From Bacteroidetes bacterium CG12_big_fil_rev_8_21_14_0_65_60_17 (GTDB lineage Bacteria; Bacteroidota; Rhodothermia; Rhodothermales; UBA10348): 64,000 bases of DNA. The position numbers and the translations under genes were made by a program. Below are positions 1 through 64,000 of the stretch, one piece after another. The stretch's first letter is position 1, and every line of letters begins with the position of its first letter. A model generated the notes under the pieces. It was not told the DNA's origin. It ran no database searches and saw only the letters and a program-made list of their open reading frames with translations. The stretch is from the NCBI GenBank assembly GCA_002787815.1, contig PCUY01000047.1, forward strand, positions 1 to 64,000, written 5' to 3'.

Positions 1-2004
1 TTTGACGTTTTCACGTGGCCGTTCCTGGAAGGGAATCCGCGTGAGGCGCTTGTGCGTCCGCGGACGCTGGTTGTTACCCGTTCGACTGCCGAGCGGTATT
101 GGGGCACGTCCCGTGGCGTAACCGGACGCACGGTCCTGGTGGGAGACAGGGAGTATGAGGTGACCGGCGTCATCGAGGACATTCCTCACCAGAGCCATCT
201 GCGCTTCGATGTGCTCGCTTCGTTCGCATCCACATCCTGGGCCAGCCAGGAAATTTTCGGGTCCGCCAATTTCTTTACTTACCTCTTGCTCTCCCGCGGA
301 ACAACCGTCGAGAAAACACAGGCCGAGGTCGACCAGCTTGTGGCCCAGGCCTTGGAGGAGGCCGGAGGGTTTCCGATAGACATCCGGTTTATCCTGCAGC
401 CGCTCACGGACATCTACCTCGTGCACATGGGGCGCATGGACCAGGTCGTGCTGTTCATTGGTCTGGCGCTGCTTGTTCTTGTAGTCGCCGCCTTTAATTA
501 CATCAATATGGGTACGGCCCGTTCGGCGCGCCGCGCGCGAGAGGTGGGCGTGCGAAAAGTGCTCGGGGCGGACAACAGGGGGATTGCCCGGCAGTTTTTC
601 GGTGAAAGTGCCCTCATGACGCTGATTGCCTTTGCTGCGGGGCTGGCCATCGCTCTTACATCCCTCCCGGCGTTCGAGTCGCTGGCAGGCCGCCCGTTGA
701 ATACAGCGCTGCTCACCGCACCACGCATGCTCCTGTGGATTCCGGTCGTCCTCGCCAGTGTAGCGCTCGCTGCCGGATTCTATCCGGCGCTGGTCATGAC
801 GCGGTACGAGCCCGCATCAACCCTGAAAGGAGCACAATCATCACCCGGAGGCAGTGCGCGGTTCCGGGATGTGCTGGTCTCACTGCAATTTGCCATTACC
901 GTGTTTCTTCTCGTCTCGGCTACCGCCGTGTATATGCAGATGGAGCATATCCGCACGGTAGACACAGGGTTTGATCGGGATCAGACCGTAGTGATTCCGC
1001 TGGCGGACGTTTCCGCCCGGAGGGCCGTACCGACACTCAAGGATGAATGGATGCAGGACAGCCGCATTCTGGGAGCATCGGCCATGGCGGCCATTCCCGG
1101 CAACATGCTGGGCGGATACGGCCTGCGTTTTCCAGGCATGTCGCCGGACGCTGACGTCAAACCTATCCACGCCAGCCCTGTGGACAGTGATGGACCCGAG
1201 GTGCTGGGGCTGGATTTCCTGGCCGGTGAGACCTTCCGCGACTCCCCCAATCCCTTGGCTGGCCCCGATAGCGCTGCGTACGAATACGTCATCAATGAAT
1301 CGCTGGCGCGCCTGGCCGGATGGTCGCCCGAGGAGGCCATTGGCCAACGCATGTCGGTTTCCGGAACGACACGCATGGGTACAGTCCGCGGAGTCGTCCG
1401 CGACTTCAATTTTCTGGACCTGCGACAGGAAATAGAGCCACAGGCGCTCTTCGTGGAGCCCGAGTGGAATGTGCTGCTCATTCGCCTGGCACCGGGCGCA
1501 CCGGTTCGGGACATCATTGGTGCAATTCAACAGTCATGGACAGCCGCCACGCAGGGCAGCCCGTGGACCTACACCTTCCTCGACGATGAGTTCAATGCCC
1601 ACTATGATAGCGAAGAGCGCCTCGGGCGGATTTTCCTCGTGGCATCGCTACTTGCCGCGTTTGTGGCGCTGCTGGGCCTGACGGGTCTTGCCGCGTTCGC
1701 AGCCGAACAACGTGTACGGGAAATCGGCATCCGGAAAGTGCTGGGGGCAACGCGTGCGCAGATCGTCCTGCTGCTCGGCACATCGACCATGTCGCGAGTT
1801 CTGACGGGCAGTATCATTGCGCTGCCCATCGCCGCATGGGCCATGCACGTATGGCTCGGGCGCTTCGCCTACCGCATAGACCTCTCCGTGTGGCCGTTCG
1901 TGGCGGCGCTGCTGGTATGTCTCGTCGTCTCCTTTGCTATAGTGAGCCTCCAGGCACTCCGGGCCGCAGGATCCGATCCCGCACAGACGCTCCGCTCGGC
2001 CTGA
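1..2004 (+). CDS. ABC transporter permease, MacB/FtsX type (5' end outside window)
   Basis: Inner-membrane permease of the MacB/FtsX class, which couples a separate ATPase to lipoprotein or peptide export or to envelope signalling. The frame is open from base 1, so the GTG at 52 in the ORF track is not the true start. About 667 residues remain of what is usually an ~800-residue double-module protein in Bacteroidota. The order is: end of a MacB periplasmic core, an FtsX membrane block carrying REVGVRKVLGA, a second periplasmic core, and a C-terminal FtsX block carrying REIGIRKVLGA. Hydrophobic helices flank both cytoplasmic motifs. No ATPase subunit is visible beside it; one may lie upstream of the window. 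Its last 68 bases overlap the 3' end of the convergent STAS-like gene. The family call is firm; the substrate is unknown. Confidence 0.9.
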   Translation, partial: FDVFTWPFLEGNPREALVRPRTLVVTRSTAERYWGTSRGVTGRTVLVGDREYEVTGVIEDIPHQSHLRFDVLASFASTSWASQEIFGSANFFTYLLLSRGTTVEKTQAEVDQLVAQALEEAGGFPIDIRFILQPLTDIYLVHMGRMDQVVLFIGLALLVLVVAAFNYINMGTARSARRAREVGVRKVLGADNRGIARQFFGESALMTLIAFAAGLAIALTSLPAFESLAGRPLNTALLTAPRMLLWIPVVLASVALAAGFYPALVMTRYEPASTLKGAQSSPGGSARFRDVLVSLQFAITVFLLVSATAVYMQMEHIRTVDTGFDRDQTVVIPLADVSARRAVPTLKDEWMQDSRILGASAMAAIPGNMLGGYGLRFPGMSPDADVKPIHASPVDSDGPEVLGLDFLAGETFRDSPNPLAGPDSAAYEYVINESLARLAGWSPEEAIGQRMSVSGTTRMGTVRGVVRDFNFLDLRQEIEPQALFVEPEWNVLLIRLAPGAPVRDIIGAIQQSWTAATQGSPWTYTFLDDEFNAHYDSEERLGRIFLVASLLAAFVALLGLTGLAAFAAEQRVREIGIRKVLGATRAQIVLLLGTSTMSRVLTGSIIALPIAAWAMHVWLGRFAYRIDLSVWPFVAALLVCLVVSFAIVSLQALRAAGSDPAQTLRSA

Positions 2005-2377
2005 TGTCCGACTTTCCGGAGAGCCAGGCCACGGCCTCGTCCCAGCTGGTCATGACACGGGCCTGGCGCCCCCGGTTCCGGGCGACGGTCTCCAGGAAAA
2101 CGCTCCGCTCGGCGTGTCGGTCCAGTTCAAGAAACACCAGTCGACACGAGCCCAATCCGGGCTCAGCGGCCAGCCGCGCGCCGAAGTTGTACGCATCCAC
2201 TATTCCAATCTCCATATCTGCACGGCGCAGATCCACCACAATGCCCTGTACGTCACGGCCTTTGGCCTGACGCACAAACTCGGTCAGCGCCTGGTTTCTG
2301 GTCTCGGCCGTAATCCTACCGGCGTAGTCCACGTGCCAGAGACCCGGTGCAGGAAGCGGGGTGATCGTAAAGGACAT
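1937..2377 (-). CDS. STAS/SpoIIAA-like hypothetical protein
   Basis: Small soluble protein of 146 residues. The ORF track extends upstream, but the ATG at 2377 is preferred because a GGAG ribosome-binding site sits about 10 bases before it and the protein then starts MSFTITPLP. The alternating strand/helix pattern and the segment GIVVDLRRADMEIG resemble STAS or SpoIIAA-like folds, used in anti-sigma antagonists and in transporter-linked regulators. No conserved phosphorylatable serine could be identified. It follows the ABC exporter gene on the same strand by 70 bases and may be cotranscribed with it. The last 22 or so codons are antisense to the end of the MacB-type permease, so the C-terminal tail may be non-conserved. 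Function unknown. Confidence 0.6.
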   Translation of the reverse strand: MSFTITPLPAPGLWHVDYAGRITAETRNQALTEFVRQAKGRDVQGIVVDLRRADMEIGIVDAYNFGARLAAEPGLGSCRLVFLELDRHAERSVFLETVARNRGRQARVMTSWDEAVAWLSGKSDIRPSGASVRDRILRPGVPGGSL

Positions 2378-2447
2378 GACAGAATCTCCAGACGGTGCTG
2401 CTGGCCGCCTCAAACGTGTGCCTGTGCACCAACATAAGCAACACGTA

Positions 2448-4202
2448 TCACACTGTCCCAGCCATTTCCCGGAACTGCAGTTCATGCAGCCGGGCATAGA
2501 GCCCATCGAGCGCCATGAGTTCGCTGTGCGTTCCGGACTCCACCAGCGCGCCGTGATCCAGACAGAAAATGGTGCCGGCCCGCTGGATGGTCGACAGCCG
2601 ATGCGCAATCACAATGGTCGTGAGCGAGGTTTCGCGCGAAAAAATACCCTCCAAGGCATCCTGTATGACCGCTTCCGATTCGCTGTCCAGGCTGGCCGTG
2701 GCTTCATCGAGCACCAGGATACGCGCATCCTTGATCATGGCCCGTGCAATGGCAATCCGCTGCTTCTGCCCACCGGAGAGCTTTACGCCCCGCTCACCGA
2801 CCTCCGTGTCGTAGCCCCGGGGCAGTTCCTCAATGAACGTATGGGCATTGGCTATCCGGGCGGCACGCTCCACATCGGCATCGCTGGCCTCCGGTCGCGC
2901 GTAGCGAATGTTGTCGCGGACGGAGCCGGAAAACAGGGTCGGCTCCTGTGGCACCATGGCCAGCCCATCCCGCAGCGCCTCCAGGTCCATGTCGCGAACG
3001 TCGCGCCCTCCGATCCTGACGGCACCCTGCTGCGGATCGTAGAACCGTGCCAGAAGCCGCGTCAGCGTGCTCTTTCCCGAACCCGATGGGCCGACAAACG
3101 CCACGGTAGCTTCTTCCGGGATGGTGAACGATACGCCCTGCAGCGCCGGCTGGCTACCGCCGGGATAGACGAATGTGACGTTTTCAAACTCGATATTTCC
3201 CGGCTCCAGCCGGGGGTAGCTGCCACTCGTCTCCGGGTCGGAGTCGAGCAGTTCCGAGACGCGCTCGAGCGCCGCCATGCCGGCCTGTAGCTGATTGTTG
3301 AAGAACATCACCGACAGGATGGGCCGCTGCAGCATCTGCTGGTACATCAGGAACGCCGTCAGTTCGCCGACCGTGAGCGTTCCCTGGACGACAAACCACC
3401 CTCCGATGAAAAGAATGGCACCAATGCCATAGTCTGCGGTGAGTCCGATCAGCCCTTCCATGTACCCCACGTCCTTGCGCCGGTCCAGGTTGTGCTCCAC
3501 GTAGGCATTGTTCTCGACGCCGAACTTGCGCTCTTCCATGCGCTCGCCCGCAAACACCTTGACGACCTGGATATTGCCAATCACCTCACTCGCGACGGCT
3601 GTCATTTCGCCCACGCGGGCACGGATTCTTCTGGATGCGGCGCGCAGCGCCGGCTGGTAATGCCGCGTAATGAGCGCCAGCAGCGGCGTCACGACGACGT
3701 TCACGAGCGCCAACTTCCAGTTCATGATCACAACAATGACCAGGATCACCAGAATGCTGAAAAGCTGTCCGGCGAGCCGCGTCGATCCCGCCTGGATCAT
3801 GCCTTCAAGCGCATTCACATCGCTCACGACGCGCGAGACGAGGCTACCCGAACGCTCCTCCGCGAAGCGTACCACGGGAAGGCGCAGCATGCGTGACCAC
3901 GCGCGCATGCGGATGTCACTGATAATGCTCTGCGTAAAAGCAAAGCTCAGATACATGCTCGCGTACCCGACAAACATCTTGACCAGGTAGAATGCGGCAA
4001 ACAGACCGGCCAGCCACAGGAACAGGTTCACTTCGCCCGACGGTACGACTACATCGAGTCCATACCGGATGAACTGCGGACTCACCGTGCCAAGCGAGGC
4101 CGACAACGAAATAAGCAGCGACAGCCCGAGCACCTTGGCCTTGTAGGGCGCAAGCACGTACCACAGCTTTCGGACACTGTCGAAGGACTTCTCAGATTCC
4201 AT
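2448..4202 (-). CDS. ABC exporter, fused permease-ATPase (MsbA/multidrug type)
   Basis: Half-transporter of 584 residues that would dimerise in the inner membrane to export lipids, peptides or drugs. The N-terminal ~310 residues hold six predicted helices (exporter type 1 fold). The C-terminal nucleotide-binding domain shows Walker [10 protein letters not shown] (about residue 370), signature LSGGQKQ, Walker [14 protein letters not shown] and the H-loop IAHRLST. The start MESEKSF at 4202 is preferred over the ORF-track ATG at 4244, since the extra 14 residues look non-conserved. It is divergent from infA, and the 121 bases between them must hold both promoters. A second, distinct exporter of the same class lies at 9263-11035. 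Substrate cannot be inferred. Confidence 0.92.
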
Positions 4203-4273
4203 GTCACGGAAAACGCCATATCCCGGAACAGGGTCCAGCGTCAACGGGATCTTCAGAAGTCGGACCTTTTCAG

Positions 4274-4304
4274 TTGCTCACTCCGTTACAATAGGCTGTA
4301 TACT
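4274..4304 (+). promoter_or_regulatory. candidate promoter of infA
   Basis: A TATACT box at 4299-4304 lies 19 bases before the infA ATG, with a TTG element at 4274-4276 upstream. The TATACT word recurs before tonB (42564-42569). The spacing to TTG (22 bases) is longer than a standard sigma-70 promoter but within the looser Bacteroidota range. Prediction from sequence only. Confidence 0.35.
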
Positions 4305-4323
4305 GCTACAAAAACCACATTTC

Positions 4324-4545
4324 ATGGCCAAGCAAGAACCCATCAAACAGGAAGGGACCGTTATTGAGGCGCTCCCCAATACGCAATTCCGCGTTGAACT
4401 CGACAACGGACACGTCATTCTGGGCATTCTGTCCGGAAAGATGCGCAAGTTCTTCATCAAGATCCTGCCCGGCGACCGCGTCGATGTCGAGCTCTCGCCC
4501 TACGACCTGACCAAGGGCCGTATCGTGTACCGGTACAAGAACTGA
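4324..4545 (+). CDS. infA: translation initiation factor IF-1
   Basis: IF-1 binds the 30S A site during initiation. The 73-residue protein starts [13 protein letters not shown] and carries the OB-fold signature: [42 protein letters not shown]. The length matches the family. The ORF-track start at 4201 lies upstream of the normal IF-1 N-terminus and is rejected. The gene is unusual in standing alone between an ABC exporter and an amylase: infA in most Bacteroidota sits in the ribosomal-protein operon next to map/rpmJ/rpsM. The residues around SGKMRKFF differ somewhat from the common SGKMRMHYI form. It may be a relocated single copy or a second paralogue; the window cannot decide. Confidence 0.95.
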
Positions 4546-4585
4546 CCGCCCGTACGTCGGCGTGCATGTCGCCCGGGCCAGACGC

Positions 4586-7447
4586 TCATCGCAGGATGGT
4601 CACGGCGCGTTGCATGCTTTCCCCGGTCGTCCCGACGCGCAGAAAATAGGTGCCTGCTGACACGCCTCCCAGGTCCAATTCCAGGACATGGCGACCGGCC
4701 GCCAGCACGCCCTGCCGCTGCCGCCACACGCGCCTCCCGTCAACGGCAACAAGTACGACGTCCACCTCGGATGCGCGCGGCAGCGCCAGCTCCACGCGGC
4801 TCACACCGCGAACCGGGTTGGGCCAGGGGCTTCCGAGCGTCGCGTGCTGCGGAAGCTCCTCCACGTCATCTGCCGCCACGGTTATGATCCCGTCGGGCGG
4901 CGTCACAGCGGGCTCAAAGCTCGTGAATATGTGGAATTCTCCGGGTAGCAGAGATAGTGTCTGCGACGAGGTGGCCACATCGACCATTTCTCCGCTGAAA
5001 AAATTGCGCCACGTGCCTGTCACCGGGAAAGAAACCGTAGCCGTGCGGCCGGTCACACCGAAATTCCCGACGACCACTGCGTGCTCGCCGTTCGGATGCG
5101 AAAGCACCAGCCGCTTCACATCTCCCGAAAAACTTCGCGTGACGCTCGTTTCGGCGTCATGGAATACGTCGTGTGCGCGCCGCAGATGGATGATCGATGC
5201 GAACGTCTCGTACACATTCCGCCTGAGCGGGTCATCATAATAATCCCAACGGATGGGCTTGTTGCCCGTTCGGCCATTGAAATCGATCGATACGTCGTAG
5301 CCGAGCTCGCCGAACATCCACAGCATTCTGGGCCCGGGAACGGTGTACAGAAACGCCGAGAGCGCCTTCACGCGATCGAGCGCGACCGGGAGGTCGCGCA
5401 CCGAGTACCCGGCCGATCCATTTCCGAAGGCCAGATTCTTGAACATGATCCGCTCCTCATCGTGGCTCTCCATGTAGCCCACGATATGATCGAACGCCCA
5501 ACCTCGGCTGCCTGACCAGATGTCCGAGAAATCCGAGTTCGACGTGAAGCCCATGGCGGCCTCCTGGAACTGGTGCGTCACGTTCGTCCACACCATCATC
5601 CCCTGGTTGGCGAGGGTGCGTTGCTCGAGATCGGCCGTCCAGTGCTCCAGAATCACGTAGGCTTCGGGGTCCACCTCCCACACCCTGCGCGCCATCCGTT
5701 CCAGGATGGCAATCCGGTCCGCATCAAAATTGCCGCCCCGGTTGTTGTTCGTAAAACCCTGCGTGAAATCGAACCGGAACCCGTCGAAGCGGAATTCCTC
5801 GAGCCAGAAGGCGTTCACCCGGTCCACGAATGCCCGCGTCTCGGGGCTCTCGTGGTCAAAGTCAAAACCGAAGCACGTCGCCGGATGCGCACAGGTCTCG
5901 TTGAACCACGGGTTCTCGGCGGTCGGTTGCCCGCCCTCGAAGTACTGCCTCACGAGCGGCGCCTGGCCGAAGGAATGTTGCAGCACCATATCCATGATGA
6001 CCGCCATTCCGCGACCGTGCGCGGCGTCGATGAAGCGTTTCAGATCGTCCGAAGGCCCATAGAACTTGTCGACTGCGAAATAGAACGAGGGATTATACCC
6101 CCAGCTTTCATTTCCTTCGAACTCATTGTGTGGCAATAGCTCAATGGCATTCACGCCGAGCCGCTCCAGATACCCGAGCGTGTCGACCAGCGCCAGCCAG
6201 TCGTGGTCGGCCAGGAAGTCGCGCACCAGCAGCTCGTAGATTACGAGCTCCTGTTGGGGCGGCCGGGCGAAGTCGTTGGCTGTCCACTCGAACGGCGCCC
6301 GGCCGCCCTCCAGAACGCCAACCGCATGCTGCGTGCGCCCGGTCGGATACGGCTTCAGGTCCGGATAAATGCTCTCCGGAATGAAACTGTCCTCGGGCGA
6401 GAGCACTTTTTCGGTATACGGATCGGCCAGGCGCAGATGTCCGTCCATGAGATACTGGAAGGCATATTCGCGGCCCGGCTCGAGCCCGTCCAATTCAATC
6501 CAGAAATGCACACTGTCGTCCCGCACCGCATGTCGCTTCATCTGGTATTCCGGCAGCACCTCCCAGTCGGTGAAGTCGCCAATCACATGGACGAACTGCT
6601 TGAACGGCGCGTAGACCGAGAGCGTGACGCGCGACCCATCCGCCCCATAGGTAATACCATCCCGGACGCCGGGCGGCAACGCTTCTTGCTTGTTCGATCC
6701 GACAAGCAGCGCCGCAAAGGAATCGGCAGCCACCGTGGATCCGGCCACCGCCTCGACGCGGACCACGGAGCGTCCAGGCTCGGAAAGGGCCCACGAAAAT
6801 GCCAGCGAATCGTTTTCGACCATGGCCACCTCCATGTCGTCAATGAACAGCGCCATGCGATCGATCGTGCCGGCATCGGTCGTCGATATGGCCAGGATGT
6901 CAACCTCACCCGGCTCTGTCAGCACCAGCGGATCCAGGCTCGACACCTGGGGGGAAGCAAACTGAACGGAGACGCCGCCCTGGAAAACGTCCACGAAAAT
7001 GTCGCATCCACCCGTGTCCTTGCCCGTCGTCGTGCCGGTTGCGTTCCGGAAAACCATGGCGAGCCGAAGCACGGTCTCGCTCTCGGGCACGGCATAGTAG
7101 GCGCGGATGTCCGGAATGTTGAGGGTGTAGGTATCGGGAGCCGTCCGCGTCATCAGCGTTTCAGGCGTATTCTGGCCCCAGGCGGTCTTGACGTGTCGCC
7201 AATCGGCTTCGTTCGCCTGACATCCATCCTGGCGCGCACTCAGATTCGTGATGACCCCGGTGTGGATGTAGATATCGCCCGTCTGTCCGGCAAGCCCCGC
7301 ATCTCCCCGATCCGCGTGGAACGTCAGGGTAACCGGATCACGCTCCGCGGGAATGGCGGGCGAGGTCGTGACGACCTGACCCAGCACGGCGCCTGGCAGC
7401 AGGGCCAGCAGCGCCAGGCCGAGTATGCCCCTCGCGCCGCCCGTCAC
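4586..7447 (-). CDS. secreted alpha-amylase family (GH13) enzyme with T9SS sorting tail
   Basis: Secreted starch- or alpha-glucan-active enzyme of 953 residues. A signal peptide ends near residue 23 (ALLPGAVLG/Q). Beta-sandwich modules follow, including a CBM48-like early-set domain around 265-355 (YAPFKQFVHVIGDFTDWEV). The GH13 barrel is at about 400-740: region I VIMDMVLQHS, nucleophile Asp in GFRFDFTQG, acid/base Glu in VILEHW, transition-state Asp in ESHDEERI. The last ~80 residues (SPWPNPVRG to VTILR) match a type A sorting domain for type IX secretion. The start codon overlaps the stop of the PQQ dehydrogenase gene by ATGA, so translation is probably coupled. The exact specificity (amylase, pullulanase or branching-type) cannot be read from motifs. 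Confidence 0.92.
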   Translation of the reverse strand: MTGGARGILGLALLALLPGAVLGQVVTTSPAIPAERDPVTLTFHADRGDAGLAGQTGDIYIHTGVITNLSARQDGCQANEADWRHVKTAWGQNTPETLMTRTAPDTYTLNIPDIRAYYAVPESETVLRLAMVFRNATGTTTGKDTGGCDIFVDVFQGGVSVQFASPQVSSLDPLVLTEPGEVDILAISTTDAGTIDRMALFIDDMEVAMVENDSLAFSWALSEPGRSVVRVEAVAGSTVAADSFAALLVGSNKQEALPPGVRDGITYGADGSRVTLSVYAPFKQFVHVIGDFTDWEVLPEYQMKRHAVRDDSVHFWIELDGLEPGREYAFQYLMDGHLRLADPYTEKVLSPEDSFIPESIYPDLKPYPTGRTQHAVGVLEGGRAPFEWTANDFARPPQQELVIYELLVRDFLADHDWLALVDTLGYLERLGVNAIELLPHNEFEGNESWGYNPSFYFAVDKFYGPSDDLKRFIDAAHGRGMAVIMDMVLQHSFGQAPLVRQYFEGGQPTAENPWFNETCAHPATCFGFDFDHESPETRAFVDRVNAFWLEEFRFDGFRFDFTQGFTNNNRGGNFDADRIAILERMARRVWEVDPEAYVILEHWTADLEQRTLANQGMMVWTNVTHQFQEAAMGFTSNSDFSDIWSGSRGWAFDHIVGYMESHDEERIMFKNLAFGNGSAGYSVRDLPVALDRVKALSAFLYTVPGPRMLWMFGELGYDVSIDFNGRTGNKPIRWDYYDDPLRRNVYETFASIIHLRRAHDVFHDAETSVTRSFSGDVKRLVLSHPNGEHAVVVGNFGVTGRTATVSFPVTGTWRNFFSGEMVDVATSSQTLSLLPGEFHIFTSFEPAVTPPDGIITVAADDVEELPQHATLGSPWPNPVRGVSRVELALPRASEVDVVLVAVDGRRVWRQRQGVLAAGRHVLELDLGGVSAGTYFLRVGTTGESMQRAVTILR

Positions 7448-8598
7448 GGCTCCAGCCGCACAATCGACACGCCGCCACGAGGCCGATCGAATGCCACCCA
7501 GATATGACCGGCGGCATCCTGTGCCAGGTGCCGAACGCGGCCCTCCCCGCTGAGCAGCGTCTCCTCCGACACGACCGTATGCCCATCCACGTCAAGGCGC
7601 GCAATCTGCTGCCCGGCAAGACCACCCACGAAAAAGTCCCCGCGCCAATCTGGAAACGCCTCGCCCGTGTATATGAGCAGTCCCGACGTGGCAATGGATG
7701 GCACCCAGTAGTGCACGGGCTGCTCCATCCCCTCACGGTGCGTTTCGTCATGCAGATGGCTCCCGCCGTAATTCACCCCGTACCCGATCACCGGCCACCC
7801 ATAGTTGCGACCCGGGAGCACCAGGTTGAGCTCGTCGCCCCCCTGCGGGCCGTGCTCGTTCAGCCATAATTCGCCCGTTTCCGGGTGCATGGCCATCCCC
7901 TGGGCATTGCGGTGTCCGTAGCTCCAGATTTCCGGCTGCGCACCCGGATTGTCCACGAAGGGATTGTCCGGGGGGATGCGGCCGTCGTCGAAAATCCGGA
8001 CCACCGTGCCGTGGTGGTTCGTCAGATCCTGCGCCGGATGCGCCTCCAGGTCACCACGCGGTGGAGCCTGCCGGTCGCCGACGGTCACGAACAGATGCCC
8101 CTCGCCGTCAAACACGAGGCGCGATCCGTAGTGGCCGCGGCCAGCTGAAATGGCCACGAATATGTCTTCGACGTCAACCAGACGTAGTCCGCTGCCGCCC
8201 TCCGCGCCACCTGGTCCTTCCAGCACGCCGCGGGCCACGGCCGTTGTAGAGTTGTCACCAACGGGCTTCGAGTAGCTCAGATACACCAGGTGGTTGTCTT
8301 CAAAATCCGGATGCAGCGCCACGTCAAGCAGCCCCCCCTGTCCCTGGGCGAATACGGCGGGGACGCCGCCGACGGGCGCATCCACCAGTCTCCCCTCCCG
8401 CACGAGGCGAAGCCTTCCGGGCCGTTCGGTCACGAGCAGATCGCCCGACGGCAGAAAGGCCATGGACCAGGCATTCTCAAGCCCGCTTATGACCTCGACA
8501 ACACGGAAGTCCTGGGCGTGGGTCGCAGGCGGGACGGCGCTGCCCGTGATGAGTGTCAGTACAAGAGCTGGCAGGAGGGTTTTTGTGAGGGCTGACAT
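7444..8598 (-). CDS. PQQ-dependent aldose sugar dehydrogenase
   Basis: Secreted quinoprotein of 384 residues resembling YliI/Asd, which oxidises aldose sugars in the periplasm or outside using PQQ. The start MSALTKTLLPAL at 8598 gives a clean signal peptide ending near THAQ; the ORF-track start adds 41 unlikely residues. The beta-propeller signatures are present: LENAWSMAFLPSGDLLVTERPG, RGHYGSRLVFD with VTVGDR, and NEHGPQGGDELNLV followed by GRNYGWP, the typical active-site and PQQ-contact region. It is 34 bases downstream of the peroxiredoxin gene and overlaps the amylase gene by 4 bases, so sugar release and sugar oxidation may be coexpressed (inference). PQQ biosynthesis genes are not in the window. 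Confidence 0.9.
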   Translation of the reverse strand: MSALTKTLLPALVLTLITGSAVPPATHAQDFRVVEVISGLENAWSMAFLPSGDLLVTERPGRLRLVREGRLVDAPVGGVPAVFAQGQGGLLDVALHPDFEDNHLVYLSYSKPVGDNSTTAVARGVLEGPGGAEGGSGLRLVDVEDIFVAISAGRGHYGSRLVFDGEGHLFVTVGDRQAPPRGDLEAHPAQDLTNHHGTVVRIFDDGRIPPDNPFVDNPGAQPEIWSYGHRNAQGMAMHPETGELWLNEHGPQGGDELNLVLPGRNYGWPVIGYGVNYGGSHLHDETHREGMEQPVHYWVPSIATSGLLIYTGEAFPDWRGDFFVGGLAGQQIARLDVDGHTVVSEETLLSGEGRVRHLAQDAAGHIWVAFDRPRGGVSIVRLEP

Positions 8599-8632
8599 GA
8601 CAATGTGTTCTCGCTTGGACGTGATGTCCAGT

Positions 8633-9169
8633 CTACAACGCACGCGCGAAGGAAACCACATCATCGAACGGCATGTGGTCGCCTTCATCCCGCCCGTAAT
8701 GGGCATACTGGACAATGCCATCGGGCCGGACCAGGAAATCGGCCGGCATGGTAATCATGCTGCCCTTGATTTTGAGGGGCACGTATCCCTTCAGCATGCC
8801 CTTCATGAGCGTGGGGAAGCGGAGGATCATGCCCTTGAGCACCCCCCACACCGATTTCTCAATGCCGAACATGCGATAGTACGTGTTTTGGGCATCGGCC
8901 AGCACCGGAAAGGGGGCGTCGTGCTTCGAGGCATGCTCCTGAAGGTTGTCAAGCGGCGAGTCGAATACCGCCACGAGTTCAAAATCGGGACCGAGCTCAT
9001 CGTAGCGCTCGACGAGCTGGTGCATACGCAGGTTGCAGAAGGGACAACCCGCGAAGCGATAGAACGAAAGCAGGTAGGGGCGGCCTTCGAGCGAGGCCGT
9101 GGAGAACAGTGAGCCGTCCAGTTGGGGAAGTTCCATGATGGGTGCCGGGGTGCCGGATTCTATGCGCAT
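8633..9169 (-). CDS. peroxiredoxin-like (AhpC/TSA, thioredoxin-fold) protein
   Basis: 178-residue thioredoxin-fold protein. The motif FAGCPFCNLRMHQL (about residues 39-52) provides the CxxC pair expected of the peroxiredoxin-like AhpC/TSA subgroup, and the fold continues with VAVFDSPLDNL and DFLVRPDGIVQYAHYG. It has no signal peptide, so it should act in the cytoplasm against peroxides or as a thiol oxidoreductase. It is first in the minus-strand run leading to the PQQ dehydrogenase and amylase. The 93-base gap upstream separates it from the ABC exporter and contains an AT-rich TATTGTAAC word that could belong to its promoter. Exact substrate unknown. Confidence 0.85.
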   Translation of the reverse strand: MRIESGTPAPIMELPQLDGSLFSTASLEGRPYLLSFYRFAGCPFCNLRMHQLVERYDELGPDFELVAVFDSPLDNLQEHASKHDAPFPVLADAQNTYYRMFGIEKSVWGVLKGMILRFPTLMKGMLKGYVPLKIKGSMITMPADFLVRPDGIVQYAHYGRDEGDHMPFDDVVSFARAL

Positions 9170-9262
9170 GGGGTGACAATGGATGTGATGGCAAACTCAG
9201 GGGGTGCTATGTAGTGGTCGCGGCTTACCTGTTACAATAAATTGTCTGCGGCCGGACAAGCG

Positions 9263-11035
9263 TCACCCCGGGAGCTGTTCGCCCGGATTCACGAACAGAT
9301 TCTCCTCCCACGCGTGTTGTTTATCGTGCAGTTCGCGGTAGCGGCCGCCCAGCGCCATGAGTTCCGCGTGCGTGCCCTGCTCCACGATCTGCCCCGCTTC
9401 GAGCACCAGGATCTGGTCGGCGCTCCGGATGGTCGAGAGGCGGTGCGCAATCACGAACGCCGTGCGTCCGGCACGCAGGCTGCGGAGCCCCGCCTGGATG
9501 AGGGCTTCGCTCTCACTGTCCAGGCTCGAGGTCGCCTCATCGAGTACCAGAATGCGCGGATCGGCCAGAATGGCGCGGGCTATGGCCATGCGCTGCCGCT
9601 GACCGCCAGAGAGCTTGACGCCACGCTCTCCGACAACGGTATGGTACCCCTCGGTAAACTCGGAAATGAAATCGTGGCAGTGGGCGAGCCTCGCCACGTG
9701 CTCGACCTCCTCCTGCGTTGCATCGGGCCGGGCGAAGCGGATATTCTCTGCAATGGTCCCGTCGAAAAGAAAGTTTTCCTGCAGGACAACGCCCAGGTAG
9801 GACCGGTAGGATGCCAGGGGGATATCTGCCAAGTCGCGCCCATCGACCCGGATGTGCCCTGCATCGGGGCGATTGAACGCCATAACCAGGCTTACGAGCG
9901 TGCTCTTGCCCGAGCCGCTTGAGCCAACGAGGGCGGTCGTGGTGCCGGCCCGCGCTGTAAAACTGATGCCGCGAAGCACGGGTTCGTCCACTTCATAGGC
10001 GAAGTGCACGTTGTCGAACGCAATCGTTCCCTCGAGTTCGTCCAGCGGGGCTTTGCCTTCGTCCTCCACATCTTCAGTCGGCTCGGCAAGGAGCTCGCGT
10101 ATGCGGTCCAGTCCCGCGAAGGCCTCCGACACCTGCGTCCCGATGGATGCCATCTGTATGATCGGCGCGGCCAACAGCCCGATCAGAAAAATGTACAGCA
10201 CAAAATCGCCGAGCGTCATGCGACCCTCCAGGATGGAGTTGCCGCCAATTACAATCATCAAAATGCCCACGCCGCCGATCACAATGCCAGCAAATGTGGC
10301 CATGGCAGACACGCCCGTGATGGAACGTCGGACATTCTCAAACAGTCGCTCGACGCCGGCCGTGAACACGGACTGCTCCCGCGCCTCGGTTCCGTAGGCT
10401 TTGACAATGCGGATTCCGCTCAGCGTTTCGCTCAGGCGCCCGGTCACGTCAGCGTTGATTTCTCCACGATCGCGGAAAATGGGACGCAGTTTTTTGAAGG
10501 CCACGGCCAAGCCGCCGCCGAACACCACAAGGAAGAGGAGTGTCACGGTCGTCAGCTGCCAATTCAGCCAGAACAACGCGCCGAGAGCAATGGCGGCGGT
10601 AAATACGCCGCCTACAAGTTGCACTATTCCGGTTCCGACCAGATTTCGGATGCCTTCAGCGTCCGTCATGATCCGTGAGATGAGTACGCCCGTCTTGGTG
10701 CCGTCGAAATACCGGACGGGAAGGCGCGTGACATGCGCCTGGACGCGGCGGCGCATGTCCATGATAGCCCGTTGTGCCGTGACACTGATGACCTGGGACA
10801 AGGTGAACGTCGTGACGGCCTGGACGACGGTCGCCGCTCCCACGGCCAGCGCGAGTGGAATGAGCAGGTCGTGCTTTCCGGACCCCAGCACATCGTCAAT
10901 CAGCAACTTGGAGCTTGCCGGCAGCACGAAACCGCTCAGCCGGTTGACGACCATTATCACGAATCCGAGCGCAAGCGTGCGCCGGTGAATCCACATCAGG
11001 TCGCGGGCTTCCTGCCAGGTGGCGGATGTATTCAA
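9263..11035 (-). CDS. ABC exporter, fused permease-ATPase
   Basis: Second exporter half-transporter, 590 residues. The N-terminal membrane domain (helices in residues ~15-310) carries the coupling-helix region. The C-terminal ATPase has Walker A GSSGSGKST, Q-loop region VVLQENFLFDG, signature LSGGQRQ, Walker [17 protein letters not shown] and H-loop IAHRLST. It resembles MsbA/multidrug exporters. It differs clearly from the exporter at 2448-4202, so this is not a recent duplication. It is divergent from the deacetylase-family gene across an 85-base gap. Substrate not inferable from sequence. Confidence 0.92.
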   Translation of the reverse strand: MNTSATWQEARDLMWIHRRTLALGFVIMVVNRLSGFVLPASSKLLIDDVLGSGKHDLLIPLALAVGAATVVQAVTTFTLSQVISVTAQRAIMDMRRRVQAHVTRLPVRYFDGTKTGVLISRIMTDAEGIRNLVGTGIVQLVGGVFTAAIALGALFWLNWQLTTVTLLFLVVFGGGLAVAFKKLRPIFRDRGEINADVTGRLSETLSGIRIVKAYGTEAREQSVFTAGVERLFENVRRSITGVSAMATFAGIVIGGVGILMIVIGGNSILEGRMTLGDFVLYIFLIGLLAAPIIQMASIGTQVSEAFAGLDRIRELLAEPTEDVEDEGKAPLDELEGTIAFDNVHFAYEVDEPVLRGISFTARAGTTTALVGSSGSGKSTLVSLVMAFNRPDAGHIRVDGRDLADIPLASYRSYLGVVLQENFLFDGTIAENIRFARPDATQEEVEHVARLAHCHDFISEFTEGYHTVVGERGVKLSGGQRQRMAIARAILADPRILVLDEATSSLDSESEALIQAGLRSLRAGRTAFVIAHRLSTIRSADQILVLEAGQIVEQGTHAELMALGGRYRELHDKQHAWEENLFVNPGEQLPG

Positions 11036-11120
11036 TGCGGAGCGTAGTCGAAAGGGTTTCGGGAAAGACGGGCGGCATCATGTACGGCCATGCCGACGTT
11101 TGGTTGTACCTTTTTCCACC

Positions 11121-12080
11121 ATGTACTTCATCACACATCCCGACTGCCTGCTCCACGACGTGGGCCTCTGGCACCCGGAGCGTCCGGCACGCCTCACGCA
11201 CCTTGAGGACCACCTCATTGCGAGCCAGCGCATGCACCTGCTGACCCGGGTAGATGCGCCCGCCGCGACGCACACAGAACTCCTGCGCGTGCATTCACCG
11301 GCCTACCTGGCCCGGCTCTGTCGCCTGGCCGCCTCCGCCACGCCCAATGCGCCGTCTGTCATCGATTCCGATACCATGGTGACGCCCCATACGCTGCGGG
11401 CGGCCGCACGGGCAGCCGGCGCGGTCCGCCTAGCCGTGGAGCTTGTGCTCAGTCGCGAGCGCCTGCCCGGCGGTGAGCGCCCCCTCGGCACACCGCTGCG
11501 AGCGGACCGCGCCTTCTGCGCCGTGCGGCCGCCCGGCCACCATGCCTCCCGGGACCAGGCCATGGGATTCTGTTTCTACAACAACGTAGCTGTCGGCGTG
11601 GCCCACGCCGCCATGCAACACGGCATCCGCCGCACGGCCATCGTGGACTTCGACGTGCACCACGGAAATGGCACGGAAAGCATCCTCACCCGAAGTGCCG
11701 ATCAGGAGACGCTCTTCGTCAGCCTGTTCCAGCACCCCTTCTACCCGCCTGTTCCCGAGACCACGCCCCCACCCGGTGTGCATCATGTCCGCCTGCCGGC
11801 GGGAACCGGCAGCGGGGCTTTCCGGTCGGCTGTCACACAGCATGTCGCGCCCCCGCTGGCGGCATTCCACCCGGAACTGCTGTTCATATCGGCCGGATTT
11901 GATGGCCACGCGGCGGATCCGTATGCCGATTGGCACCTGCACGAAGATGACTTCGCTTTCATCACGGAATCGCTGTTGGACGCCACAACCTGCCCTGTCG
12001 TATCCGTCCTCGAGGGAGGCTATGACCTCCCCGCCCTCGGACGCTGCGCAGCCGCCCATATCGATGCGCTGCTGCGCTGA
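11121..12080 (+). CDS. histone deacetylase superfamily / acetoin-utilisation-type amidohydrolase
   Basis: 319-residue zinc hydrolase of the HDAC/AcuC/acetylpolyamine amidohydrolase family, which removes acyl groups from lysine or polyamine nitrogens. The start MYFITHPDCLLHD at 11121 is chosen because the family begins right at this strand; the ORF-track start 102 bases upstream has no conservation. Motifs: RPPGHHASRDQAMGFCFYNN (catalytic His pair), DFDVHHGNGT (zinc Asp/His), SAGFDGHAADP (zinc Asp), and LEGGYDL. A TACCTTTT box lies 7-14 bases upstream of the ATG, so a very short leader is possible. Substrate unknown; bacterial members commonly act on acetylated enzymes or polyamines. Confidence 0.9.
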   Translation: MYFITHPDCLLHDVGLWHPERPARLTHLEDHLIASQRMHLLTRVDAPAATHTELLRVHSPAYLARLCRLAASATPNAPSVIDSDTMVTPHTLRAAARAAGAVRLAVELVLSRERLPGGERPLGTPLRADRAFCAVRPPGHHASRDQAMGFCFYNNVAVGVAHAAMQHGIRRTAIVDFDVHHGNGTESILTRSADQETLFVSLFQHPFYPPVPETTPPPGVHHVRLPAGTGSGAFRSAVTQHVAPPLAAFHPELLFISAGFDGHAADPYADWHLHEDDFAFITESLLDATTCPVVSVLEGGYDLPALGRCAAAHIDALLR

Positions 12081-12088
12081 TACGCCAT

Positions 12089-12499
12089 TCACGGGCCTTG
12101 GTCCGGGACGTCTGCCGGAAGGAAAGCAATGTCGGGAAACATGCGCAACAATTGCTGGTCGTGCGTAGCCAATGAGACGTCAAGCCTCTTGGCCAAGACA
12201 ACGTATTGACCGTCGTATGCAGAACAGCCGAATTGACAGGAAAGAGTCAGCACATCCTCGGGCGGTACATCGAACGTGGCCGAGCACATCAACATCATTG
12301 CGGTGTCCATGAGTTCCACTGCCTGGTGGGTGGCAATATCTCCTCTGCGTGCGTATTTCCAGACAACGTTCATGAACTCACTTTTCCAGAGTTGGGGTGC
12401 TGCCCAATCGGGATGCCGCTTCCGTAGTGCCACGACCGAATCCGTATCCTCCCCTCTCATGACGTACGCCGCCAGGACAGTCACATCCACCACAATCAC
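12089..12499 (-). CDS. PIN-domain toxin (VapC/FitB-like)
   Basis: 136-residue PIN-domain protein, a probable Mg-dependent endoribonuclease toxin. Expected acidic residues are visible: Asp in MIVVDVTVL, Glu in WKSEFMNVVW, Asp in SAYDGQYVVLAKRL and Asp in LATHDQQLL. Its ATG overlaps the antitoxin stop codon by ATGA, the standard antitoxin-first arrangement. The closest general type by partner (RHH/FitA-like antitoxin) is FitAB/VapBC. It lies convergent to and 8 bases from the deacetylase-family gene. The RNA target is unknown. Confidence 0.88.
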   Translation of the reverse strand: MIVVDVTVLAAYVMRGEDTDSVVALRKRHPDWAAPQLWKSEFMNVVWKYARRGDIATHQAVELMDTAMMLMCSATFDVPPEDVLTLSCQFGCSAYDGQYVVLAKRLDVSLATHDQQLLRMFPDIAFLPADVPDQGP

Positions 12500-12735
12500 G
12501 TCCGCCCCTCATCGATAGCCGACCGTAAATCCTTTCTCCTCACATACACAGGCATACGTTCACGGATTTTCTGCACGCGAATGAAACTGTCTTCTTCGCT
12601 CGCCGCACGATGCCCCAACGCACGCTCCAAAATCACTGTCGTCTGAGCCGCAATGCTACGCCTGTTCTCTGCGGCAGACCGTTTCAAATCGGCATACAGG
12701 GCGTCGGGGAGGTCTTTGATGGTAAGATTGGCCAT
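12496..12735 (-). CDS. FitA-like ribbon-helix-helix antitoxin
   Basis: 79-residue antitoxin. The N-terminal MANLTIKDLPDALYADLKRSAAENRRS is a ribbon-helix-helix DNA-binding unit of the FitA/Arc type. The C-terminal tail (VQKIRERMPVYVRR) would occupy the toxin groove. The start at 12735 is preferred over the ORF-track start, because the RHH strand begins there and the upstream codons contain the putative operator palindrome. It is expected to neutralise the PIN toxin and to repress the operon with it. Confidence 0.88.
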   Translation of the reverse strand: MANLTIKDLPDALYADLKRSAAENRRSIAAQTTVILERALGHRAASEEDSFIRVQKIRERMPVYVRRKDLRSAIDEGRT

Positions 12736-12753
12736 TGGTGGACTTCCGAAATA

Positions 12754-12768
12754 CATGCTTTTTGCATG
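12754..12768. promoter_or_regulatory. inverted repeat, candidate antitoxin operator
   Basis: CATGC-TTTTT-GCATG, a perfect 5-base inverted repeat with a 5-base A/T spacer, lies 18 to 33 bases upstream of the antitoxin ATG. FitAB- and VapBC-type complexes are known to bind palindromes in their own promoter, so this is a plausible autoregulatory operator. Position and symmetry are seen; the function is inferred. Confidence 0.4.
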
Positions 12769-12807
12769 CAACCGTACAGAATGACCGTGGGTTCCAGAAA
12801 CTGCCGA

Positions 12808-14664
12808 TCAATCGAAATACATCACGAGCGAGTACACGTTGTCGGTCAGGGAGCTTTCCACGTTTTTGAAGGCGCGATGGAAAAGCGTCAGCATGGCCTT
12901 GTTTTCCACCATCACGTCCGCCACGAACCCGGCAATGCCATGCGATTTGGCCGCCTGACTGAGCCCTTCCAGCATGCTCGTGCCCAGTCCACGGCCCTGG
13001 AAATCATCTGCCACGAGAAGCGCCACCTCGGCCATGTTCGTCTGTGGATTCAGCACATACCGCCCGATGCCCACCATCCGGGACTCTTCCTGCCGCTCCC
13101 CGATCGTCGCCACCATGGCCATCTCCCGTTTGTAATCGACCCTCAGGAATTCCTGCAGCCGCTCGTGGGGCATGGATTTGAGCGAGCTGAAGAACCGGTG
13201 ATAGATGGTGTCTTCCGAAAGGGAGTAGAACATTTCCCGGAGCGCGGGTTCATCGGTCGGCTTGATGGGCCTCAGTACGGCTGTCCTGCCACCTTCCAAC
13301 TCGATGTCCTGCTCCAGGTCTACAGGGTACTCGGGCGTTGAGAATGGCATCTCGATCTGGTCCCGGTAGACCAGGCGCCGCGCCTTGGCCTCTGCCATGA
13401 GCCACGGCCGGAACTTGGGGTGTGCTATCTGGATGAGAGCCAGGGCGCGCTCGCGCACCGTCTTGCCATAGAGGTACGCCGTGCCGTACTCGGTGACCAC
13501 GTACTGCACATCGGCCCGCGAGGTTACAACGCCGGCACCCGGCTTGAGCGTCGGTACAATGCGCGACACCGTCCCGCCGGCTGCCGTGGACGGCAGCGCG
13601 ATGATGGCTTTGCCCTCATTCGCCCGTCGGGCCCCGCGCACGAAATCGACCTGTCCGCCGAACCCGCTGAAAAACATGTCCCCGAGCGAGTCGGCGCAGA
13701 CCTGACCCGTCATGTCGACCTCGAGCGCCGAATTGATGGCCACCATCCGGTCGTTGCGTGCTATCACGAACGGATCGTTGGTGTACTCGGACGGCCTGAA
13801 TTCGATCATCGGATTGTTGTCTATGAAGTCATAGAGCTTGCGCGAGCCGAGCACGAAACTGGCCACGATCTTGCCGGCATGAAGTGTCTTGCGTGAGTTT
13901 GTCACGACACCTTTCTCAATGAGCGGAATAATTCCATCCGAGAACATCTCCGTGTGGATACCCAGATCCCGGTGCTCGGTCAGAAAGTGCAACACCGCGT
14001 CGGGAATGGCCCCGATTCCAAGCTGAAGCGTTGCGCCGTTGGGGATGAGTCCGGTGATATGCCGGGCGATGGCCTTGGACAGATCGTCCGGCGCACCCTG
14101 CGGGGCTTCGAGGAGCGGATCATCGCATGGCACGAGCCGATCAATGTTGCTCACGTGGATGAAGCTGTCCCCGAGCGCCCGCGGCGCATTGCTGTTCACC
14201 TCGGCAATGACCATGCGGGCACTTTCAGCCGCCGCTTTCACGATGTCGGTGGCCACACCATAACTGCAGTATCCGTGCTCGTCGGGTTCACTGACCTGGA
14301 TGAGAGCCACATCGACGACCATGCGCCTGTTCCTGAGCAGCCGGGGTATTTCAGAAAGGAATACAGGCGTATAGTCCGCCTCTCCCCGGGCGACGGTCTT
14401 CCGGACATTGGCGCCGATGAAGAAGGCATTGTGCCGAAAGCGGGATGCTGCCTCGCCTTCCACGTACGGCGCTGCTCCCAGCGTCATGATGTGGATGACC
14501 TCGATATCACTGACCGCTCTGTTTGCGACCATGGCATGAACGAGTGACTGTGGCTCACCGGCCCCGCTGCCGATGAAAACGCGGTTGCCATTTTCCAGGT
14601 CCTCGAGTGCCCGGTCTGCGGTGCACACTTTTGCGTTGTATCGCTTTTTCCAATCTTTGCCCAT
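12808..14664 (-). CDS. acetyl-CoA hydrolase/CoA-transferase fused to a GNAT acetyltransferase domain
   Basis: Two-domain protein of about 618 residues from MGKDWKKRY at 14664; the ORF track starts 16 codons earlier. Residues ~1-430 are an acetyl-CoA hydrolase/4-hydroxybutyrate CoA-transferase unit, with VSEPDEHGYCSYG, LQLGIGAIPDAV, and the active-site Glu in VVTEYGTAYLYGK that forms the acyl-CoA anhydride/thioester. Residues ~470-618 are a GNAT domain with the acetyl-CoA loop DDFQGRGLGTSML. Fusions of this order occur in several phyla. The transferase could exchange acetyl or 4-hydroxybutyryl groups with CoA, while the GNAT part might acetylate a protein or small molecule, possibly in an acyl-CoA-sensing role (inference). 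No cofactor pathway genes are adjacent. Confidence 0.88.
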   Translation of the reverse strand: MGKDWKKRYNAKVCTADRALEDLENGNRVFIGSGAGEPQSLVHAMVANRAVSDIEVIHIMTLGAAPYVEGEAASRFRHNAFFIGANVRKTVARGEADYTPVFLSEIPRLLRNRRMVVDVALIQVSEPDEHGYCSYGVATDIVKAAAESARMVIAEVNSNAPRALGDSFIHVSNIDRLVPCDDPLLEAPQGAPDDLSKAIARHITGLIPNGATLQLGIGAIPDAVLHFLTEHRDLGIHTEMFSDGIIPLIEKGVVTNSRKTLHAGKIVASFVLGSRKLYDFIDNNPMIEFRPSEYTNDPFVIARNDRMVAINSALEVDMTGQVCADSLGDMFFSGFGGQVDFVRGARRANEGKAIIALPSTAAGGTVSRIVPTLKPGAGVVTSRADVQYVVTEYGTAYLYGKTVRERALALIQIAHPKFRPWLMAEAKARRLVYRDQIEMPFSTPEYPVDLEQDIELEGGRTAVLRPIKPTDEPALREMFYSLSEDTIYHRFFSSLKSMPHERLQEFLRVDYKREMAMVATIGERQEESRMVGIGRYVLNPQTNMAEVALLVADDFQGRGLGTSMLEGLSQAAKSHGIAGFVADVMVENKAMLTLFHRAFKNVESSLTDNVYSLVMYFD

Positions 14665-14810
14665 GATGCCAGCCGCGATGTAAGGTGTCAGTGTTGTGGA
14701 GATGGATGCCACCCAGGAAACGTACGACGCTTCCGCTGAAGGAGCTCAATCCGCGTCCTGACCCGGTTGTAGGGAATTACCGGAACTTCGGAAAGCGCTT
14801 CCGGCGACAC

Positions 14811-15686
14811 TCAGCGCCAGTCATTCTTCAGAAAACGTCCGACGGCCAGGAGGCTGCCTGACCAACCCAGGAATATGCCCATCAGTACGAGCAGCACACC
14901 GAAAATGAGCCTGAGCCCGAACGAAATACCTGTCAGCTGCGGAATGTACAGCACGATTCCGGCGTACAGCGCCGCAAGTATCAGCAGGGATAGAAGTGCC
15001 GAAATCACCCCCTGGGCAATTCCCTCCACAAGGAAGGGCTTTCTGATGAAGCCATTGGTTGCCCCCACCAGTCGCATGGTCCGGATCATCAGACGCCGCG
15101 CATAAATGGTCAGCCGAATGGTATTGGCTACCAGCACAACCGATGCGAAGATCACCAGCACACCGAGTGAAATCCCGATCAGCGAGAGCAGACGTAAATT
15201 GGCCTGCACCTTAACAAGCAGCGGCTGGTTGTAGACAACCTCATCGACATTTCGCCACGTCGCGACCTCGTCCACCAGGCGCTGGAGGCTGTCGGGCCGC
15301 GCCCAGTCGGAATCCACCCGTATTCGGATGGATGCGGGCAAAAAGGCGGCATCCATGTACACACCGGCCTCGGCACCGAACTCCCTGAGGAATATCTGCT
15401 GGGCCTCATCGGACGTGATATACCTGACCTCTTCCACTCCGGGAAGCAGTTCGGCGCGCGCGCGGAGCGCGCGCGCCGAACTGTCCGGGATATCGGACAG
15501 AAACATTTCCACCTCTCCGACCCGCTGCTTGAGCCACGAGGACACCGTACGCGCCTCCCACGACACCATGGCGAAGAGCCCGACGAGGACGAGCGCCACC
15601 GTCATCGACAATATGGATGCCGCCGTGGAAAACCGCGCCCGGTTCAGCCCGGCCAGCCCTTCGCGTATGGTGTAGGGAATCATCAC
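14811..15686 (-). CDS. ftsX: cell-division ABC permease FtsX
   Basis: 291-residue four-helix FtsX: a short cytoplasmic N-terminus (IPYTIREGLAGLNRAR), first helix at about 21-43, a periplasmic domain (~44-165), then three helices with TMRLVGATNGFIRKPFLVEG between them. FtsX with FtsE activates cell-wall hydrolases at the septum. No ftsE is adjacent, although ftsEX are usually paired; in Bacteroidota separate loci are common. Its ATG overlaps the stop of the M14 carboxypeptidase gene by 4 bases. The segment SSARALRARAEL is encoded by a perfect 17-base hairpin (see the repeat entry). Confidence 0.9.
   Translation of the reverse strand: MMIPYTIREGLAGLNRARFSTAASILSMTVALVLVGLFAMVSWEARTVSSWLKQRVGEVEMFLSDIPDSSARALRARAELLPGVEEVRYITSDEAQQIFLREFGAEAGVYMDAAFLPASIRIRVDSDWARPDSLQRLVDEVATWRNVDEVVYNQPLLVKVQANLRLLSLIGISLGVLVIFASVVLVANTIRLTIYARRLMIRTMRLVGATNGFIRKPFLVEGIAQGVISALLSLLILAALYAGIVLYIPQLTGISFGLRLIFGVLLVLMGIFLGWSGSLLAVGRFLKNDWR
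15447..15483. repeat. perfect 17-bp inverted repeat inside ftsX
   Basis: CAGTTCGGCGCGCGCGC is followed by GGA and then its exact reverse complement. With a 3-base loop and a (GC)n core, this would form an extremely stable hairpin in DNA or mRNA. It lies in frame in the periplasmic-domain part of ftsX. There is no T-run after it on either strand, so it is not a standard terminator. Confidence 0.95.
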
Positions 15687-18364
15687 ATTCCGGGCATGAG
15701 CATGACCGCATTCTGCACCAGGCGTGCAGGACCGACCCAGAACATGCGGTACTGCGTGTTGTCGGTAAGCAGTACGACGCGTCCCGACCCCATATTCTGT
15801 ACGGCCGCAAATGCATGTCCTGCTATCACTTTCTGATTCTCCTCCGATGCATACCCGGACACCAGAAGGCGCGACGTGTCCTTTTCATACCAGCCCACCG
15901 TCTGCACATCATCCGAGGGCGCGATCGCCGACGTATTGAATTTCACCGAATAGAGCCGCGAACCCATCCCGAATGCAAGCGGGTGAGAATCGTCAAGGTG
16001 CCCGAGCATGACCGCCCCCGGAATCCGCTTCAGGCCGGATGAGTCCGTGCGCGCCTCGTAGCGCGTGTAGTAGCTGTCCTTCAGTTCGGTATCGGCGTCA
16101 TCCTTTTTCTTTTCCTTCTTTTTCTTCCATTCGGATGCGGTCTCAGCGCGCACAAGGCCGGACGATATGGCCCAGCTCGCAGCCGATTCCGTGGCTACCA
16201 CGGTTCCGCCCCGGCGCACCCAGTCCTTCAATGCCGCCACCGCCGAGCTGTCAAACATCCCCCCGTACGATCCGCCCGGCATGAGCAGTACATCGTACGC
16301 CGACCAGTCGAGGCTCCGGAGACTCCCCGAACGGATCCGGTCAATTCCGAACTCCGTCCAGCGATCAAAAAGCAGCCAGAGCTGCCCCGCCGTGAGCGAC
16401 GACACGCCCTCGTCGACCACGAGTGCCACACGCGGCTCCTTCACCGGGCGCGAGCTGGAAGAAGCCAGATCAATCCCCGCATCCATCCGCCCCGTGTCAA
16501 AGCCCTGGATATGCACACCCGCATGGTCCGCAATCCGGGCCATGTCCCGGTGGATGTCCGTCACCTTGTCACGGTTACGGCCCAGTAGCACGACGAGCGA
16601 TCCGCGCCCGTAGGTCGTGCCACCGAACGTGAAGGTTTTTGTCGCCGAGCGCACGTTGTACCCCGCACGCCAGAGCGCCGCCAGGGCCTTCGGTGCGTGC
16701 CGCTGCTCCCAATCCACGACGTATGCATACCGCGCAGGACTTCCGGAGACTCCCTCGCGCGGCGATGGGGCTTCCGTCACCGCCCGGGTCGCTGCCCGAA
16801 GCTCCGACTCGGTCCACGCCGCATCCAGATTGTAGGCGAGCGGGACCGACCACGCCGACATGTCATACATGACTGAGTCCTCGATTTCCATCTGCCGCGC
16901 CATGAGCGTCTCAATGAAAATGTGGCGCGCCTGGTCGGTCGGAATCACGAACGTGCCTTCCGCAAACCGGGCCTGTGACGGACGTCCGCTTGCGTAGTCG
17001 TGTGCATCCCGCACGGTCACATCTTCGGCGAGTTGCTCCACGCGCACACCATGGGCCAGCAGCATATCCACAACATCGTACACGTAGCCCCGCCCCCCGT
17101 CGTCGCGCACCAGATAGGCGGTCGTCGCCGTTTCACGGTTTGCCGGTGAGTGGAATTCCTGGAAATAATCCAGCAGCGCGCGCCGCTCCCTGACCGCCAG
17201 ATCAATCGTGGCCAGCGACGTCTTGAAATGATCAAATATCCGCTGGCGCAGCGTGAGTACATACCCGTCGTTGGTCGCGACCGCGCGGCCACCGCGGCTG
17301 TGCCCACCCTGCTCTGTCAGCATCCCGATCCCACCGAACAGGCTGGGATAGGAGGAGCCATAGCCCGGATAGAAGAAGTCAAACGCCTCGCGCGTGAAGT
17401 AATTCACCTTGGCCTCGTCGAACGCCTTCGCGTTGGCCCGGCCGAAACGGTCCGCCCAGTCATCATAGGCATCGGGCAGTTTCAGATTGCGCGGCGACTG
17501 CCCCGGCATGGTGAAATAATTCGAATTGTAGCCCTGTTCGTGATAGTCGGTGTGCACCTGGGGCAGCCAGCGCTGGTACGTGGCAATCCGTCCCCTCGAC
17601 TCTGGATGCACCAGCCACACCCAGTCCCGGTTCAGATCGAACCAGTAGTGGTTCGACCGCCCGCCTGGCCACGGTTCATCGTGTTCCATATCCGACGCAT
17701 TCGTGCGCAGCATGTGGCTCTGCACCGAGCGGTACCAGTTCACATACCGGTCCCGCCCGTCTGGATTCATGGAAGGCACAATCAGCACGACGGCATGATC
17801 CAGCCACTCCTGTGTTTTCCCGTCGGTCGCACTTGCCAGGCGGTAGGCCACCTGCATGGCCGTCTCCGTGCTCGATGCCTCGTTTCCGTGCACATTGTAC
17901 GAGAGCCACACCACAACCGGGTTTGCCTCCTTGATGGCCTCCTTCTCCGCCGCCGGCACCGATGGATCGGCCAGCTTCAGGTTCGCCAGCCGGATATCAT
18001 CCATGCGCGCATGGTTGGCCTCGGACGTTATGGCCAACACGTGCAGGGGCCTCCCTTCCCAGGTCTGCCCCATCTCACGCATTCCAATGCGGGGAGATGC
18101 GGCGGTCAGCGCCTCCAGATATTCCACGACATGGGCATGAAGCGTGTAGGCCTCACCGGCAGCGTATCCGAGCACCGACTCGGGCGATGGAATGTTTTCA
18201 TCCCGCGGAATATCCGCGTCGAAATCAAAATAGGCCGGAAGCAGGCCTGCGTCGTGGGCAATGGGATCGGGCGCCTCCTGGGCGCCTGCAGTAACCGGTG
18301 CAACAAGTGCAATCGCCAGACCAAAAACCGGTATGGCGAGGAGGTGGGGTCGGAAAAGGGACAT
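15683..18364 (-). CDS. secreted M14 zinc carboxypeptidase with GATase-like C-terminal domain
   Basis: 893-residue secreted metallopeptidase. The start MSLFRPHLLAIPVFG at 18364 gives a signal peptide ending at TAGAQ; the ORF-track start adds 17 residues. The M14 domain (~90-370) shows the zinc motif in YNVHGNEASST, substrate-site VPSMNPDGRDRY, and the third zinc His region QVHTDYHEQG. The C-terminal third contains a DJ-1/GATase-like fold (VLLMPGGSYGGMFD, RRGGTVVATESAASW), a combination known in large Bacteroidota/Rhodothermota M14 proteins. A lysine-rich stretch (KKKKEKKKDDAD) interrupts that domain. It follows the M36-like protease gene by 40 bases and overlaps ftsX, forming a peptide-degradation run. 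Confidence 0.9.
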   Translation of the reverse strand: MSLFRPHLLAIPVFGLAIALVAPVTAGAQEAPDPIAHDAGLLPAYFDFDADIPRDENIPSPESVLGYAAGEAYTLHAHVVEYLEALTAASPRIGMREMGQTWEGRPLHVLAITSEANHARMDDIRLANLKLADPSVPAAEKEAIKEANPVVVWLSYNVHGNEASSTETAMQVAYRLASATDGKTQEWLDHAVVLIVPSMNPDGRDRYVNWYRSVQSHMLRTNASDMEHDEPWPGGRSNHYWFDLNRDWVWLVHPESRGRIATYQRWLPQVHTDYHEQGYNSNYFTMPGQSPRNLKLPDAYDDWADRFGRANAKAFDEAKVNYFTREAFDFFYPGYGSSYPSLFGGIGMLTEQGGHSRGGRAVATNDGYVLTLRQRIFDHFKTSLATIDLAVRERRALLDYFQEFHSPANRETATTAYLVRDDGGRGYVYDVVDMLLAHGVRVEQLAEDVTVRDAHDYASGRPSQARFAEGTFVIPTDQARHIFIETLMARQMEIEDSVMYDMSAWSVPLAYNLDAAWTESELRAATRAVTEAPSPREGVSGSPARYAYVVDWEQRHAPKALAALWRAGYNVRSATKTFTFGGTTYGRGSLVVLLGRNRDKVTDIHRDMARIADHAGVHIQGFDTGRMDAGIDLASSSSRPVKEPRVALVVDEGVSSLTAGQLWLLFDRWTEFGIDRIRSGSLRSLDWSAYDVLLMPGGSYGGMFDSSAVAALKDWVRRGGTVVATESAASWAISSGLVRAETASEWKKKKEKKKDDADTELKDSYYTRYEARTDSSGLKRIPGAVMLGHLDDSHPLAFGMGSRLYSVKFNTSAIAPSDDVQTVGWYEKDTSRLLVSGYASEENQKVIAGHAFAAVQNMGSGRVVLLTDNTQYRMFWVGPARLVQNAVMLMPGM

Positions 18365-18404
18365 GACCTTCAGGGCTGATGAATATCGTGTCCCGCAATA
18401 TAGG

Positions 18405-19784
18405 TCAGCGGACAATCATGACGGGCCGCGTCGCACCTCCCGCGCGGACAGCGTACCAGCCTGGCGGCAGGTGACCGGTTTCGAGGCTGAATTGGACAGG
18501 CCCAGCGCCACGAGCACCGCCGGTAGCCAGGGGCGCGGCGGTCAAAACCTCGCGGCCGAGCGCATCCACCACAATGACCCGTAATCCGGTGGGGGCTTCA
18601 ACGTAAATACGGTCACTGGCTGGATTCGGCCAGACCCTCAGCACCATGTCCTCGGGCAGTTCACCCGCCCGGTCTTCTGCTGTTTCCACAGAAACGACGC
18701 TTGCCAGATCAATTCCGCGGGCGGCGAATACGTCGCGGATGGTGTCGGAGTGAATGCCTTCGAAGCGCTCGAAGTCGGCATCGAGGAGATGGGAGAGCGC
18801 GCCACTGAAGTCCGTATCCCGCGCATGTCGACGCATGGCTTCGAGCGCCAGGACATCAACGACGTCTGCTCCCAGAATGCCGCGCAGGTCCCAGAGCGCG
18901 GCGCCCCAGATCATGCCCCACGTGTACTGCGGCGTAAAGTTGTTGAAGCTGGCTTTGCATTTGCCGTCGCCTTCGTGAAAACGGAGGCAGAAGCCGTACT
19001 TGAGCGTCGCGCTGGGCTGGCCAAACTTGAAGTTCCACTCACCTGCATCGAGATCGAGCCGCCGGAATTCACTGTCGTTGGGTGGGCCTTCGCAGTGCTG
19101 CCTGTCGGGGCAGGTCACGACCCATTCCGCAAAGCGCGGGTCATTGGTGTAGGAGGACGTGAAATAGTCCGCATAGCCTTCACCGAGCGCCTTGGTCTCC
19201 TCAGGCGAATCGCGGTCGCTTTTCCAGCCGACTTCCCAGGCCACGATGTGCGTGTATTCGTGGTAGAGCACGTCGTCCGAGAGGGCGGCATTCTGCATGA
19301 ATATGTCACCCACGGCAATTTTCATGACGCGCTCACGGGCAACAGCGAAGCCGCCGCTTCCCGCGATGTGCGTGGTCACGTCCACCTGGAAGTCGATATC
19401 CACGCCGAGCCGCTGTGCCCAGAACTCATGCGCGAACCGGTCAATATGGAAGTAGACGTTCGCGGCATCGAACGCCGAGCATGCGGTGGCATCGGTGACG
19501 CACGTCTCAATCGTCGGACGGGACGGGTCAAACCGGAAATCGGACGTCCCTTCGAGGGCGGGTGTGGGCGCGCCGTCCGGCTGCAGCACATTACTCGAGA
19601 CGCGGACGTAGTGGCCGTCGAGCCGGCTCTGGTCCCCACCCAGGCGCTCGAGTGTGACCTCAATGGGCGCGCCTTCTTCCGGGCTGCGCTCGTAGACGAA
19701 CGCCTGCTGTGCGGCGGCCGGGAGGACGGACATGGCTACGGCTGCGAGCAGGGCCGTTGGTCCTATATAGTTGCCACCGTGCAT
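18405..19784 (-). CDS. secreted M36-like metalloprotease with T9SS sorting tail
   Basis: 459-residue secreted gluzincin. Signal peptide residues 1-25 end at AAAQ. The zinc motif HEYTH in VLYHEYTHIVAWEVGW and the downstream Glu in LGEGYADYFTSS match thermolysin-superfamily enzymes, most like fungalysin M36. The C-terminus LRVWPNPASDRIYVEAP to RPVMIVR is a type A sorting domain for type IX secretion. Several cysteines (CVTDATAC, CPDRQHC, CLRFHEGDGKC) suggest disulfides. It begins 9 bases after the asparaginase-like gene. Specificity unknown; the motif set supports catalysis. Confidence 0.85.
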   Translation of the reverse strand: MHGGNYIGPTALLAAVAMSVLPAAAQQAFVYERSPEEGAPIEVTLERLGGDQSRLDGHYVRVSSNVLQPDGAPTPALEGTSDFRFDPSRPTIETCVTDATACSAFDAANVYFHIDRFAHEFWAQRLGVDIDFQVDVTTHIAGSGGFAVARERVMKIAVGDIFMQNAALSDDVLYHEYTHIVAWEVGWKSDRDSPEETKALGEGYADYFTSSYTNDPRFAEWVVTCPDRQHCEGPPNDSEFRRLDLDAGEWNFKFGQPSATLKYGFCLRFHEGDGKCKASFNNFTPQYTWGMIWGAALWDLRGILGADVVDVLALEAMRRHARDTDFSGALSHLLDADFERFEGIHSDTIRDVFAARGIDLASVVSVETAEDRAGELPEDMVLRVWPNPASDRIYVEAPTGLRVIVVDALGREVLTAAPLATGGARGAGPVQFSLETGHLPPGWYAVRAGGATRPVMIVR

Positions 19785-19793
19785 AACCTGTTT

Positions 19794-20282
19794 TTACAGC
19801 AAGGTTTCGAATCGGTTCGCCGCGCGGTTCTTGCGGACATTTCCCTCCCGAAATACGCGGCCATTCATGGCAATGTAGGCGCCGGGCGGCAACGCCTGCA
19901 CGGCGCCCAGCGCGAATCCGATATTGAACTCGGCATCCGTTCCTTTGAAGCGCGCCGGGCTGAGCGAGCCCACGAGCACAACCGTCTTGTCGCGACACAC
20001 GGGAGCGAGTGCCTCGAGCGTGTTGACCATGGTGTCGGTACCGTGTGTGATCATCACCAGGCTGTGCGGACTGCTGCAGACAACATCGACAATAGCTTGC
20101 CGGTCCTCGGGCGTGATTTCGAGGCTGTCCTTCTGGAACAGCTGCGTGATTTCGTGGGATATGTCGACACCCGCCGTCTGCAGGATATCCAGAATCATGG
20201 GATCACCAATCGTGTACTCCGATTTGGCGTCGAAATACACCTTGTCGATGGTGCCTCCGGTCGTGATGATGTGTAGCGTCAT
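19794..20282 (-). CDS. asparaginase-like protein, N-terminal domain only
   Basis: 162-residue protein starting MTLHIITTGGTIDKVYF at 20282. It has the two threonine motifs of L-asparaginases, TTGGTID and MITHGTDTM, within one Rossmann-like domain. Full asparaginases are ~330 residues with a second domain, which is absent. Free-standing one-domain asparaginase-like proteins are a known conserved group of unproved activity. It is first in the run with the M36 and M14 proteases, which fits amino-acid release and deamidation, but catalysis without the second domain is uncertain. The upstream ORF-track extension lacks conservation. Confidence 0.8.
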   Translation of the reverse strand: MTLHIITTGGTIDKVYFDAKSEYTIGDPMILDILQTAGVDISHEITQLFQKDSLEITPEDRQAIVDVVCSSPHSLVMITHGTDTMVNTLEALAPVCRDKTVVLVGSLSPARFKGTDAEFNIGFALGAVQALPPGAYIAMNGRVFREGNVRKNRAANRFETLL

Positions 20283-20322
20283 GGCCCCATGATACGAGGA
20301 ACTGAATTGAATAGGAACGCCA

Positions 20323-22179
20323 GTGGAATGCGAATCATTCTCCGCAGCGAACCACCGCTTTCGGTCATCGTTCATGGACATCATCAAAGGCTCACGAACC
20401 ACATTGCCACGGCGCCCCGACAGTTTCCATGCCCGCCTCCTCACGTGGCGAGCCCGTAATGTATCCCAGACCCAGTTGGTACACGTAGCGGCCGTAGTTC
20501 TCGGCTTGCTGGCCGGAATGTCTGCAGTTCTCCTGAAGAACGGCGTGCACGTCGTCCAGGAAATTGTTCACGCAGACCCGCTGGGTCTTTCCTTCGACCT
20601 GTATTTCTTTCTGTTTCCCGTACTCGGGGTTGGGCTCACGGCACTCCTGATGGCCGGTACCGGTGGAAACCCGGGCGAGGCCATTCCCATTACGCTCCAC
20701 GCCATATCGAAAAGACGTGGATTTATTCCCAAGCGGTACCTGTACGCGTGGTATATATCCAGTTTCATCACGGCAGGATTCGGCGGATCTGTCGGACTGG
20801 AAGGTCCCGGCGTGGGTACGGGGGCCGCCATTGGTTCCAATGCCGGCCGCATGTTCAGACTGGACTTCAGAAATCGCATTCTTCTGCTTGGATGCGCCTC
20901 GGCAGGTGTGCTGGCGGCCATATTCAATGCGCCTATCGCCGGCATCATCTTCACGATCGAGATTTTCAGCCTTGACTTGACACTGGCGTCACTCGTTCCG
21001 CTTCTGTTGGCCTCCGTGGCGGGCGCGCTGACATCACACTTCATGCACGCCAACGAGTTCATCCTTCACGTTACTTCTGTTGAACCGTTCCGTGTAGCCG
21101 ATGTACCGTGGTATGTCATTCTGGGTGTACTCTCGGCGCTCGTATCAGTATACTTCACCCGCTCCTTTTTCTTTTTCGAGAGTCTGTTTCGCCGTCTCAG
21201 ATCCGGCGTGGGCAAATGGGCTGCCGGGGGACTGGGGCTCGGCCTCATGGTATGGCTGCTACCGCCTCTGTACGGCGAAGGCTTTCAGACGGTCAATCTG
21301 TTGCTCAATGACCAGGCCGGTTCCGTCCTTTCCGGCGGGCTTCCCGCCTTGCTCGCAGGCCGCGGAGGTGCGTTTCTCATTGGTGGTCTGCTTGTACTCC
21401 TGTTTACCAAGATCGTGGCATCCGGCCTGACCTTCGGTGCCGGTGGCGTAGGGGGCGTTTTCGCACCGAGCCTTTTTACGGGCTGCGTTCTCGGATTTGT
21501 CTACGCGACCGCCGTGGGACTGCTCGATATGGCCCAACTGGATACGACCAATTTTGCCCTGGTCGGCATGGCGGGACTCATGGCGGGTGTACTCCATGCC
21601 CCACTCACTGCCATTTTTATGATTGCGGAGATCACGGGTGGATACGAACTGTTCCTGCCGCTCATGATCGTGTCTGCCATTTCATTTGCCACGTCCCGTC
21701 ACCTGTTGCCATTCTCGATCTATACAAAAAAACTTGCGCAACGCGGCGAGCTGATTACGCATGACAAGGACAAGGCGGTGCTGTCGCAGCTCACCATCCG
21801 GGACATTGTGGAACGGGATTTCAGCCCGGTCCACGCTGATATGACCATGGGCACGTTGGTCAATGTCGTTTCAACCTCAAACCGCAACCTGTTTCCCGTG
21901 CTCGGAAAAGACGGCTGCCTGATCGGTGTTCTGACGCTCGATGACATCCGGCACGTCATGTTCGACCGTGCGCTCTACAATCTGATTCTGGTCGGAGAGC
22001 TGATGGATCCACCTCCGGCATCGGTAGACGTGAGCGAAAACATGTCGACCGTCGTGCAACGATTCCAGGAAACCGGATTGTGGAACATTCCTGTTGTTGA
22101 AGACGGCCGCTACATCGGATTCGTGAGCAAATCGAAGCTGTTTTCCATTTACAGGAGCAAACTGCTCGAATTCAGCTGA
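20323..22179 (+). CDS. ClC-family chloride channel/transporter with CBS domains
   Basis: 618-residue membrane protein. Residues ~50-470 form the ClC core: the GSGIP-equivalent GGNPGEAIP, the gating-Glu motif GSVGLEGPGVGTG, and GAGGVGGVFAPSLFTG for the second anion-site loop. The C-terminus (~490-610) holds two CBS repeats (TIRDIVERDFSPVHADMTM and GELMDPPPASVDVSENM), which usually sense adenine nucleotides. The gating Glu is kept; whether it is a channel or a Cl/H exchanger cannot be decided. The start could be 20323 or the ATG at 20374 (MDIIKGSR); both precede the first helix. It ends in a bidirectional terminator shared with the acetyltransferase gene. Confidence 0.92.
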   Translation: MECESFSAANHRFRSSFMDIIKGSRTTLPRRPDSFHARLLTWRARNVSQTQLVHVAAVVLGLLAGMSAVLLKNGVHVVQEIVHADPLGLSFDLYFFLFPVLGVGLTALLMAGTGGNPGEAIPITLHAISKRRGFIPKRYLYAWYISSFITAGFGGSVGLEGPGVGTGAAIGSNAGRMFRLDFRNRILLLGCASAGVLAAIFNAPIAGIIFTIEIFSLDLTLASLVPLLLASVAGALTSHFMHANEFILHVTSVEPFRVADVPWYVILGVLSALVSVYFTRSFFFFESLFRRLRSGVGKWAAGGLGLGLMVWLLPPLYGEGFQTVNLLLNDQAGSVLSGGLPALLAGRGGAFLIGGLLVLLFTKIVASGLTFGAGGVGGVFAPSLFTGCVLGFVYATAVGLLDMAQLDTTNFALVGMAGLMAGVLHAPLTAIFMIAEITGGYELFLPLMIVSAISFATSRHLLPFSIYTKKLAQRGELITHDKDKAVLSQLTIRDIVERDFSPVHADMTMGTLVNVVSTSNRNLFPVLGKDGCLIGVLTLDDIRHVMFDRALYNLILVGELMDPPPASVDVSENMSTVVQRFQETGLWNIPVVEDGRYIGFVSKSKLFSIYRSKLLEFS

Positions 22180-22195
22180 AGCGGGGCAGTCTGGT

Positions 22196-22222
22196 AAATG
22201 TAACTTCCATTGTTACATTTTT
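22196..22222. terminator. bidirectional terminator between clc and GNAT genes
   Basis: AAATGTAAC-TTCCATT-GTTACATTT is a perfect 9-base stem with a 7-base loop followed by further T residues. It lies between two convergent genes and overlaps the acetyltransferase stop codon. Both strands read U-rich on the 3' side, so it may serve both transcripts. Confidence 0.6.
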
Positions 22223-22722
22223 GACAGGCGATCGAGCGCATCTCGACTGACACGATACGTCGTCCACTCGTCCTGCGCCACTGCACCAATGGATTCGTAG
22301 AAATCAATGGCCGGCGTATTCCAGTTGAGCACAGCCCACTCCAAGCGGCCGCACCTGCGCTCCACAGCCAGATCCGCAAGCCGCGCGAGCAGCGCCTTCC
22401 CGTGCCCCTGTCCCCGCGCTTCCGGTATCACAAACAGATCTTCCAGCCAGATTCCCGGCCGCGCCAGGAACGTTGAGTAGGAATGAAAGAAAAGTGCGAA
22501 ACCGACCGGGATCCGTTCCGGTGCACGGCCCGGCTCCCCTTCCCTGAATGCCAACAGCACCTCGGCCCCCGGCCGCTCGCCGAACAATGTCTCCTCAAGC
22601 AGCGCCTCTGTGGCCACGCACTCATGACGCAATTTTTCGTAATCGGCCAGCCCCTCGATGAACTCCAGAATCAATGGGACATCATCGCGCACCGCGAAAC
22701 GGATGTGGGTGTTGTTTGTCAC
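22213..22722 (-). CDS. GNAT N-acetyltransferase (spermidine/diamine-acetyltransferase-like)
   Basis: 169-residue GNAT protein. The layout resembles SSAT-type enzymes: RFAVRDDVPLILEFIEGLADYEKL at the N-terminus, ALFFHSYSTFLARPGIWLEDLFV in the core, the acetyl-CoA loop EARGQGHGKALL, and LNWNTPAIDFYESIGA near the end. The likely substrate is a polyamine or amine (family inference). Its ATG overlaps the stop of the unrecognised small protein by ATGA, placing it third in a possible operon with the helicase. This linkage could be accidental or could make it part of an accessory module. Confidence 0.85.
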   Translation of the reverse strand: MTNNTHIRFAVRDDVPLILEFIEGLADYEKLRHECVATEALLEETLFGERPGAEVLLAFREGEPGRAPERIPVGFALFFHSYSTFLARPGIWLEDLFVIPEARGQGHGKALLARLADLAVERRCGRLEWAVLNWNTPAIDFYESIGAVAQDEWTTYRVSRDALDRLSKM

Positions 22723-23006
22723 GGGATTTCGTAGGCCAAACGGCTCTTCTCCAGAGCCTTCATCAGGTCAGTGATGTCCCGACCCATGCTATCGGTGATC
22801 TGTTCACTCGTTTCTTCCAGCCCATGATACTCATGCCACTCATGGTCCAACTCCTCGTCGTATGTGTCAAAGTGTAACTGTGATACACGTGCAATCGATA
22901 CGACAAAAAACTCCTGATCTATCAACACACTTTTCAGGCTGATCCGTAATTCTCTCAAATCATTATTTCCAGCATCTCTGTATAAATACTCGAATTCAAT
23001 ATTCAT
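22719..23006 (-). CDS. unrecognised acidic small protein downstream of DUF3427 helicase
   Basis: 95-residue protein starting MNIEFEYLYRDAGNND at 23006; the ORF-track start at 23087 is less likely. Strongly acidic middle (DTYDEELDHEWHEYHGLEETSE). No signal peptide or helix-turn-helix is evident. I recall small hypothetical proteins with similar YRDAGN and DEELDHEWHE motifs in bacterial genomes, but I cannot assign a function. It starts 50 bases after the helicase stop and overlaps the GNAT start by 4 bases. Base composition is more AT-rich than the surrounding core genes, as is the helicase, which suggests shared transfer. Confidence 0.7.
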   Translation of the reverse strand: MNIEFEYLYRDAGNNDLRELRISLKSVLIDQEFFVVSIARVSQLHFDTYDEELDHEWHEYHGLEETSEQITDSMGRDITDLMKALEKSRLAYEIP

Positions 23007-23056
23007 AACGGTACAATAACTTTGAGCGACCACCAGACACCGGTGAACGTGATTAT

Positions 23057-26000
23057 CTACCCAGTCAAACGCGCCACACGCAACCAATCAGACGGCATTG
23101 GCGTTCGAAGGCGCCAGATGACATTCATAGGCTGTTCACCAGTGTGCTCAATATACGTGACAGGTCCCAAAAAGATGTACGGCGCTGTCGTGTTATGCTC
23201 CGTCTTTTTTCGCTCTCGGATGAACAACAACGGCAACACTCCCAGTTCCTCATGCTTCCAGTGGCGCCGGCCTTTCTTCGAATCTGGCTGAGTTCGGCTC
23301 TGTGACTGCCAATGGAAATTTTGCGCTGATAGCGCAAAATCCTCGTACATCGTTGAGGGAGAGTATTCTTTTTCCGACTTTCGCAGTGTCACGAACAACA
23401 GGTTCGCACCAGTGGCCGAATGATAGACAACACCTTCTCTGGGCTGATAAAGTTTTCCGCGACGGACATCCCCAAAGGCGGCCATGACATCGTCGCGACT
23501 GTACATGCAATGCAGGGCCAGAGGGATATCTGTTGGCAGTCCCTCCACAGGTAGAGGCACGTGTGTAATACGTTCAACCAGCAGAGAAAGTACTTCTATC
23601 AGTTCACCTACGAGAGCTGGATGGTACGCGAGATCCTTCAGGTTATTTGAAATTGACCCCGCTGCACTACCACCATACAGCGTTACGATCAACATGAGCA
23701 CGCGACGCTGATCGGCCGTTGCGTATGCGTCCAGCGATGTTTTCGCCAGGTCATGACGTAACGATCGTAAAATACGAAGATACAAGTTCAAGCGTTGCGG
23801 GTCGTCTATGTACAACAACCGTTCAATGCTCCGTGCCAGCCTGTCTTCATTCGGACCTGCAGGAGGAATCTCGAACCCCGCCGCACGACGAAGGTCGCTG
23901 AAGGACCTTCCTGACTTATATACATCCTCGAGCGTGAGTCCCGATGCTTCCACGAAGTTTGCGAGAGAGGTCGCCGACCCCATTCGCTGTAGCTCAGAAA
24001 CCAACTGGCTCCTCCTCACACCGATCGCTTGGCGCACATTGTCCAATACAATTTCCCGACTTTCTCGATCCAGCTGCAGTGAACATCCCGACGGAAGCAG
24101 CGGAAAGCCAGATTCTACGTGGGATTGAACCTGTCGCCTCGAAGCACCCGTGAGCGCAGAGAATCTCAAATCGAATCGGAACTCACGCCGGGCGTTACCG
24201 ATGAAATCCAACACTGTAAGGCACTCCTTGTCATCACACAATCGCAATCCACGGCCAAGCTGCTGCAAAAAAATGGTCGCACTCTCCGTTGGACGCAGAA
24301 ACATGACGGTGTCGATTTCCGGGATATCTACCCCTTCATTGAACAAGTCGACAACGAAAATCACGCAAAGCTCTCCACGTCGCAATCGACCAACTGCAAG
24401 GTCACGTTCTTCGCGCGGCGATGTGCCGGTGAGCGCCATGGCCGGAATTCCGGCTTCGGTAAAACGTGCTGCCATGTAGCCAGCGTGTTCTACACCTACA
24501 CAGAATCCAAGCGCCCGCATCTCGGTCGGGCGTACAACGTGGTCTCGGACGGCCTGGAGTATCATATTGACGCGCAGGTCATTCCCGGTAAATACGCCTT
24601 CCAGTTCCCGTTTGTCGTAGCGCCCTCGTTTCCATGTCACGGACGTAAGGTCAACGTTGTCATGAACGCCGAAATACTGGAACGGGGCCAGCAAGCTCCG
24701 GTCTATGGCATCCCATAGACGCAACTCTGCAGCCATGTGTCCACCAAACCAGTTACTCACATTGACACCGTCCGACCTCTCGGGCGTGGCAGTCAGTCCA
24801 AGAAGTTCTTTCGGGTTGAGATGTTCGAGAAGTCGACTGTAGGTTGGGGCTTCTGCATGGTGAAACTCATCTACGATCACGACATCCCACGCCGTAGGGC
24901 TGATGTCCCCAAGATCAACACGCGAAAGAGATTGTACAGAAGCGAAAACATGGTGACCCTCCCGTGGCCGTTCGCCGTCAACAAGGAACTCACCGAAATT
25001 TGCATCCCGGAGCACATTCCGGAATACAGCCCGGCTTTGCTTCAAGATCTCTTTTCGGTGCGCGACGAACAATAACCTTGAGAGCGGACCACCCCGCACC
25101 AACCTCTTGTAATCCAGTGCTGCAATGATTGTTTTTCCAGTTCCTGTCGCTGCCACGACGAGGTTGCGGTGACGATTGTGGACGGTACGCGCCACATCCA
25201 ATCGCTCCAGTATCTCTGACTGGAACGTATACGGTCTGATATCAAAAAAGCCCGTATGCTCTTCGTCAGGGGCGCGTTCACGCTGAACAGCTGCACGAAA
25301 GGTCTCTTTGTCGTCGGGTGTGGCAGCATACCGCTCGAACTCTTCGTCATTCCAATAGCTCTCGAACGTTGCTTCAAATTTGTGCACAATTCGTGGAGCG
25401 TCGACAGCGGAAACGCGAACATTCCACTCCAGTCCATGAACCTGCGCCGCAGCTGACAAATTTGATGAACCTATGTAAGCTGTCGTAAAACCCGTCTTTC
25501 TGTGGAACAGCCAGGCCTTCGCGTGCAATCGGGTACGTCTGGCATCATATGACACTCGTACTTCGGCACCATGCTCAACCAGAAAGTCCAGGGCCCGGCG
25601 CTCGGTGGCGCCCATATAGACCGTTGTTATGACACGAACGGGCGTGCCCCGCTCAAGAACTTGACGAAGTGCATTTTTGAGCACGCGTACTCCGGACCAT
25701 TTGATGAACGAAAGCAGCATATCAACCCGATCTGCCGATATGATTTCGCGTTCGATTTCGCGTCCAATCCTGTATTCGCCCGTCGCATTTACCAGCAAGT
25801 CCGACTCCGACAGGGAAACTCCAGGACGTGGCGTTTCAGCCTGCTCCAAAAGCGGAGATTGAAGACTTATCTCCTTCAGAATTTTCGGTTGTACATGACG
25901 GCTTGTAGCCTCTACGCCGTCTACATGGTGTCCTATGAGCGAAATAACACGGTTAGCAAGGTCGAGTTGCCCCTCAGTGCCATCAACTTCCCGTACGCGG

Positions 26001-26167
26001 CGCAATGCCTTTTCCAGTTCTCCGTGCAGGTACCGAGCCAACACAACGTGCACCTCGGCCGCGTCCATCTTTTCCACGGCAATACGGAGTGTACGGGCCA
26101 GTTGCAAGAGCTCATCAAGCTCCCGTGTCATCACGGCATCATAAAGGCCCGTAGGGAGACTCGTCAT
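23057..26167 (-). CDS. PLD-nuclease / superfamily II helicase / DUF3427 protein
   Basis: 1036-residue multidomain protein. Order: an N-terminal helical region (~1-110); a phospholipase-D-like domain (~115-285) with the HKD-type motif LHAKAWLFHRKTGF and GSSNLS; an SF2 helicase (~300-690) with Walker A VAATGTGKT, DEAD-type motif VDEFHHAEAP, motif III LTATPERSDG and motif VI QLGRGLRL; and a C-terminal DUF3427 region that includes YSPSTMYEDFALSAQNFHWQSQ. Proteins of this architecture are predicted to cut and translocate on nucleic acid and often occur near mobile or defence genes. The frame is intact. GC content is lower than the neighbours. The start may be 26167 or an internal ATG 12 codons later (MTRELDELLQ). 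Phage defence is a hypothesis, not shown here. Confidence 0.88.
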   Translation of the reverse strand: MTSLPTGLYDAVMTRELDELLQLARTLRIAVEKMDAAEVHVVLARYLHGELEKALRRVREVDGTEGQLDLANRVISLIGHHVDGVEATSRHVQPKILKEISLQSPLLEQAETPRPGVSLSESDLLVNATGEYRIGREIEREIISADRVDMLLSFIKWSGVRVLKNALRQVLERGTPVRVITTVYMGATERRALDFLVEHGAEVRVSYDARRTRLHAKAWLFHRKTGFTTAYIGSSNLSAAAQVHGLEWNVRVSAVDAPRIVHKFEATFESYWNDEEFERYAATPDDKETFRAAVQRERAPDEEHTGFFDIRPYTFQSEILERLDVARTVHNRHRNLVVAATGTGKTIIAALDYKRLVRGGPLSRLLFVAHRKEILKQSRAVFRNVLRDANFGEFLVDGERPREGHHVFASVQSLSRVDLGDISPTAWDVVIVDEFHHAEAPTYSRLLEHLNPKELLGLTATPERSDGVNVSNWFGGHMAAELRLWDAIDRSLLAPFQYFGVHDNVDLTSVTWKRGRYDKRELEGVFTGNDLRVNMILQAVRDHVVRPTEMRALGFCVGVEHAGYMAARFTEAGIPAMALTGTSPREERDLAVGRLRRGELCVIFVVDLFNEGVDIPEIDTVMFLRPTESATIFLQQLGRGLRLCDDKECLTVLDFIGNARREFRFDLRFSALTGASRRQVQSHVESGFPLLPSGCSLQLDRESREIVLDNVRQAIGVRRSQLVSELQRMGSATSLANFVEASGLTLEDVYKSGRSFSDLRRAAGFEIPPAGPNEDRLARSIERLLYIDDPQRLNLYLRILRSLRHDLAKTSLDAYATADQRRVLMLIVTLYGGSAAGSISNNLKDLAYHPALVGELIEVLSLLVERITHVPLPVEGLPTDIPLALHCMYSRDDVMAAFGDVRRGKLYQPREGVVYHSATGANLLFVTLRKSEKEYSPSTMYEDFALSAQNFHWQSQSRTQPDSKKGRRHWKHEELGVLPLLFIRERKKTEHNTTAPYIFLGPVTYIEHTGEQPMNVIWRLRTPMPSDWLRVARLTG

Positions 26168-26292
26168 CCTTTCTCGGTGTATTCCATGCAGGGTGATTAC
26201 TATCCCTGTAATGGTACCCCGAAAATATTATGCACTCAATATTCCCTGCTCCACCTGACACACTTCTAAAAGGTTGATGTATAACCTCCGCT

Positions 26293-27855
26293 TCACCCCA
26301 ATCCCTCGCCGAGCTCTTCCTCCACGACTTTCTGCAACGCAGATGTGCGCACAAGTTCAACACACGGGCGCATGTCATCCTGGAAGAGGTAATCGGCTTC
26401 GCGGTGGGGCACGACGCCGCGGACGAACTGGTGGGCAATTTCGACGCCGCGGCCGGGCCGCAGCGGTGCGCGGTAGTCGAGCGCCTGGGCGGCGGTGAGC
26501 AGCTCAATGGCAAGCACGTTCTCCACATTCTCGAGCACCTGCCAGAGCTTTACAGCGCCCACGCTCCCCATGGAAACGTGATCTTCCTGACCGAGACTCG
26601 TCGGGATGGAATCGACGCTCGCCGGGTGGCAGAGCACCTTGTTCTCAGAAACCAGCGCGGCTGAAGTGTACTGCGGAATCATGAATCCGGAATTGAGGCC
26701 GGTCTCGCGCATGAGCAGTCGGGGCAGGCCGTCGTGCCCCTCGAGCAGCAGATATGTACGCCGCTCGGAGATGGACGCCAGTTCGGCGAGCGCAATCGCG
26801 GCGTAGTCCAGCACGAGAGCCAGCGGCTGGCCGTGGAAATTGCCACCGGAGAGCACATCGGGCGGGGAATCAACCCCTCCGTCGGTGCCCTTCTGGCCCG
26901 CAAACACCAGTGGATTATCCGTCACCGAGTTGATTTCCGTCTCGACCACGTGGACCGCATGGGAAAGGGTATCGCGCGATGCGCCATGCACCTGCGGAAT
27001 GCACCGCAGCGAATATGGATCCTGGACCTTCCCGCAGTGCCGGTGGCTTTCAAGAATTTCACTCTGCACGAGCAGCATCCGGATATTCCGTGCCACGGTG
27101 ACCTGCCCGTCGTGGGGACGGATGGCGTGGATGCGGGCATCGAACGGCGTTGCGCTCCCCTGCAGGGCTTCGAGGCTCATGGCGCCAAGAATATCTGCCG
27201 TGCGGACCAAACGGCGGGCCCGGTCCAGAATGCACGCCGCATAGGCCCCCATGAACTGGGTACCGTTGATGAGCGCCAACCCGTCCTTGGCCTGCAGCTC
27301 AATCGGCCCGAGCCCCTCCTCGGCGAGCACCTCGGCCGCCGCACACTCGCGCCCGTCCGGCATCATGAACGTGCCATATCCGATCAGCGGAAGCGCCATG
27401 TGGGCAAGCGGCGCCAAATCCCCACTCGCTCCGACCGATCCCCTCGATGGCACGACGGGCACCAGGTCGCGCTCGGCAAACGTCAGCAGCCGCTCAAATG
27501 TCCGGGGAGATACGCCGGAAAAGCCCTGCCCCAGCGCCACGATCTTGAGATCGAGCATGAGGCGCGCCACGCTGCGCGGAATGGCCGCGCCCACGCCCAC
27601 GGCATGACTGAGCAGCAGGTTGCGCTGCAGATCCGCAAGATGCTCGTCCGGCACGCGCGTCGAGGCCAGCTTTCCGAAGCCGGTGTTGACGCCGTACGTG
27701 GCGCCACCACCGGCAATGGCGTCCTCCAACAGGCGGCGCGAGCGGACCACCCGCGAGGCATCCGAGCGGAGGGCCGCGAGCGCCGCATGCAGGTCGTCAT
27801 AAAGCGTGGCGATCCGGATAGGCGGGTGACTGGGCATATGCTCCTTCATATTCAT
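26293..27855 (-). CDS. hutH: histidine ammonia-lyase
   Basis: Converts L-histidine to urocanate plus ammonia, the first step of histidine degradation. The 520-residue protein has the MIO-forming tripeptide in GSVGASGDLAPLAHM, the substrate/active-site segments GVNTGFGKL and QDPYSLRC, and a full-length C-terminus. The start at 27855 (MNMKEHMPSHPP) follows AGGAG with five bases to the ATG. A second site AAGGAG-CAT precedes an in-frame ATG at 27837, so two starts are possible. hutU, the next enzyme, is upstream on the same strand but separated by 1.85 kb of decayed ATPase genes. hutI and hutG are not in the window. Confidence 0.96.
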   Translation of the reverse strand: MNMKEHMPSHPPIRIATLYDDLHAALAALRSDASRVVRSRRLLEDAIAGGGATYGVNTGFGKLASTRVPDEHLADLQRNLLLSHAVGVGAAIPRSVARLMLDLKIVALGQGFSGVSPRTFERLLTFAERDLVPVVPSRGSVGASGDLAPLAHMALPLIGYGTFMMPDGRECAAAEVLAEEGLGPIELQAKDGLALINGTQFMGAYAACILDRARRLVRTADILGAMSLEALQGSATPFDARIHAIRPHDGQVTVARNIRMLLVQSEILESHRHCGKVQDPYSLRCIPQVHGASRDTLSHAVHVVETEINSVTDNPLVFAGQKGTDGGVDSPPDVLSGGNFHGQPLALVLDYAAIALAELASISERRTYLLLEGHDGLPRLLMRETGLNSGFMIPQYTSAALVSENKVLCHPASVDSIPTSLGQEDHVSMGSVGAVKLWQVLENVENVLAIELLTAAQALDYRAPLRPGRGVEIAHQFVRGVVPHREADYLFQDDMRPCVELVRTSALQKVVEEELGEGLG

Positions 27856-27883
27856 CAAGGCTCCTGTCCCTCGCATCAGTGCG

Positions 27884-28983
27884 TCATGGCCCAAACAGTG
27901 CTGCCGGGACGACAGCTATACCATCTTTTCTCCTATACGCGTATTGACCTGTGTTGATCACGACTGCATCCAACATGTCATTTCCGGCTTTGGTTTTCAG
28001 CCATTTCAGATGGGCAACATCTGCATCCGTGATGGTGGATGCCAGCCTAACCTCCATACCGAGGAATCTACCGTCGGCCCGTTCGACAATAATGTCCACT
28101 TCGTGTCGTTCGCCCATAGTTCTCATGTGGTAGATTCTCGCCTCGGCAGCCTGGGCATAGACGCGTACCGATTGGACGACAAGACTTTCAAAAAGATGAC
28201 CCAGCAGGTTACCATTCCTTGGAACATTGTGCACGGTCGGCGCTCCTTCCAGAAGGGCCCCTGCGTCTATACCAAGCAGTCTGGCCGCAAGTGCAGGGTC
28301 GGCGGGTTGATGCTTGGGAGGTCGTGTCAGTCGTGACAGATAATTCCGTGCCGGAATCCAGGCCGGCACACCATCACTCCCTGTTCTTCAAAATCGCGAT
28401 CCACAATGCGGTCCAGGTAACCGCCGAGCTGAGCTGTTCGGACACGCCCCGACAGGGATCTGATACCGGGAAATCCGGACTCCAGAATCAGGTCCACATA
28501 GGCACCAAGATCAAGACCGGCGTGGCCCCTCACCTCGACCATCTCATGGCCCGTCAACATGGTTGCGAGCGACACCGGGAGTGCATGGTTCACACGCTCG
28601 GCTATAGACATCGGCCGCATGCGCACACGGACAATTCGCCCTGCTCCGGAGTGCAACGTCGCTGTCGTTCCTGCCGATCCCGCCAGAATAAACTGGCCGG
28701 GTGTCGGATTATCGTCAACAGCTCTGCGAACCACCTCCCAGACGGAAGGCACGCGTTGCCATTCGTCTACGAGCAGTGGCTTTGGCATGCTCCGGATCAT
28801 CTGCGGATCGGCCGCTACGATGGAACGCTGGGATTCATTGTCAAGATTCAGAGTGTGCGCCACCCGGCGGCGTGCCGTTTCCGTCTTCCCAACAGCCTTT
28901 GGCCCGTCAAGCGAGATGGCAGCGATCCCTTCAAAAAGCTCATCTATTTCCGCATCCACAGTGCGTGGAACATACGATTCCAT
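27884..28983 (-). pseudogene. DUF4143-type AAA ATPase, broken by internal deletion and frameshift
   Basis: Two ORFs in different frames together cover one protein. The upstream part (28327-28983) has MESYVPRTVDAEID, Walker A DGPKAVGKTETA and Walker B LLVDEWQRVPS, and runs to DFEEQGVMV. The downstream part (27884-28369) resumes at PAWIPARNYLSRL with the C-terminal DUF4143 half, including HEVDIIVERADG. Related ATPases carry roughly 50-60 further residues between these points, so a segment has been lost at about 28360-28375 and the frame shifted. In the C-terminal nuclease-like motif the usual EVK appears as EVR. Intact relatives are ~420-residue ATPases of unknown role. The gene is very probably non-functional. 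Confidence 0.8.
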
Positions 28984-29084
28984 GGTTTTGACCTGACTGT
29001 ACGCTACCGTTCATCCACTATCTACACTACCTCTCATCCACAACAACCGCGCTGACACACATGCGGTCTTCGTCCGGAAACTCC

Positions 29085-29102
29085 ATGCATATTATGATGC
29101 AT
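29085..29102. repeat. paired ATGCAT palindromes upstream of ATPase relic
   Basis: Two ATGCAT hexamers separated by six bases (12-base pitch) lie 23 bases before the first ATG of the plus-strand ATPase relic, in the 141-base divergent gap between the two relics. This could be an old operator; nothing else is recognisable in the gap. Confidence 0.3.
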
Positions 29103-29124
29103 CAAAGACACACTTTCATTTATC

Positions 29125-29699
29125 ATGCCACATGATCCAATGTCCGCCTCACGGAGCACACCCATGATACGTCGCACCATGGAAGATGCGCTTTTGAACC
29201 GTGCTCAGCTCTATCCTGTTGTGACCATTACCGGTCCCCGTCAAAGTGGAAAGTCCACGATCTGTCGCAGCGTGTTTCCCGATAAACCGTATGTGAATCT
29301 TGAGGCGCCCGATATCCGGATGTTTGCCCATGACGATCCACGGGGCTTTCTGGCTGCGTATCCTGACGGTGCCATCCTGGATGAAATCCAGCGTGCTCCT
29401 GATCTGGTATCCGTGAGGAGGCGCACCTTCATACCCATCCACTCCGGGGCGCACTCTTCGAGAATTGGGTCGTGTCGGAAGTTGTAAAGCTCCACGCGAA
29501 CCGGGGAACGGGTTGCGACATATTGTTCTACAGGGACTCAAACGGCGTGGAAGTTGACCTCATACTGACAAGGGGCCAGACTCGACACATCCTGGAAGCC
29601 AAATCCGGTGTGACATTCCACGGAGACATGGACCAGACGCGCTCCCGTTACGACGTGGTATCCTGGACCCGAATGGGCGAATATATCGGCGCCGTATAG
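29125..29699 (+). pseudogene. second DUF4143-type AAA ATPase, large internal deletion
   Basis: The N-terminal piece (MIRRTMEDALLNRAQ from 29164, Walker A GPRQSGKST, Walker B AILDEIQRAPDL) is followed after about 29410 by a different frame. That frame reads HPLRGALFENWVVSEVVKL and continues to the C-terminal YRDSNGVEVDLIL and ILEAKSG of the same family. Intact members are ~380-400 residues; here roughly half is missing between the Walker B region and HPLRGALFENW, and the pieces are out of frame. The first frame stops at 29487. The relic ends 9 bases from the hutU stop codon. It is of a different subfamily from the neighbouring minus-strand relic, so two separate genes decayed at this site. Confidence 0.82.
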
Positions 29700-29708
29700 G
29701 AACGCGCC

Positions 29709-31412
29709 CTACTTCCGAAGAACCATGGGCAGGTCCACGCCGCGCTCGGCCGCGGTTTCGATGGCGGCGTCATAGCCGGCATCGGCGTGGCGCATGACGC
29801 CCGTCCCGGGATCGGCCGTGAGCACACGCTCCAGGCGGCGATCGGCCATGTCGGTGCCGTCTGCCACGCTCACCATGCCCGCGTGGATGGAATACCCGAT
29901 GCCGACGCCTCCGCCGTGGTGCAGCGACACCCAGCTCGCGCCGCACGCCGTGTTCAGGAGCGCATTGAGCAGCGGCCAGTCCGCAATGGCATCCGAGCCG
30001 TCTTTCATGCCTTCCGTTTCCCGGTTGGGAGATGCGACGCTCCCGCTGTCCAGGTGGTCGCGCCCTATGACGAGCGGCGCCTGGACGCGGCCTGTCCTGA
30101 CGAGCCAGTTGAACTTGCGTCCCATCTCGGCGCGTTCCCCGTACTCGAGCCAGCAGATACGCGCTGGAAGGCCCTGGAAGGCCACACGCTCCTGCGCCTT
30201 GTGGATCCAGCGGGCGAGGGCCTCTTTCTGCGGGAAGGTGTCGAGCACGGCCTGGTCGGTGGCGGCGATATCGGCAGGGTCTCCGGAGAGGGCCGCCCAG
30301 CGAAAGGGGCCCGAGCCCCGACAGAAAAGTGGCCGGATGAACTCGGGCACGAACCCGGGAATATCGAATGCCTCGGTCATGTCGCGGTGATCCGCGACCT
30401 GGCCACGGAGGTTGTTGCCGTAATCGAATGTGACGGCGCCTGCTTTCCGGAGCGCGAGCATGGCCCCCACGTGCTGCTGCATGCTGTCCAGGACGGCTTC
30501 CCGGTAGCCAGGGGCATCACGCTGCCGCAGCGCGGCCGCCGTATCTACCGTGTATCCCGACGGGATGTACCCCACGTCGAGATCATGGGCGCTCGTCTGA
30601 TCGGTCAGCACATCGGGCCGGACGCCGCGGCGCACGAGTTCAGGCAGCACATCGGCGATGTTGCCCAGGAGGCCCACGGAAACGGCCTCTCCGTCACTGC
30701 GGGCGGCCAGGACGCGCTCGAGCGCGGCATCCAGATTGTCATACCGCTCGTCGCAGTAGCGGGTCTCCACTCGGCGATCAATGCGCGTGGGGTCTATTTC
30801 AACGACCAGGCAGGCCGCCCCGTTCATGGTGGCCGCGAGCGGCTGGGCGCCCCCCATGCCGCCGAGCCCGGCGGTCACGACAAGCCGCCCCTCGAGCGAT
30901 CCGCCGAAGTACTTTTCGGCGCACGCGGCGAACGTTTCGTACGTCCCCTGCAGGATGCCCTGCGTGCCGATGTAGATCCACGACCCGGCGGTCATCTGCC
31001 CGTACATGGTGAGGCCGAGGGCATCGAGACGGCGGAATTCGTCCATCGTCGCCCAGCGCGGAACCAGGTGTGCGTTGGCAATGAGCACGCGTGGGGCTTC
31101 TTCGTGCGTGCGGAAGACACCGGCCGGCTGGCCGCTCTGGACGAGGAGGGTTTCATCATTTCCCAGCCGGCGCAGTGTGGCCACAATCCGGTGATAGGCT
31201 TCCCAGCTGCGGGCCGCTTTCCCCCCGCCCCCGTACACAATGAGCCGTTCCGGATGCTCGGCGACCTCCGGATCGAGGTTGTTCATGAGCATGCGGAGAG
31301 CGGCTTCCTGGTGCCACCCTCTGCAGGAAAGCGTAGTGCCGCGCGGCGCACGGATGGGGTTTTCTGGCAACTTTGACACGGTTTCCTCATCTTGTATCTG
31401 TTCGCGCCACAT
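29709..31412 (-). CDS. hutU: urocanate hydratase
   Basis: Second enzyme of histidine degradation, converting urocanate to imidazolone propionate with tightly bound NAD. The start [15 protein letters not shown] at 31412 gives 567 residues, close to the usual ~555; the ORF-track start at 31829 is antisense to the T9SS protein gene and rejected. Signatures: [14 protein letters not shown]-like region [26 protein letters not shown], and [21 protein letters not shown]. Complete with no frame break. Divergent from the T9SS cargo gene with only 54 bases between the starts. Confidence 0.96.
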
Positions 31413-31466
31413 GTAGCGCTCCCCGAATATCGGGAACGCGCGGGCGTATTGCACCTCTTTCCGGTC

Positions 31467-32438
31467 ATGACCATGGCGCGCTCCGCTGCAAGTATCCTTT
31501 TCCTGTTGCTCCTGCTGGCGACCTCGGCGGCCCGGGCCCAGGGCACGCTCACCGTCTGGACCGACAAAGACGCCTATTCCGAAGGCGAGATGATCACGGT
31601 GACCGTCCGGATTGACAACACTTCGGGTGATTATATGCATCTGCCGGCATCCACCACCTGTCAGACAGAGTTCCGACTGGAGACGAACGGCGAGACCACG
31701 TTGGATCTCAGGGGCCAGCCCTGTACAGCAGACGCCATCACCGTAGATTTTCCGCCCGGCTCGTGGCGCGAGTGGACCTGGATGCTCGACACGGTGGCTC
31801 TCGGCATTCCGGAGACCGACGGCGAGCATCAGGTGATCGGATTCTTCCCGGGTACAGAAATGGCCGATACAACGACGATCTCGGCCGAAGCGTTCATTGG
31901 CGGGCAGGCATCTGTCAAGGTCTTGAACGGCGTGTCGGACGCCGAACTGGCGCCTGTCATTGACTCGCTGAACGTGGAAGTGCTCGAGAGCCGCGAGCGC
32001 TCGGACGGCCGCACCGAGACCTGGCTCATCCGCGGCACATCGTTAAGTGAAGCCGTGGCGACCTACGCGGCCGATCCCCGCTTTGGTTTTTTCGAGCGTG
32101 ACTTCATCCCGCTCAATTTCGTGAGCGTCGATACGGAGAATGCCTCTACACTCCCGCGCTCAGGCGGGGAGGGTGTCGCCGAACTGCGCATCTATCCAAA
32201 CCCGTGTCACGCCAGGTGCACTCTCCTGTTGGACGGGGCTGGACCCGGGAAGCTCGATGTGGACATATACGATGCACTCGGCCGCCGGGTGCATACGCTG
32301 ACGCTCGAGGGCGCCGCGTCCCTGCCGGACCTCGCCCCCGGTCTCTACTTCCTCGCCCTGCGCGACGGCGGCCATCCCACGGACGGGCATCGGCGCCATG
32401 GGCGGCCCGTCGTCGGACGCGTACTCGTTGGGCGCTGA
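31467..32438 (+). CDS. secreted protein with BsuPI/Ig-like domain and T9SS sorting tail
   Basis: 323 residues from [12 protein letters not shown], with a signal peptide ending at ARAQ. An N-terminal beta-sandwich ([20 protein letters not shown], with [10 protein letters not shown] and WREWTWMLD) resembles intracellular proteinase inhibitor BsuPI/Ig-like domains. A middle region follows without recognised motif. [18 protein letters not shown] to [11 protein letters not shown] is a type IX sorting domain. The final ~20 residues ([17 protein letters not shown]) are longer and more basic than usual. Probably an exported surface or secreted protein; function unknown. Upstream of 31467 the ORF track overlaps the hutU 5' region, so the extended start is rejected. 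Confidence 0.72.
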
Positions 32439-32560
32439 GCAGACCACGTCATGCTGACGAGGTGCAGGATATGAAGCCGATCGCGCTTTCGGGTATTGCG
32501 GACAACCGGACCTTTACGGCCACTTCGCTGCTGCTTTCGAGGTCGGCGGCGGCCGGGGCG
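32439..32560. other. gap between convergent genes, nothing recognised
   Basis: 122 bases between the T9SS cargo gene and the YceH gene. No ORF with a plausible product, no clear terminator hairpin with a T-run, and no repeat were found. Confidence 0.6.
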
Positions 32561-33205
32561 CTATTCAAACTGAGCCCGGAACCGCTCGAAGGCATCTTCC
32601 AGTGCAGCCAGGCGGGATTTCATGTCGGTGATTTCTTCGGAAAGTGACGACGTGGCGACGGGGCGCGAAGCCTCGGCAGCGGCCTGCTCCTCAAGTGCTT
32701 CCAGGTCTATTTCACCTCCCATGAGGTGCATGATCCGGGCCTCTTTTTTCCCGGGCTGCAGCGGGAGTTGAACGACAAGAGGATCTTCCCGATCGCGGAG
32801 GGCGCGGAGGACGTCGGCCGTCGCATCCAGCGAATCAAAATCTGCCATGCGGCCGCTCCTGGATTTGACTTCGCCTATGGTCTGAGGGCCGCGCAGCAAG
32901 AGAACGGCCAGTGCGGCGCGCTCCTCGCGGCCGAGGCCCAACTTCTCGGCGACAGCGTGCCGGAATTTCTCTGCCCGGGAGCCCGCCCCGCTGACGTGAC
33001 CAATGAGCCGGTGTTTTTCGAGCTCCTCAATGGCGTATCGGACTTCCGATTCTTCGTAAGCAACGACCGGATCACGGTTTGATTTCTGGTTGCAGCCATT
33101 CGTGAGGCTGTTGAGCGTCATGGGGTAATACTCCGGCGTCGCGAGTTCTTTTTCTATCAGGACGCCGAGGACGCGGATGGCTTCGGGAGAGAGGTGTTCG
33201 GACAT
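32561..33205 (-). CDS. YceH/DUF480 family protein
   Basis: 214-residue protein from MSEHLSPEAIRVLGVLIEKEL at 33205. It has the typical YceH signatures YYPMTLNSLTNGCNQKSNRDPV and RYAIEELEKHRLIG, and two winged-helix-like repeats (about 1-85 and 90-170). The C-terminus (TDMKSRLAALEDAFERFRAQF) is a short coiled coil. Role not established; the winged-helix fold suggests nucleic-acid binding or regulation. Divergent from the GH lipoprotein gene with 58 bases between the starts. Confidence 0.9.
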   Translation of the reverse strand: MSEHLSPEAIRVLGVLIEKELATPEYYPMTLNSLTNGCNQKSNRDPVVAYEESEVRYAIEELEKHRLIGHVSGAGSRAEKFRHAVAEKLGLGREERAALAVLLLRGPQTIGEVKSRSGRMADFDSLDATADVLRALRDREDPLVVQLPLQPGKKEARIMHLMGGEIDLEALEEQAAAEASRPVATSSLSEEITDMKSRLAALEDAFERFRAQFE

Positions 33206-33263
33206 GGAATGGTATCGCGATTTGGCCTTGACTGCAACGCGCATAATTGCCACATTATACGTT

Positions 33264-34376
33264 ATGCGTACTTACCGCCCCATAACTGGCCCCTTTACCT
33301 TCGTGATTGCGATTCTCGTGGTGGTGTCAGGCTGCGACAGCTCGGATCCGTCGTCGTCCGCGGGAGGCGATTCGTCCGGTGTGCCGGACGTACTGGAGAC
33401 TGCATATCGCGGATTCTCGCTGTCTCCACGGGGGTTTCCGGAGGATTTCAGCCAGATCGGCGCGTTCTTCGATGAGGTCCAGGCGCTTGGCCGCGCGGGT
33501 GTACAGGCGAATATGCTCTGGCGGGATGATGTTATCGGGGGTACGGATGCCGGCGAGGTGCCGGAAGTAGCCCAGGTGGTAACGGCGCAGGATGAACTGC
33601 GAGACGTCACGCTCTCGATCGTGTTCGGTTGGCGCAGTGGCGAGGAGGTACGCCTTGCTGTGCCCGGCAATCCTGCCAACGATTGGTCGAACACGGAGGC
33701 CATTTCGCGTTTTGCCGACATGGCCGCGTCCTTTGCCCGCGACAACGAGGTGGAGTTCCTGTTCCTGGGAAATGAAACCGATTTCCATGCGGAGCAGAAC
33801 CCACAGGACTACCAGCGTTGGACGGCGGCATACCGAACCATCCGGCAGGAAATCAAATTACGCAGCCCTGACACCCTCGTGGGCACGGTCTTCAATGCCG
33901 AGCACATGATGGGGACGGGGGCGTTTTCCGGGTGGACTACGCCGGTGTTCGATGCCTGGTCGCTGCACGACGCATCTACCATAGACGTTGTGGGCCTGAC
34001 GGTCTATCCCTACCTGGGCACGCAGCGTCCGGACGATCTGTCTGCCGATTACCTGGCACCTCTGTTCGAGCTTTTTGGGCCCAAGCCGATCGTGGTTACC
34101 GAGACGGGGTGGCCCGCCGACGGCGGGGGCCTTCCAACGGCCTGGGAAACCGGTGAGCAGCAGCAGCTCGACTTTCTGCCCCGCCTGACGGCAATGCTCG
34201 CCGGGCAGGATGTACGCGCCGTGAACTGGCTGTTTCTGTATCCGCTCGCGGGGGTTGTGCCCGCCGAAATCCGGCGCACGTTCCAAAGCGTGAGTGCGCG
34301 GCGCGAAGACGGCGAAAAACGCCTCATGTACGACGCGTGGGCGGAATTTGCGGCGCAGCGGGAAGTGCAGCAGTAG
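33264..34376 (+). CDS. lipoprotein glycoside hydrolase, TIM-barrel (clan GH-A-like)
   Basis: 370 residues from MRTYRPITGPF. The lipobox VVSGC indicates a lipoprotein signal near residue 23, followed by a Ser/Asp-rich linker. A (beta/alpha)8 barrel follows, with the acid/base motif FLGNETDFH (Asn-Glu) and the nucleophile motif VVTETGWP, the clan GH-A arrangement seen in GH17/GH53-type beta-glycan hydrolases. The exact family cannot be fixed without a search. It would be anchored in the outer membrane or periplasm, acting on beta-glucan or galactan. Upstream ORF-track codons are antisense to the start of the YceH gene. Confidence 0.8.
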   Translation: MRTYRPITGPFTFVIAILVVVSGCDSSDPSSSAGGDSSGVPDVLETAYRGFSLSPRGFPEDFSQIGAFFDEVQALGRAGVQANMLWRDDVIGGTDAGEVPEVAQVVTAQDELRDVTLSIVFGWRSGEEVRLAVPGNPANDWSNTEAISRFADMAASFARDNEVEFLFLGNETDFHAEQNPQDYQRWTAAYRTIRQEIKLRSPDTLVGTVFNAEHMMGTGAFSGWTTPVFDAWSLHDASTIDVVGLTVYPYLGTQRPDDLSADYLAPLFELFGPKPIVVTETGWPADGGGLPTAWETGEQQQLDFLPRLTAMLAGQDVRAVNWLFLYPLAGVVPAEIRRTFQSVSARREDGEKRLMYDAWAEFAAQREVQQ

Positions 34377-34421
34377 CATTGTTCTCCATACCACGAGCCA
34401 TCTACACCAGTCCCTCGCCTG

Positions 34422-35642
34422 TCAGATCCCCGAAGCAATGAGCAGTTCGATGTCGCGGTGGGCCATGCCGAACATGGTGGCGAGGCTTTTCTTGGTCAGG
34501 TGGCGGCGGTAGACGTACGCGCCGTTTCGCAGGCCCACATCCCCCCAGAGGGCTTCGTTGATGGAGCCGGCATCGCCGATCTTGATGATGTACGGGACAA
34601 GCACGTTGGTGAGCGCGTATGTGGCGGTCCTTGCCGCGTTTGAAGGCATGTTCGGTACGCTGTAGTGCACCACGCCGTGCTTGACGAATGTGGGGTCGCT
34701 GTGGGTGGTCGCAAAACTCGATTCAATGCATCCCCCCTGGTCAATGACGGCGTCAACGATGACGCTGCCCTCGCGCATGGCCGCGACCATGTCCTCGGTT
34801 ACGACCATGGGGGCACGCGAGCCGGCGGTCATCATGGCGCCAATGACAACATCGGCCGTCGCCACCGCTTGGCGCACATACTGTTCTGTCGCCATGGCGG
34901 TCGTCACGCCCCGGCCCAGGTAGTGTTCGAGGGCGCGCAGCGCGCTGAGGTCGTTGTCGAGCACGAGCACATGGGCGCCGAAGCCGAGCGCGGTCCGGGC
35001 CGCCCATTCGCCGACGACGCCCGCGCCGAGAATGACTACGTTCGATGGCGGCACGCCAGAAATGCCGCCGAGCATGATACCCCGCCCGCCTTCGGAGCTC
35101 TCCAGGTACCGCGCGGCGATCTGGATGGACATGGTGCCCATGATTTCGTGCATCATGCGCACTATGGGCAGCGTCCCGTCCGTGTCACGGATGAACTCGA
35201 AACCAATACCCGTGATACCGAGCTCCATGAGGTGTTTCAGGTAGTCGGGCGAGGCTGCGCCCAAGTGCAGGGCGGAGATCAGGATCTGGCGCTTGCGCAG
35301 GAAGGTCACTTCTTCGTCGCACGGTGGGCCCACCTTGACAATCAAGTCGCTGCGCGCGTAGAGATCACCGGCACTTTCCACGAGTTCGGCTCCAGCATCT
35401 GCGTACTGGACGTCCGGAAAGTTTGCGCCAAGACCGGCGTGCTGTCCTACCAGGACACGGTGACCACCGGCGACGAGCGTGTGGACACCGGCGGGCGAGA
35501 GGGCCACGCGCCGCTCCTCGTTCGAGATCTCCCGGGGCACGCCGATGCAGAGGGCATTCTCGTGCGTCTGCACCTTTTTCGGCTGCTCGCGGGTAAGAAT
35601 GCCGCCCTCCAGACCGAGTCCCTGCAAAGCCGGAATTTCCAT
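34422..35642 (-). CDS. ald: alanine dehydrogenase
   Basis: Reversible NAD-dependent deamination of alanine to pyruvate and ammonia. 406 residues from MEIPALQGLGLEGG; the ~30-residue N-terminal extension before IGVPREISNEERRVALSP is typical of Bacteroidota-type Ald. Motifs: catalytic Lys in IVKVGPPCDEE, the His region SALHLGAA, the NAD fold VVILGAGVVGEWAARTALGFGAHV, and DQGGCIESSFATTHSDPTF. The ORF-track version (to 36218) runs antisense/out of frame through the methyltransferase gene and is rejected. It lies 58 bases downstream of the TrmH-type gene on the same strand and shares the nitrogen-release theme with the glutamate-type dehydrogenase nearby. Confidence 0.94.
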   Translation of the reverse strand: MEIPALQGLGLEGGILTREQPKKVQTHENALCIGVPREISNEERRVALSPAGVHTLVAGGHRVLVGQHAGLGANFPDVQYADAGAELVESAGDLYARSDLIVKVGPPCDEEVTFLRKRQILISALHLGAASPDYLKHLMELGITGIGFEFIRDTDGTLPIVRMMHEIMGTMSIQIAARYLESSEGGRGIMLGGISGVPPSNVVILGAGVVGEWAARTALGFGAHVLVLDNDLSALRALEHYLGRGVTTAMATEQYVRQAVATADVVIGAMMTAGSRAPMVVTEDMVAAMREGSVIVDAVIDQGGCIESSFATTHSDPTFVKHGVVHYSVPNMPSNAARTATYALTNVLVPYIIKIGDAGSINEALWGDVGLRNGAYVYRRHLTKKSLATMFGMAHRDIELLIASGI

Positions 35643-35700
35643 GGATGTAGACGCGAAAAAATAGAGCAGACAGCGCCGGGTAATATAATGGACAGGGCGC

Positions 35701-36528
35701 TCATTTTTCCAGTCTGGAACGACAGGAACTGAAGCGGGAGAGCAGAATGGCACCGGCCGCCGCCACATTGAGCGACTCGACGGCGGAAGGGGATGGGCCT
35801 GCATCGTTGTCGCGAGAGGCCGGGCGCGAAATGGTGACTCGGCCGGTCGCGCGTGTGGCGGCGGCCGTGGACGGACCGTGGGCTTCGCTGCCGAGGACCA
35901 GGACGCTGCCGGGTCCGGGCGCCCAGGCGCGCGCGTCCTCTCCTTCCATGTCAGCGACCCACACGGCACGTCCCTGGTCCCGGAATGTCTGCAGGAGCAA
36001 TTCAGGATGGCTGCTGCGGCAGAGCAGAACATCCCACACCCCTCCCATCGACGCGCGCAGCGTCTTCGGGTTGAAGAAATCGGCCGTGCCGAAGGGAGCG
36101 TCGTCTGCCGCGTGGACGGTACCCACGACGGCGCGCACACCGAACCATGCGGCCGTGCGGATGAGCGTACCGACATTTCCGGGGTCCTGGATACCATCAA
36201 GAACCAGCACCGGATCACTGGCCGCGAGCCGTGCGGGCAGGTCCGCCTCTTCCACGAGCGGCACGCTGACGACCGCCAGGATACCGGGCGGAGTGCTTAC
36301 ACGGGCAAGGCGCGAGAGCGTCTGCGCATCTATGCGTTCCGGCTCGGGTGCGCCAGCGCGACCGGTCCACTCCGCACCCGGTCCAAGCAGGATGTCGTGG
36401 ACGCGCGCGCCGCCCTGCAGCGCCGACTCGAGCGAACGCGCGCCTTCAATGACGCACTGACCCAACTGGTCGCGGTACTTCTTCTGGCCGAGTGAGGCAA
36501 TTTCCTTCAGGCGGCGGGCTGTAGGCAT
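35701..36528 (-). CDS. TrmH/SpoU-family RNA 2'-O-methyltransferase
   Basis: 275-residue SPOUT methyltransferase. The N-terminal substrate-binding domain (~1-90) contains YRDQLGQCVIEGARSLESAL. The C-terminal SpoU domain has motif 1 LDGIQDPGNVGTLIRTA, motif 2 VLVLGSEAHGPS and motif 3 VESLNVAAAGAILL, which form the knotted S-adenosylmethionine site. The likely target is rRNA or tRNA ribose; the exact site is unknown. It is upstream of ald with a 58-base gap and divergent from the GDH gene across 266 bases. Confidence 0.92.
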   Translation of the reverse strand: MPTARRLKEIASLGQKKYRDQLGQCVIEGARSLESALQGGARVHDILLGPGAEWTGRAGAPEPERIDAQTLSRLARVSTPPGILAVVSVPLVEEADLPARLAASDPVLVLDGIQDPGNVGTLIRTAAWFGVRAVVGTVHAADDAPFGTADFFNPKTLRASMGGVWDVLLCRSSHPELLLQTFRDQGRAVWVADMEGEDARAWAPGPGSVLVLGSEAHGPSTAAATRATGRVTISRPASRDNDAGPSPSAVESLNVAAAGAILLSRFSSCRSRLEK

Positions 36529-36690
36529 GGACAGGGTTTGTTTGTGCGGCTGGGTGGGGCGTGCCCGCTGGGATCATGCCGGGAATATACGTGTGCACAA
36601 CATGCCGTCCTTGTGGAGGTGCGTCCAGGGGTGACGCTGTCCCCGACTGGATTCAAACGGATTTCCCAAAGTAGTGTCGCCCACGTGCAG

Positions 36691-36698
36691 TACCTTTG
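36691..36698 (+). promoter_or_regulatory. candidate -7 element (TAnnTTTG) before GDH gene
   Basis: TACCTTTG in the 266-base divergent gap matches the Bacteroidota -7 consensus TAnnTTTG and is about 97 bases from the GDH ATG. No clear -33 TTG could be paired with it. The rest of the gap (36529-36794) shows a CACGTG palindrome nearby and no ORF with a plausible product. Confidence 0.3.
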
Positions 36699-36794
36699 CC
36701 GCCGGATTCCCCGGACAGTGATCCATTCACACTCCCTTACCATCACCTGCCGTACTGGAAGCGCTGCCTGCGCTGCCGTGCCAGCCCAAACACC

Positions 36795-38099
36795 ATGTCG
36801 TCAAAAGACGTTTACAAACGCTCCGTATACCGCGAACCCGCACCTGTCCTGGATCAGGATAACCCGTTCCAGGCCATGGTTGAGCGGTTTGATGTAGCCG
36901 CCAAGATCCTGGAACTGGATCCAGGCTTCTACGAGTACCTCGTTACGCCCGCCAAAATCCATATCGTCGGTATCCCGGTGGTCATGGACACCGGAAAAAT
37001 CAAGATGTTCGAGGGCTACCGGGTCATCCACAGCGAAATCCTGGGCCCCTCGAAGGGCGGTATCCGGTATGCTCCGGACGTGAATCTGGAAGAAGTAAAG
37101 GCACTGGCCGCGTGGATGACGTGGAAATGTGCTGTCGTCAATGTGCCGTTCGGCGGTGCGAAGGGCGGCATTGTCTGCAACCCGCGCGAAATGAGCCCGG
37201 GTGAGCTTGAGCGCCTCACGCGGCGCTACACGGCCAACATGATGGATGTATTCGGCCCGGACCGTGACATTCCGGCCCCCGACATGAATACAAACGAGCA
37301 GATCATGGCGTGGATTCTGGATACGTACTCCATGCACGCGCGACGCACGGAGACCGCCGTCGTGACCGGCAAGCCCATTCTGCTCGGCGGATCGGCCGGA
37401 CGCCGCGAGGCCACGGGCCGCGGCGTCATGACCGTTACGCTGGCCGCCATGGAACGCCTCGGACTGCTGGCCAGCGAGTCGACCGTTGCCGTGCAGGGTT
37501 TTGGCAACGTGGGGTCGGTGGCCGCTGACCTGCTCGCGAAACAGGGATGCCGGATTCTTGCCGTGAGCGACGTATCGGGCGGGTACTACAATGCCAACGG
37601 GCTCGACATCCAGGCCATGATCGCGTACTCCGCATCGCACGGATATTCGCTGGAAGGATACCCCGATGCAGAGCCGATTTCCAACGAAGAGCTGCTCTCG
37701 CTCGAGGTGGACGTGCTGGCACCCTGCGCGAAAGAGGATCAGATTACGCTCAAGAATGCCGACAAAATAAACGCGAAGATCATTTCGGAGGGTGCCAATG
37801 GCCCGACGACGCCCAAGGCCGACACCGTTCTTGCAGAGCGGGGGGTTCTGGTCATCCCCGACATCCTGGCCAACGCGGGCGGCGTGACCGTGTCGTATTT
37901 CGAGTGGGTGCAGGACCGGCAGGGGTACTTCTGGACCGAGGACCGTGTGAACCGTCGCCTGGACCGGATGATGCACGCGGCGTTCGATTCCGTGTTCGAG
38001 ACGGCCCAGAAGCACGACGCGACGCTTCGGATTGGCGCGTATGTGCGGGGCATCAACAAGGTCGCCGGAGCCCTCAAGGTACGCGGCATTTACGCCTGA
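36795..38099 (+). CDS. Glu/Leu/Phe/Val dehydrogenase (glutamate dehydrogenase type)
   Basis: 434 residues from [15 protein letters not shown] at 36795; the extra N-terminal codons of the ORF track are not conserved. Substrate-lysine motif [11 protein letters not shown], catalytic Lys in [16 protein letters not shown], and dinucleotide-binding [17 protein letters not shown]. It is closest to the bacterial/archaeal ~420-residue Glu dehydrogenase class that interconverts glutamate and 2-oxoglutarate with NAD(P); leucine-type activity is less likely but not excluded. Ammonia from histidine, alanine and glutamate catabolism is served by hutH, hutU, ald and this gene in one 12-kb stretch. Confidence 0.93.
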
Positions 38100-38162
38100 C
38101 GCGGCGGATTGCACGCCGTACTGATTGATTGCCGCGCGTGGGATTCGGATCTTGCGGGCATC

Positions 38163-38822
38163 ATGCGTCTCAGCCCACATACCAGGCTCATCCTTTGCTG
38201 CGTGCTGCTGATCGGCACAGGAGCGTCCGTGTCGTGGGCTCAGGCAGCCCCTGACACCCATCATGATGCGCTGCTGTCAACGCTCATCCAGTGCGTGAAC
38301 GTCCCTGTCGAAGCCTGGGTGGAAGCCCGGGAGCGCGGAGACGGGGTCGGCATCGAGGCGGCGTCGTCACCCGAGTTGGCCATTGACTGGAGTGGTGCCC
38401 TTCCGTTCATGGAGGCGTCCGTGTCGGCGCACCTGCTGGACAGTGGCATTCCGCTCTCCAAGGGCACCGCGGGCGGTCAGCTCCGGATTGATGTGGATGA
38501 GGGGCGACTGGAGTATGTCCGTGCCCCCCGCCGGGCGGCCGAGCCGCTCGAGCGGCGCATCCGGATTGGTCTCCGGTACACGCTCACGGAACCGGGTGGA
38601 GGCATCGTGGCATCGGACAGCTGTGTCGAAACGCGGTCGGACCTGCACACGATACAGCATGCCCGGTCCCTGGCCGACCCCCGGTGGAATGTCACCGATC
38701 CGGTAATTCCCCAGACCGGGTTCTGGCATCGCTACCTGCAGCCGACGGTGCTGGTGGCCGCTACCGCCGTAGGTACCTACCTGTTCTTCAACCTGCGCAG
38801 TGACCGCGCGGACGGGAATTGA
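38163..38822 (+). CDS. exported hypothetical protein with C-terminal membrane anchor
   Basis: 219 residues from MRLSPHTRLILCCVLL. A signal peptide ends near SWAQ, a beta-rich middle follows (RRIRIGLRYTLTEPGGG), and a single C-terminal helix (LQPTVLVAATAVGTYLFFNL) is followed by a short basic/acidic tail. No family recognised. A Cys pair (IQCVN, DSCVETR) may form a disulfide. It heads the plus-strand run of the Big_5 lipoprotein, Nnr and VanZ genes and lies 63 bases after the GDH gene. The next CDS starts inside or just after its stop (ATG at 38800 or GTG at 38824), so the two are probably translationally coupled. Confidence 0.72.
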   Translation: MRLSPHTRLILCCVLLIGTGASVSWAQAAPDTHHDALLSTLIQCVNVPVEAWVEARERGDGVGIEAASSPELAIDWSGALPFMEASVSAHLLDSGIPLSKGTAGGQLRIDVDEGRLEYVRAPRRAAEPLERRIRIGLRYTLTEPGGGIVASDSCVETRSDLHTIQHARSLADPRWNVTDPVIPQTGFWHRYLQPTVLVAATAVGTYLFFNLRSDRADGN

Positions 38823-40506
38823 CGTGTCTGCCTCGCAACGCCTTTTCCCGGGCCTCCTTGTCTGTCTCCTGGCCGCAGGCTGTGCCGTTCCCGTTCCCCC
38901 ATCGGGCGGGCCGACCGATACCCAGCCGCCCCGACTGCGCGAAACCACGCCGCGCCAGGGGGCCACGCTCGTCACCGGACGCAGCGTGGAAATAGCGTTC
39001 TCCGAAGCCGTTGACAGGAGTTCGTTCGCACGCGCGTGGTCCATCACGCCCGACATGCCGGGCCCTGCAGACCTCTCCTGGGATGGATTCGACCGCGTAC
39101 GCATATCATTTCCCGAACCATTCAGGGACGCCACTACCTACATTTTTACGATAGATACGGCGCTGCGCGACGTCCGGAACGTAGCGCTCAATACACCCAT
39201 CTCGCTGGCGTTCGCCACGGGAGATGCGCTGGATGGCGGGCGCCTCTCTGGGCGCGTCCTCGATCCGACTACGGGCAACCCGGTCTCGGCAATGGATGTC
39301 CTGCTGCTTGATGGCGAGGCCGGGGTGGCGTACCCGCCCCGCGTCGAGGACGCTCTGTACCGGACACAGACCGGTCCGAATGGCAACTTCTCACTCGACT
39401 TCCTGGCCGTACGGCCCTACGCCGTCGTAGCGCACGGGGATCGAAACAGGAATGGGAAACTCGATTCAGGAGAGCGCTGGGCCGTTGCCTCAGAGCGGCA
39501 GAACATGCCCGACTCGGCTGGTGTCCTGCTGCCGCGGCCGCTCTGGCCCGTCCGGTTTGACACAACGGCGCCGCAGCTGGTCCGCATCCGAGCGGTGTCG
39601 AAGCGCGACCTGGAGCTTCGATTAAGCGAACCCGTCACCCGTGTCGACAGCGCCGACCTCGTACTCGTCGATTCGGTAGGCACGGAGCACACCGCCCCGG
39701 CGCCATTTCCTACGTCCGACCGCCTGACCTGGATGATGCGCACCCGTGAGCCGCTGGCACGGGGCCCCTGGCAGCTTCGGGGCAACGTGGCCCTTACTGA
39801 CTCATCAGGCCTGTCTGTCGCGCCCGGCTCCTGGCCGTTCACGATGCGCGGCACCGAGCCCGACGCCCCGCCTGCCCGAATTGTCCGTGTCAGACCCGAC
39901 TCCCTACGCTCCACGGACGATGGATTCCGTCCACTCTGGCCCAGGGACAGCCTTGTCCTTGTCTGGAGCGCCCCGCCGGACGGGCTGTCCGGTGCGCCGC
40001 CGGACAGCCTTGTTGCCGTTCAGGACACAACCGGGCGGCGGCTCCCGGTGTCGGTCCGGTTTGTGTCCCCCATCCACCTGGCTGTATCCCCGCCCGCCCC
40101 GGCCAACGTCTTCCGCCTGCTGGCCGCCGATACGTCATTCACGTTCCGCATCATGGGGCCGGCGGACACGGGTGACATCATTGGCACGGTCCAGGCGCCG
40201 GCCCCCACCATCATCGAGCTCTACGCGGAAAATGACAGCCCGGGTGTCCCGCAGGACGGCGCTCCAATGCCCCTGGCCACGACTCGCGTACCGGAAGGCA
40301 CGCAGACATTCCGCTTCGACAGGCTTCCGGGAGGATTGGAGTACAGGCTGCGGGCATTCGCGGACCTCGATGGCAATGGCCGCTGGACACCCTCCCGCGT
40401 GGAGCCGTGGATGGCCGCCGAGCCGCTCATCTTCGCCCGCGGCACAGATCCGGTGCGTGCGCGTTGGGAGTCGGTACGCGCCGATACGCTCACCTTTCCG
40501 GAATAA
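38800..40506 (+). CDS. Ig-like (Big_5) lipoprotein
   Basis: 568 residues. Either the ATG at 38800 or the GTG at 38824 is possible; both leave the lipobox CLLAAGC intact, giving a lipoprotein. The start of the mature chain GGPTDTQPPRLRETTP and VEIAFSEAVDRSSFARAWSITP identify a Bacteroidota Big_5/Ig-like domain, followed by a carboxypeptidase-regulatory-like segment (GRLSGRVLDPTTGNPVSAMDV) and repeated beta-sandwich modules. Such proteins are common exported envelope proteins of unknown role in Bacteroidota. Followed by nnr after 7 bases. Confidence 0.78.
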   Translation: MTARTGIDVSASQRLFPGLLVCLLAAGCAVPVPPSGGPTDTQPPRLRETTPRQGATLVTGRSVEIAFSEAVDRSSFARAWSITPDMPGPADLSWDGFDRVRISFPEPFRDATTYIFTIDTALRDVRNVALNTPISLAFATGDALDGGRLSGRVLDPTTGNPVSAMDVLLLDGEAGVAYPPRVEDALYRTQTGPNGNFSLDFLAVRPYAVVAHGDRNRNGKLDSGERWAVASERQNMPDSAGVLLPRPLWPVRFDTTAPQLVRIRAVSKRDLELRLSEPVTRVDSADLVLVDSVGTEHTAPAPFPTSDRLTWMMRTREPLARGPWQLRGNVALTDSSGLSVAPGSWPFTMRGTEPDAPPARIVRVRPDSLRSTDDGFRPLWPRDSLVLVWSAPPDGLSGAPPDSLVAVQDTTGRRLPVSVRFVSPIHLAVSPPAPANVFRLLAADTSFTFRIMGPADTGDIIGTVQAPAPTIIELYAENDSPGVPQDGAPMPLATTRVPEGTQTFRFDRLPGGLEYRLRAFADLDGNGRWTPSRVEPWMAAEPLIFARGTDPVRARWESVRADTLTFPE

Positions 40507-40513
40507 TAACGTC

Positions 40514-42094
40514 ATGACCTGTCCTGCCATGTTCGACCCCGTGCTCGGTGGAACTGCCATGCGGGAGGCAGACCACCATACGAGCCAAGAGCTCGGCGTC
40601 CCGGTCGCGGCACTCATGGAATGCGCGGGCAGGGCCGCAGCGACCGTTGTCCAGCGACACAACCCCAACCATGTGGGTATTCTCTGCGGCACAGGCAACA
40701 ACGGCGGGGACGGCCTCGTCGTGGCGCGTCTCCTGGCCGAGCGGGGCATATTGGTCGATGTCTATTTGAAGGAAGGTAATCCCACGCCCCCATCCGACGT
40801 GAATCTGGGCCTTCTCGAGCGCTGGGCGGCGCCCGATACGGGCCTCGACGTCCGCATCCACAGGAATCCGGAACGTGCCATGCAGCATATGGCAACGTGT
40901 GACGTGCTCGTTGACGCGCTTCTCGGGACCGGACTCGAAAATGATGTCCGTGAACCTTTCGCGACACTTGTCCGCTGGATGAACGACCGCAGGGACGCCG
41001 TCCGCATTGCACTCGACATCCCCTCCGGGCTTTCAGCCAGTACGGGCGAGGCGCTGGGCGTGGCCGTCAAGGCCCACGAGACCGTGTCGTTCGCGTGCTG
41101 GAAAACGGGACACATTACAGGCCAGGGGCCGGCCCACTGCGGGCGCGTCCGCATTGCCGATATCGGCATTCCCCGGTGGGTACTGGACGGCCGGGTAGAT
41201 GCGCCGCAGAGCGGCATCCGGCCGCGCAGGGAGGCCATTGCCGCGCTCCTGTCCGCGCACGGAAAAGGCGCTGCTGCCAGGACACACAAGTATGCCACAG
41301 GGCCGACCGTTGTACTCGGCGGGAGCGCCGCCTATCCCGGAGCGCCCGTATTGACAGGTCGTGCAGCTGCCCGGATGGGATCCGGGTACGTCATTACATG
41401 GTGTCCGGAAGAGATCCGTCCGCACGTTCTGTCACAACACGCCGACATGCCTGTCGCGACGTGGAAAAGGGATGTTCCGGCGCTCACGGACCTGGGCAGC
41501 CATGCCGCAAAGGCCAGATCGCTCGTTGTCGGGCCGGGGCTCGGGCGCGAAGACCGCCTTGTGTCACCGCTCAAACACATCCTTGAGGAGTTCTCCGGAC
41601 CCGTCGTGATTGATGCCGATGCCCTTGTGCTGCTTTCCGGGGAGCCCTCCTGGATCAGGGCCCATGCCAGGTCAAACTGGATTCTGACACCCCACGGAGG
41701 TGAATTTGCCCGCCTCATGAAGCATCCTGGCACAGAAACGTCCCGTAGTTCCGATGCGTCGGGCCCGGTTGCGGGCGCCCGCGCGCTTTCCGATGCGCTG
41801 GACGTCATTACGGTCCTCAAAGGCTGGCCCACCGTCGTGGCGGCTCCAGGGCGGGCGCCCGCATTGAACCCGACCGGAAACCCAGCTGCGGCCACGGCAG
41901 GATCGGGCGACGTGCTGGCTGGTATGATCGGTGCCTGTCTGGCGCAGGGCATGGAGCCCTTCGATGCAGCCATGACGGCCATTCATGTTGCCGGAAGTTG
42001 CGCCGATCAGTGGGTGAAGACGCGCGACGCCCGCAGCATGAATGCCAGTGACATCCTCGACATTCTACCGGCCGTACTGACCGAGTACCTCTGA
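40514..42094 (+). CDS. nnr: bifunctional NAD(P)H-hydrate repair enzyme Nnr (epimerase/dehydratase)
   Basis: Repairs hydrated NAD(P)H. 526 residues from MTCPAMFDPVLGG; an alternative ATG lies 5 codons later. The N-terminal YjeF_N epimerase (~1-215) has MECAGRAAA and GTGNNGGDGLVVARLL. The C-terminal ADP/ATP-dependent dehydratase (~230-526) has DADALVLLSG, LTPHGGEFARL and NPTGNPAAATAGSGDVLAG. The longer ORF-track version reads through the upstream lipoprotein in another frame and is rejected. The stop overlaps the VanZ start by one base (TGATG), so they are coupled. Confidence 0.94.
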   Translation: MTCPAMFDPVLGGTAMREADHHTSQELGVPVAALMECAGRAAATVVQRHNPNHVGILCGTGNNGGDGLVVARLLAERGILVDVYLKEGNPTPPSDVNLGLLERWAAPDTGLDVRIHRNPERAMQHMATCDVLVDALLGTGLENDVREPFATLVRWMNDRRDAVRIALDIPSGLSASTGEALGVAVKAHETVSFACWKTGHITGQGPAHCGRVRIADIGIPRWVLDGRVDAPQSGIRPRREAIAALLSAHGKGAAARTHKYATGPTVVLGGSAAYPGAPVLTGRAAARMGSGYVITWCPEEIRPHVLSQHADMPVATWKRDVPALTDLGSHAAKARSLVVGPGLGREDRLVSPLKHILEEFSGPVVIDADALVLLSGEPSWIRAHARSNWILTPHGGEFARLMKHPGTETSRSSDASGPVAGARALSDALDVITVLKGWPTVVAAPGRAPALNPTGNPAAATAGSGDVLAGMIGACLAQGMEPFDAAMTAIHVAGSCADQWVKTRDARSMNASDILDILPAVLTEYL

Positions 42095-42495
42095 TGCCCA
42101 TTGTTTCCCTTCGTGGTCCGCTCTGGCCGGCTGTACTCTGGAGCATCATCGTGGTCGTGTTGCTGAGCGTTCCTACAGGCACGCTGCAATCCTCCGACTA
42201 TCTGGAGTGGGACAAGGTGGTTCACTTCGGCCTGTTTTTTGTCATGACGTGGTTGTGGCTGGTGGCAGCTGGTCACAGGGGACGCGGCATGAGCCTTCTG
42301 ATACTGGCCGCAGCCATTGCGTTCGCCTTCGCCAGCGAGTGGTATCAGCATCTGCTGCCCGTTCGAAGCATGGACGTGCACGATGCAGTCGCCGACAGCG
42401 CCGGTTCAGTAGCCGCCTGGACCCTCTGGGCCTATCTCATGTGGAGAGATCGGAACGTTCGACACGGGTCCCCGCGTAAGAAGCGTCGGAGATGA
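42094..42495 (+). CDS. VanZ-like membrane protein
   Basis: 133 residues with three or four predicted helices. It carries the VanZ-like pattern with conserved acidic residues: WDKVVHFGLFFVMTW, SEWYQHLLPVRSMDVHDAVADSAGS. Many short VanZ-like proteins are known; a glycopeptide-resistance role is not implied, and function is undefined. A basic C-terminus (GSPRKKRRR) faces the cytoplasm. Translationally coupled to nnr. The next gene, tonB, has its own candidate promoter 108 bases downstream. Confidence 0.85.
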   Translation: MPIVSLRGPLWPAVLWSIIVVVLLSVPTGTLQSSDYLEWDKVVHFGLFFVMTWLWLVAAGHRGRGMSLLILAAAIAFAFASEWYQHLLPVRSMDVHDAVADSAGSVAAWTLWAYLMWRDRNVRHGSPRKKRRR

Positions 42496-42540
42496 GAGCA
42501 ACTTTTCCCGATCTCATGTCTCTCAAAAGGTACACGTGTT

Positions 42541-42569
42541 TCATTTCATGATGGATTCACGTATACTCG
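42541..42569 (+). promoter_or_regulatory. candidate promoter of tonB
   Basis: TTTCAT (42541-42546), a 17-base spacer and TATACT (42564-42569) lie 35 bases before the tonB ATG. The -10 matches the infA candidate exactly. Sequence prediction only. Confidence 0.4.
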
Positions 42570-42603
42570 TTACTTCCCTTGCAACACGCTTGAACGAAAA
42601 TCC

Positions 42604-43263
42604 ATGGCACTGCGAAAAACAGACAAAGCAAACCTCAAGAAGCGGTATCCACTCTACGTGGAGATCGGTCTTGTAGCGACGCTGGCGCTCCTTATTGGCC
42701 TTTTCCGTCTTGATATGACGGCCAGCGACAGCTTCCAGATCGATATGACGGAACAGGAAGTCGTCCAGATGGAAGAAATCATCCAAACCGAGCAGATTGA
42801 GAAGCCGCCGCCGCCGCCTCGTCCGCCCGTCCCGGTCGAAGTCCCCAATGATGAGGTCCTCGATGACCAGGAGCTTGACCTGGACGTATTTCTCGATCTT
42901 GATGAGCAGGTAGACCTGCCACCGCCTCCTCCGCCGGCTGAAGAAGAGAAAGAGGAAGAAGCTGAAATTTTCGTGATTGTGGAGGAAATGCCCGAGCTGA
43001 TCGGTGGTCTTTCGGCGCTCCAGAAAAAAATCCGCTATCCCGAAATTGCCAAGAAGGCCGGTGTTGAGGGTCGCGTATTCCTGCAGTTCGTGGTGGACGA
43101 GCAGGGCAACGTGGTAAACCCGGTCGTCACGCGCGGCATTGGCGCGGGCTGCGATGAAGAAGCCATTCGCGCCATCCAGTCGGCCAAGTTTACGCCCGGC
43201 ATGCAACGCGGCAAGCCGGTGAAGGTGAAAATGTCCCTTCCCATTACGTTCAAGCTGAAGTAA
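42604..43263 (+). CDS. tonB: energy transducer TonB
   Basis: 219 residues: a basic N-terminus and one helix (~17-35, LYVEIGLVATLALLIGLF), then a proline-rich stretch (PPPPPRPPVPVEVP and PPPPPPAEEE) that spans the periplasm, and a C-terminal TonB domain (KKIRYPEIAKKAGVEGRVFLQFVVDEQG, FTPGMQRGKPVKVKM). It uses the proton-motive force with ExbB/ExbD to drive outer-membrane receptors. The gene ends at a strong intrinsic terminator. Neither exbBD nor a TonB-dependent receptor is in the window. Confidence 0.93.
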   Translation: MALRKTDKANLKKRYPLYVEIGLVATLALLIGLFRLDMTASDSFQIDMTEQEVVQMEEIIQTEQIEKPPPPPRPPVPVEVPNDEVLDDQELDLDVFLDLDEQVDLPPPPPPAEEEKEEEAEIFVIVEEMPELIGGLSALQKKIRYPEIAKKAGVEGRVFLQFVVDEQGNVVNPVVTRGIGAGCDEEAIRAIQSAKFTPGMQRGKPVKVKMSLPITFKLK

Positions 43264-43295
43264 CACGGAACCGGATGGCGTTCCACAGGGTCTGA

Positions 43296-43327
43296 GGGGG
43301 CGCGCCTGCGGCGCGCCCCCTTTTTTT
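43296..43327 (+). terminator. intrinsic terminator after tonB
   Basis: GGGGGCGCGCC-TGC-GGCGCGCCCCC, an 11-base perfect stem with a 3-base loop, followed by seven T residues, 33 bases after the tonB stop. A textbook Rho-independent terminator. Confidence 0.92.
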
Positions 43328-43418
43328 GCGCCCTCTTCATATGCAGCCCGCTATATCCAGGCCGCAACGGGGCAAATGCCGCCTATTTTATCGTTATAGA
43401 TATCAGCATCCTACGGAA

Positions 43419-43658
43419 ATGGAACAGGACCTGCCTCATACCCGACGAGAAAACGTGGACCACATCGTGGACTCCATGTTGCGCGACCGCGATTTTCTCC
43501 TCGCACAGGAGATCAAACTGAAGGTCGACGAGCTGAATGACATGCTGCGCCAGAGTGCGCGTCAGGACCTGAAGGTTGAACTTGACGTCGTCCCGGCCCC
43601 CACGAACGGCAGTCGTCGCACACCGCAGCTTGAAGTGCGTGTGCTGAAAGAGCTGTAG
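43419..43658 (+). CDS. small conserved hypothetical protein, mainly helical
   Basis: 79 residues from MEQDLPHTRRENVDHIVDSMLRDRD. The start follows an AT-rich 90-base region containing TATTTTATCG and TTATAGATATC, which could hold a promoter. The helix-forming sequence (HIVDSMLRDRDFLLAQEIKLKVDEL) has no recognised motif and the protein is soluble. It lies alone after the tonB terminator and is convergent with the amidohydrolase gene, three bases away. Function unknown. Confidence 0.65.
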   Translation: MEQDLPHTRRENVDHIVDSMLRDRDFLLAQEIKLKVDELNDMLRQSARQDLKVELDVVPAPTNGSRRTPQLEVRVLKEL

Positions 43659-43661
43659 GCT

Positions 43662-44963
43662 CTACCTTACGGTCCGGCCCGCCTGCATGACCATCGCTAC
43701 GCGGTGCATTGCCGACATGTCCTCCAGTGGATTTCCTTCGACTGCAATGACATCCGCCACAAGGCCCGGTGCCAGACGGCCCACCCGGTCTCCCAGCCCG
43801 AACGTGTCCGCATTCAGACTGGTTGCGGCCCGCAGCACACTGATCGGAGCCAGGCCATATTCGACCATGAGTTCCATTTCACGCGCATTCGAGCCGTGCG
43901 TGTAGACACCGACGTCGCCCCCCATCCCGATGGCTACGCCTGCACCCAGAGCCCATTGAATGGCCTGCTTCTTTATGCGGATGCGCTCCGGATCGGGGCC
44001 TGAGCCCTTTTCCCAGCCGCCGTAGGTCATTATGGACTCGACGGCGGCAAGCGTCGGATACCAGACTACACCGCGCTCGGCCATGAGCCTGAAAACGTCG
44101 GGCGTCCCGCCGTCGCCATGTTCAATGGTGTGGACACCCGCAAGTACCGCACGCCGCATGCCCTCGGCCGTCCCGGCGTGCGCTACCGTTACACGACCGC
44201 TCGATGCCGCCGTCTCGACAATGAGTCGCAATTCTGTTTCCGAGAAGGTTGGCATGGCCTCGCCATCCGGCCCCCAGCGATAATCGGCATATACCTTGAT
44301 GATATCAGCCCCGCCACCGATCTGTTCGCGGACAACGCGAATAATCCCGTCGTGCCCGTCGGCCACCTGTGCGCCGAGTGGAACCGTGACCCCCTCACGG
44401 AAACCTTTCGGACCATAACTTCCGGTAGCCACAATGGCCGGACCGGCGACCAGCATGCGGGGACCCGGAACCACTCCTTTGGTTACGGCCTGCCTGAGGC
44501 CCACATCATCGTAGCCGGCTCCTTCAGCGCCGAGATCCCGGATCGTGGTCACACCTGCACGCAGCGTCCGGTCCAGATGCACAACACCTCTCGCGACCCG
44601 TTCTGCCCTGGACTCGACGAGCACCTGGTCGTTCCATGATGTCTCATCGTACGGATGCAGCAGCACGTGGGAGTGTCCTTCGATGATACCGGGCATGAGC
44701 GTCATGTTCTCAAGCTCCTTACGCTCTACGCCGTCGTAGCGACGTATCATCTCCTCGCGAGGACCCAGATCAGCGATATGCGCCGCATCTACCAAGACCG
44801 CGTACCCCTCATGCATGGATTCGCCGTCGAATACGCGCTCGGGCAGAAGAAGCATCTGGCCAGCCTGACGTGCCTCGGAGGGCGTAGCCACCAGAAACAG
44901 GCCTAAAAACAGGGTATTTGCCGAAAAGCGGGCGGCTGCGCGAAGAAAGCCTGGGATGTGCAT
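43662..44963 (-). CDS. secreted amidohydrolase-family metal-dependent hydrolase
   Basis: 433 residues from MHIPGFLRAAARFSAN at 44963; a signal peptide ends near the Ala/Arg segment SEARQ. The amidohydrolase TIM barrel shows the metal HxH motif IEGHSHVLLHP, the Lys position IIKVYADYRW, His motifs VTVAHAG and TIEHGDGG, and the catalytic Asp in GMGGDVGVYTHG. Related enzymes are imidazolonepropionase-like or prolidase-like hydrolases; substrate unknown. The ORF-track start at 45425 reads antisense through the neighbouring gene and is rejected. Divergent from the PLP enzyme across 96 bases. Confidence 0.88.
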   Translation of the reverse strand: MHIPGFLRAAARFSANTLFLGLFLVATPSEARQAGQMLLLPERVFDGESMHEGYAVLVDAAHIADLGPREEMIRRYDGVERKELENMTLMPGIIEGHSHVLLHPYDETSWNDQVLVESRAERVARGVVHLDRTLRAGVTTIRDLGAEGAGYDDVGLRQAVTKGVVPGPRMLVAGPAIVATGSYGPKGFREGVTVPLGAQVADGHDGIIRVVREQIGGGADIIKVYADYRWGPDGEAMPTFSETELRLIVETAASSGRVTVAHAGTAEGMRRAVLAGVHTIEHGDGGTPDVFRLMAERGVVWYPTLAAVESIMTYGGWEKGSGPDPERIRIKKQAIQWALGAGVAIGMGGDVGVYTHGSNAREMELMVEYGLAPISVLRAATSLNADTFGLGDRVGRLAPGLVADVIAVEGNPLEDMSAMHRVAMVMQAGRTVR

Positions 44964-45016
44964 GACGCGATGGAAAGATGGTGAATTCAACTGTATCGTG
45001 TGCTGTAATTTACGCG

Positions 45017-45041
45017 ATGGGTAGTTGGGACCCATTTTTTT
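45017..45041 (+). promoter_or_regulatory. terminator-like stem-loop in leader of PLP enzyme
   Basis: ATGGGT-AGTTGGG-ACCCAT is a perfect 6-base stem followed by seven T residues, 19 bases upstream of the ATG at 45060. It looks like a short intrinsic terminator or attenuator reading on the plus strand, but could be incidental in this divergent gap. Confidence 0.35.
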
Positions 45042-45059
45042 GATACACCTGTAATTGCA

Positions 45060-46307
45060 ATGAACCGACTCGACACGACCGCGGTCCGCCGCCAATTTCC
45101 CTCCATCGACGTTCTCGATGAAGGCATTCGCCGCATTTACCTGGACAATCCGGGCGGAACGCAGATTTGTGGTGAGGCTGTCAATGCCATGGTTTCGTAT
45201 CTCAAACACATGAATGCCAACGACGGAGGGCATTTCATGACGTCGCGGCGGACCGACCTGCTCAAGGCGGAAGCCCACGATGCCATGGCCGATCTGGTCG
45301 GAGCCGAAAGCGGTGATGAGATTATTTTCGGACAGAACATGACCTCGCTCACGTTTTCCCTGTCCCGCAGCATGGGTCGGGAGCTGGACCCGGGAGATGA
45401 AATCGTCGTCACGCGTATGGACCATGATGCCAATGTGAGCCCGTGGCTCATGCTGGCCGGGGACCTGGGGCTGACCGTCCGGTGGATTGACTTCAATCCG
45501 GAAACGAACCGCTATGACGAAACGTCAGTCGATGAGGCCATTACCGACCGAACGCGGATCGTGGCGGTCAACTATGCGAGCAACGCGCTCGGAACGGTCA
45601 ATGATGTCAGGGACATTTCGGCTCGCGCCCGCGCCGTCGGAGCCTGGTCGTACGTGGATGCCGTACAATACACGCCGCACCTGGTGACCGATGTCCAAGC
45701 CATCGGCTGTGATTTCCTGGCGTGCTCGGCGTACAAGTTCTTTGGGCCGCACCAGGGCATTGTCTGGGGGCAGCGCCAAGTGCTGGAACGACTTACGCCG
45801 TACAAAGTGCGACCCGCGAGCAACGAACTTCCGACCCGCTTCGAGACGGGTACGCTGTCGCACGAAGGCATGGCCGGTACATTGGGGGCGGTAGAGTATC
45901 TGGCCGGGCTGGGCCGCGAGACGGAAGGAGGCGGCACGAACCGACGAGCCGATATTATCCGTGCCTTTGAACGCATTGAGGCGACGGAGAGGCCGCTGTG
46001 TCAACGCCTGCTGGCTGGCCTTGAAGCCATCCGGGGTGTGCGCCTCTACGGACCGGGGAGCGAAGGCCGCGTCCCTACCGTCGCATTCACGTCGGAGTAC
46101 ATCTCGCCGGCTGCACTCGCACGATCCCTGGCCGAACACAATATTTTTGTCTGGGACGGTGACTACTATGCCATGGAGGTCATCGAGCGCCTGGGACTGG
46201 CGGAGACCGGTGGCATGTTGCGCGTGGGTCTCGCACATTACAACACGGAAGAGGAGGTCGACACGTTCCTGGACGTTGTGGAGCACGTATCGACAGGCGC
46301 ACGCTGA
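45060..46307 (+). CDS. cysteine desulfurase-like PLP enzyme lacking the catalytic cysteine
   Basis: 415-residue class V aminotransferase-fold protein. PLP-Lys motif CSAYKFFGPHQGIVWG, substrate/PLP loop NPGGTQICGEAVNAM, and NYASNALGTVNDV. The family resemblance is to SufS/IscS-like proteins of the VC1184/TIGR01976 type. The segment where SufS has its catalytic Cys reads FVWDGDYYAMEVIERLGL, with no Cys, so desulfurase activity is unlikely; it may be an aminotransferase, lyase or epimerase. The C-terminus GMLRVGLAHYNTEEEVD is complete. A terminator-like hairpin sits in its leader. Confidence 0.88.
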   Translation: MNRLDTTAVRRQFPSIDVLDEGIRRIYLDNPGGTQICGEAVNAMVSYLKHMNANDGGHFMTSRRTDLLKAEAHDAMADLVGAESGDEIIFGQNMTSLTFSLSRSMGRELDPGDEIVVTRMDHDANVSPWLMLAGDLGLTVRWIDFNPETNRYDETSVDEAITDRTRIVAVNYASNALGTVNDVRDISARARAVGAWSYVDAVQYTPHLVTDVQAIGCDFLACSAYKFFGPHQGIVWGQRQVLERLTPYKVRPASNELPTRFETGTLSHEGMAGTLGAVEYLAGLGRETEGGGTNRRADIIRAFERIEATERPLCQRLLAGLEAIRGVRLYGPGSEGRVPTVAFTSEYISPAALARSLAEHNIFVWDGDYYAMEVIERLGLAETGGMLRVGLAHYNTEEEVDTFLDVVEHVSTGAR

Positions 46308-46313
46308 CCGGCC

Positions 46314-46598
46314 CTAAAGGCTGATCACACCTTCAATGGCGCTTGCCCTTCTGTAGAGCGCGATCACATGCTCGGCGCTCTCTACCTGGACACGTGAGGT
46401 AATGCTCTGATATGTGCCCTTCGACGAGGCGCGCACCGTTATTTCTTCGCCAGCAAAAACAGCCTGCAGGTCGGCCGATCGCTCCCTGGGAGCAATGAAC
46501 TTGAACAGATATGTCGTGGGCCACTCATTCTGCTCGTCGAGCAACTCACGGAATCGCCCCCACCACGCCGCATTTCCCGTTGCCGGCTTCCTGGACAT
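46314..46598 (-). CDS. DUF493 (YbeD-like) family protein
   Basis: 94 residues from MSRKPATGNAAWWGRFREL at 46598; the ORF-track start is rejected because the upstream part is antisense to the DUF2231 gene. It matches the DUF493 fold, an ACT-like small protein, with WPTTYLFKFIAPRE and TVRASSKGTYQSITSRVQVESAEHVIALYRR. Related YbeD is linked to lipoate metabolism in enterobacteria, but that role is not shown here. Convergent with the PLP enzyme, six bases away. Confidence 0.85.
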   Translation of the reverse strand: MSRKPATGNAAWWGRFRELLDEQNEWPTTYLFKFIAPRERSADLQAVFAGEEITVRASSKGTYQSITSRVQVESAEHVIALYRRASAIEGVISL

Positions 46599-46661
46599 AT
46601 TTTGGTTCAATTCTCTGTGATGGCTCGTATATTTACCAAGGTACACGACACGCACTCTTCC

Positions 46662-47723
46662 ATGTTTCCACTTCCAGAATGGGCGCCCAATGTGCACCCG
46701 CTCATTGTGCACTTTCCCATCGGTATTCTGTTTACGGCCGCGATCTTTGACCTTGTCGGACTGGTATTCAGAAACCAGGACTTCCCGAGGCGTGCCGCGA
46801 TGGTGCTTTATGTGCTGGGCGGTATCGCAGCCGCGACAGCCTACTTCACGGGGGAAGCAGCAGCCGATTCGGTCTTTCTCCCGACGGAGGCCAATGCGCT
46901 GCTCACCGAACATTCCGACCTTGGTCATTATGTGTTCTACTTCTTTGGTGGGTACGCCGTTATCCGGGCAGCTACGTTCTTTGCCGGTCTGGAGCGAACG
47001 TACATTGTGCGTGTTGGACTGGCCCTTCTGGGAGTTGCCGGCCTCGGGCTGCTGACATACACGGCCGACCATGGAGCTGAAATGGTATTCCGGTACGGCG
47101 TTGGCGTACAGGCCGTGAACACCAAACCCGTGGTCCCGGTGTCCCCTTCAGATTCAGTTGTTACCGGTCCTCGAACCATGGAAAACGGTGGATGGACCTG
47201 GAAACCGCGCCGGGCCGCCGCATGGAGAGCACACATGGCAATTGAGGGCGACCTGGCATCGTCCAGTCTCCGGGACGGTGGCACACAGGACGGCGTCCCG
47301 GCAGGCGACGTGCTGGGACTGACTCCCGGCAATGGGCCCGTGACCATTTGGTTCGAGCATGCCCTCGAAACAGCTCAAATCGATGCTGCGCTCAATCTGG
47401 ATGATTTCAATGGCAGTGTCATGATTGTACACAACCTGGTCGATGCCCGGAATTATCATTTCACCGTGCTGACAGACGAAGAAATGCGGCAGGGCACGAG
47501 CAGTAACGGAGACTTCTACATCATGGATGCCAAACCCGTGCGCGCGGATGGATGGCACAGATATCGGGTCGTGTCCGATCAAACCCACTTCAGGGCCTAC
47601 ATGGACGAGCGGCTGGTCACCCATGGGCACGGCGAGGCACCACCGAGTGGTCATGTGGGTATCCGCCTGAGCGGCTCGGGTACCGTACTGCTTGACTACA
47701 TACAGGTCGTGCCGGTCAGGTAG
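46662..47723 (+). CDS. DUF2231 membrane protein with C-terminal concanavalin-like domain
   Basis: 353 residues from MFPLPEWAPNVHPLIVHFPIG, the usual first residues of DUF2231 proteins. Four helices lie in the first ~145 residues, with the family His residues in HPLIVHFPIG and HYVFYFFGG. Residues ~185-353 are a soluble beta-sandwich resembling LamG/concanavalin-like domains (FEHALETAQIDAALNLDDFNG, DGWHRYRVVSDQTHFRAYMD). DUF2231 proteins are otherwise short membrane proteins, so the fused extracytoplasmic domain is unusual. An alternative ATG lies at 46620, but it is only 21 bases from the divergent DUF493 start. Confidence 0.75.
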   Translation: MFPLPEWAPNVHPLIVHFPIGILFTAAIFDLVGLVFRNQDFPRRAAMVLYVLGGIAAATAYFTGEAAADSVFLPTEANALLTEHSDLGHYVFYFFGGYAVIRAATFFAGLERTYIVRVGLALLGVAGLGLLTYTADHGAEMVFRYGVGVQAVNTKPVVPVSPSDSVVTGPRTMENGGWTWKPRRAAAWRAHMAIEGDLASSSLRDGGTQDGVPAGDVLGLTPGNGPVTIWFEHALETAQIDAALNLDDFNGSVMIVHNLVDARNYHFTVLTDEEMRQGTSSNGDFYIMDAKPVRADGWHRYRVVSDQTHFRAYMDERLVTHGHGEAPPSGHVGIRLSGSGTVLLDYIQVVPVR

Positions 47724-47833
47724 CATCTACCATGGGTGACTGACTCGATTCCTGTCAGCTTGGCAGGGAATGGTGTTTGGTATGAAGTTGGCACGTTCAG
47801 GATGTACTTGAAATACGTCCACCCACTGCCGTA

Positions 47834-50473
47834 ATGGCGGGTAAGAACGACATGAACTTCCAGAAATTTACTGTCAAAGCCCAGGACCTGGTCCGGGAAG
47901 CCACAGAGCTTGCAGCCGCGAATAGTCACCAGGGCGTCGAACCTGGCCACCTGATGAAAGCCTTCCTGGCCGAGAAAAGAGGTATTGCCCAAGCCATTCT
48001 GAGCAGGTTGGGCACGCCCGTCGGCCTGATTGAAGCCCGAACGGACAAAGCCATCGAGTCCTACCCCGTGGTGACGGGGTCGAGCGTGTCTGGTCAGTTC
48101 ATGGGAAACAGTACCAAGCTTGTTTTCGACAGGGCGCTGGCTGAAGCGGGTGTACTGGGCGATGATTTTGTGGCCTCCGAGCACCTGTTCATTGCGCTCT
48201 CCGAGTCCAAGGATGCTGTTGGCGAGGCACTTCGGGAGCAGGGAGTCACCAAGGAGGCCATTCTCGGTACACTCAAAGACATCCGGGGAAGCCAGAAGGT
48301 GACGGACCAGCATGCCGAGAGCCGCTACCAGTCGCTGGAGCGGTATACCCGCGACTTGAACGCACTTGCTGAAGCGGGCAAAATTGATCCGGTCATTGGG
48401 CGGGACGACGAAATCAGGCGTCTCCTGCAGATCCTCTCACGCCGGACAAAGAACAATCCCATTCTGATCGGAGAACCGGGTGTCGGAAAAACGGCCATTG
48501 CGGAGGGACTTGCCATCCGGATTGTCTCGGGCGATGTGCCCGACGGCCTCCAGAACCGGAGAGTTCTGGCTCTTGACATGGGTGCTCTCATCGCCGGTGC
48601 CAAGTACCGGGGAGAATTTGAAGACCGGCTCAAGGCCGTGGTCAAGGAAGTGGTTGACTCCAACGGCGAAATCCTGCTCTTCATAGATGAGATCCATACG
48701 CTCGTCGGGGCTGGTGCCGGCGAGGGTGCCATGGATGCGGCAAATATCCTCAAGCCGGCTCTGGCACGTGGGGAGTTGCGAGCTATCGGCGCCACGACGC
48801 TTGACGAATACAAGAAGTACCTGGAAAAGGACAAGGCCCTTGAAAGGCGATTCCAGGTCGTGGTGGTAGATGAACCGAGCATTGAAGATTCCATTTCGAT
48901 CCTGCGCGGTATCAAGGAGCGGTATGAGGTGCACCATGGTGTACGCATTACGGACGGCGCGCTCGTGGCAGCTGCTGAACTGAGTCACCGATACATTTCC
49001 GACCGGTTCCTGCCCGACAAGGCGATTGACCTGGTCGACGAAGCAGCCTCACGACTTCGCATTGAGATTGACTCCATGCCCGAAGAACTCGACACCCTCG
49101 AGCGACAGATCAGGCAGCTCGAAATTGAGCGCGAAGGTGTCAAGCGGGAAAAGGACCAGACCAAAATGGATCAGATTGGCGAGCAGTTGGCCAACCTGGA
49201 AGAGCAGAAAACCGAGCTGAAGGCGCGTTGGAAAAAGGAGAAAGAGCTCATCGGTGCCATTCGTGAGGCCAATGAACACATGGATGAACTGCGCCTCGAA
49301 GCGGACCGGCTCGAGCGGGAGGGCAAGTACGGAGAGGTCGCAGAAATCCGATATGGCCGCATTCCCAAACTTGAGGAACTGATTGCCGACAACAAACAGG
49401 CCCTCAATACCGCACAGGAGCACGGCGCCCTGCTCAAGGAGGAGGTCAGTGCCGAGGATATTGCAGGTATCGTATCCCGCTGGACCGGTATACCCGTCTC
49501 CCGCATGTTGGAGAGCGAACGGGTAAAACTGCTGCGCATGGAAGAGGAGTTGTCCAAGCGTGTTGTCGGACAGAAAGAAGCGGTCGAAGCCGTTTCCAAT
49601 GCCGTACGCCGGGGCCGAGCGGGGTTGCAGGAAGAAACGCGACCCATTGGCTCGTTCATCTTCCTGGGAACGACGGGAGTCGGAAAGACAGAACTTGCCA
49701 AAGCGCTGGCATCGTTCCTGTTCAATGATGACGACGCCATGGTACGCATTGACATGAGTGAATACCAGGAGCGGCATGCAGTCAGCCGGCTCGTCGGGGC
49801 ACCGCCCGGATATGTAGGGTACGAGGAAGGTGGACAGTTGACAGAGGCCGTACGGCGGAAACCGTATTCGGTCGTGCTGCTCGATGAAATAGAAAAAGCA
49901 CATCCGGAGGTCTTCAATATCCTGCTCCAGGTGCTCGACGATGGCCGCTTGACCGACAACAAGGGTCGCGTGGCGGACTTCAAGAACACGATCATCATCA
50001 TGACATCGAACCTCGGCTCCGAGGTGATCCAGGGCAGGATACAGGAAGGACAGGGACTGACACCCGCCGAGGAGGAACGCTTGTTTGGCGAGTTGACAGA
50101 CGTCCTCAAGCAACGTCTCCGGCCGGAATTCCTGAACCGGGTCGATGAAATCGTGATGTTCCACCCACTTGGCCACGATGAAATCAGACACATTGTGGAT
50201 ATCCAATTCGAGCATGTGCGCCGACTGGCAGCGCGCAGCAACGGACTGAAAGTCGAGCTCTCCGATGAGGCCCGGGATTACCTTGCCCGTGTCGGGTTCG
50301 ACCCGGTCTTCGGTGCGCGTCCGCTCAAGCGTGTGATCCAACGCGAAATCACGAACAAGCTGGCCGAGGAAATTTTGTCGGGGTGGCTGGAGCCGGACGA
50401 AACCGTTCGGATTACCCTGGTCAACAACGGCCTCAGTTTCGAGACCGTGCCGACTCCAGCCGAGCCAGCGTAA
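47834..50473 (+). CDS. clpB: ATP-dependent disaggregase ClpB
   Basis: 879 residues; an alternative ATG 6 codons in ([11 protein letters not shown]) is also plausible. Layout: N-domain (1-150), first AAA+ with Walker [10 protein letters not shown] and Walker [10 protein letters not shown], coiled-coil middle domain (~410-530), second AAA+ with GTTGVGKTE and [17 protein letters not shown], and a C-terminal domain. ClpB with DnaK re-solubilises aggregates after heat stress. No CIRCE-type repeat was seen upstream. The 3' end overlaps the convergent kinase gene by 41 bases. Confidence 0.96.
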
Positions 50474-53093
50474 GGCGTACATCGGCGGAGGCGTCGGCCA
50501 TGTCGGCTGCCAGAAAGGCATCCAGGCTGTGCTCCAGTTCAATCTCGGCTTCGTCCAGACGCCCTGCTTCGATAAGAAGCCGGGCGTACTCATGGCGCGT
50601 CACGGCCAGATCCGTATCTGTATTGCCCCACGCCTCCGACATGATCTGTACGGCACGGCGGTAGGCTGTAAGTGCCCGCTCCGTCTCACCGCCCTCGGCC
50701 AGGACGGACGCCAGCTCGCCCTGGTAGATGGCCGCCCAGTCTTCGGCCCCCGCCTGACCGAATACATTGACGGCTTTTGTATACCACTGTGCGGCAACGT
50801 CCAGGCGACCTTTCTCCCGCTCAAGACGCCCGAGCCACATCTGGTCCATGGCGGTGAAAAAACTGATCTCGCCGTGAATGGCCAAATGCACATCCAAGGC
50901 ACGTCTGAGGTGGCGCTCCGCCTCACTCACATGGCCCTGCGCAAGGAGAGCACGGCCCAGATAACTGAATGCACGGGCGGTATTATCGTGCTCCGCACCG
51001 TAGATATCCTGCCTTCTGTTTGCAGCATCCTGAAGCAGCTCCTTGGCCTCCTCGTAAAGCCCCAGGTCGTAGAGGACGCTTCCCAGGTTGTAGATGTTGT
51101 CGGCTACAAGCGGGTGACTGTCACCCAGCGTGGTTCTGGACATGGTCAGGGACTCTCTGTAATATCGTTCGGCGGCCGATAAATCGCCCATGCGGGCTGA
51201 ATACGTTCCCAGGTTTGAGAGCGACTCGGCGATATCCTTGTGCTGACCATCGGGAAACAGGGCCCGCCTTTCGGCAAGTGATTCCTCCAGCAGGGCATAT
51301 GCTGTTGAATCGGTGCCAAGTCGCATACGCGTAACGGCCAGGTCGTTGACCACCTGCGCCGCTTCGCGGCTTGGATAGCCCACAAGACGCCTGTACATAG
51401 CCAGCGACTCTTCGTACAGTGCAGCAGCCCGTTCCCAACTGCTGCGCGTGGACCCCTCGTCCAGAACGTAACCAAGACGATACAGCCCTTCAGCCAGATC
51501 CAGATGGTCTGTATCCGACCCGTAGCGCGCCCTCAACTCTCGGACATTTTCTTCCAGAAGGGCCCTGGCCCGGTCGGTATCTCCAATCTCGGTCAGGACC
51601 GCCCCGACCGTGTTACGAAGCGCGGCAGAAAGCTCAGAGGGGACGCCTTCACCCCGTTCCAACGATTGCGCTCCTTCACGGACCAACTCCCGAACCGTCA
51701 TTTCCCGCCCCTGTAATCGATCGGGCGACGCCGAATTGAACAGGTCTATGATGTACGCCGTCACTTCCTCCGCTTTCGATGCAGCCAGATCTGTCTGCGC
51801 CTTCTGATCGGCCATGCGTGTAGCATACTGGACCGAGAGTACGGTCGTGACGACGAGCAGGAGCACTATGACCGCACTGAAACTTACAGCGGCCCGGTTT
51901 CGACGCACGAACTTGCCTGTCCGGTATAGCGGCGAATCGGACTGCGCCTTGACCGGACGACCCCTCCGAAAGTTATCAATGTCCTGCAGGAGTTCACTCG
52001 CCGACTCGTACCGGCGATCCTGTTCTTTCCGGAGCGCCATGAGCACTATCCGGTCCAGGTCACCCGAAAGCTGCCTGCGAAGTCTGTCCAGGGACGTTGC
52101 GCGAAGCCGCGACGCGGACTCTGTGCCAGAACGTGTCACCATGGTCGATGGCCGCTCCGGCTCCTTCTCGAGCACCACCTTTTCGATTTCCTTGCGGGCG
52201 GTCGTCTGGAAAGTGAACGGTTTGTGCCCCGTGAGCAATTCGTAGAGCAGCACGCCCAACTGGTAGACATCACTGCTCGTCGTAATGCTCCCACCGCGCA
52301 GTTGTTCGGGAGATGCGTACTCGGGCGTCATGACCCGGTCCTCCATACGCGTCATGGGCATGGTATATCCGGCCAGATCCGGATTCAGGAATTTGGCAAT
52401 CCCGAAATCCAACAGCTTCACCTCTCCCTGCGCCGTAACCAGGATGTTCGACGGCTTCAGGTCCCTGTGCACAATCAGGTTCTGGTGTGCATAGTGTACG
52501 GCCGAGCAGACTTTGCCAAAAATTTCGAGCCGCTCTTCAAGTGTAAGTCGCTGCTCGTCGCAGTACGTGTCAATGCGCTCACCATCGACGAATTCCATCA
52601 CGAAATAGGACAACCCGTCATCGGTAGCCCCACCGTCGAGCAAGCGGGCAATGTGTGGATGCGTGAGCGAGGCCAGGATCTGGCGCTCCATCCGGAAACG
52701 TTTCAGGATCTCGTCCGAGTCCATGCCCCGCTTGATGACTTTCACTGCCACGTAGCGCCGGAAGGCCTCGTCATCCCGTACGGCCAGATAGACCTGGCCC
52801 ATACCTCCGCGCCCCAGCGGACGGATGAGCCTGTACGGCCCGACCGTCCGCGGCATGTCCTCTTCGTCGATCTCCTTCACCATCGACTGCAACACCTTGT
52901 GCAGGTGCTCGGGGGAATCGGACTCCAGGAAATCACTGGAATCGGAAGCGGCGTGCAACAGGCGCAAAACGTCGGCCAGGAGTTCAGCGTCATCGGCACA
53001 TTTTTCGGCCACCCAGGCCTCCCGCTCCTCGGCGGGCCGTTCCATGGCCTCGTCAAAAACAGCCTCCACCTTCTGCCAGCGCGCTTTGTCCAT
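50433..53093 (-). CDS. membrane Ser/Thr protein kinase with TPR sensor
   Basis: 886 residues. An N-terminal helical region (1-80) precedes a Hanks-type kinase (~85-350) with glycine loop [12 protein letters not shown], catalytic Lys in [23 protein letters not shown] in LDFGIAKFL, and APE-like [10 protein letters not shown]. One transmembrane helix (~415-435) is followed by an extracytoplasmic tail rich in tetratricopeptide repeats (~480-886). The gene begins 2 bases after the sigma factor stop, the sigma/kinase pairing typical of this phylum and of Planctomycetes and Acidobacteria. It would sense and signal across the membrane; the ligand is unknown. Its 3' end overlaps clpB. Confidence 0.93.
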
Positions 53094-53095
53094 GA

Positions 53096-53722
53096 TCAGA
53101 TTTCGTTTTCCATGAACATCATGTAGAGCAGTGACTTGGCCTTGATCCAGTCCCTGTTCACCGTCCGCTCGGCTACATCAAGTACCTCGGCTGTCTCCTT
53201 GACCGACATGTTCGCAAAGTAGCGGCACTCCACAATGCGGGCGAATCGTGGATTGAGTTCTTCCAGTCGATTGAGTGCATGGTCCAGATCCAGAATGTCG
53301 ACAGACGGTACGTTTTCGCCGGCAATCCTGGACGCATCGATCTGTGTAGAGCCATGCCGGGCTTCGGGGCCTCCTCGTTTCTGAGCCTTCCATTTGCGCG
53401 CATAGTCCACGAGGATCTGTCGCATGGCTCGCGATGTCACGGCAAAAAAGTGCGCTCTGTTCTCCCAGTCGGTCTCTTCCCGATCGAACAGCTTCAGATA
53501 GGCTTCATGAACCAGCCCTGTCGGATTCATGGTTTCCCCGGGATTGCGACGGAAAAGCTCCCGGCTGGCAATTTCCTTCAGTTGATCGTAGACAAGCTTG
53601 AAAAGCTCATCCACGGCTCCCTCATCGCCGTTTTTGTGGGCTACCAGAAGTTGTGTTACGACTCCTTCCTTGAACATGCGCAGGCGTGGTGTTTCAGACA
53701 AAGGGTACGCATTGGCAGTCAA
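53096..53722 (-). CDS. ECF-like RNA polymerase sigma factor
   Basis: 208-residue sigma-70 family member of the short class often paired with Ser/Thr kinases (TIGR02999-like). The sigma2 region (~25-100) has ETMNPTGLVHEAYLKL and FFAVTSRAMRQILVDYAR; the sigma4 region (~140-205) contains the helix-turn-helix SVKETAEVLDVAERTVNRDWIKAK. The start may be 53722 or the ATG at 53677 (MFKEGVVTQLL). It precedes the kinase gene by only 2 bases, so it is a direct output or input partner. The 178-base gap to smc contains divergent promoters. Confidence 0.9.
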   Translation of the reverse strand: MTANAYPLSETPRLRMFKEGVVTQLLVAHKNGDEGAVDELFKLVYDQLKEIASRELFRRNPGETMNPTGLVHEAYLKLFDREETDWENRAHFFAVTSRAMRQILVDYARKWKAQKRGGPEARHGSTQIDASRIAGENVPSVDILDLDHALNRLEELNPRFARIVECRYFANMSVKETAEVLDVAERTVNRDWIKAKSLLYMMFMENEI

Positions 53723-53828
53723 AAACGGAACATCCCGCCGTGATTGACGAAGGACTCTAATTTACAATAACGGATTATTATTATGATGGATGCGTCGCAT
53801 GGCGCTATTATTGAACGCTTTACACGTG

Positions 53829-53858
53829 TTGACAACTTCATTTGCAAAACGGTTATCC
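53829..53858 (+). promoter_or_regulatory. candidate promoter of smc
   Basis: TTGACA (53829-53834) and TTATCC (53853-53858) are separated by 18 bases. A further TACCTTAA lies at 53861, near the Bacteroidota -7 form. The smc ATG is 42 bases further on. Prediction only. Confidence 0.3.
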
Positions 53859-53900
53859 CGTACCTTAATTGCACGTTGGTTCCGCAAATCCTGCACGTGA

Positions 53901-56900
53901 ATGTATCTCAGTAAGCTCGAACTGCACGGCTTCAAGAGTTTTGCCGATCGCACGGTGGTTGATTTCGCCCCCGGCGTAACCTGTGTCGTGGGCCCGAACG
54001 GATGCGGCAAATCGAATATTGTCGACGCCGTGCGTTGGGTCATCGGAGAGCAACGCGCTCGGATACTGCGCAGTGATAAAATGGACAACGTGATCTTCAA
54101 CGGGACATCCAAGCGACGCGCGCTTGGTATGTCCGAAGTCATGCTGACCATTGAAAATACGCGGGGCATCCTTCCAATAGAATATTCGGAAGTTACCATA
54201 GGTCGTCGACTCTTCCGGAGCGGCGAGTCCGAGTACCTGCTCAATGGCGTGCAGTGCCGCCTGAAGGACATCACGGATCTGTTCATGGATACGGGCATGG
54301 GCGCCGGTGCCTACTCTGTGATCGAACTGAAAATGATCGAAGAATTACTCTCGGAAAATGCCCAGGACCGGCGCCATCTGTTTGAGGAAGCGGCAGGTAT
54401 AACCAAGTACAAAGTCCGCCGTGGCCAGACGCTGCGCAAACTGAAAACAACACAGGTTGACCTTGATCGCGTGAGGGACCTGACCGACGAGCTCAACAAA
54501 CGTGTAAAAAGTCTCGAACGCCAGGCCCGGAAGACGGCGCGGTACAAGGAATACGAAAGCGAGCTTCGGAACCTGGAAATTTCCCTCGCTACGCTCGAAC
54601 ATTTCTCGCTTGCCCAGGGAATTTCAGCATCATCCAAAGCCAGGGCAGCTGCCGAGCAGGATGCTGATGTCACGGGTGGCCGCGTAAGTGCGGAAGAAGC
54701 CGCCCATGAAGCATTACAGAAGGAATATGTAGACCGCGAAAAGCGGGTTTCCGAGGGTCAGACGAAGCTCAGTCGGCATATTGACCGGTTGCGGGCTGCG
54801 GAGTCGGATTTGAGGGTGGGTACCGAGCGCCTTGCGGTCATTGCCCGCGACCTGACCCGACTTGCAGAAGAAGAAAAAACGAACGCCACGCGCCGCGACC
54901 TGCTTCTGCGCGTTCTGGAGCGCAGCCGTCTGGACCTGGAGAGTGCCCAACCGGCGGCCACGACAGCCGAAGCTGCCCTTACCGATGCGCGGCGCATCCG
55001 GGACGAGGCCCAGAACACGCAGCAGAAACATCAGACCAAATTGCAGGGCCTCCGGCAGGAAGAGCGCAATGCCATGGCGGAGCGCGCGGCGCGCGAACGT
55101 CACGTGGACCGGCTTTCCACGCGCATTGAAGTGATTGAGTCCGAGATGGAAGAACGGCGCGCCGCGCGCGAGTCGCTCGGTGCGGGCACGGACGACATTC
55201 AGGATCGCCTCCAGGTGGCGCGTGCCGAAGCCAACGCTGCACGTAATGCGCTGCTGGCGGCACAGAAGGAAGTGGACCACCGCCTGGCTGCCAGGACAGA
55301 TGCCGAACATCAGCTGCACAAGGCCCGGGAAGCGTCCCGGGACGCCGAGCGGGCATTCGACGCAGCAACGGCAGAAGCAGGGCTGCTCCGTGGACTGGTC
55401 GAGAGTTTCGACGACCTGGGTGAGAGCGTCCGATTCCTGGCACACGAAACGGATTGGACCAATAGCGATCTCGTCACCGTCGCTGACGTCATGGGATGCG
55501 ATAATGAATGGAAAACGGCCGTCGACACCGCACTTGGAGAGTTCGCGGGGTGTATTGTTGTCGCAAGTGAACGGGAGCTCGACGCGGCCGTGTCCAAGCT
55601 GCGCCGCGAAGGAAAGGGTCAGGCCAGCTTCATCGTGCTCGAGCGTCTGGACAACCTCCCCGTGGAAAACCCCGGGCCGGATCGGCGTTCCGCACCCGAA
55701 GGGACCGGGGCAACGCCGCTTGTTGATCTCGTACGCGTCAGTGAGAACCGGTATGAAGTACTTGCCCGTGCCCTCTTTCACCAGACATGGGCCGTCGACA
55801 GTATTGACGGTATCCATGCCCGGGAAGGTACGCGGGTCGTGGCCCGGACGGGCGAGTGGACCGGCAGTGCAGGAATTGTTCATGCCGGCAGCCAGCGTGA
55901 ACAGGCTACTGTGGCGTCATCGCGGGTAGGCCGCCGGGAACAGCTTGCCCGTCTTGAGAAGGAAGTGGCGCGGCTTGAAGCAGCCGCCGATAAAGCGCGG
56001 AAACGGGTACAGGAAATTGAGGCGGATCTCCAGTCTATCGATGTTGGCGCCGCCCGGCGGTCGCTTGAAGCCGCCCGTGCCGAGCATGCCGCGGCCGACA
56101 AGGCCCTGTCCCGCGCCGAGTATGAAACCGAGACCGCCGGGCGGCGCCGCGATGAGATCAATGAGCGCCTGGCTACGCTCGAGAAGCAGCGTGACGCCAC
56201 GATCACGGAAAAAGCAGGGGTGGCTGAATCCCTCACGCAGGTCAGTGTGCAGGTCGCTCACCTGCAGAAACGCCGTGCCGACGCCGAGGCGTCGTTCGCT
56301 GAAATAGAAGAAGCCAGCCGTGAGGCATTCGACTTCTTCAATGAGGCCAATATTACCGCTGTTCAGACCCGAAACAGACTCGACAATCTGAAACGCGATC
56401 TCAAGCGGAATGAGGATGACCTCAATGAACTGGCGCAGCGTGAGAAGGAGAGGGCAGAGGCCATCGTGAAGCTGACACAGCAGCAGGCCGAAACGCAGGA
56501 GCGGTGTCGGGAACTTGAGAAGGACCTCGAGAAACTGCTGGCTGCGCGTAGCGCCATGGAGACAGAAGTTTCCGCCGCAAAGGATGCGCTCATGGAATCC
56601 CGTGTCAAGATTTCAGATGTCGAAGCGACACTCCGTGGTCTGCGTCGTGATCGTGAGGCGGCCCTGAAGGTTGTTTCGAGTCATGAAGTCCGGCTGGCCG
56701 AACTTCACACGCGGCGGGAAGACCTGTGCCGCACGGTACTGGAAGATTTCAACCTGGATCTCGAAGACGAGGACTCCTGGGAGCACGAGGTACCGGACGA
56801 CTTCGACCGGACGGCGGCGAGGGAGCGCGTGCAGGAGCTCAAGGCTGAAATCCGCAGTATGGGCCCTGTGAATGCGCTGGCCCTGGAATCATTCGAAGAG

Positions 56901-57476
56901 GAAAAAGAACGCCTCACGTTCCTCACCGGGCAGTTGGAAGACCTTGAAGGTGCCGAAGAAACACTCCTCAAGACGATTGGCGAAATCAACACCACTGCCA
57001 GCGAACGCTTCAATGCCACATTCGGCGCCGTCCAGGAGAATTTCCGTCGCCTCTTTGCAGACCTGTTCGGCGAGGGGGCGTCGGCCGACGTCGTGCTCGC
57101 CGACCCGAACGACCCGCTCGAATCGGAAATAGAGATCTTTGCCAAACCGCGCGGCAAGAAGCCGAGCGTACTGGCCCAACTTTCGGGCGGCGAGAAAACC
57201 CTTACCGCCATTGCCCTCCTGTTCTCGATTTACCTCGTAAAACCAAGCCCGTTCTGCATCCTGGACGAGGTCGACGCGCCGCTCGACGATACCAACGTAG
57301 GCCGCTTCATGCAGCTCATCCGCACGTTCTCAGACTCCACACAGTTCATTCTGGTGACCCACAACAAGCGCACCATGGAAGCCGCCGACCGCATGTACGG
57401 GATTACCATGCGCGAACAGGGCGTTTCCCGCCTCGTGGGCGTCACATTCGAGGACGGCCTGGACATGGTGGCCTGA
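53901..57476 (+). CDS. smc: chromosome segregation protein SMC
   Basis: 1191-residue condensin core subunit that organises and segregates the chromosome. The N-terminal head has Walker A GPNGCGKSNIVDAVRWVIGE, and long coiled coils follow (~165-505). The hinge (~510-640) includes DVMGCDNEWKTAVDTALGEF. A second coil leads to the C-terminal head with signature LSGGEKTLTAIALLF and Walker B FCILDEVDAPLDDTNV. Normal length and no frame break. The partner scpA/scpB genes are not in the window. It is convergent with hprK, 14 bases away. Confidence 0.97.
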   Translation: MYLSKLELHGFKSFADRTVVDFAPGVTCVVGPNGCGKSNIVDAVRWVIGEQRARILRSDKMDNVIFNGTSKRRALGMSEVMLTIENTRGILPIEYSEVTIGRRLFRSGESEYLLNGVQCRLKDITDLFMDTGMGAGAYSVIELKMIEELLSENAQDRRHLFEEAAGITKYKVRRGQTLRKLKTTQVDLDRVRDLTDELNKRVKSLERQARKTARYKEYESELRNLEISLATLEHFSLAQGISASSKARAAAEQDADVTGGRVSAEEAAHEALQKEYVDREKRVSEGQTKLSRHIDRLRAAESDLRVGTERLAVIARDLTRLAEEEKTNATRRDLLLRVLERSRLDLESAQPAATTAEAALTDARRIRDEAQNTQQKHQTKLQGLRQEERNAMAERAARERHVDRLSTRIEVIESEMEERRAARESLGAGTDDIQDRLQVARAEANAARNALLAAQKEVDHRLAARTDAEHQLHKAREASRDAERAFDAATAEAGLLRGLVESFDDLGESVRFLAHETDWTNSDLVTVADVMGCDNEWKTAVDTALGEFAGCIVVASERELDAAVSKLRREGKGQASFIVLERLDNLPVENPGPDRRSAPEGTGATPLVDLVRVSENRYEVLARALFHQTWAVDSIDGIHAREGTRVVARTGEWTGSAGIVHAGSQREQATVASSRVGRREQLARLEKEVARLEAAADKARKRVQEIEADLQSIDVGAARRSLEAARAEHAAADKALSRAEYETETAGRRRDEINERLATLEKQRDATITEKAGVAESLTQVSVQVAHLQKRRADAEASFAEIEEASREAFDFFNEANITAVQTRNRLDNLKRDLKRNEDDLNELAQREKERAEAIVKLTQQQAETQERCRELEKDLEKLLAARSAMETEVSAAKDALMESRVKISDVEATLRGLRRDREAALKVVSSHEVRLAELHTRREDLCRTVLEDFNLDLEDEDSWEHEVPDDFDRTAARERVQELKAEIRSMGPVNALALESFEEEKERLTFLTGQLEDLEGAEETLLKTIGEINTTASERFNATFGAVQENFRRLFADLFGEGASADVVLADPNDPLESEIEIFAKPRGKKPSVLAQLSGGEKTLTAIALLFSIYLVKPSPFCILDEVDAPLDDTNVGRFMQLIRTFSDSTQFILVTHNKRTMEAADRMYGITMREQGVSRLVGVTFEDGLDMVA

Positions 57477-57490
57477 AAGGCTGCTGAACA

Positions 57491-58519
57491 CTATTCGTAA
57501 TCGTGCTCGAAGTACTCAACGCCACGAAGCGGAGCTTCGTTGGCTACGCCCTTGTCCCGGATGCGTGCTGAAAGGCGCTCGGCAAAGACCTTGGCCGGAT
57601 CGTAGCCGTAATGGCGCAGGATATGGTTCATGGCAATGACTTCGCACAGCACGGTGACGTTCTTGCCGGGTGTCACCGGCAACTTGACGAGCGGTAACTC
57701 GACGCCCATCAATGGATGGGTTTCGTCGATCATGCCGAGGCGCGTGTACTCCTGTTCCGGATCCCACGGATTCAGATCCACCACGACTTCAACCCGCTTC
57801 TGGAACCGGATGGCGCGAATTCCGAACATGGCGCGGACATCGACCAACCCCAGCCCGCGGATTTCCATGAAGTGCTGCACCAGATCGGTGCCGGCACCCA
57901 TCAGGATGTCGTCTTCTTTGCGCGTGACCATCACGACGTCGTCTGCCACCAGACGGTGCCCGCGCTCGACGAGATCCATGGCGACTTCGCTTTTGCCGAT
58001 ACCTGCCGGGCCCGTTATCAGAAGACCTATGCCATAGACATCCACAAGCGATCCGTGCACGGATTGTTGCAGTGCGAACTGGTCCGCCAGAAAATCGCGG
58101 AGCAGGTACATGAACTGCGTGGACGGCAAGGGCGTCACATAGACCGGGACACCTGCGCTTGTCGCCATGGCGAGAAGCTCCTTGTCCAGTTCATTGCCCT
58201 CGGTCAGGATGAAGCAGGGCACGGGAAAACGGAGCACGTTGTTGAATGCCTTGGCACGCGCCTCCACATCCAGATGATTCAGGAACCGGGTCTCGGTATT
58301 TCCCAGTACCTGCACGCGCTTGTAAGTGAAGAGCTCCAGATAACCGGCCAGCGCGAGGCCCGGGCGGTGCAGGCTGGCATCGGTGATCACCCGCTCGTCG
58401 GCTGCCGCATGGTTGAGCGGTTTGATGGAGACGTGAACCAGGGTTTCGAGCTGTTGAACGGCAAACTCGACCGTTATCGATTCCTTCTTGAAGGTTTTTG
58501 GCTGGCGGCTCGGCATCAA
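57491..58519 (-). CDS. hprK: HPr kinase/phosphorylase
   Basis: 342 residues (MMPSRQPKTFKKES). The N-terminal domain (~1-135) precedes a kinase domain with Walker A LLITGPAGIGKSEVAMDLVERGHRLVADD and the HprK signature HFMEIRGLGLVDVRAMFGI. The enzyme phosphorylates a regulatory Ser on HPr in Gram-positive bacteria; in Bacteroidota-like genomes without a full PTS it probably serves a different regulatory role. The start overlaps the MoxR stop by ATGA, so it is last in the fmt-GHMP-moxR-hprK run. No HPr gene in the window. Confidence 0.92.
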   Translation of the reverse strand: MMPSRQPKTFKKESITVEFAVQQLETLVHVSIKPLNHAAADERVITDASLHRPGLALAGYLELFTYKRVQVLGNTETRFLNHLDVEARAKAFNNVLRFPVPCFILTEGNELDKELLAMATSAGVPVYVTPLPSTQFMYLLRDFLADQFALQQSVHGSLVDVYGIGLLITGPAGIGKSEVAMDLVERGHRLVADDVVMVTRKEDDILMGAGTDLVQHFMEIRGLGLVDVRAMFGIRAIRFQKRVEVVVDLNPWDPEQEYTRLGMIDETHPLMGVELPLVKLPVTPGKNVTVLCEVIAMNHILRHYGYDPAKVFAERLSARIRDKGVANEAPLRGVEYFEHDYE

Positions 58520-59517
58520 GGTACCTCAACGGCGTGGAGAATACGGTCTACAATATCCTCACTGGAAATTTCTTCTGCTTCGGCCTCGTACGTGACCGCT
58601 ATCCGATGGCGGAGTACGTCGAGGGCAATTGACCGGACGTCCTCCGGTGTGACATAGGCGCGATGCCGCAGGAAGGCGTGTGCACGGGAGGCCAGATTCA
58701 GGTTTATGGTGGCGCGGGGCGAGGCGCCGAACTCAATGAGCGGCGAGAGCGCACCGAGCCCCACGCTGTCCGGCTCGCGCGATGCCATGACCAGATCCAC
58801 GATGTAGCGCTCCACACGCTCATCCATATACAGATCATTGAGTACACTGCGCGCCGACAGGATCTGCTCGGGCGTCACAACCGGCCTGACGGCGACCTTG
58901 TCTCCCGTTCGCGCCATACGACGCATGATTTCGAGCTCCTCGTCCCGAGTCGGGTAGCCCACCTTGATTTTCATCATGAATCGATCTACCTGCGCCTCGG
59001 GAAGTGGATACGTCCCCTCCTGTTCGATCGGATTCTGCGTGGCCAGGACAAGAAAAGGAGCGTCGAGTGGGAATGTCGTCTCCCCGATCGTGACCTGGCG
59101 TTCCTGCATACTCTCCAGCAACGCCGACTGCACCTTGGCGGGAGATCGGTTGATCTCGTCGGCCAGGATGATATTGGCAAAAATAGGACCCTTCTTGATG
59201 GAGAAACTTCCTTCCTTCGGATTGAAGATGAGCGTTCCGAGCAGGTCGGCAGGCAACAGGTCGGGGGTGAACTGGATGCGTTGGAACGCCGTCCCGATGG
59301 CCTTTGCCAGCGACGATACGGTGAGGGTCTTTGCCAGGCCGGGAACGCCTTCCAGCAGTACGTGCCCGTCACCGAGGAGCCCGATCAGCAGTCGCTCTAT
59401 CATATAGCTCTGCCCAATCACTACGCGGGAGATTTCGGTGAGCAGGTCATCGACGAACGCGCTTTCCTTGGTTATGCGCTCGTTAACGGCGGTGATGTCA
59501 AATTGGGAAGTTTCCAT
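58516..59517 (-). CDS. MoxR-family AAA+ ATPase
   Basis: 333 residues. Walker A HVLLEGVPGLAKTLTVSSLAKAIG (about residues 50-73), Walker B IILADEINRSPAKVQSALLESMQE, sensor 1 LVLATQNPIEQEGTYPLPEAQ, and the C-terminal lid with arginine finger. MoxR proteins assemble or mature cofactor-bearing complexes and usually neighbour DUF58 and von Willebrand A proteins, which are absent here. The gene begins immediately after the GHMP-like stop with no gap, so translation is continuous. Confidence 0.93.
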   Translation of the reverse strand: METSQFDITAVNERITKESAFVDDLLTEISRVVIGQSYMIERLLIGLLGDGHVLLEGVPGLAKTLTVSSLAKAIGTAFQRIQFTPDLLPADLLGTLIFNPKEGSFSIKKGPIFANIILADEINRSPAKVQSALLESMQERQVTIGETTFPLDAPFLVLATQNPIEQEGTYPLPEAQVDRFMMKIKVGYPTRDEELEIMRRMARTGDKVAVRPVVTPEQILSARSVLNDLYMDERVERYIVDLVMASREPDSVGLGALSPLIEFGASPRATINLNLASRAHAFLRHRAYVTPEDVRSIALDVLRHRIAVTYEAEAEEISSEDIVDRILHAVEVP

Positions 59518-60711
59518 TCAGATAATCAATGCGTGTATGTCGTCTTCGTCGTGACCGGATCTGACCGTGTCCAGATAGGCAGGGAGCGAATATGGTCTTC
59601 CCGCCACCAGGAGCATGCCACACTCACCAGTCTGCACCATGCCGTAAATACCCTCGATGCTCATGCGTTCCGCAGTTTCCAGCGCCTTGTCCGAAACATC
59701 TTTCCCCGTGGTCCAGTCGTTCGTCGATGACGCCTGCGATATCTTGAGCACGGCGCCAAACAGCTGCCAGTCGGCCTTTCTGATGGCGGTAACCAGTTTC
59801 TGCACATTCCTGTTCGAGGATACCAGATGCCGGATGGTCGGGCGGTATTTCCTTGACGCCAGTTCAAGGGCGCGCTCCAGATCGCGATGCTCCAGGTTTC
59901 TCAGCGACGTCAGCCCCTTGAACCCCTTTTCAGCGAGTTCCTGCGTCGCACTGATTGCCAACTCGCTGCGAGTTCGCATGGCCTTGACGTCGACCATGCT
60001 CCGGGGAGATGCATCGAACAGCGCAAACCCCGGTCGTGTTGTGTCAGCAAACGCAACATCAATATGGTCACCATTGCGCGCATCCACCAGAATGAAAGGT
60101 GCCTCGCCACGGAGCACCGCGACGGACGTGAATACGCGGCTGATGGTGACTCCCAGCGCCTCCTGCAGAAGACGGTGCGCCCGTATGGCCACGTCCCCGC
60201 CATCGCTCTGGAGCAGCGTGTCGCAACAAGACAGCAACGCCACGGTCAGTGATGCAAAATAGGATATACCCAGCCCTGCCGGGAGTGCCGTAACGAGTGC
60301 AACATCCAATCCGGATGGACCTCCTTCCCGCTGGATGATCCGGTCCAGAAGGGCAGCAAGGATGGGAGCGCGGCGACGATCCTCTTCATTGGAAAGGTCA
60401 ATGATGTCGGGAGCCGCTTCGTAGGCAATACGGGTCCGTCCAAGCGTATTCGGGCGCAGTGCAATGGCCGTACCCTGTCGCATGTGCAGCATGAGGGCGA
60501 ACCCCTCCACATAATGCGTATGATCGGCTACAATCCCAACCGCACCGTGGGAAAAGGCAGCTACGGGCAGGGATCCTTCACGACCGAGCCGTTCGACCAG
60601 AAGCGCCTTGGCGCGGTCCTCGTATTGGATCGGACGAAGCGACTCGTTGGCCTGTATGCGGTTGTATGCGTACAGGAACGGCCGAACGAAGCTGGGTGTG
60701 GGCTTATTCAA
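59518..60711 (-). CDS. galactokinase-like GHMP protein with degenerate active-site motifs
   Basis: 397 residues with a TTG start at 60711 (MNKPTPSFVRPFLY), overlapping the fmt stop by 8 bases. The ORF-track ATG further upstream runs through fmt in another frame and is rejected. Overall it resembles galactokinases, but all three ATP/substrate motifs differ. GALK motif 1 (xPGRxNLIGEHTDY) reads GAVGIVADHTHYVEG. The P-loop SSS of motif 2 becomes ALPAGLGISYFASLTV. Motif 3 reads TGECGMLLVAG. It probably lacks galactose kinase activity and may bind another nucleotide or be a regulator. Start and function are uncertain; coupling with moxR and hprK is evident. Confidence 0.7.
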   Translation of the reverse strand: MNKPTPSFVRPFLYAYNRIQANESLRPIQYEDRAKALLVERLGREGSLPVAAFSHGAVGIVADHTHYVEGFALMLHMRQGTAIALRPNTLGRTRIAYEAAPDIIDLSNEEDRRRAPILAALLDRIIQREGGPSGLDVALVTALPAGLGISYFASLTVALLSCCDTLLQSDGGDVAIRAHRLLQEALGVTISRVFTSVAVLRGEAPFILVDARNGDHIDVAFADTTRPGFALFDASPRSMVDVKAMRTRSELAISATQELAEKGFKGLTSLRNLEHRDLERALELASRKYRPTIRHLVSSNRNVQKLVTAIRKADWQLFGAVLKISQASSTNDWTTGKDVSDKALETAERMSIEGIYGMVQTGECGMLLVAGRPYSLPAYLDTVRSGHDEDDIHALII

Positions 60712-61669
60712 GACAATCCCCAGCCTGCAGGTCCGAGCCGTGCAGAAAGGTCGACACCGGGAGACGTCGGCGTCCAGCCTGCTGCAGCTCAAGAATTTCG
60801 ACCGGGCCGTCTTTGCAGGCAACGAACAGACGGTCGCCGTGGCGCACAATCGTTCCTGCGTCCCTGTCTCGCAGTTCATGGTCCATGTCATGCATACCGG
60901 ACCGTGTTGTGCGACAGATGGTCAGTCGCGTTCCGGATGGGTCCAGAGTCCATGCCCCGGGTGCCGGCGACAGTCCACGAATGAAATTGTGCACGACATC
61001 TGCGGGTTGGGCCCAATCAATACGGCTCTCTGACTTGTGTACTTTCGGAGCCGGACTGGCCTGTGCATCGTCCTGGGCAACAGGATCGGCGCAGCCCTCA
61101 AGGATCAGCCTGACCGTGTCAACGACCGCCCGGGCACCCAGTACCATCATGCGATCATGAACCTCACCCGTCGTCTCGTCCGGCCCGATGGGCATGGACC
61201 GCTGCAGAATGATCTGGCCTGTATCGACTTTCTCCTGCAGAAAAAATGTCGTGACGCCTGTTTCCGTCTCGCCGGCCATGACGGCGCGATGAATGGGAGC
61301 GGCACCGCGGTACGCAGGTAGCAGGGATCCGTGCAGGTTGAACGCGCCGAGACGTGCCAAACCATACACCTCGGGTGGCAGGATCCGGAAGGCCACGACC
61401 ACGATGATATCCGGATCGTATGCCGCCAGGTCGCGCACAAAGTCAGGGTCACGAACCGACTCCGGCTGCATGATGTGAGTTATACCGTGACCAAGTGCCG
61501 CTGTCTTCATGGCACATGCCGACACAGCCTGGCCTCGCCCGCGGGCCTTGTCAGGTGCCGTAACGACGGCCACGGGGGTCAGGTCTGCCTCGATCAGGGC
61601 GTCGAGCGACGCCACGGCGAATTCGGGCGTGCCCATGAACACGATATGGGGCTGCGGGTGAGCGGTCAT
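60704..61669 (-). CDS. fmt: methionyl-tRNA formyltransferase
   Basis: 321-residue enzyme that formylates initiator Met-tRNA with 10-formyl-THF. The N-terminal transferase domain has IVFMGTPEFAVASLDAL, the catalytic Asn-His-Asp set (FNLHGSLLPAYRGAAPIHRA and KVDTGQI), and a C-terminal tRNA-binding domain from about residue 205. def, often adjacent, is not present. It overlaps the following TTG start by 8 bases. 27 bases separate it from the GWxTD gene. Confidence 0.96.
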   Translation of the reverse strand: MTAHPQPHIVFMGTPEFAVASLDALIEADLTPVAVVTAPDKARGRGQAVSACAMKTAALGHGITHIMQPESVRDPDFVRDLAAYDPDIIVVVAFRILPPEVYGLARLGAFNLHGSLLPAYRGAAPIHRAVMAGETETGVTTFFLQEKVDTGQIILQRSMPIGPDETTGEVHDRMMVLGARAVVDTVRLILEGCADPVAQDDAQASPAPKVHKSESRIDWAQPADVVHNFIRGLSPAPGAWTLDPSGTRLTICRTTRSGMHDMDHELRDRDAGTIVRHGDRLFVACKDGPVEILELQQAGRRRLPVSTFLHGSDLQAGDCLE

Positions 61670-61696
61670 GAGCCGCCAAGATACGTATTGCCCGCC

Positions 61697-63022
61697 TCAG
61701 TACAACTTCGTCCGCTCATCCCAGACCGGCACAAGCAACTGATAGTCACCGAATCCGGTCTCGTCAACGAAGATGAACTGCCGCCCAATACGTTCATACA
61801 CCCAGACCTCGTACGGTTCGTACCCGAAGCTGTACGGCTTGTGCTGTACATGATCGGGCTCTCCGAAGCGTACCAGCACGAAGCCCCGATCCGTTTTCCA
61901 GCCATCCAGGATGCTGGCACTGTACTGTCTGTTCGCCGAGGCTATACGGTAGTAGTACTCCTCCATACGCTCATTCCGCGTCGTGCCGGGAGTAGGGTCG
62001 CGACGATCCCAGAACTGGTTGAATCGTTGCTGCCGCTCCACACTGTTGGGAGCACTCTTGATGAAATTCAGATCGCGTTTCTTTGCAATGTATTCCAGCT
62101 GTGCAATCGCCTGGTCAATATCCTCTATATGATCGTAGAGCCCTGACCATGCGACATCTACACGCCGGGAAACCGATGCTACCGGGCGGCCATCCAGGCT
62201 CTCGACGTCTACCGACAGGCGATACGTGCCCACTTCGAGCTCCGCCACCGGCATGGTCACCAGGTACTGCGTGCGCCCCTTTTCAAGCGTCGCGATCTCC
62301 TCTTTCGAATAGACCAGCTCATCGGCACGCGCCCCCGTTGCATCGTCCGAACGGGTGCGCTCCACCTGCTGGGTAATAACCACGTCGCGGCCATCGTCCG
62401 CATAGATTTCGTAGAATACCTGGAAACCCTTCTCGTTTGACTGGACGCGACCGCCTACCTTGGGTACAATGGTGAAATTCTGGTCATCGAACGACTCGAG
62501 CAGGGTAATGTCGCTGATGGCCACCGGACCGCTCAGGTCACGCACGAACACGTCATATTCGCGGTAATACGTCTGTTTCGAGTTGTCGTCCGTGACGGAG
62601 TACTCGAAAATGTATCGCCCCGGATTGATTTCGAACGTCTGTGTCGTGACATCGAATTCGGCATCCATCTGCGTGCCGGCGTACGTGTCGACCGACATCT
62701 TCGACTGCCAGATCTTCGATTCTACCAGATTGCGAATACGTCCTTCCTCGGAGAGTTGTGTGACATCGAGCTTCACATCATACCCGGCGGAAAACCCATT
62801 GACCGTATTGATGAAGCTCAATTTCGAAATGGGAATACGGGTATACGTGTCGACCTTGGACAAGCCTGGACCCGTCTCGCCACGTGAAACCAACACATCG
62901 ACCTCGAAGTCCTGCTGGGCTGTGGCATCTGATGCCAGCAGGACACACGTCAACAGGAAGGCCGTCAAGAGTGCCCTCCCGCCGCGCACGACGTCAGGGA
63001 TATATCCGTAACAACGGTTCAT
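61697..63022 (-). CDS. GWxTD-domain secreted protein
   Basis: 441-residue exported protein. The signal peptide (MNRCYGYIPDVVRGGRALL...) ends near DATAQ. A middle beta-sandwich region (~40-270) is followed by the GWxTD domain (DGWKTDRGFVLVRFGEPDH, about 380-400) and EVWVYERIGRQFIFVDETGFGDYQL. GWxTD proteins are characteristic of Bacteroidota/Rhodothermota and Acidobacteria; role unknown. It is downstream of ftsY by 80 bases and upstream of fmt. The exported part is probably periplasmic or surface-located. Confidence 0.88.
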   Translation of the reverse strand: MNRCYGYIPDVVRGGRALLTAFLLTCVLLASDATAQQDFEVDVLVSRGETGPGLSKVDTYTRIPISKLSFINTVNGFSAGYDVKLDVTQLSEEGRIRNLVESKIWQSKMSVDTYAGTQMDAEFDVTTQTFEINPGRYIFEYSVTDDNSKQTYYREYDVFVRDLSGPVAISDITLLESFDDQNFTIVPKVGGRVQSNEKGFQVFYEIYADDGRDVVITQQVERTRSDDATGARADELVYSKEEIATLEKGRTQYLVTMPVAELEVGTYRLSVDVESLDGRPVASVSRRVDVAWSGLYDHIEDIDQAIAQLEYIAKKRDLNFIKSAPNSVERQQRFNQFWDRRDPTPGTTRNERMEEYYYRIASANRQYSASILDGWKTDRGFVLVRFGEPDHVQHKPYSFGYEPYEVWVYERIGRQFIFVDETGFGDYQLLVPVWDERTKLY

Positions 63023-63102
63023 GGTACGTTTTTTGACTCACCGCAATATCGGTACCGGAAGGGGCTGTGTCCAGTACCCGTGAATGGACCGTAATATAGA
63101 GG

Positions 63103-64000
63103 TCACGAACGGTCAGACGGTCCCCGCGAACCGAACAGAGCCTGTACAAACCGTCGCTGGTCAAATATCTGGAGATCATCGATTCCCTCACCGACTCCGA
63201 TATATTTGACCGGAATCCCGAACTCATTGGAGATGCCAATCACAATGCCGCCCTTCGCCGTTCCGTCCAGCTTGGTAAGTACCAATCCTGTTACATCGAC
63301 ACTGCGGGTGAACTCCTGTGCCTGCCGTATGGCATTCTGTCCTGTAGATGCATCGAGTACCAGCAGTACCTCGTGCGGACTGCCCGGCAGTTGTCGATCC
63401 ATGACGCGCTTGACCTTGGAGAGTTCATCCATCAGACCGCCTTTCGTGTGCAGTCGTCCCGCCGTATCGATCAGAACCACATCACTTCCACGACTCATGG
63501 CGCTCGCTACGGTGTCGAATGCCACGGCCGCCGGATCGGCACCATGCCCCTGTTTGATGATGGGAACGCCTGAGCGCGTGGCCCAGATGTCCAACTGCTC
63601 GGTGGCGGCCGCCCGGAAGGTGTCGGCAGCGCCCATGAGCACGTCTTTCCCCGCAGTTGAATACAGTGCGGCCATCTTTCCTATGGTTGTGGTCTTGCCG
63701 ACTCCGTTCACACCCACGACCATGATCACGTGTGGCTTGTTTGGCAGGTCTGCGTCGAACGCCACCGGTCGGTCCGGTGCAGAGTTCAGCAACAGGCGCG
63801 CAATTTCATCCTGGACAATGGAATCGAGTTCGGATGCCGACACATACTTGTCCCGGGCAACACGCGCCTCTACGGCAGCGATGATATCCACCGTTGTCTT
63901 CACCCCCACATCCGAGGTTACGAGAGCCTCCTCGAGGTCATCCAGGACAGCATCGTCGACCTTGTCTTTTCCCGCTACGACCCGGGAGAGCTTGCCGAAG
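63103..64000 (-). CDS. ftsY: signal recognition particle receptor FtsY (5' end outside window)
   Basis: The reading frame stays open to base 64000 (FGKLSRVVAGKDK before the ORF-track start), so the GTG at 63909 is internal. The visible NG domain has GTPase motifs G1 GVNGVGKTTTIGKMA, GAADTFRAAATEQL, DTAGRLHTKGG, TKLDGTAKGG and the C-terminal GVGEGIDDLQIFDQRRFVQALFG. It docks ribosome-SRP complexes to the membrane. About 298 residues are visible and the N-terminal helices lie outside the window. Confidence 0.96.
   Translation of the reverse strand, partial: FGKLSRVVAGKDKVDDAVLDDLEEALVTSDVGVKTTVDIIAAVEARVARDKYVSASELDSIVQDEIARLLLNSAPDRPVAFDADLPNKPHVIMVVGVNGVGKTTTIGKMAALYSTAGKDVLMGAADTFRAAATEQLDIWATRSGVPIIKQGHGADPAAVAFDTVASAMSRGSDVVLIDTAGRLHTKGGLMDELSKVKRVMDRQLPGSPHEVLLVLDASTGQNAIRQAQEFTRSVDVTGLVLTKLDGTAKGGIVIGISNEFGIPVKYIGVGEGIDDLQIFDQRRFVQALFGSRGPSDRS

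What the first reader, a model, noticed from the sequence alone, without database searches (positions are those of the whole stretch)
22213..26167. Candidate accessory (possibly defence) operon: PLD-helicase-DUF3427 protein, acidic 95-residue protein and GNAT enzyme
Three same-strand genes follow one another with a 50-base gap and then an ATGA overlap. The first encodes an intact 1036-residue protein joining a PLD-type nuclease motif, an SF2 helicase and DUF3427. Fused nuclease-helicases are typical of anti-phage systems. The second is an unrecognised acidic protein and the third a GNAT, giving a nuclease-helicase/small factor/modifier combination I do not know as a named system. The stretch looks more AT-rich than its neighbours, suggesting transfer.
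Basis: partly seen in the sequence, partly recalled or inferred. Interest (0 to 1): 0.6.

Follow-up and report, generated by a model that had tools for sequence, protein, structure and literature searches.

The report
SauUSI-like restriction cassette with small protein
The long gene encodes a known kind of bacterial enzyme that shreds foreign DNA carrying methylated cytosine; it shares a swapped-in cassette with a small acidic protein whose unnamed family keeps turning up beside unrelated DNA-cutting defence genes, while the third gene (GNAT) is just a resident neighbour.

Summary
The three genes are real (the overlap is GTGA, not ATGA), but they are not one system. [quoted passage not shown] The GNAT is a resident gene: congeners keep it beside the ClC gene without the helicase, and DNA homology with one of them breaks inside GNAT codon 6 and resumes exactly at the hutH stop. 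The swapped 3.6-kb unit holds only the helicase and the 95-aa protein; that relative carries an EcoRII-type/Vsr/m5C-methylase cassette there instead. The 95-aa protein, unmatched in Pfam, NCBIfam, PADLOC and PHROGs, belongs to an acidic small-protein family. In all 19 genomes examined its gene adjoins a restriction or defence nuclease: HNH (10), PDC-S41 Schlafen-type helicase (7), SauUSI-like (2, in separate clades). It also occurs in gut-phage contigs. Its function is untested; I favour a nuclease modulator. The helicase is a new member of a known kind; the small-protein link appears unreported.

The parts
23057..26167 (-). [quoted passage not shown]
   Evidence: Pfam PLDc_2, ResIII, Helicase_C, DUF3427; PADLOC PDLC03659 mREase_IV E 6.7e-275 over residues 112-1028; PDB 7clg (SauUSI) E 4.2e-81
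25352..25681 (-). PLD nuclease domain (residues 163-272): H215-x-K217, GSSN 233-236, E247
   Evidence: PLDc_2 E 3.3e-11; motif positions; aligned with SauUSI HAK, GSSN and E. The E of SauUSI's H(X)K(X)4E is H222 here
24239..25237 (-). SF2 helicase-like ATPase (residues 311-643): Walker A ATGTGKT 340-346, DEFHH 433, TATPE 459, QQLGRGLR 635-642
   Evidence: ResIII and Helicase_C; motif positions
23084..23656 (-). DUF3427 region (residues 838-1028) with the SRA-like modified-base reader; F925, D943 and W953 align with SauUSI F841, D858 and W868
   Evidence: DUF3427 E 1.4e-24; AF2 model pLDDT 80.7; Foldseek best matches SauUSI, SUVH6, MspJI, KRYPTONITE, AbaSI, TagI; residue mapping
22719..23006 (-). 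95-aa acidic protein, member of an unnamed small-protein family (YLYRDxxN...FF...DHxxHE), lacking about 14 conserved residues after N14
   Evidence: homologues found with P0002 alone; alignments; family members adjoin nuclease genes
22707..26292 (.). Exchanged unit: block without DNA homology to the sister genome G003, from within GNAT codon 6 to the hutH stop codon
   Evidence: blastn: homology ends at 22706 and resumes at 26293; G003 holds EcoRII-C/Vsr/m5C-MTase genes in the same place
22213..22722 (-). Resident GNAT of the thialysine/diamine acetyltransferase group; NOT part of the system; its GTG start overlaps the stop of the small gene
   Evidence: PDB 2fe7 and 12jc E about 1e-44; orthologues without helicase in G002 and G003; native-like GC3 0.69

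Best explanation
A two-gene restriction cassette sits between the resident GNAT and hutH. Gene 1 is a SauUSI-like type IV restriction enzyme. Its C-terminal SRA-like domain is predicted to flip out 5-methyl- or 5-hydroxymethylcytosine in incoming DNA; this switches on the SF2 ATPase, which translocates along DNA, and the dimerised PLD nuclease then cuts, as worked out for SauUSI. Gene 2 encodes a small acidic protein whose family is repeatedly encoded beside unrelated restriction or defence nucleases. I infer that it acts on the partner nuclease as a modulator, most likely restraining or timing it. The GNAT is a bystander. Shown here by computation: domain architecture, SRA-like model, cassette boundaries, site swapping with an m5C restriction-modification cassette in a relative, and small-protein/nuclease linkage. 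Inferred: substrate, cleavage, and the role of the small protein.
For: Enzyme: PADLOC mREase_IV E 6.7e-275; SauUSI 7clg as best solved relative; TRD model matches SauUSI, SUVH6, MspJI, KRYPTONITE, AbaSI and TagI; pocket residues F, D and W aligned; mechanism from PMC7913695. No PF00145 m5C methylase found in its own genome. Cassette: sharp homology breaks and alternative content, with low GC3 inside and native GC3 outside. Small protein: 19 of 19 host genomes have a nuclease as neighbour, and one viral contig does too; two independent pairings with SauUSI-like helicases; all 14 members computed are acidic.
Against: SauUSI works as a single polypeptide (PMC3874153), and most SauUSI-like loci lack the small gene, so it cannot be essential to this enzyme type. 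P0002 lacks about 14 residues conserved in the family and could be decaying. In G001 the same site holds the helicase without the small gene. In most PDC-S41 loci the small gene is convergent with the nuclease rather than co-transcribed. m5C methylases are not depleted in helicase-bearing relatives (4 of 9 against 30 of 91, p=0.48). The best structure attempt for P0002 failed (pLDDT 45).
Confidence: 0.6

Rival explanations
1. The small protein is a positive component (sensor, specificity or activator subunit) needed for full defence by its nuclease partner.
For: Same linkage data; small gene directly abutting or overlapping the nuclease gene in L092, L093, L104 and L150.
Against: Partners share no common nuclease fold (HNH, PLD, DUF3883/PDC-S36, PDC-S41); most SauUSI-like loci do without it; phage contigs carry it away from recognised nucleases.
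Confidence: 0.25
2. The small gene is a passenger or decaying remnant without a function in this cassette.
For: About 14 conserved residues missing; no copy in G001; truncated copy in G002; orphan at the level of the order when P0002 alone is the query.
Against: The frame is open with invariant family residues kept (Y7, Y9, R10, D11, N14, F34, D54, E59), and it is coupled to nuclease genes everywhere it was found in host genomes.
Confidence: 0.25
3. The long protein is a RadD/YejH-like repair helicase rather than a restriction enzyme.
For: The SF2 core also matches RadD (NCBIfam E 1e-28, far below its cut-off of 720 bits).
Against: PLD nuclease, coupler and SRA-like reader present; full-length match to mREase_IV with 912 bits; TRD fold matches; patchy distribution: 8 of 99 relatives have a full or near-full-length copy.
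Confidence: 0.03
4. One reading: one three-gene defence operon of nuclease-helicase, small factor and GNAT modifier.
For: Gene order and the 4-base overlap.
Against: GNAT conserved beside ClC without helicase in G002 and G003; homology break inside the GNAT start; GNAT homologues in 56 of 60 relatives; not beside any other helicase locus.
Confidence: 0.03

Closest known systems
[quoted passage not shown]
   Same: PLD nuclease, SF2 ATPase, coupler and SRA-like TRD in one chain; HxK, GSSN and E of the PLD site; F, D and W of the 5mC pocket
   Different: About 80 residues longer with an extra N-terminal stretch; E of H(X)K(X)4E is H222; Y831 and M829 positions not conserved in the pairwise alignment; sequence similarity of the TRD is weak
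PADLOC mREase_IV model PDLC03659
   Same: Full-length match, residues 112-1028
   Different: The N-terminal 111 residues are not covered by the model
EcoRII-type RM with Vsr at the same site in G003 (EcoRII-C, Vsr, PF00145)
   Same: Occupies the same GNAT/hutH site; also concerns 5-methylcytosine
   Different: Makes the mark and cuts unmarked DNA, the opposite logic to a type IV enzyme
P. carotovorum PcaRCI/PcaRCII conflict (PMC8989522)
   Same: Precedent for competition between an RM system and a methylation-dependent endonuclease
   Different: There both co-exist through silencing; here the two cassettes are in different genomes

Membership tests
SauUSI-like type IV restriction enzyme | Single chain with PLD nuclease, SF2 ATPase and DUF3427 in that order | tested here: met
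SauUSI-like type IV restriction enzyme | PLD site HxK with downstream GSSN and E | tested here: met
   H215, K217, GSSN233, E247
SauUSI itself (orthologue) | E of SauUSI's H(X)K(X)4E motif (I do not know that it is required; recorded as a difference from SauUSI itself) | tested here: not met
   H222 in its place; also H in the homologue L117. I therefore file it as SauUSI-like, not as a SauUSI orthologue
SauUSI-like type IV restriction enzyme | SRA-fold target recognition domain at the C-terminus | tested here: met
   AF2 model pLDDT 80.7; Foldseek E 2e-6 to 7clg, then SUVH6, MspJI, AbaSI and TagI
SauUSI-like type IV restriction enzyme | Walker A, DExH and arginine-finger motifs of the ATPase | tested here: met
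   ATGTGKT, DEFHH, QQLGRGLR
SauUSI-like type IV restriction enzyme | No cognate methylase beside it | tested here: met
   ORFs around it; no PF00145 match in G000, a 95.5% complete genome
SauUSI-like type IV restriction enzyme | ATP-dependent cleavage of m5C/hm5C DNA; dimerisation | not testable with these tools
   needs biochemistry
RadD repair helicase | Score over the NCBIfam RadD cut-off (720 bits) | tested here: not met
   100 bits
Three-gene system with GNAT | Conserved synteny of the GNAT with the helicase | tested here: not met
   absent from the helicase loci fetched; present without helicase in G002 and G003
Unnamed small acidic nuclease-linked family | YLYRD...N...FF...D...E signature and significant similarity | tested here: met
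   about 14 residues missing
Unnamed small acidic nuclease-linked family | Gene adjoins a restriction or defence nuclease gene | tested here: met
   window and all 18 other host genomes

The most novel reading that the evidence does not exclude
The small acidic family is a shared nuclease-control protein: hosts pair it with structurally unrelated restriction/defence nucleases (HNH, SauUSI-like, PDC-S41, PDC-S36) to hold them in check, and phages carry stand-alone copies as anti-restriction proteins, possibly by mimicking DNA.
Probability: 0.18. Interest if true: 0.75.

Novelty: new variant of a known kind. Interest (0 to 1): 0.45.

Why it matters
The enzyme itself adds a member to a known class of barriers against modified phage DNA and gene transfer. 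Two things go further. First, one chromosomal site in one genus holds a 5mC-cutting enzyme in two species and a 5mC-making RM cassette in another, a natural example of swapping opposed defences. Second, a small acidic protein family without any model in Pfam, NCBIfam, PADLOC or PHROGs marks loci of at least four unrelated defence nucleases and also occurs in phage contigs. If it controls nucleases it would be a common regulator or anti-restriction factor; in any case it is a usable marker for finding defence loci.

Tried and rejected
Three-gene operon with GNAT: rejected. RadD repair helicase: rejected. P0002 in plasmids and phages with P0002 as query: no match; with a relative as query, one plasmid and one phage. 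First viral scan with P0002 leading the alignment: none confirmed; with another leading sequence, seven contigs. Genome-wide exclusion of m5C methylases by SauUSI-like enzymes: not supported. P0002 structure: model unusable (pLDDT 45), so no fold search was made with it. No tRNA or Rfam family near the site; no terminal repeats that would show an integration mechanism. Widening the small-family search to other phyla failed because centres must be G handles. Papers: none found joining SauUSI with NUDIX, none naming PDC-S41 or PDC-S36.
Full report
What is there. On the minus strand lie a 1036-aa gene (26167-23057), a 95-aa gene (23006-22719) and a 169-aa gene (22722-22213). The gap of 50 bases is right; the overlap is GTGA, because the GNAT starts with GTG. 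The window is in contig 21 of a 2.9-Mb genome, 95.5% complete, where the large gene is single-copy.

The large protein. Pfam finds PLDc_2, ResIII, Helicase_C and DUF3427. PADLOC's mREase_IV model PDLC03659 matches residues 112-1028 with E 6.7e-275, and the best solved relative is 7clg, which is SauUSI. RadD and type I R-subunits match only the helicase core, far under their cut-offs. The catalytic residues of the PLD site and the ATPase motifs are present; the glutamate of SauUSI's H(X)K(X)4E motif is histidine here. A model of the C-terminal 241 residues (pLDDT 80.7) matches SauUSI, SUVH6, MspJI, KRYPTONITE, AbaSI and TagI, proteins that carry SRA-type readers of 5mC or 5hmC. SauUSI pocket residues F841, D858 and W868 align with F925, D943 and W953; Y831 aligns with V913. 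SauUSI recognises 5mC/5hmC with its SRA domain, which activates the ATPase; it translocates and shreds DNA between sites with a PLD dimer (PMC7913695), and a single chain suffices (PMC3874153). I take the same mechanism for this protein; substrate and activity are inferred.

The GNAT is a bystander. It belongs with thialysine/diamine acetyltransferases (2fe7, 12jc). Congeners G002 and G003 have orthologues of 76-83% identity beside the ClC gene, and neither has the helicase. Aligned with G003, DNA homology runs to window 22706, inside GNAT codon 6, and resumes at 26293, at the hutH stop codon. The block between is therefore the exchanged unit: the helicase, the small gene and the GNAT start. 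GC3 agrees: helicase 0.55, small 0.53, GNAT 0.69, most other neighbours 0.66-0.77.

The site swaps cassettes. In G003 the same interval holds an EcoRII-C endonuclease, a Vsr endonuclease and a PF00145 m5C methylase, also low in GC3. In G001, a third congener, a helicase of 67% identity lies next to hutH at the same junction, without small gene or GNAT. The helicase tree groups the window copy with G001 and then G012 of the same family, so the enzyme may be old in this lineage and have been replaced in G003; the direction is not shown. The window's genome has no PF00145 match, but across 100 genomes the two are not mutually exclusive (p=0.48), so I make no general claim of exclusion. A documented conflict between an RM system and a methylation-dependent endonuclease exists in Pectobacterium (PMC8989522).

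The small protein. It has no Pfam, PADLOC, NCBIfam or PHROG family, nor do the relatives scanned against these libraries, apart from sub-threshold hits. With P0002 alone as query, 395 genomes of the phylum gave relatives down to E 2e-9. With profiles, 18 genomes plus G002 carry one. Note that these profiles include P0002, so their E-values for the window are circular; one search is the independent evidence. Neighbours in the 19 genomes: an HNH_2 endonuclease in ten (G294, G423, G143, G100, G219, G134, G341, G334, G149 with a broken nuclease, and G002, where a truncated small gene follows the nuclease stop codon directly); a Schlafen-group-3 helicase that PADLOC lists as PDC-S41 in seven; SauUSI-like helicases in two (window, G240). 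PADLOC and Pfam scans were made on examples; the remaining HNH and PDC-S41 cases were recognised by their close sequence similarity to the scanned ones. In viral contig L130 it follows a PDC-S36 gene by 11 bases. In gut-phage contigs L131-L136 I recognised no large nuclease beside it (part of that output was cut). The G240 helicase is 42% identical to the window's over residues 3-789, is cut near a contig end, and sits in another fully supported clade whose other members lack the small gene: two independent pairings.

What the small protein may do. All 14 members computed are acidic, pI 4.1-5.0. Because its partners do not share a nuclease fold, I think it acts as a modulator, perhaps an inhibitor with DNA-like charge, rather than a dedicated subunit; this is inference. 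Against it: most SauUSI-like loci lack it, P0002 misses about 14 conserved residues, and in most PDC-S41 loci it is convergent with its neighbour. The structure attempt was not usable.

Verdict. The helicase is a new member of a known kind. The recurrent link of an unmodelled acidic small family to unrelated defence nucleases is the part worth following up; I found no paper describing it, but my literature search was limited to open papers and few terms.

Noticed in passing
L151 1055-1504, L152 4605-5054, L153 1055-1504, L159 2583-3068, L169 1136-1585, L165 944-1336, L009 7603-8004, L002 5366-5767, L007 3332-3748, L015 6905-7309: A NUDIX/MutT-like gene (five scanned copies match PADLOC PDC-S07) directly adjoins or overlaps SauUSI-like helicase genes in several lineages; a relative of NudG-type pyrimidine dNTPases could clear 5-methyl-dCTP and so protect host DNA from its own enzyme.
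   Followed up: partly
L074 7775-10812 (G003): EcoRII-type endonuclease, Vsr and m5C methylase occupy the site that holds the type IV enzyme in the window's genome: two opposed 5mC-based defences at one locus.
   Followed up: yes
L131-L136 (gut-phage contigs), for example L135 5013-5357: Stand-alone copies of the small acidic family in phage contigs, in stretches of small unknown genes.
   Followed up: partly
window 27884-28983 and 29125-29699: Two split AAA_14/DUF4143 ATPase genes, in opposite directions, between hutH and hutU; both look broken into frames.
   Followed up: no
L008 5106-7526 and 7526-7849: A second, shorter PLD-helicase and a MazG-like 107-aa gene lie divergently beside the SauUSI-like gene in Allobacillus.
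   Followed up: no
L029 / L080 (G071): A SauUSI-like helicase gene interrupted by a single TAG stop.
   Followed up: no
window 12808-14712: Acetyl-CoA hydrolase/transferase fused to a C-terminal GNAT domain.
   Followed up: no
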